Shown here: positions 1-18,198 of the stretch, in pieces
Numbering within the stretch: position 1 is the first letter of the stretch
Layout: each line of letters starts with the position of its first letter
From: Candidatus Iainarchaeum sp.
GTDB lineage: Archaea > B1Sed10-29 > WALL01 > JAGHAM01
Length of the DNA: 18,198 nt
Direction of reading: 5' to 3'
NCBI GenBank assembly: GCA_021161465.1
Contig: JAGHAM010000021.1
Coordinates: 1-18,198 of the forward strand
Program-made: the position numbers and the translations under genes
Notes under the pieces: model-generated
What the model saw: the letters and a program-made list of their open reading frames with translations, nothing else
The model's database searches: none
Told to the model about the DNA's origin: nothing

Positions 1-314
1 GAACAACACTGACTACCAGAGGAGCAGCTGTGACCGTTTGAACAACATCCACAGTCAGTCTTGCAGCTTCGGCAGGTTTCACCACCATTACAGCTGCCGT
101 CCCCACAATATGCGCATGAGCTCTTGCAAACACCATTACAGCAGTGTAGCCCAGAGCAGCATCCAAGTGAGGAGCATCCGCACGACTGTCCACTGTGGCA
201 GCAGGTTGTGACGTTTGGATTGGTGCCTGCATGGGCTTCAGGAACAAAGAAAGCAAAGGTTACAAAAATCGTTGAGAAGAGGAGTATGGCAGCAATAAGC
301 GCTGAGCGTTTCAT
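1..314 (-). CDS. Secreted cysteine-rich protein, 3' end cut off by window edge
   Basis: An open frame runs from ATG at 314 off the left edge (104 complete codons, no stop). The first ~29 residues form a signal peptide: MKRS, then a long hydrophobic run ending in EAHA. The mature part is extremely Cys-rich, about 20 Cys in the visible ~75 residues, many as CC pairs. It includes a module at about residues 70-89 of the form CGDGxCxxGETCxxCxxDCG, which recurs in secreted proteins of DPANN and related archaea. The protein is probably exported and disulfide-bonded; the function is unknown. A TATA-like box about 25 nt upstream of the ATG suggests a leaderless transcript. The plus-strand reading of this region has no signal or domain logic and is taken as a shadow. 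Confidence 0.72.
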   Translation of the reverse strand, partial: MKRSALIAAILLFSTIFVTFAFFVPEAHAGTNPNVTTCCHSGQSCGCSSLGCCSGLHCCNGVCKSSCAYCGDGSCNGGETCRSCKTDCGCCSNGHSCSSGSQCC

Positions 315-333
315 CAGTTATTAAAAGCCAATT

Positions 334-345
334 CAGTTATTTAAT
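334..345 (-). promoter_or_regulatory. TATA-box promoter of the Cys-rich protein
   Basis: On the minus strand the sequence reads AGATTAAATAAC. Its centre lies about 25 nt upstream of the ATG at 314, so transcription would start at or next to the start codon (leaderless). No SD-like sequence precedes this ATG, which agrees. Confidence 0.5.
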
Positions 346-375
346 CTTTTGCCCGTCCCTCTGTGGCAGTCGATA

Positions 376-408
376 GAAAAAAATGTAGGGAGGTGCCCGA
401 AGGCACCC
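376..408 (-). terminator. Hairpin terminator with UUCG tetraloop and T7 tract
   Basis: Just after the PKD gene's TAA, the minus strand reads GGTGCC-TTCG-GGCACC (402-407 paired with 392-397), extendable by one G-U pair. Eight bases later comes a run of seven T (377-383). C(UUCG)G is an exceptionally stable RNA tetraloop. Archaeal termination depends mainly on the U tract; the hairpin may also protect the 3' end. Confidence 0.65.
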
Positions 409-411
409 GGT

Positions 412-1221
412 TTAAAATGGTAGGAGCTTTCTGCCAAAGAAAGTAAGTCCAGTGTTTGTTCTTTTTATGGGGTTGCTGTTTGTCTTTTTTGGGGTTACTC
501 CCTTAGCTTTTGGCATACTGATAGTCATGTTTGTCCAGATACTGGTAGCATTTGCTTTGTCCCAATCCCTGACACCAAGGTTGTAATTAACCACTTGTTC
601 CCAAGGTTTGTTCACTGGCCATGTGTGATTCATCTGGACGAGTGTTCCTCCTTGGACCCAACCAGAGAAGCTACTGGTCCCATCTCCCCAAGCGAACTCC
701 ACCATCACCTTGCTGCCGAAAGGGTCATCTCCAGCTATGCACTGGCAGGTGTATTCCTTTCCACCAACACCGGTTCCATATGGTATGTTGCACTTCAGTT
801 GTTCAGGAGGGTAGGGCCCTAGGTTGGAGATGACAGTCGTGCCTCTGGTTGTTTTCTTGCCCTTGTTATCAGTCACTGTTAGCTTAACTTTGTAAATGCC
901 ATCTTTCCTGTAGGTGTGCCATGGGTTCCTTAGTATGCTGTGCTTTCCATCACCAAAGTCCCAATAGTATTTCACTATTCTACCATCTGGGTCATATGAC
1001 CCTGTTGAATAAAACCTAACCAGCAAAGGCGTTTCCCCTTTTCTTGGAGTTGCTTTTATAGCAGCAACGGGAGCCTTGTTGCCGCTGTTAACTACAATCC
1101 CCTTGCTTTTCAAGAAAGATAAGAACCATGGGCTATAACTAAATTTAGCTGCAACCAGTGGTGCGCTTATCACAGATATTGCAAGTAGGCACATGATACC
1201 TATTATCATAGTTTTTTTCAT
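412..1221 (-). CDS. Secreted PKD-domain protein
   Basis: 269 residues. Residues 1-25 are a signal peptide (MKKT, hydrophobic core, A-rich end), so the protein is exported. Residues ~48-132 are a canonical PKD domain: SYDPDG, then WDFGDG (87-92), HTY (102-104), a YKVKLTVTDNKG strand and a closing strand. Residues ~135-236 look like a second, diverged PKD/Ig-like domain: FAWGDG (176-181), NHTW (198-201), then YNLGVRDWD. It also carries a Cys pair (C159 and C161), plus C144. The tail (237-269) is basic and low in complexity, without an obvious membrane anchor. PKD domains usually serve in surface adhesion or S-layer-like assemblies; the exact role here is unknown. The start is supported by the SD GGTGGTGA 6 nt upstream and by a separate promoter. 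A strong hairpin terminator follows, so the gene is probably monocistronic. Confidence 0.85.
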   Translation of the reverse strand: MKKTMIIGIMCLLAISVISAPLVAAKFSYSPWFLSFLKSKGIVVNSGNKAPVAAIKATPRKGETPLLVRFYSTGSYDPDGRIVKYYWDFGDGKHSILRNPWHTYRKDGIYKVKLTVTDNKGKKTTRGTTVISNLGPYPPEQLKCNIPYGTGVGGKEYTCQCIAGDDPFGSKVMVEFAWGDGTSSFSGWVQGGTLVQMNHTWPVNKPWEQVVNYNLGVRDWDKANATSIWTNMTISMPKAKGVTPKKTNSNPIKRTNTGLTFFGRKLLPF

Positions 1222-1263
1222 ATAGTCTCACCACCTAATAGTAGTAACATTATTGCATAGCAA

Positions 1264-1272
1264 CTATTTAAA
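1264..1272 (-). promoter_or_regulatory. TATA box of the PKD gene
   Basis: Minus strand TTTAAATAG with upstream AAAGG. The predicted start site is near 1240, giving a ~20-nt leader that contains the GGTGGTGA SD of the ATG at 1221. It lies in the 71-bp gap after the upstream gene's TAA, so the PKD gene can be transcribed on its own. Confidence 0.6.
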
Positions 1273-1292
1273 CCTTTAGTTTCTTTCCCCCG

Positions 1293-2507
1293 TTAACCTT
1301 TAAGTTCATTGAAATATTTCTTTATTAGGTCCATCTCCGATTCTGTGTAACCCTCTTTGCTTAGCTGCTTCCTTATCTCACTGCTTGATACGCCTGATTT
1401 CGCCTGCTCTACTGCAGTCTTTGCACGTTCCCTAAGCTCTTCAAGATACTTGGCATTGCCTAATAATTCATCCTCCAGCCGCACCAGTTCGTTTTCATAT
1501 GCTCTCATTCTGGATTCCTCTTCTGCAGTCAGCCCAACGTTTATCTTCTTTGTAGAAAGCTTCGATAGTCCTGTCTTAAGCTCGATTTTTCTCTGTTTAA
1601 GCTCTTCCAAGTGCTCCCTTTCCTTCTCTAACTCTTTTTCCCTCATGGTCTTTTCAACTTCTCCTGCTGCTCTTTTCTTTGAGTATAGGTATGCTATGAC
1701 AGCAATAATGATTATAAACAACATAACACCGATGGCAATCACAATCAGACCGCTGGTTCCTTCAAGTGGAGAGGGGGTATAATAAACAGTGAATACTTTC
1801 GATTTGGTGTTTCCACTTGGGTCGGTTACAGTTAAAGTGAAATCGTTCCTACCAGACACCAGTATGGTTGTAACGTTAATGTCAAAATAACCGGAGTCAT
1901 TGGCTAGGGAGGTATAGTTGATTGTCGGTTTCTTACTGCCTTCGTAGTCAATCAATGGCCCTTCAAGATGGATCCACACATTGCAATTTCTATAGTTTGA
2001 CCAGAAATTTGCCTCATCTTGACTCGTGCTTTCTTCAACCATCTTGTCACAGAAGCTGCGGTCATCAGTTCTCCCAGAGAGTATGAGGTTTATCGCCCTC
2101 TTACTCGTGTTCATAGAGCTATTTGATGGCTTAAACAACTCAAGTGAGACTTTGTTGTCCCATGTTGTTTCGAATGCATCCTTTAGATAGTACGTTTTAT
2201 TCTGTGTTACGTTCACGAACCAGTCAAGTTCTATGGGCGGCGTCGTTTTTCCAAGATAACCTATAATTTTTGTTCGTGTGTCGTTTAGCTTCAGCCCTGG
2301 CACACCTTTGAATGTTACCTCGATGTCATACACCCACTCTTTTTTCCAATCTTCAGGTAGTTTTACACTGCAGGAAATTATATGTGGCCCAACTGTTAGG
2401 TTTACATAATCTTGGTCGGGTATGCAACGGATAGGCTGTGACCTGGCACTGACAGTTGGTAAAAGGGCGATGAGCACTATCACACAGAAAGCTTTAAAGA
2501 TTTGCAT
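1293..2507 (-). CDS. Single-pass membrane protein, extracellular beta domains plus cytoplasmic coiled coil
   Basis: 404 residues from the ATG at 2507. That start gives a clean signal peptide (MQIFKAF plus hydrophobic core, cleavage near SARS), and an AAGGAGGAG SD lies 10 nt upstream. A longer frame from 2549 would put a charged 14-residue extension before the signal and overlap the upstream gene more, so it was rejected. Order: signal (1-21); extracellular, N-glycosylation-rich beta region with Ig-like end (to ~250); one transmembrane helix (~253-275) followed by KKR; then a cytoplasmic coiled coil (~283-361) and an EIRKQL-EGYT motif (377-388). The last 80 residues are ~51% identical, without gaps, to the neighbouring 201-residue protein. 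Not a family I can name. The topology suggests a surface sensor or scaffold. It overlaps the upstream gene by 14 nt and is cotranscribed with it. Confidence 0.8.
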   Translation of the reverse strand: MQIFKAFCVIVLIALLPTVSARSQPIRCIPDQDYVNLTVGPHIISCSVKLPEDWKKEWVYDIEVTFKGVPGLKLNDTRTKIIGYLGKTTPPIELDWFVNVTQNKTYYLKDAFETTWDNKVSLELFKPSNSSMNTSKRAINLILSGRTDDRSFCDKMVEESTSQDEANFWSNYRNCNVWIHLEGPLIDYEGSKKPTINYTSLANDSGYFDINVTTILVSGRNDFTLTVTDPSGNTKSKVFTVYYTPSPLEGTSGLIVIAIGVMLFIIIIAVIAYLYSKKRAAGEVEKTMREKELEKEREHLEELKQRKIELKTGLSKLSTKKINVGLTAEEESRMRAYENELVRLEDELLGNAKYLEELRERAKTAVEQAKSGVSSSEIRKQLSKEGYTESEMDLIKKYFNELKG

Positions 2508-3099
2508 TTTTCCCCAACTCCTCCTTAAGCTCAGCTTTTCTTCTGGCAAATAATAACCTTATTATTGCAATCTCTTTCTTGGTGTACCCTTCATCTATGA
2601 GCTTTTTTCTTATCTCCTTGCTTGGAGTTCCCCCAATGGCCTGCTGAAGTGCCCAGTCAGCCTTCTCACTTAGCTCCGACAAAAATGCATCATTACTTAG
2701 GAGTTCCTGCTGCAGCAAAAACAATTCCTGCTCGTAGAATTTCCTTTTAACTTCTTCTTCTGGTGACAGCCCAACATTTATTTTTTTAATCTGAAGTTTG
2801 GCCAGCATTCCCGCTATGTATCTCCTTCTCCTTCTCATCCATTCCAGGGCTTTTAACTCCTCAGGGTTCTCCTGTTTTTTCTTGATAGTTGGCTCTACCC
2901 TCTCAATCCTATCAGCTATCTCTTCCCTTTCTACACTCTCGCTTTTCCTGCTTTTCCTGGAAGATGAGAACAGCAAAAGCAACAACAGGATGGACATAAC
3001 AGAAACTAGCAAAATCCCAATGAAAAGCAGCTCTGGCTTTGATGTGGGATAGCTGCTTATGTCTTCTACCTGTGAGCCTGCAGCAGAAATTAGGTCCAT
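2494..3099 (-). CDS. Small single-pass membrane protein sharing the cytoplasmic domain of its neighbour
   Basis: 201 residues. A short, polar N-terminus (1-22) without a cleavable signal is followed by one transmembrane helix (~23-44) and a basic stretch (RKSRKSES), implying N-out/C-in topology. Then comes a charged helical region with a poly-Arg patch (MRRRRRY, ~88-94) and the domain shared with the downstream gene: KKINVGL-xx-EEE (105-116), a coiled coil, and EIRKKL-DEGYTKKE (162-176). This looks like a paralogous pair in which one member has a large ectodomain and the other has none. First gene of a two-gene operon. A TATA box 22-30 nt upstream of the ATG at 3099 implies a leaderless start. 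Function unknown; a small helical protein-protein interaction or regulatory role is inference. Confidence 0.78.
   Translation of the reverse strand: MDLISAAGSQVEDISSYPTSKPELLFIGILLVSVMSILLLLLLFSSSRKSRKSESVEREEIADRIERVEPTIKKKQENPEELKALEWMRRRRRYIAGMLAKLQIKKINVGLSPEEEVKRKFYEQELFLLQQELLSNDAFLSELSEKADWALQQAIGGTPSKEIRKKLIDEGYTKKEIAIIRLLFARRKAELKEELGKNANL
2518..2526 (-). promoter_or_regulatory. SD that sets the start of the 404-residue membrane protein
   Basis: Minus-strand AAGGAGGAG lies inside the 3' end of the upstream gene, 10 nt before the ATG at 2507. It favours this start over the in-frame codon at 2549, which has no comparable SD. Confidence 0.6.
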
Positions 3100-3120
3100 A
3101 AATTAAACAAAGGCGAAGAG

Positions 3121-3129
3121 CTATTTAAT
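3121..3129 (-). promoter_or_regulatory. TATA box of the membrane-protein pair
   Basis: Minus strand ATTAAATAG; the centre is about 26 nt from the ATG at 3099, predicting a leaderless mRNA. It shares a ~117-bp divergent intergenic region with the sepF promoter. Confidence 0.5.
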
Positions 3130-3164
3130 GAATTAGGTTTTATGGTGCCTTCAGACCAGCAAAG

Positions 3165-3174
3165 CTATTTATTC
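3165..3174 (+). promoter_or_regulatory. TATA box of sepF
   Basis: CTATTTATTC; a start site near 3195 would leave a ~22-nt leader that contains the SD GGAGGG (3205-3210). This also argues against translation beginning at the upstream in-frame codon at 3142, which would lie before the promoter. Confidence 0.5.
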
Positions 3175-3216
3175 CACTTTTTTCATAAACTAACAGAGTT
3201 AATAGGAGGGCATGAT

Positions 3217-3591
3217 ATGATGGGGTTTCTTAACAAGTTCAAGGGAAAGTTTAGTGGCGAATCCGAAGAGGAGGTAAACATCGACGAATTTTTGGACACT
3301 CTTGGGGTGGAGAACGAGGACCTTTTGGTCGAAGAGGCTAATATGTGGGTCAGGCCTTATGTTATTGAGGATCTTGAGGATATACCTGCAATAGACAATG
3401 ACTTGGATAAAGGCAATATTGTAATCTTAAACGTAGAGCCTTTATACAAGAGGAACACTATAAAACTGAAGCAAGCGATATCCAAGATAAAATCTCACGC
3501 AACTGAGATAGATGGCGATATAGCAAGGCTTAGTGAATACAAGTTACTGGTAACTCCAAAAGGAGTTAAAGTAGCAAAGGTAAAAAAGTGA
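3217..3591 (+). CDS. sepF: Archaeal cell-division protein SepF
   Basis: 124 residues (123 if the adjacent ATG at 3220 is used). The SD GGAGGG sits 6 nt upstream of 3217; the longer frame from 3142 would begin upstream of the predicted promoter. The N-terminus MGFLNKFKGKF can form the amphipathic membrane-targeting helix typical of SepF. It is followed by an acidic linker and the SepF/DUF552 core: WVRPY, GNIVILNVEPL, a long helix, and DGDIARLSEYKLLVTP. In archaea SepF dimers tether FtsZ to the membrane at midcell (family knowledge). No ftsZ is visible here. The next gene starts 4 nt downstream, so the two are very likely cotranscribed and the partner may act at the membrane with SepF. Confidence 0.88.
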   Translation: MMGFLNKFKGKFSGESEEEVNIDEFLDTLGVENEDLLVEEANMWVRPYVIEDLEDIPAIDNDLDKGNIVILNVEPLYKRNTIKLKQAISKIKSHATEIDGDIARLSEYKLLVTPKGVKVAKVKK

Positions 3592-3595
3592 CTTT

Positions 3596-4387
3596 ATGCC
3601 TTTGCTGGACGCTCCCGCTTTCCAGCTCAGAATAGAAGCTAAGGATGCCCTCGGCATTCTGGAGGGTATCCTTAGGGAGAAGCACTGGAGAGGTTTTGAG
3701 CTAGCGAATCTGAGTTTGGTTTACGTACCATACTGGTTCTTTAATTATGATGTTTACCGTGAGGAAGAGGGCCATTCCGAGAGCTTTTCCTCACAGATGT
3801 GTTTAAATGCCACTACTGGTGAGATGGAACCCTTGATAGCTAGGGTTGTGAAAGAGATACCTCTTGAGAAGTCAAAGGAGATAACACACGATGTTGCATT
3901 CACCGTTGAGTCGCCAAGCGTGCAGAAAGATGAAGTAAAGAAGATTGCCCCTATAAAGATTGCAGGCCAGCTTGGCATACCAAAGAGCAATGTTACAATT
4001 TCTGGCATAACCTTGTTTTATATCCCCATTTACAAGATATGGATTACTCTGAGGGCAGGATACCGCAGGCTGGACTTAGATGGAATGAGTGGCTCTCCAC
4101 TGAATATAGAGGAAGTTCCTGAGAGAGAGCGCGGGTTTATGGAAGTTACGCGTGATATGCTTGAAGAGCTTAAGACACCGAAGGGTTGGGTGGACTACTC
4201 AAAGAAGGCCTTTTATTGGGGACTTGGTGTAACGACAGGTATGACACAAAAGGCCATGACCAGTGTCCAGGAGAGTTCCACAATCAGGAATGCTCTCAAA
4301 TGGCTGTTCTTAACAAGAACTGGGCGCTACACTTTACTGGTGCTTATAGCGGCAGTATTGCTTCTCTTAGTGGCTGCGAAGAAATAA
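3596..4387 (+). CDS. C-terminally membrane-anchored protein encoded with sepF, internal duplication
   Basis: 263 residues, no signal peptide. One strong transmembrane helix at ~244-260 ends in AAKK, making it a tail-anchored protein with a cytosolic body. The body seems to hold two copies of one unit. Each has a helix, then an aromatic strand (LVYVPYWFFNYDV, 41-53; LFYIPIYKIWITL, 140-152), then a polar hairpin with a TG or SG turn (NATTGEMEPL; DGMSGSPLNI). I do not recognise a named family. The gene starts 4 nt after the sepF stop with only a weak SD, which suggests translational coupling. The context makes a role in division or at the inner face of the membrane plausible, but that is inference. 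Its TAA is two bases from the stop of the convergent polymerase gene. Confidence 0.75.
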   Translation: MPLLDAPAFQLRIEAKDALGILEGILREKHWRGFELANLSLVYVPYWFFNYDVYREEEGHSESFSSQMCLNATTGEMEPLIARVVKEIPLEKSKEITHDVAFTVESPSVQKDEVKKIAPIKIAGQLGIPKSNVTISGITLFYIPIYKIWITLRAGYRRLDLDGMSGSPLNIEEVPERERGFMEVTRDMLEELKTPKGWVDYSKKAFYWGLGVTTGMTQKAMTSVQESSTIRNALKWLFLTRTGRYTLLVLIAAVLLLLVAAKK

Positions 4388-4389
4388 GG

Positions 4390-7300
4390 CTACATGAAAT
4401 CAGTCAAGGACTGTTGAGCTTCTTTATCGTTCACGAATACGGAGTCTATGTTTCTTTCTACCAACTCAAGCCTTTGTTTCATATAGTCAGATAAACCATA
4501 TTCCCTGGCTATTCTCTGGCTTACTTCCAGATATTTCCTGACAGAGCCCCCAGCTACAGTTAGTATTACCTTGCCACCACAATAGATGCACTTACCAATC
4601 AAAGGTACCCTCCTGTATTTAGCATTGCATTTCACGCACCTGAACCTCTGCTCCCCAAATGCACGGAGATTCCCGTATATATCTGGCAGGAAATGAGAAT
4701 TCAATAAGCGTTTCGCTTCATCCTTCTCATCAACGGCTCTCACTTTCTTCCCAAGGTCTAGCTGGGCTTTTGCTTTGTCTTCCATGGCACCAAGTGTTTT
4801 GTAGGAAGAATTGGTAACGCCATCGTCAATAGCCCCAGTTTTGTGTGTGTACTTGAACCCATCATATTGCTTTTCTGTCCCAAGTCTATCCTTTACAAGC
4901 TCCACCTCAAACTCTGTTGGCTTTGGCAACTCTTTTGACCTTCTGTAAAATTCTAGTGGCAGATGGTCCACAGTTTCCATAAGATGCACCTGGTCATCCA
5001 CCTGCTTTGGGTTTATGGTTGTCGTCAGCACAAGACATGCATCCATCTTCCCACCCCTACTGGCAGGCAGATAATCCTTTGAGAAGTTGATTAAGGTGTC
5101 AAGTAGTATCATGAGTGAGTCTTCATCACCATCACAGTCCCTTCTGCATGCTGCATGGAAGAACGGGTGTGCATAACATACATTTGCCTTGCTGAAACCG
5201 ATGACTCGGCCAAGCACCCCAGCTGATGTATGTGGAGCAAGCCCAACGATAAGGGTGCCAACCAAATCCTCTCTCGTTTCGCAGTTGAAATAAGGCTTCA
5301 AACCGTAAATCCTTTCCAATTCCTCATCCAAAAACCTGGTAACTCTAAGGAACAATGACACCGCGTTTTCTGATGGGATTACATCCTGTGGAAATATCTC
5401 CAATACCTGTTCTTCGCTCTCAAGCGGTTTTCCGTTTACATCCTTTTTGTACCCAAGCGCTTTCAGCTTCTCAACGCTTGTTCCAATTTCTTTTGGAGTG
5501 AAATGCGTTAGCACAAGGTTGGTCGAATCAAATCTTATTGTTCCGTCCTTAAACGTGTGCAGGTCATTGTTGCAGCGCAGGATGCCCTTCTCTATTGGCT
5601 CAAAGGCTTTTGTTTCACTTATGGTTCCTTTCACACCCTTAAGTTCAGCCTTTGGTTTTCCTACTTTCAGGATTGCGCTCTCCATCACCTCTTTCAGGTT
5701 TACAGCGCGCTGTTCGTATTTTATTGCCTGCCCCCCACAGACCTCACACACGCCTGCTGCGGGTCTCCCACATTTGGAGCACACAGATTCTACGATAGCC
5801 CTCTCGTTGCAGTCATCGCACTTCCATGAGAGGAGCCTTTTGCCACACTTTGGGCATCTCAGTCTGGTTAGCTCTACTGAGATTATACCTTTCTCACTTG
5901 CTTTAACAAGTGACCTGGTTGGTCCGCCATAGTTCCCAACAGGGAACAGCAGGTGAGGTGCTGGCTTCATCAGCCGCTCCTTGGCTTTTTCTGGTCTCCC
6001 CATCCTTGAGCCTATATATGTTGGGCTCTTCTCTGGTATCTCAAACGGCGACAGTTCATTCACCAGCTGCATTGTGCTACCAGCACCAACACGGTCTATA
6101 ACCTCTTTACTGTTCCCGATGCTAAGCGTGGTGAATAGTGCCTCCTTGTAAGGGTGCTCAATGACGACTTTATCCCCCTCCAGATGGTGCGGTACCAGCA
6201 GCAGTTCCAATAATCGTTTTTCAGGCCCAACTTTAAGCTCACCAACCTCAAGCCATGATATAAGCTGCTTCAACTCATCTATACTAAGGTCATGATAGGG
6301 GAATACATACTCAGGGTGGAGAGGTATGTCATATTTTTGCGAGTATTCCACAGCTTCATCAAAACTTATATTGAACGCGTCTTTGCATTCGCCACCTTTG
6401 GACTTGAGTTCCTGTTCCCACCATTCCTCCACCCATGGGGAGGGCAGGACTACATGATTGTCTTTTATAAAATCCCCAAGGCTTACAAGCATATCCCCAA
6501 GGAACAACACTTCTTCGACATCATCCTTTACCTCTTCGGCATCTCTGAAGGTCTTGACTTTCGTCACCCTCCCGCCTTTAAGCCTTACAACAGGACCATC
6601 TATTGAGCTACATGGGGCTATAGCAGTTCCCTTGCCAGGCCTTTCAACCTTAAGTTGTGTCCCTATCGCTGGAAAGCTGTCCAGTATAACCATAGTTGCC
6701 GGGTTTATGCCTTTGCTCATCAGCCCTGTATTCCTTGCTCTCCCATATCTAAGACGGAAGCCACCAGGCCTGGATGGGTATGAAAAGATTGGCCTTCCAG
6801 CTACTATATCCTTTAGGTATTTGTCTTTTGGCTTTATTTCCTGCTTCCCTGGCTTGTTTTTTTCAACCTTTATTATAGAATGTAGCCAGTCCCAATTCAG
6901 GTCGAATGCCTTGGCGTAATTGACAATCCTACCTGCTTTCTGTGCTATACCCTCCCCCACAACCAGGCACATACCCCCACGGACCATGTTGCTCTTAATC
7001 CTGCTGAGGTTTTTGTGTATGTTTACTTCAACAGTTGTTGTGGGGGTCCCAGAAATGCACACGGGGCAGTTTTTCACAATTATCCTTGCTTCGTCATCAG
7101 TTGGCTTGTACTGCAGGCGTGAGACAACATTATGGTAGATATTCAGCTCCTCAACATACCTCTCAACCTCGCTTTCAGTTGGCCTGTACTCCTGCAACCC
7201 CAGCAGCTTCCTCGTGTAGTCTGCGAACAGGACTGCAAGTGCCTGTGCTGTTCCGCCAGCACTTCTTATCGGCCCGGCGAACTCCACGGTCAAGTACCTT

Positions 7301-7707
7301 GAGCCATCAGGGTTGCTTTCTATTTTTACTGAGGAGATACCTTCTATGGGAGCAGCCACAACACCTTCTGTTATTAAAGCAAGGGCTGCCCTTATGCTTT
7401 GCTCTGCCTTTTCTTCTTCCGACATCTCTCCAAATTCACCATTGACTATCTTCTTTATGATTTCGAGACCTACCAGCTCCCGTGGCTTTTCCTTAAGTAG
7501 TGCTTCTATAACTTTTCCTGATCCCTCGGGGCCGACCAGCCCTTCAACTCGCTCACCAAGCGTTGTTGCGAATGGAACTTCAACAAAAGTCTTTGGGTCC
7601 AGCCCGACAGCTCTGGCGCTCTTAGCAAGCTCGTATTCAATTGCTGCTTTCTTCTGCAAGTCTGAGTAATACTCTTCCACGTCCTTGCTCATCTTCAGCT
7701 TGCTCAT
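4390..7707 (-). CDS. polC: DNA polymerase D large subunit DP2 (catalytic)
   Basis: 1105 residues, slightly short of the usual ~1150-1270 for intein-free forms, and apparently complete. DP2 is the catalytic subunit of the archaeal replicative polymerase PolD, with a double-psi beta-barrel core like that of RNA polymerase. Visible marks: VEFAGPIRSAGGTAQA (141-156), the conserved NCPVC pair (C214, C217), and a zinc ribbon cluster (C618/C621, C630/C633, C643/C646, C654/C657). The active-site segment RRDCDGDED (855-863) has D859 and D861 as the likely metal-binding aspartates. A C-terminal zinc ribbon lies at C1024/C1027 and C1040/C1043. The last residues, QQSLTDFM, fit a PCNA-interacting PIP box (Q1098, L1101, F1104). 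No intein interrupts it. ATG with SD GGTGGTG; its ATGA overlaps the DP1 stop by 4 nt, so the two subunits are co-translated. The stop codon is TAG. Confidence 0.97.
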   Translation of the reverse strand: MSKLKMSKDVEEYYSDLQKKAAIEYELAKSARAVGLDPKTFVEVPFATTLGERVEGLVGPEGSGKVIEALLKEKPRELVGLEIIKKIVNGEFGEMSEEEKAEQSIRAALALITEGVVAAPIEGISSVKIESNPDGSRYLTVEFAGPIRSAGGTAQALAVLFADYTRKLLGLQEYRPTESEVERYVEELNIYHNVVSRLQYKPTDDEARIIVKNCPVCISGTPTTTVEVNIHKNLSRIKSNMVRGGMCLVVGEGIAQKAGRIVNYAKAFDLNWDWLHSIIKVEKNKPGKQEIKPKDKYLKDIVAGRPIFSYPSRPGGFRLRYGRARNTGLMSKGINPATMVILDSFPAIGTQLKVERPGKGTAIAPCSSIDGPVVRLKGGRVTKVKTFRDAEEVKDDVEEVLFLGDMLVSLGDFIKDNHVVLPSPWVEEWWEQELKSKGGECKDAFNISFDEAVEYSQKYDIPLHPEYVFPYHDLSIDELKQLISWLEVGELKVGPEKRLLELLLVPHHLEGDKVVIEHPYKEALFTTLSIGNSKEVIDRVGAGSTMQLVNELSPFEIPEKSPTYIGSRMGRPEKAKERLMKPAPHLLFPVGNYGGPTRSLVKASEKGIISVELTRLRCPKCGKRLLSWKCDDCNERAIVESVCSKCGRPAAGVCEVCGGQAIKYEQRAVNLKEVMESAILKVGKPKAELKGVKGTISETKAFEPIEKGILRCNNDLHTFKDGTIRFDSTNLVLTHFTPKEIGTSVEKLKALGYKKDVNGKPLESEEQVLEIFPQDVIPSENAVSLFLRVTRFLDEELERIYGLKPYFNCETREDLVGTLIVGLAPHTSAGVLGRVIGFSKANVCYAHPFFHAACRRDCDGDEDSLMILLDTLINFSKDYLPASRGGKMDACLVLTTTINPKQVDDQVHLMETVDHLPLEFYRRSKELPKPTEFEVELVKDRLGTEKQYDGFKYTHKTGAIDDGVTNSSYKTLGAMEDKAKAQLDLGKKVRAVDEKDEAKRLLNSHFLPDIYGNLRAFGEQRFRCVKCNAKYRRVPLIGKCIYCGGKVILTVAGGSVRKYLEVSQRIAREYGLSDYMKQRLELVERNIDSVFVNDKEAQQSLTDFM

Positions 7708-9179
7708 GTGGCACCACCCTCAAAGTGGAGTATGTTTAGCTTTCCACTTTGCAGGTTCAAGACAGGTAGTATGCATGGGGTTGGTGTGTGGCCTTGTTTT
7801 ATCTGGTATGGTGTTATTGCCTGCCAAGTTCCAGAATTCACGCCCAGCACCCCCCTATAGTTTATGTAAGCATTCTTGTGGACATCCCCCACGTGGAGCA
7901 CATCTGGGACCCTCTCCATCACAAGATAATCTTTCTTCTCAGGGCATATTGGCGGTTTTTCACCATATATCGGATGTAGGTGTCTTTTTCTGAGCCAGGC
8001 CTTTATGGTTTCCTCAGGCTTATCGTATGTCGCGCTTGTTATGTGCGGAACCATATTGTGTATTGAAGCACCATGGTAAAGGAGCACCTCCACACCATGA
8101 AGCGAAACATAGCCAGGTGAGCCGATACACCTAAAGTTTGGTAGGTCAACAAGTTTTCCCAACAGCGCCGGGTCTATCGCTGGCTGAGGTTCAGCAATCC
8201 TTGTTGCATCGTGGTTTCCAGGTATTGCCACTATCTCTATGTATTCAGGTATCTGACTCAGGAGCTCGCCAAGCTCTTCGTATTGTTGGAATATGTCCTC
8301 GGTTTCCAGTTCATCTTCCTGGCCAGGGTATATGCCAACACCATCTACAAGGTCTCCGGCTATGGTCAGATATTTCACCTTGGATGCAATCTCTCTTTGT
8401 TTTGCCTTGCCTTCTTTGCCGTTAATCCAGTTTATGAATTTCTTGAAGTTTTCCCTGAGGAAAAGCTTTGAGCCCACGTGGGTATCAGATATCATAGCGA
8501 GGTAAACCTCCTCATCTGCGCGCCTTGGCTCCCTTGCAGGTATGTCAGGGAAGTGCAGAGCTCTAGCTATAAACAAGTCCTTGCGCAGGACACCATCAAT
8601 AGCCAGAACCTCATCTGGAACCAGTGACTGTGATTCCTCCATAAGCCTTCGGTCGCCTGCCGGGATAAGAACATTTAGTGTGCCTGTTGTGTCTTCAAAA
8701 GTAACGAGTTTGTGCCCGTTTTTTGTGACCTTGATGTTGGAAACCATCCCAATGACACGTTCTTCGCCGCCGTTGCTCTTTTTCTTCAAGGTGTCGATAT
8801 CTCTAACAGCTTTCCCACGGTTTTTCAGAATTTTAGAAAGACGCTCAAACCTATCGTTGAACAAACCAACGAAGTCTTCTACCTGTCCAGAGGATGATGA
8901 CTTTCCAGTAACATCAAAGTCTTCAAATACCTTAACTCTTGATTCAATCTCGCTTGCGGCAGCTTTGGTAGATTTCCCTTCAACTACCACTTTAGTATCC
9001 CGCTGCTCAGGCGTTATGGCCTTTTGCACATCTGTTAGCTCTATGCAAAAGTTCTCTGTCTGCTCAGCCAGATTTTGCGCGAGCTCAAGTGGGTTTTTTT
9101 GCTTTAGGATTTCATCAAGAGCTTCAGGGCTCACCAGTAATTCTTTTTCTTTAAAGAAAGAAATCAGCTTCTCTTTCAA
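7704..9179 (-). CDS. polB: DNA polymerase D small subunit DP1 (proofreading exonuclease)
   Basis: 491 residues. DP1 is the 3'-5' exonuclease partner of DP2. A helical N-terminal domain (1-55) leads through a Ser-rich linker to an OB fold (~140-210). The calcineurin-like phosphodiesterase domain then has all metal-binding motifs: SDTHVGS (D232, H234), GDLVDG (D276), GNHD (N322, H323), YHG (H369) and HVGDVH (H429, H434). An active nuclease is therefore expected, unlike the inactive eukaryotic B-subunit relatives. The start is TTG at 9179: the SD GGAGGGG lies immediately upstream, and no ATG or GTG occurs in frame between it and the preceding stop. It overlaps DP2 by 4 nt as the first gene of a two-gene operon and has its own promoter in the 122-bp gap upstream. 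Confidence 0.95.
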   Translation of the reverse strand: MKEKLISFFKEKELLVSPEALDEILKQKNPLELAQNLAEQTENFCIELTDVQKAITPEQRDTKVVVEGKSTKAAASEIESRVKVFEDFDVTGKSSSSGQVEDFVGLFNDRFERLSKILKNRGKAVRDIDTLKKKSNGGEERVIGMVSNIKVTKNGHKLVTFEDTTGTLNVLIPAGDRRLMEESQSLVPDEVLAIDGVLRKDLFIARALHFPDIPAREPRRADEEVYLAMISDTHVGSKLFLRENFKKFINWINGKEGKAKQREIASKVKYLTIAGDLVDGVGIYPGQEDELETEDIFQQYEELGELLSQIPEYIEIVAIPGNHDATRIAEPQPAIDPALLGKLVDLPNFRCIGSPGYVSLHGVEVLLYHGASIHNMVPHITSATYDKPEETIKAWLRKRHLHPIYGEKPPICPEKKDYLVMERVPDVLHVGDVHKNAYINYRGVLGVNSGTWQAITPYQIKQGHTPTPCILPVLNLQSGKLNILHFEGGAT

Positions 9180-9242
9180 TTGTTCCCCTCCTGCACCTCC
9201 GCGCTCCTCACGACCAGGTGCACGATGAGATTATGGGGGAAG

Positions 9243-9256
9243 GATTATAATAATTT
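9243..9256 (-). promoter_or_regulatory. Likely TATA box of the PolD operon
   Basis: A minus-strand AT-only stretch around TTATTATAA. A start site near 9222 would leave a ~40-nt leader ending in the GGAGGGG SD of DP1. The element is less canonical than others in the window. Confidence 0.45.
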
Positions 9257-9301
9257 ATTGCCCGCGAGTTTTCCGAGAGGTACAAGAGCCCACTTGAAAT
9301 A

Positions 9302-10315
9302 TTAGTCCATCTTAATTAGAACGTACATTGCCCTAACAGTTTTTTCTGGTTTTGGGTGGACGGTCAGTGGGAACATTTCATCGTATTCATCTTGGTCAAG
9401 CCTGTATACCAAATGCATGAATGGCATGTTGCTTGGCTCAAAGAAGCTGTCATACCATATTTCACTAAAAGCTTTACTCTCAGAAGTTGTAAAACCAAGG
9501 GCCTCCAACTCTTCTGAAAGTTCCTCTTTACTTATACTCAGGTTCTCCAGTTTTGCTGTTTTTTCCTCGCCAGGATTGACTGTCCCAAAGTTTAATTGCA
9601 TCAATTTGACAGAGAACATGCCTTCTGGATTCTCTTTACCCATAATAATCCTAGCATCGTAAATTGGCTTTTTTCTGTTGTTTTTAATCGTTGCCGTCTC
9701 ATTTGAAAAGCTAATTTCCACCCCATCTTCAAAATCCATCTCGCCTTCGTAAAACAAGAACTTGTTTTCAGTATTGCCATGCACAACACAACTAGCATCC
9801 ACATCGTTCAGCTGGTCCTTTATTTCTTCAAGCGGAACAAACTCCATGGGTATTGCCTTAGATACCTCACGTTGCTTGCATTTGTCTTTTGCTAGAACAT
9901 CCCACATAATCATATTGTCATGAACTTTCGCGTTTGGGTAGGTGTCATAAACTAGGCCATTCTTGAATTTAACTTCAACTTTAACATTCGTGCCGTTGTC
10001 AGCATGCAGATATATGACCGGTTGTTTGACATACACAAGCTGTTTGGGTCTGCTGGTTACAAACGTTTCATTGCTATCCACACACCCAGCTATAACTCCC
10101 CACTCATGGAGCTCATGAACAGCATTTAGAGACCCATTAGCAGTGTGAGGAATTTGGGACTCGTTTACGCATGTGTTGTTCACACATGTCTGCTCTAACG
10201 GGCAATCACTATTTTTGGTGCACTGTTCTCCTGCATTTTGCTCTATACACCCCGTCAGAACCAGAAAAGCAGCTAGAGAGAACATCAATAAGAATGCAAC
10301 TAGCAATCTTTTCAC
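9302..10315 (-). CDS. Secreted lipoprotein with Cys-rich N-terminal motif and HEWG-type domain
   Basis: 337 residues from a GTG at 10315. This start has a GGTGG SD 5 nt upstream and gives a textbook lipoprotein signal: MKRLL, hydrophobic core, and lipobox LTGC with C23 as the lipidated residue. The longer frame from TTG at 10333 lies at or before the predicted transcription start. After the lipobox comes a CxxxxDCxxxxxCxxxxC cluster (C32, C38, C44, C49), as in other archaeal secreted proteins. The main domain shows HEWGV (70-74), PVIYLHAD, a KFKNGLVYDTYPNA strand pair, and a C-terminal DSFFEP...FPLTVHPKPE region. From memory this resembles uncharacterised secreted bacterial proteins with HEWG, FP-G-WYP and LPL-P-P motifs; I am only moderately sure. 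Function unknown. Monocistronic. Confidence 0.78.
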   Translation of the reverse strand: MKRLLVAFLLMFSLAAFLVLTGCIEQNAGEQCTKNSDCPLEQTCVNNTCVNESQIPHTANGSLNAVHELHEWGVIAGCVDSNETFVTSRPKQLVYVKQPVIYLHADNGTNVKVEVKFKNGLVYDTYPNAKVHDNMIMWDVLAKDKCKQREVSKAIPMEFVPLEEIKDQLNDVDASCVVHGNTENKFLFYEGEMDFEDGVEISFSNETATIKNNRKKPIYDARIIMGKENPEGMFSVKLMQLNFGTVNPGEEKTAKLENLSISKEELSEELEALGFTTSESKAFSEIWYDSFFEPSNMPFMHLVYRLDQDEYDEMFPLTVHPKPEKTVRAMYVLIKMD

Positions 10316-10345
10316 AATAACCACCACTTTCAAGAACCATGTGAG

Positions 10346-10355
10346 AAATATAAAC
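10346..10355 (-). promoter_or_regulatory. TATA box of the lipoprotein gene
   Basis: Minus strand GTTTATATTT. The predicted start site is near 10324, which places the TTG at 10333 outside the transcript and supports the GTG at 10315. Confidence 0.6.
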
Positions 10356-10375
10356 TTTTGGGGGATGACGGGAGC

Positions 10376-11401
10376 CTAGGGGTATGCCTTCTTAATCATC
10401 TCTCTGGTGACTTTCTCCCTTACAGGGCCAAGTAGTTCATTGACTTCCTTAGCCAGCGCTTTTTTGGCGTCCAGTGGGTGAAGCGCGCCGGAGGCAAAGT
10501 CTTTCTCCAATCCCATGTACGAGTCATAAACCAGCTTGCCGCCGTATTTTTCCGGTCGCTCAATCACCAGTTCCTGCTTCTTCCTCTCCATCACAGGGAA
10601 TACCACATGTTTAAAGAACATCAAGACCCAGTTACCCTTAACCTGCTTTGCCGGGCAGTAGGAGTTAACTATCCTCTTTTCTACTTCTTTCTCGGGAGCA
10701 GTGATGCTTATCTTGCTTTTTTCTTCCGACGCGCTCATCTTGCCACCCATCTTGCCTCCTGATAGGCTTGGTAAGAGCGGGGTGAATATGCACACCGGCT
10801 TGCTGTAACCAATCACTGGCAACATCTCCCTTGCAAGCATGTAAATGCCCCTTTGGTCAATACCACCAAAGGCTATGTCTGCCTTTAGTGCAACCACGTC
10901 CCTGCTTTGCATGAGCGGATAGATGAAACCACCCAGTTTTGGTGTCTCGCTAAAGCGCACCACCTCGGAAGCTGCCCGTTTGGCTCTTTTCATCGTGATT
11001 TCTCCAGCCATGTGGAGTATGTCCATCACGTAGTCCTTGTCAAACTGGAATTCCATCCCCCTAACAAAACTAACTCGGCTCGTGTCGGCTCCAGCAGATT
11101 GGAGCATGGCTTTTATCGCTGTTTCATAGTAATGCGAACGTGCGTCAAGCAGTTTCCATGGTGTTTTCTTATCATCAAGGAAAGAATGTAAATCAGCTAT
11201 GAGGAAGGTGAATTGCAGGCCAGCGTCAAGGAAATCAATTACTTTAATTATTGGCAGCAAATGCCCTATGTGCATCTGCCCGGTGGTTGCGTATCCAGCA
11301 TATGCTCTAACCATGGGTTTTTTGAGGAGTTTGCGCAGTTCTCCGAGTGACACAATCTCCTCTGTGTTCCTTGTAACCAGCTTTAGTTTTTCTTCAGTCA
11401 C
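10376..11401 (-). CDS. tyrS: Tyrosyl-tRNA synthetase (archaeal type)
   Basis: 341 residues, close to the ~300-330 usual for archaeal/eukaryotic-type TyrRS. It charges tRNA-Tyr with tyrosine in the cytoplasm. Class I motifs: HIGH at 44-47 in the strand-loop after RAYAGYATTGQM, with Y34 in the Tyr pocket. ADLHSF, YPLMQ (161-165) and IDQRGIYMLARE (181-192) form the tyrosine-binding site. KMSAS (221-225) stands in for KMSKS. The C-terminal anticodon-recognition region ends with RPEKYGG and LHPLDAKKALA, as in Methanocaldococcus TyrRS, and there is no S4 domain, which separates it from bacterial TyrRS. GTG start at 11401 with SD AAGGAGC; GTGA overlaps the upstream UPF0147 stop by 4 nt. The stop is TAG. 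Confidence 0.95.
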   Translation of the reverse strand: MTEEKLKLVTRNTEEIVSLGELRKLLKKPMVRAYAGYATTGQMHIGHLLPIIKVIDFLDAGLQFTFLIADLHSFLDDKKTPWKLLDARSHYYETAIKAMLQSAGADTSRVSFVRGMEFQFDKDYVMDILHMAGEITMKRAKRAASEVVRFSETPKLGGFIYPLMQSRDVVALKADIAFGGIDQRGIYMLAREMLPVIGYSKPVCIFTPLLPSLSGGKMGGKMSASEEKSKISITAPEKEVEKRIVNSYCPAKQVKGNWVLMFFKHVVFPVMERKKQELVIERPEKYGGKLVYDSYMGLEKDFASGALHPLDAKKALAKEVNELLGPVREKVTREMIKKAYP

Positions 11402-11658
11402 TTTAGCTGCTCCTTAATTTTTTCAAGCTTGGATATGGCCTCCATCAGCTCTGTCCTGGTGTGAGTCGGCATGTTTATATCATTTAAAGATTCATCCAGG
11501 ATGTACACAGCTGATGTGCACTCAACCTCGCTTGCCCCTTCTTTTGTTATGAGCTTCTTGGCTTCAGTTACTGACCTCTTTATGTTTCTTGGAACCCCAA
11601 AATCTTCCAGCACGGAATCCATTATTTCTGCGATTTCCTGCAATTCCTTTTTAGTCAC
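11398..11658 (-). CDS. UPF0147 family protein
   Basis: 86 residues, all-helical and acidic, of the small archaeal UPF0147 family; no biochemical role is established. The family mark is the C-terminal half LDESLNDINMPTHTRTELMEAISKLE (written here with its conserved NDINMP and TR residues at the core). The start is placed at the GTG at 11658: AGGTGA (11664-11669) lies 5 nt upstream, whereas the in-frame GTG at 11667 is inside that SD and would add only three residues. First gene of a two-gene operon with tyrS (4-nt overlap), suggesting a housekeeping, translation-linked role (inference). Confidence 0.87.
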   Translation of the reverse strand: MTKKELQEIAEIMDSVLEDFGVPRNIKRSVTEAKKLITKEGASEVECTSAVYILDESLNDINMPTHTRTELMEAISKLEKIKEQLK

Positions 11659-11698
11659 GTCAATCACCTATTTGGGCTTTAATTTCTTACTCAGCTTG

Positions 11699-11710
11699 AA
11701 TATATAAATA
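11699..11710 (-). promoter_or_regulatory. TATA box of the UPF0147-tyrS operon
   Basis: Minus strand TATTTATATATT. Predicted start near 11679, giving a ~20-nt leader with the AGGTGA SD. It is back to back with the promoter of the TPR-like gene. Confidence 0.6.
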
Positions 11711-11722
11711 CTCCACGTATTT

Positions 11723-11734
11723 GATTAAATAAAA
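11723..11734 (+). promoter_or_regulatory. TATA box of the TPR-like/tgtA operon
   Basis: GATTAAATAAAA, centred about 27 nt before the ATG at 11754, with no SD in between, so a leaderless mRNA is predicted. Confidence 0.5.
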
Positions 11735-11753
11735 CCTTTTACAAAAATAAACC

Positions 11754-12308
11754 ATGAGATACTGGACCATTTTAATGGCGCTTCTGCTTATCGCCCCAGT
11801 GCTTGCAGTTTGTGACGGGAAGATTAAAGATGTTGAAGCTAAGTACTCCTCTGGGAGCTATTCGGATACAGCCCGACTTGGGGAGGCCTATGAGAATGCG
11901 GCTCAGTGCTTTTACGATGAAGGGAACCAGGAGAAAACTGAATACTACTACACTTTGGCAGCTAACGCTTATTCAAGCACAGCGGAGAACCTAACACAGG
12001 ATTTCAACATCAAGGCGAGCTTATATGTCTCAGCAGGGAACGACTATCTCAAGGCGAAACTGCCTTTGCTTGCCATGGAAAGTTTCAACAAGACAATAGA
12101 GCTTTATAACGAGCATCCAAACCAGGTTGGACTCGACAAGGTACAGCACGCCCGCCAGGAAGTTGAGAAGCTGCAGAATCCATCCATGAAAATACTAATG
12201 ACAGCTGAGGCACCAAAAGATGAATTCAACATGATTTTAGTGGCACTCCTTGTCGTAGCTGTTTTTGGGTTCCTCTCAGTTCTGTTCTATCTAAAGGCCA
12301 GGAAGTGA
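11754..12308 (+). CDS. Exported TPR-like protein with C-terminal membrane anchor
   Basis: 184 residues. Signal peptide at 1-18 (MRYW, then a hydrophobic run ending VLAVC; a Cys directly follows). The body (20-145) is helical with TPR-like pairs: LGEAYENAAQCFYDEGNQEK, YYTLAANAYSSTAENL, and LYVSAGNDYLKAKLPLLA, with the alternating A/Y spacing of TPR helices. A transmembrane helix at ~160-179 followed by KARK anchors it, so the repeats face outward. No specific family recognised; a surface scaffold or assembly factor is possible. Its TGA overlaps, as GTGA, the GTG that best aligns as the start of tgtA, so the two share a message although their functions look unrelated. Confidence 0.78.
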   Translation: MRYWTILMALLLIAPVLAVCDGKIKDVEAKYSSGSYSDTARLGEAYENAAQCFYDEGNQEKTEYYYTLAANAYSSTAENLTQDFNIKASLYVSAGNDYLKAKLPLLAMESFNKTIELYNEHPNQVGLDKVQHARQEVEKLQNPSMKILMTAEAPKDEFNMILVALLVVAVFGFLSVLFYLKARK

Positions 12309-13984
12309 TTTAGACGGAAATCGGGGAGAAAGACCTGGCAGGCAGGATAGGTTCTTTCAAAACTGAGCATGGAAAGATTGAAACACCTGCCCTATTGCCT
12401 GTTGTAAATCCAAACAACCCAAAGAGCCTTTCTAAGTTTAAGCCACAGGCAGTTATGACTAATGCTTACCTGCTCTGGAAGAATAAGCGGGAGAAAGCTT
12501 TGAAGAGAGGTGTCCACAAAGTTATCGGTTTTGAGGGTCCTGTTATGACTGATTCTGGCGCGTTTCAGCTTATGCAGTATGGCAATGTTGACGTGACTAA
12601 CCGCGAGGTGGTTGAGTTCCAGGAGGCAATAGGTTCTGATATAGCAACACCCTTGGATTTGCCAGGTCTGGGCACCAGAGTTAAGATGGTATCGAACCTC
12701 AAGGAAACCATCAAGCGCGCCAGGGAGTGCAAGGAGCTCATCCATGATTCAAAGTCGTTGTGGGTTGGACCTATCCAAGGAGGCGCATTCCCAACCCTCC
12801 GCAGGAAGTCAGCTAGGGCTATGCGTGAACTGGACTTTGACGTTTATGCAGTGGGCAGTGTTGTGCCGCTCATGAACGACTACCGCTTTGCTGAAGCCTT
12901 TGACGCGCTCTGGGCAGCCAAGCAGGAGCTGCCATTAAACAAACCCGTGCATTTCTTTGGTGCAGGCCACCCTATGATGTTCGCATTTGCAGTCGCGCTT
13001 GGTGCCGACTTGTTTGACTCAGCAGCGTATTCCTTGTTTGCGCAGAGGGGCAAGTACCTGACCATAACTGGAACGAAGGAGTTGTCAGAGCTTGAGTACC
13101 TGCCATGCTCATGCCCAGTTTGCAGGAAACACGAGCCAGGTGAGCTTGACGAGAGGATGCTGGCTGAACATAACCTCTGGGTTTCTCTCGAAGAGATGGC
13201 CCGCATACGCCAGGCAATTCACGAGAACACTTTGTGGGAGCTTCTTGAGGAAAGGGCCCGTGCACACCCACAACTATCTTATGCATTTAAGCGCTTCTCA
13301 AGGTACCGGAACTACTTGGAATCTTTGGATGTTTTCACCAAGAAAAGGTTCTTTATGTTGTCCGGAGAGAGCCGGTTAAGACCCGAAGTTTACAGGCACA
13401 CTCAAAGGATGAAAGAGCTGAGCGGTCGGGGCATTGGTTACAGGCAGTTAGTGGATTTACCTCCTTTCAAACAGGTGCCGGTGGAACTTGCTGGGATATA
13501 CCCATTTGGCCAGCGTGTGTTGCCTGGCGAGCGCGAGCAGGCACCAGCAGTTCCAGACTGGAGGAAGGCAGACGGCATAGCAAGATACCTGTATGGTGTT
13601 GGTTTGCCAAGAGGTTTGCGCTTCGAGAAGGGCAAGACTGGCAGACTTAGAAGAGCTTATAAGGGCGATGAACTGTTGGTATCTTTCCGTGCTTCAGATG
13701 GCATGATAATCCCCCACGGTTTCGCTAGAATAATTCATAAAAAAACCAGGCCACCAGCGTTCCGCGTGCAGGTTGACGACGAGGTCCAGGAGTTCGCGCG
13801 GAAGGGTAAGACAGTCTTCGCTAAGTTCGTTAGGGGTTGCGGCCCTGAGGTGCGCGCGGGGATGGAAGTGCTTGTTGTGAACTCAAAGGATGAACTGCTT
13901 GCAAGTGGAACTGCTCTACTCAGCGCAAGGGAAATGCTTGATTTCGACGAGGGGCCTGCTGTTAAGATTAGGGTTCGTTTCTAG
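12305..13984 (+). CDS. tgtA: Archaeosine tRNA-guanine(15) transglycosylase; in-frame TAG at codon 3
   Basis: Replaces G15 of archaeal tRNAs with preQ0 in the archaeosine pathway. Numbered from the GTG at 12305 (559 codons), the TIM-barrel has DSGAFQLMQYG (D83, general base region), GPIQGG, YAVGSVVPL, FFGAGHP and LFDSA (D238, probable nucleophile). Zinc ligands CSCPVC give C268, C270, C273 and H289. A C2 region and a PUA domain follow (KGKTVFAKFV, ELLASGTALLSAREM), so the enzyme is full length. The N-terminal strand (TEIGEKDLAGRIG) aligns with the MLKFEIKARDGAGRIG start of Pyrococcus TgtA, with GTG-ATT-TAG-ACG-GAA in place of M-L-K-F-E. The TAG at 12311-12313 blocks that start. The first standard in-frame start after it is TTG at 12395, which would lose the hairpin. 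A CTG at 12335 with GGGGAG 6 nt upstream is an alternative. Stop TAG. Confidence 0.88.
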
Positions 13985-14002
13985 TTCTTGTGCAAACCAA
14001 AA

Positions 14003-14010
14003 GTTTAAAT
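14003..14010 (+). promoter_or_regulatory. TATA box of the arsR-like/exporter operon
   Basis: GTTTAAAT in a longer AT run; predicted start near 14030, leader ~20 nt containing AGGTGA (14043-14048) before the GTG at 14054. Confidence 0.6.
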
Positions 14011-14030
14011 ATATTTATATCTGTAAATAT
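14011..14030 (+). promoter_or_regulatory. Candidate repressor operator (inverted repeat)
   Basis: ATATTTA, 6-nt spacer, TAAATAT: perfect 7-bp arms, lying exactly between the TATA box and the predicted start site. Placed there, a bound repressor would block initiation. The ArsR-type protein encoded directly downstream is the obvious candidate, since this family usually autoregulates from AT-rich inverted repeats. The AT-rich composition means chance cannot be excluded. Confidence 0.5.
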
Positions 14031-14053
14031 GAACCATTCTGTAGGTGATTTTT

Positions 14054-14608
14054 GTGGATAAGGAACTTGAGCTGTTCAGGGCACTTTGTGATGAAACCCG
14101 TTTCAAGATAGTTAAATACCTTCTCACGGGGAGAAAGTGCGTTTGCGAGATCGTGGAAAAGGTTGGTAGAGCACAGCCAACGGTTTCACTTCAGCTGTCC
14201 AAACTTGAAGAGCTTGGTGTAGTGAAATCAAGAAGAGAGGGAAAGAAAGTTTACTACTTTATCTCAAACCAAAAAGTTAAGGGTTTGCTGGCAAAAAAAG
14301 ACTTCTCCAAATGGAAGGGGCTTGACAGGAGGGAGATAGAATGGTATCCCATAATAGACGAGAATAAATGCATAGGCTGCGGTATGTGTGTTACCAGTTG
14401 TGGGAGGAATGTGTTTAGCTTCGATAGTGAGAGGAACAAAGCCATTGTTGCTAATCCTTACAACTGTATGGTTGGCTGCACTACTTGCAGTGTTTACTGT
14501 CTGCAAGATGCGATATCTTTCCCTGACAAAGAGTATGTGAGGAACCTGATAAGAAAGCATGGTTTGCTGGGCAAGGCAAAAACGGAACTGCTTAAAATGA
14601 AGGAGTGA
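14054..14608 (+). CDS. ArsR-type winged-helix regulator fused to a two-cluster ferredoxin domain
   Basis: 184 residues from the GTG at 14054; AGGTGA lies 5 nt upstream, and the in-frame GTG at 14045 is inside that SD. Residues 1-75: ArsR/SmtB winged helix (ELFRALCDETRFKIVKYL, recognition helix QPTVSLQLSKLEELG, wing GKKVYYF). KCVCEI carries the paired cysteines (C29, C31) used for As(III)/Sb(III) sensing in ArsR, with C12 nearby. After a linker, residues ~101-157 form a ferredoxin domain. Its first motif is CxxCxxCxxxC (C106, C109, C112, C116); the second is CxxxCxxCxxxC (C138, C142, C145, C149), followed by L where P is usual. Two [4Fe-4S] clusters are predicted. The protein may combine metalloid sensing with redox or iron-sulfur sensing (inference). 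First gene of an operon with the exporter; it likely represses its own promoter. Confidence 0.87.
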   Translation: MDKELELFRALCDETRFKIVKYLLTGRKCVCEIVEKVGRAQPTVSLQLSKLEELGVVKSRREGKKVYYFISNQKVKGLLAKKDFSKWKGLDRREIEWYPIIDENKCIGCGMCVTSCGRNVFSFDSERNKAIVANPYNCMVGCTTCSVYCLQDAISFPDKEYVRNLIRKHGLLGKAKTELLKMKE

Positions 14609-14613
14609 CAAGC

Positions 14614-15612
14614 ATGAGGAAAATTTTAGCAATTCAGAAAAACCTGTCGAATAACATTCTCCTGTACACAATACTCATGATAGTCTTTGGTATGCTTGTT
14701 GGTTATTACATACCATCGGCTAAAGGCCTATCAGTTTTCATACTCCCTGTTGTTTTCATCATGATTTATCCAATGATGGTTAACCTCTCACTGTCTTCAC
14801 TTAAGAAGATACGTGGTTCGATTAAGCCGTTAATAGAAGCTCTTGGCTTAAATTTTGTGTATGCACCTGTAGCTATGTACGTTCTTTCATCGTTGTTCAT
14901 CCAGGACCCAAAGATACGTCTTGCGCTCATGCTGCTGTCAATAGCCCCGGCTTCAAGCATGGGTTTGGGCTACATCGGTCTTGCAGAGGGGCATGTGCTA
15001 ACCGGTGCAGTAATTGTTGCAATTGCATTCATATTGTCAATCTTTGTTTATCCTGTTGCAAGCAATATGCTTGTCGTTGGAACAGGAATAATTATCCCAA
15101 CTGATCTTCTCTTGAAGAGTTTGTTTCTTGTTTTGATTCTTCCACTCCTCTTGGGTGTTGCCACTAGGGAGTACATTGAGAGAAAGCATGAGGAAGGAGC
15201 GTTTAAGAACAAATTCAAGCCATACTTCTCAGTGATTTCTTTGGGCTTTTTGTATATGTTGCTTTTCCTCATCTTTGCTTCAAAAGCCGGGCTCATAGTC
15301 AAGAACTACATGAGCATAGTTGCAATTGCACCAGTGGCTTTGCTCTTCTACTCCATCACAATCCTTCTGATTTTGTTTGTCAACAGGAAAATTCTTAATT
15401 TAGAATATGGCCATCATCAGGCGGTGGTCTTCACAACAGTCAGCAAGAACGTTTCTTTAACTATAGCTATCCTGATTGCCGTGTTTGGTGAGGCAGGGCA
15501 ATACATGGCAATAGTCCCTGCAATAGTTTCATTGTTCCAGGCACCCATACTGATGTTTTATCTTAAGTATTCTGACAGAGTTAAAAGATTCTTCAGCGTT
15601 AACGAGAAATGA
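14614..15612 (+). CDS. BASS/ACR3-like membrane exporter
   Basis: 332 residues with about ten hydrophobic helices, as in the bile acid:sodium symporter/arsenite efflux superfamily. The start is the ATG at 14614, with SD AAGGAG 8 nt upstream; the in-frame GTG at 14605 lies inside that SD. The region TVSKNVSLTIAILIAVFG near 276-293 matches the TxxSxNxxLAIAxxxAVFG signature of ACR3-type transporters, and IAPASSMGLGYIGLAEGH (~110-127) corresponds to the ACR3 segment that normally reads RCIAMVxxWxxLAxGD. The cysteine that arsenite transport by ACR3 requires is absent here (PASSM). The substrate is therefore uncertain: arsenite, another oxyanion or metalloid, or an organic anion. The gene is downstream of, and controlled with, the ArsR-ferredoxin regulator, which points to detoxification. 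Confidence 0.83.
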   Translation: MRKILAIQKNLSNNILLYTILMIVFGMLVGYYIPSAKGLSVFILPVVFIMIYPMMVNLSLSSLKKIRGSIKPLIEALGLNFVYAPVAMYVLSSLFIQDPKIRLALMLLSIAPASSMGLGYIGLAEGHVLTGAVIVAIAFILSIFVYPVASNMLVVGTGIIIPTDLLLKSLFLVLILPLLLGVATREYIERKHEEGAFKNKFKPYFSVISLGFLYMLLFLIFASKAGLIVKNYMSIVAIAPVALLFYSITILLILFVNRKILNLEYGHHQAVVFTTVSKNVSLTIAILIAVFGEAGQYMAIVPAIVSLFQAPILMFYLKYSDRVKRFFSVNEK

Positions 15613-15789
15613 ATTGAACCTGTGGAGGAAGGGTTTCACTAACATACCAACCCGAAAACCTTTCAAGAACTTGTCTGCTGTCCTTGCTTTCTCTTTTTCT
15701 GTCAGCAACCCAGGCTTTCCCTCATTAAGACCTTTTTTGATTCCCAGGCCTTCTCATGGAAAAGTCCCTTCAATTCTACGGCTGAGTAT

Positions 15790-17058
15790 TCATAACCCAA
15801 GCAGCCATCTCCACACAGGAATTATTTTTATCCCAAGTCCCTTGTATATTTCACTACTGCTTTCGTCTAGCGTTAGTATCTTCAAGTTGGTGCATTTTAG
15901 CTTTTTCCCGACCTTCACCAAACCATCCATCTCTCTCGTTTTAGTTTCCATAGATGAAAGATCTGAACTTACCTGTATTAGCTCCTTCACCTTACCTCTG
16001 TCTGAAACTACAAAATCAACCTCAGATGAAACATCTTTCCAATAGCTTATGTGCATACCTGGCAGTTTTCTCCTTTGTAGCTCCAAGAATACAACAGTTT
16101 CCAAACGCCTTCCAATGTCTTCTTTACCAAGCAATTCAAGGAAACCAACATCATTTATATATGATTTGGTTATCCCAAGAGCATTTTTCCTCTCTGAATA
16201 GCTGAATCTTTTGAGGTTCAAAACAAAGAGGGAGTCTTCAAGCATGGATATATATGAGTATAGGGTATCCTTGCTGACCTTCATGCCTTGGGACTTGAGC
16301 GTTAAGTACAGCTTGTGAACACTAAGTTCAGAACCTGTGTTCGCCACTAGTGAATTCATGAGCCACCTAATGAGCTTAACGTTTCTAACTCGATACCTTT
16401 CAACTATGTCTCTATACACCACTAAGTTTAGATATTCTTCGAGTATTCTCAGCTTTTCTCTTTCGTTATTTTCCAAAACAACCTCAGGGAATCCCCCATA
16501 TTTTAAATATTCATTTAGGAGAGATCTAACTTTAGCTTCTTTTCTGGAGCTTAGTTTTTCAGGCTCAGTGACTCCTCTAGCATTAAGAAATTCTCTAAAT
16601 GAAAATGGGAATAGCAGATAAGTCGAGCTTCTTCCTCTAAGAGATGTTGCTATCTCTTTGCTTAACAGCTTTGAGCTAGAGCCCGTTATGTAAATGTCAA
16701 AACCTTCATCGTGAAGTGCTCTGACAGCTTTTTCCCACCCCGGTATGTTTTGAGGTTCATCAATGAATATGTGCACATTTTTTGATTCTGGAAATAGTTC
16801 CCAGAAAATCTTTAATACGCCTCTTATCCCCTTTCCTTCCAGCTCGCTTAGTCTAGGATCTTCAAAATTCAGGTAAAGCACGCTCTCTTTCATAAGTTCT
16901 TTCATCTTCTGGAACAAGAAGTAGGTTTTTCCTGCCCTCCTTGGTCCAACTATTGCTTTTATTCTCTTCCCACTAACCTTTAACTCTCTGGGTATCAGAT
17001 CTGGGAGACCCCGTTCCTGGAAGTCCAGTAAATATTCTCTTATGAGCATTCTGTTCAT
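15790..17058 (-). CDS. AAA_14/DUF4143 family ATPase
   Basis: 422 residues. Order: AAA+ domain with Walker A GPRRAGKT (38-45), Walker B IFIDEP (97-102), sensor-like ITGSSS (124-129), RGRSS, and the FPFSFREF segment typical of this family. A winged-helix region follows (~225-285: ELSVHKLYLTLKSQ, KDTLYSYISMLEDS, LFVLNL). The C-terminal DUF4143 domain has a restriction-endonuclease-like fold, with YW...EVDFV (346-350) and a KELIQVS strand in which the usual ExK is QVS, so nuclease activity is doubtful. These ATPases are common in archaea in variable copy number and often behave as accessory genes; their function is not settled. The leaderless start at 17058 is predicted from the TATA box; a second Met lies at codon 4. 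Two palindromic repeats cover the promoter. Isolated, convergent with the exporter. Confidence 0.88.
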   Translation of the reverse strand: MNRMLIREYLLDFQERGLPDLIPRELKVSGKRIKAIVGPRRAGKTYFLFQKMKELMKESVLYLNFEDPRLSELEGKGIRGVLKIFWELFPESKNVHIFIDEPQNIPGWEKAVRALHDEGFDIYITGSSSKLLSKEIATSLRGRSSTYLLFPFSFREFLNARGVTEPEKLSSRKEAKVRSLLNEYLKYGGFPEVVLENNEREKLRILEEYLNLVVYRDIVERYRVRNVKLIRWLMNSLVANTGSELSVHKLYLTLKSQGMKVSKDTLYSYISMLEDSLFVLNLKRFSYSERKNALGITKSYINDVGFLELLGKEDIGRRLETVVFLELQRRKLPGMHISYWKDVSSEVDFVVSDRGKVKELIQVSSDLSSMETKTREMDGLVKVGKKLKCTNLKILTLDESSSEIYKGLGIKIIPVWRWLLGL

Positions 17059-17080
17059 GGGAACTCTTTTACATATTCGT

Positions 17081-17089
17081 GTTTATAAA
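17081..17089 (-). promoter_or_regulatory. TATA box of the AAA/DUF4143 ATPase
   Basis: Minus strand TTTATAAAC, about 26 nt from the ATG at 17058, predicting a leaderless mRNA. The BRE side is covered by the first palindrome. Confidence 0.65.
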
Positions 17090-17116
17090 AGTTTCCTTCC
17101 ATACAAGGAAACTTTT
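17087..17116. repeat. 30-bp palindrome, copy 1 of operator-like repeat
   Basis: AAAAGTTTCCTT, spacer CCATAC, AAGGAAACTTTT: perfect 12-bp arms around a 6-nt spacer. It overlaps the last bases of the ATPase TATA box and the BRE position, so occupancy would be expected to block or modulate initiation. Repeated as copy 2, 33 bp further upstream. Confidence 0.85.
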
Positions 17117-17124
17117 TCAAAATC

Positions 17125-17146
17125 TTTCCTTCCATACAAGGAAACT
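17125..17146. repeat. Operator-like repeat, copy 2
   Basis: Twenty-two bases identical to part of copy 1 (17092-17113): TTTCCTT, CCATAC, AAGGAAA, then CT. Arms are 7 bp here. The centre-to-centre offset from copy 1 is 33 bp, about three helical turns, so both sites face the same side of the DNA. A lone TTTCCTT half-site also occurs at 17182-17188. Confidence 0.85.
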
Positions 17147-17199
17147 CTTTTGGACATCTACTCAACTTGCTTCGCTCGTGATTTCCTTGATAAATCTGT

Positions 17200-17233
17200 T
17201 CACTACTCCATCACCAATTTAAACCAGTAGTGA
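17200..17233 (+). promoter_or_regulatory. TATA box of the redox operon inside an inverted repeat
   Basis: TTTAAA (17218-17223) lies in the 18-nt loop between TCACTACT (17200-17207) and its exact complement AGTAGTGA (17226-17233). The predicted start site near 17246 falls on a further palindrome, CACTAGTG (17244-17251), which shares the TAGTGAG word with the right arm. This suggests an operator for a redox- or metal-responsive regulator; chance is possible. Confidence 0.45.
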
Positions 17234-17285
17234 GCAAAATAGGCACTAGTGAGTGTAGCCACAAACCTATTGAGAAGAGGATAAT

Positions 17286-17549
17286 ATGAACTATGATGAG
17301 CTTTACCAGAAAATGAAGAAATATGCCGACGAGAATGGATACAAGCTAAATCCAAATGAGAAAGAGAGAGACGCACTTTTGAAGGCTTTGCTTGCCAATG
17401 AGAAAGAGCACGGTGAGATTTACTGCCCATGCAGGCGGGTGACAGGTGACAAGGAGAAGGACAAGAAGATAATCTGCCCCTGTGCTTACCATAAAGAGGA
17501 AATCGCCAGGGATGGGAGATGCTTCTGTGGGTTGTTTGTGAGGGGTTGA
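17286..17549 (+). CDS. Ferredoxin-thioredoxin reductase, catalytic subunit-like
   Basis: 87 residues. It reduces a thioredoxin-type disulfide with electrons from ferredoxin through a [4Fe-4S] cluster next to an active-site disulfide. The six family cysteines are present as CPC (47, 49), CPC (64, 66) and CFC (79, 81), with the usual IICPCxYHxxEI and CFCGLF context and an N-terminal helix pair. In plant and cyanobacterial enzymes the third motif is CHC and its His matters for catalysis; here it is Phe. No variable (alpha) subunit is present, as in archaeal relatives that work alone. ATG with SD AGAGG. The thioredoxin gene begins one base after the stop and is its likely substrate. Confidence 0.9.
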   Translation: MNYDELYQKMKKYADENGYKLNPNEKERDALLKALLANEKEHGEIYCPCRRVTGDKEKDKKIICPCAYHKEEIARDGRCFCGLFVRG

Positions 17550-17550
17550 G

Positions 17551-17862
17551 ATGAAGTTGTTGCTGTTTACTTCATCCCATTGCCCTCACTGTCCCAAGGC
17601 AGTTAAGATGGCCAAGAGAATTTTACCAGAGTTTAAGGGCAAGGATGTGGACTACAGAAAGATAAGAATGAAAACCAGTGAGGGGAAACGCCTGGCAGAC
17701 GAGTATGATGTTAATGCTACCCCAACTATCCTGGCATTTGATGGCTCTGGAAAACTCATCAAGAAGATAGTTGGCGTTCCAAATGAGGGAGAGCTGAGGA
17801 ATGCTATAAAGAAGGGGCTTGGAGAAAAAACCTCTTTCCTATCAAAACTATTTGGAGGTTAA
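17551..17862 (+). CDS. Small thioredoxin/glutaredoxin-like protein (CPHC)
   Basis: 103 residues of thioredoxin fold. First strand KLLLFTSSH, then active site C11-P-H-C14 at the start of a long helix, a YRKIRM strand, and cis-Pro in ATPTILAF (P58). Then a GKLIKKIVG hairpin, a final helix, and a short tail ending FLSKLFGG that could be weakly amphipathic. The CPHC dipeptide (as in DsbA) usually gives a more oxidising pair than CGPC, but the absence of a signal peptide places the protein in the cytoplasm. The gene starts 1 nt after the reductase stop, with GAGGGG upstream, so it is very likely the reductase's partner. Some methanogen and DPANN glutaredoxin-like proteins have the same size. Confidence 0.9.
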   Translation: MKLLLFTSSHCPHCPKAVKMAKRILPEFKGKDVDYRKIRMKTSEGKRLADEYDVNATPTILAFDGSGKLIKKIVGVPNEGELRNAIKKGLGEKTSFLSKLFGG

Positions 17863-17865
17863 AGC

Positions 17866-18198
17866 GTGGATTTCAGTCTTCCCAATAAGAGTGATAAAAT
17901 AGCCGTGATTGGTGTTTCCCAAGATACCTCCAAATGGGGTAGGAAGGTATATGATGCCTTGAAGAGAAACGGGTTTGATGTTTACCCTGTGAATCCAAAC
18001 TGCGAGCGCGTTGGGGAGGACAAATGCTATCCAAACCTGAGTGCAATTCCAGAAAAGCCAGATTTTGTTATAACCGTGGTTCCCCCTAAAGCTACTGAGC
18101 GCGTGGTTGAGGAATGTACGAACCTTGGCATAAAGCGGGTCTGGATGCAGCCAGGCTCTGAGTCTGAGAAGGCTATCGAGTACTGCAACTCACATGAC
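17866..18198 (+). CDS. CoA-binding domain protein (YccU-like), 3' end beyond window
   Basis: 111 codons open to the right edge. The Rossmann-type CoA-binding domain shows IAVIGVSQDTSKWGRKVYDALKR (with conserved G-S and the Lys-Trp turn), YPVNPN, the YPNLSAIPEKPDFVITVVPP strand-loop, and KRVWMQPGSES followed by a helix. These match the small single-domain CoA_binding_2 proteins (~120-140 residues), so only a short C-terminus should be missing. They bind CoA or an adenine nucleotide; the physiological role is unclear. GTG start at 17866 with SD GGAGGT 8 nt upstream. It follows the thioredoxin gene by 3 nt, making it the third gene of the redox operon, which would fit a CoA-disulfide or thiol link (inference). 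Confidence 0.88.
   Translation, partial: MDFSLPNKSDKIAVIGVSQDTSKWGRKVYDALKRNGFDVYPVNPNCERVGEDKCYPNLSAIPEKPDFVITVVPPKATERVVEECTNLGIKRVWMQPGSESEKAIEYCNSHD

Follow-up and report, generated by a model that had tools for sequence, protein, structure and literature searches.

A Putative Private Operator of Twin Palindromes at the Promoter of an Archaeal PDC-S01 ATPase Gene

In this study, we analysed a stretch of 18,198 nucleotides from a Candidatus Iainarchaeum contig (JAGHAM010000021.1), referred to below as the window, and found two palindromes with a spacing of 33 bp over the promoter of an ATPase gene. We consider it probable that these twin palindromes form a private operator, which is bound by the winged helix-turn-helix (wHTH) of the ATPase itself and controls the promoter of its own gene, probably by autorepression. 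The architecture, its conservation, its restriction to the gene and its association with the recognition helix are all read from sequence comparison.

The ATPase belongs by sequence family and domain make-up to PDC-S01, a single-gene phage-defence candidate in PADLOC that comprises COG1373-like ATPases. PDC-S01 is described as a fusion of an ATPase with a PD-(D/E)XK-like domain; among the defence candidates of prokaryotes it is reported to rank fourth in abundance, to be archaea-enriched, with ~10,000 archaeal copies, and to be unvalidated (PMC12988326). A search of the open-access literature, which covers few subscription papers and preprints, retrieved no report of an operator or of autoregulation for PDC-S01, and nothing on the function or regulation of DUF4143, AAA_14 or COG1373.

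Results

The ATPase gene occupies 15790-17058 on the minus strand (422 aa, ATG at 17058) and is flanked by a convergent SBF transporter gene and a divergent FTR gene. The protein matched Pfam AAA_14 (E 1.3e-38, 132.3 bits vs a curated cut-off of 27), Pfam DUF4143 (E 3.5e-17, 63.1 bits vs a curated cut-off of 28.1) and, as did its homologs, the PADLOC PDC-S01 profile PDLC04787 (E 2.4e-109, residues 30-420). PHROGs and NCBIfam gave no assignment, the PDB gave no match by sequence, and no Orc/Cdc6 Pfam match was found. In the AlphaFold model, an AAA domain is followed by a wHTH and a C-terminal alpha/beta domain. The predicted wHTH (codons 227-284; 16207-16380, minus strand) is modelled with confidence (mean pLDDT 91.9) and consists of helices 227-239, 247-256 and 263-275, the last being the recognition helix, and a wing at 279-284. 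The winged helix that a sequence-only reading had placed within the ATPase was thus corroborated. Ser-Lys-Asp at codons 262-264 (16267-16275, minus strand) begins the recognition helix and belongs to the residue class associated with TTCCTT half-sites. The C-terminal domain (DUF4143, PD-(D/E)XK-like; codons 297-419; 15802-16170, minus strand) contains a conserved E-x-D...Q-V, in which E346, D348 and Q362 are invariant. There is no Lys two residues past Q362, and the usual PD-(D/E)XK catalytic Lys is not apparent in the sequence of this domain. In structural comparison, the AAA-winged helix core (residues ~7-312) gave Z scores of 14-16 to CED-4, NLRs and 2fna. The top matches of this core were the archaeal ATPases 2fna and 2qen (Z 16.1), followed by CED-4/NLR and Orc1/Cdc6, and the best PDB match by Foldseek was Orc1/Cdc6 on origin DNA.

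Other genes were observed in the window. The SBF-family transporter gene (14605-15612) is directly preceded by a gene (14045-14608) in which an ArsR-type HTH is fused with 4Fe-4S ferredoxin domains and whose product is perhaps a metal- or redox-responsive regulator of that transporter. The gene for the FTR catalytic subunit adjoins a thioredoxin/glutaredoxin-like gene (17286-17862). A frame for a cysteine-rich protein at 2-314 on the minus strand is cut by the contig end.

Both palindromes lie upstream of the ATG. Copy 1 (17087-17116, centre at -43.5 from the ATG) is composed of perfect 12-bp arms, AAAAGTTTCCTT (17087-17098) and AAGGAAACTTTT (17105-17116), around CCATAC, and it overlaps the BRE/TATA. 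The TATA box of the ATPase gene, TTTATAAA, is located at 17082-17089 on the minus strand with its centre at -27.5, 27 bp from the ATG, which would probably leave the transcript with little or no leader. Copy 2 (17125-17146, centre at -76.5) repeats 22 nt of copy 1 exactly at a spacing of 33 bp, the sequence TTTCCTTCCATACAAGGAAACT being identical at 17125-17146 and 17092-17113. The coordinates agree with the sequence-only reading on both the arms of copy 1 over the TATA/BRE and the exact repeat in copy 2. The longest perfect arm was 12 and the longest exact repeat 22, whereas in the same intergenic DNA, dinucleotide-shuffled 300 times, the maxima were 10 and 12, so that neither value was attained. 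No perfect arm longer than 8 was found elsewhere in the window. A TTTCCTT that had been noted as an extra half-site is indeed present at 17182, but as a further site it is weaker: its distance of 57 bp to the corresponding arm does not fit the 33-bp register, and it probably arose by chance. A weak dyad, GTTCATGGGAAC (17053-17064), spans the start codon with a 77% match to copy 2; it is also off register, and its status as a possible degenerate third site is doubtful.

We then searched whole genomes for the operator. The pattern TTTCCTTN6AAGGAAA had 2 matches in the 976-kb genome, both at the ATPase promoter, and the reversed-pattern control had 0 matches. The whole-genome search that had been proposed as a check therefore placed the motif at this promoter alone and not scattered. 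In three Bacteroidaceae genomes (2.3-3.0 Mb) there were 2-3 operator matches each, all at the gene. TGGTAC-N8-GTACCA occurred exactly 3 times in the G239 genome (archaeal, 2.1 Mb), always 5' of one ATPase and with 35/34-bp spacing. The operator was found at its own gene alone in 5/5 genomes tested, on which ground a global regulator with a scattered motif was rejected. Paralogs within G239 or within another genome, G045, had a different operator each. Since the operators are private and differ between paralogs, a shared host regulator does not fit. Five same-strand PDC-S01 ATPase genes in a run were observed at another locus (L036, G030:C9:1-12000). Their promoters carry different palindromes or repeats, and the sequence of this tandem array suggests orthogonal operators.

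To describe the family, homologs with upstream DNA were gathered from archaea, bacteria and plasmids by a locus search queried with a single protein, and each was scored by its best direct repeat within the interval from -110 to +25. The spacing of this repeat was 32-34 bp in 76/154 archaeal homologs (49%), compared to 6% in shuffles and 4% within the same genes. After dereplication at 70% identity, 163 homologs remained (132 archaeal and 31 bacterial), and 82 of these had their best repeat at 32-34 bp vs 7.1% in shuffles (p ~8e-50), comprising 21/31 bacteria and 61/132 archaea. Strong twin palindromes at this spacing, defined by four agreeing half-sites (two palindromes), were found in 53/154 archaeal genes, compared to 0/154 shuffles and 2/176 control genes. 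The four-half-site score in the bacterial set alone was positive in 21/29 vs 10/145 shuffles. In a later set that was held out from the forming of the rule, and in which about a dozen homologs are mutually related, the result was 13/20 vs 7/100. Control genes outside ATPase DNA gave 12% at 32-34 bp, which is far below the rate of the PDC-S01 family and above that of the shuffles. About half of the homologs had no clear 33-bp twin. These include divergent homologs, homologs with a single site or with 38-bp sites, and others whose starts may be misassigned. With regard to the proposed search upstream of homologous ATPases, the exact motif was not common to all of them, but the 32-34 bp promoter architecture was present in about half of the 163. 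In PF01637, a related ATPase family, the 33-bp twin was found in 1/26 Thermococcales promoters.

Two other spacings were observed. PF01637 promoters in Thermococcales-like genomes (L263-L292) had a 15-bp repeat spacing over the start site in 13/26, a count that is not dereplicated, and this family may have a self-operator geometry of its own. A Bacteroidales subgroup (L171, L185, L192 and L196) had very long palindromes, TTTTGGCTT...AAGCCAAAA, with 38-bp spacing instead of 33 bp, a half-turn difference.

The position of the sites relative to the gene was also regular. Relative to the ATG, the centres of archaeal sites fall on regular steps, at about -76, -43 and -9, and in many homologs one site occupies the step at ~-9 and covers the start site. 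The window has sites at -76 and -43, and at -9 it has either no site or a very degenerate one. In 30/43 archaeal cases, the distance from the nearest site to the TATA centre downstream of it was 14-18 bp. A third site one period away was found in 9/48, compared to ~7% expected; the idea of a third site in all genes was rejected, and triples are a minority. Triples in Bacteroidaceae had 33/33 bp (L160 and L163) or 32/33 bp (L166) spacing. The proximal palindrome of Bacteroidota, as read from sequence, abuts the presumed core promoter on its upstream side. That one spacing recurs with two unrelated machineries of transcription suggests the protein assembly, and not the host machinery, as its determinant.

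We next compared the operators with the recognition helix. TTCCTT half-sites were present in 9/9 dereplicated homologs with [S/A]-K-D at residues 262-264 (xKD), including Bacteroidaceae proteins only ~35% identical to the archaeal protein. At least 2 TTCCTT half-sites were found in 6/9 xKD homologs vs 5/154 others (Fisher p 1.5e-6). When the winged helix region was left out of the tree, xKD required 7 changes. Among independent pairs, which are too few for significance, the operator trait went in the same direction or did not differ in nearly all. The more similar two proteins were, the more similar were their operators (rho 0.24, null sd 0.06). Loci retrieved by the recognition-helix peptide QGMKVSKD had the window operator in 3/3 testable cases, in 2-3 copies, whereas loci of similar overall identity retrieved by the AAA-domain peptide QNIPGWEK had it in 0/36; the three QGMKVSKD loci are close relatives of one another and count as about one event. 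Sliding-window covariation in the mixed set gave SQGMKVSKD as the top window. In dereplicated archaea alone, the recognition-helix windows reached P 0.034 uncorrected and another window ranked first; this result is the stricter one, because the mixed set contains loci retrieved by the QGMKVSKD peptide. The sequence comparison thus supports the link between helix and operator well for one specificity class. Its support for the link in general is suggestive, owing to the modest archaeal covariation and the failure of a second rule.

That rejected rule, xKN to TTCCCT, had p 0.004 in the first set; held-out Bacteroidota showed TTCTTT/TTCCTT instead, and the rule is not claimed. Bacteroidales homologs with the recognition helix S-N-K-Y-L-Y (L210, L211 and L213) carry TTTAGTAA/TTACTAAA-like palindromes upstream and are possibly a further specificity class.

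The gene is accessory. In the nearest relative (G001, locus L240), the FTR-thioredoxin pair is conserved and the ATPase is absent. Homologs occur on 20 plasmid records and also in tandem clusters. A viral-contig scan for homologs found none; short contigs from faecal samples labelled as phage do hold homologs, and the origin of these contigs is doubtful. In Thermococcus-like genomes, a search with the flanking DNA gave no information, since the flank consists of a multicopy gene. Around the ATPase gene of the window we detected neither terminal repeats nor target-site duplications, the palindromic repeats are on its 5' side only, and there was no sign that they move the gene. The suggestion that ATPase and repeats form a self-contained spreading module therefore stood in part: the accessory gene and the plasmid homologs agree with it, but mobile-element ends were not found and the repeats are one-sided. 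The ATPase with its operator could be a compact one-gene unit, transferable with its own control.

Discussion

Direct binding, the oligomeric state, the sign of regulation and any coupling to nucleotide or infection are what we infer from these results. The ATPase would bind the operators via its wHTH, most likely as dimers, which would lie three helical turns apart on roughly the same DNA face. The promoter would be controlled probably by exclusion of TBP/TFB or RNA polymerase, that is, by autorepression. Repression is the most likely sign because of where the sites lie, which is over the BRE/TATA and, in many relatives, also over the start site. The operator of each family member would be read by the recognition helix of that same gene, and a gene with its own operator and its own recognition helix would allow many paralogs per genome without cross-talk. 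Autoregulation by the ATPase, and the repeats as its cognate recognition sites, had both been put forward in the sequence-only reading. Both proposals gained support from the shared 32-34 bp architecture and from the occurrence of the same operator sequence where the recognition helix is the same.

A further possibility, which we hold to be rather unlikely, is that in this STAND-like ATPase the winged helix acts both as a repressor and as a switch. The protein would rest on the operator in one nucleotide state, and infection or stress would cause release and derepression and engage the nuclease-fold domain. If this is true, activation and amplification would be one step in a single-gene immune module, and orthogonal operators would permit many such paralogs per genome.

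Some findings could be read in another way. The ATPase may bind the sites and activate its own promoter. Archaeal activators use positions upstream of the TATA or at its edge, and as both window sites are so placed, activation is a live alternative. We regard it as unlikely because copy 1 overlaps the TATA in the window, many homologs have a site over the start at ~-9, and the proximal site of Bacteroidota abuts the presumed core promoter, as read from sequence. A separate transcription factor encoded elsewhere may instead bind the palindromes and control the ATPase gene. Stand-alone factors are the usual readers of palindromic operators, and the wHTH of the ATPase is only a putative DNA binder. 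Winged helices of related STAND proteins often do not read sequence, and the position of this one in the middle of an AAA+ protein counts against it as a DNA reader. However, the operator is at one gene per genome tested and differs between paralogs, its sequence tracks the recognition helix of the ATPase, and its spacing is the same in archaea and bacteria. A separate factor would require one private external factor per ATPase and is improbable.

Mobility and replication give two further readings. The repeats would be recombination or nicking sites that move the nuclease-fold protein as an accessory element, for which the PD-(D/E)XK-like fold of DUF4143, the absence of the gene beside FTR-Trx in the nearest relative, the 20 plasmid records and the tandem clusters could speak. 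We give this little credence, as the repeats are confined to the 5' side at fixed distances to the TATA and the ATG, the gene has no flanking terminal inverted or direct repeats, and the catalytic Lys motif is not apparent. A still fainter prospect is a role of the ATPase as an initiator of the Orc1/Cdc6 type, with the repeats as an origin or as a cluster of iterons. Autoregulation from sites next to the gene is common among initiators, and the best Foldseek match, Orc1/Cdc6 on origin DNA, is of this kind. However, only 2-3 promoter-phased sites are present, there are many paralogs per genome with their own sites each, and in whole-model comparison the protein was closer to SSO1545/PAB2304 and NLR-type ATPases. 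Finally, many short palindromes arise by chance in AT-rich intergenic DNA, but chance or RNA hairpins can scarcely be believed here and are already contradicted by the controls. The arm length was not attained by shuffles, the spacing is conserved across domains, and the ATPase transcript should contain no hairpins from the -43 and -76 copies, which precede the expected start site.

We return to the reading of a private, self-bound operator. A conserved cis-regulatory architecture is an addition to what is known of PDC-S01, and a private, readable operator common to archaea and bacteria would be the first direct handle on this family. It could be used as a DNA ligand for biochemistry and structure determination, for the definition of start codons and family members, and as a reporter for the inducing signal. 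The PDC-S01 operators would also be a natural collection of orthogonal wHTH-operator pairs.

The nearest solved folds over the AAA-winged helix core are those of SSO1545 (2fna) and PAB2304 (2qen), which we take to be members of PF01637. The window ATPase belongs to a different Pfam group, AAA_14/DUF4143, and PF01637 promoters of Thermococcales show the 33-bp twin in just 1/26 cases and seem to carry repeats at a closer spacing. STAND/NLR proteins (CED-4, plant NLRs and Avs) and Orc1/Cdc6 have, like the ATPase, an AAA/NB core followed by a winged helix. Unlike STAND/NLR proteins, the ATPase has no C-terminal sensor repeats, and its C-terminus is DUF4143. The winged helix domain of NLRs is an autoinhibitory element, whereas that of the ATPase appears, from the sequence associations, to read DNA sequence. 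The data suggest that in this NLR/STAND-like ATPase the winged helix is still a sequence reader. DNA binding has been reported for the NLR Rx1 (PMC4599002).

AbiEi is a defence-associated wHTH protein that binds two inverted repeats over its own promoter and represses it (PMC3985639). The ATPase gene also has inverted repeats over its own promoter and its own predicted wHTH. However, AbiEi is the antitoxin of a two-gene operon, whereas the ATPase is a single gene with no nucleotidyltransferase toxin partner. The AbiE repeats are two arms (23-3-23), and those of the ATPase gene are two complete palindromes 33 bp apart. One gene would here combine regulator, ATPase and nuclease-like domain. The mycobacterial ATPase IniR has an SSO1545-like AAA domain and acts as a transcription factor (PMC5760070), but its DNA-binding domain is a separate one at the C-terminus, and its target of activation is a different operon, iniBAC. 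As a single gene with a putative DNA-reading domain inside the ATPase, the PDC-S01 gene of the window is a member of neither AbiE nor IniR.
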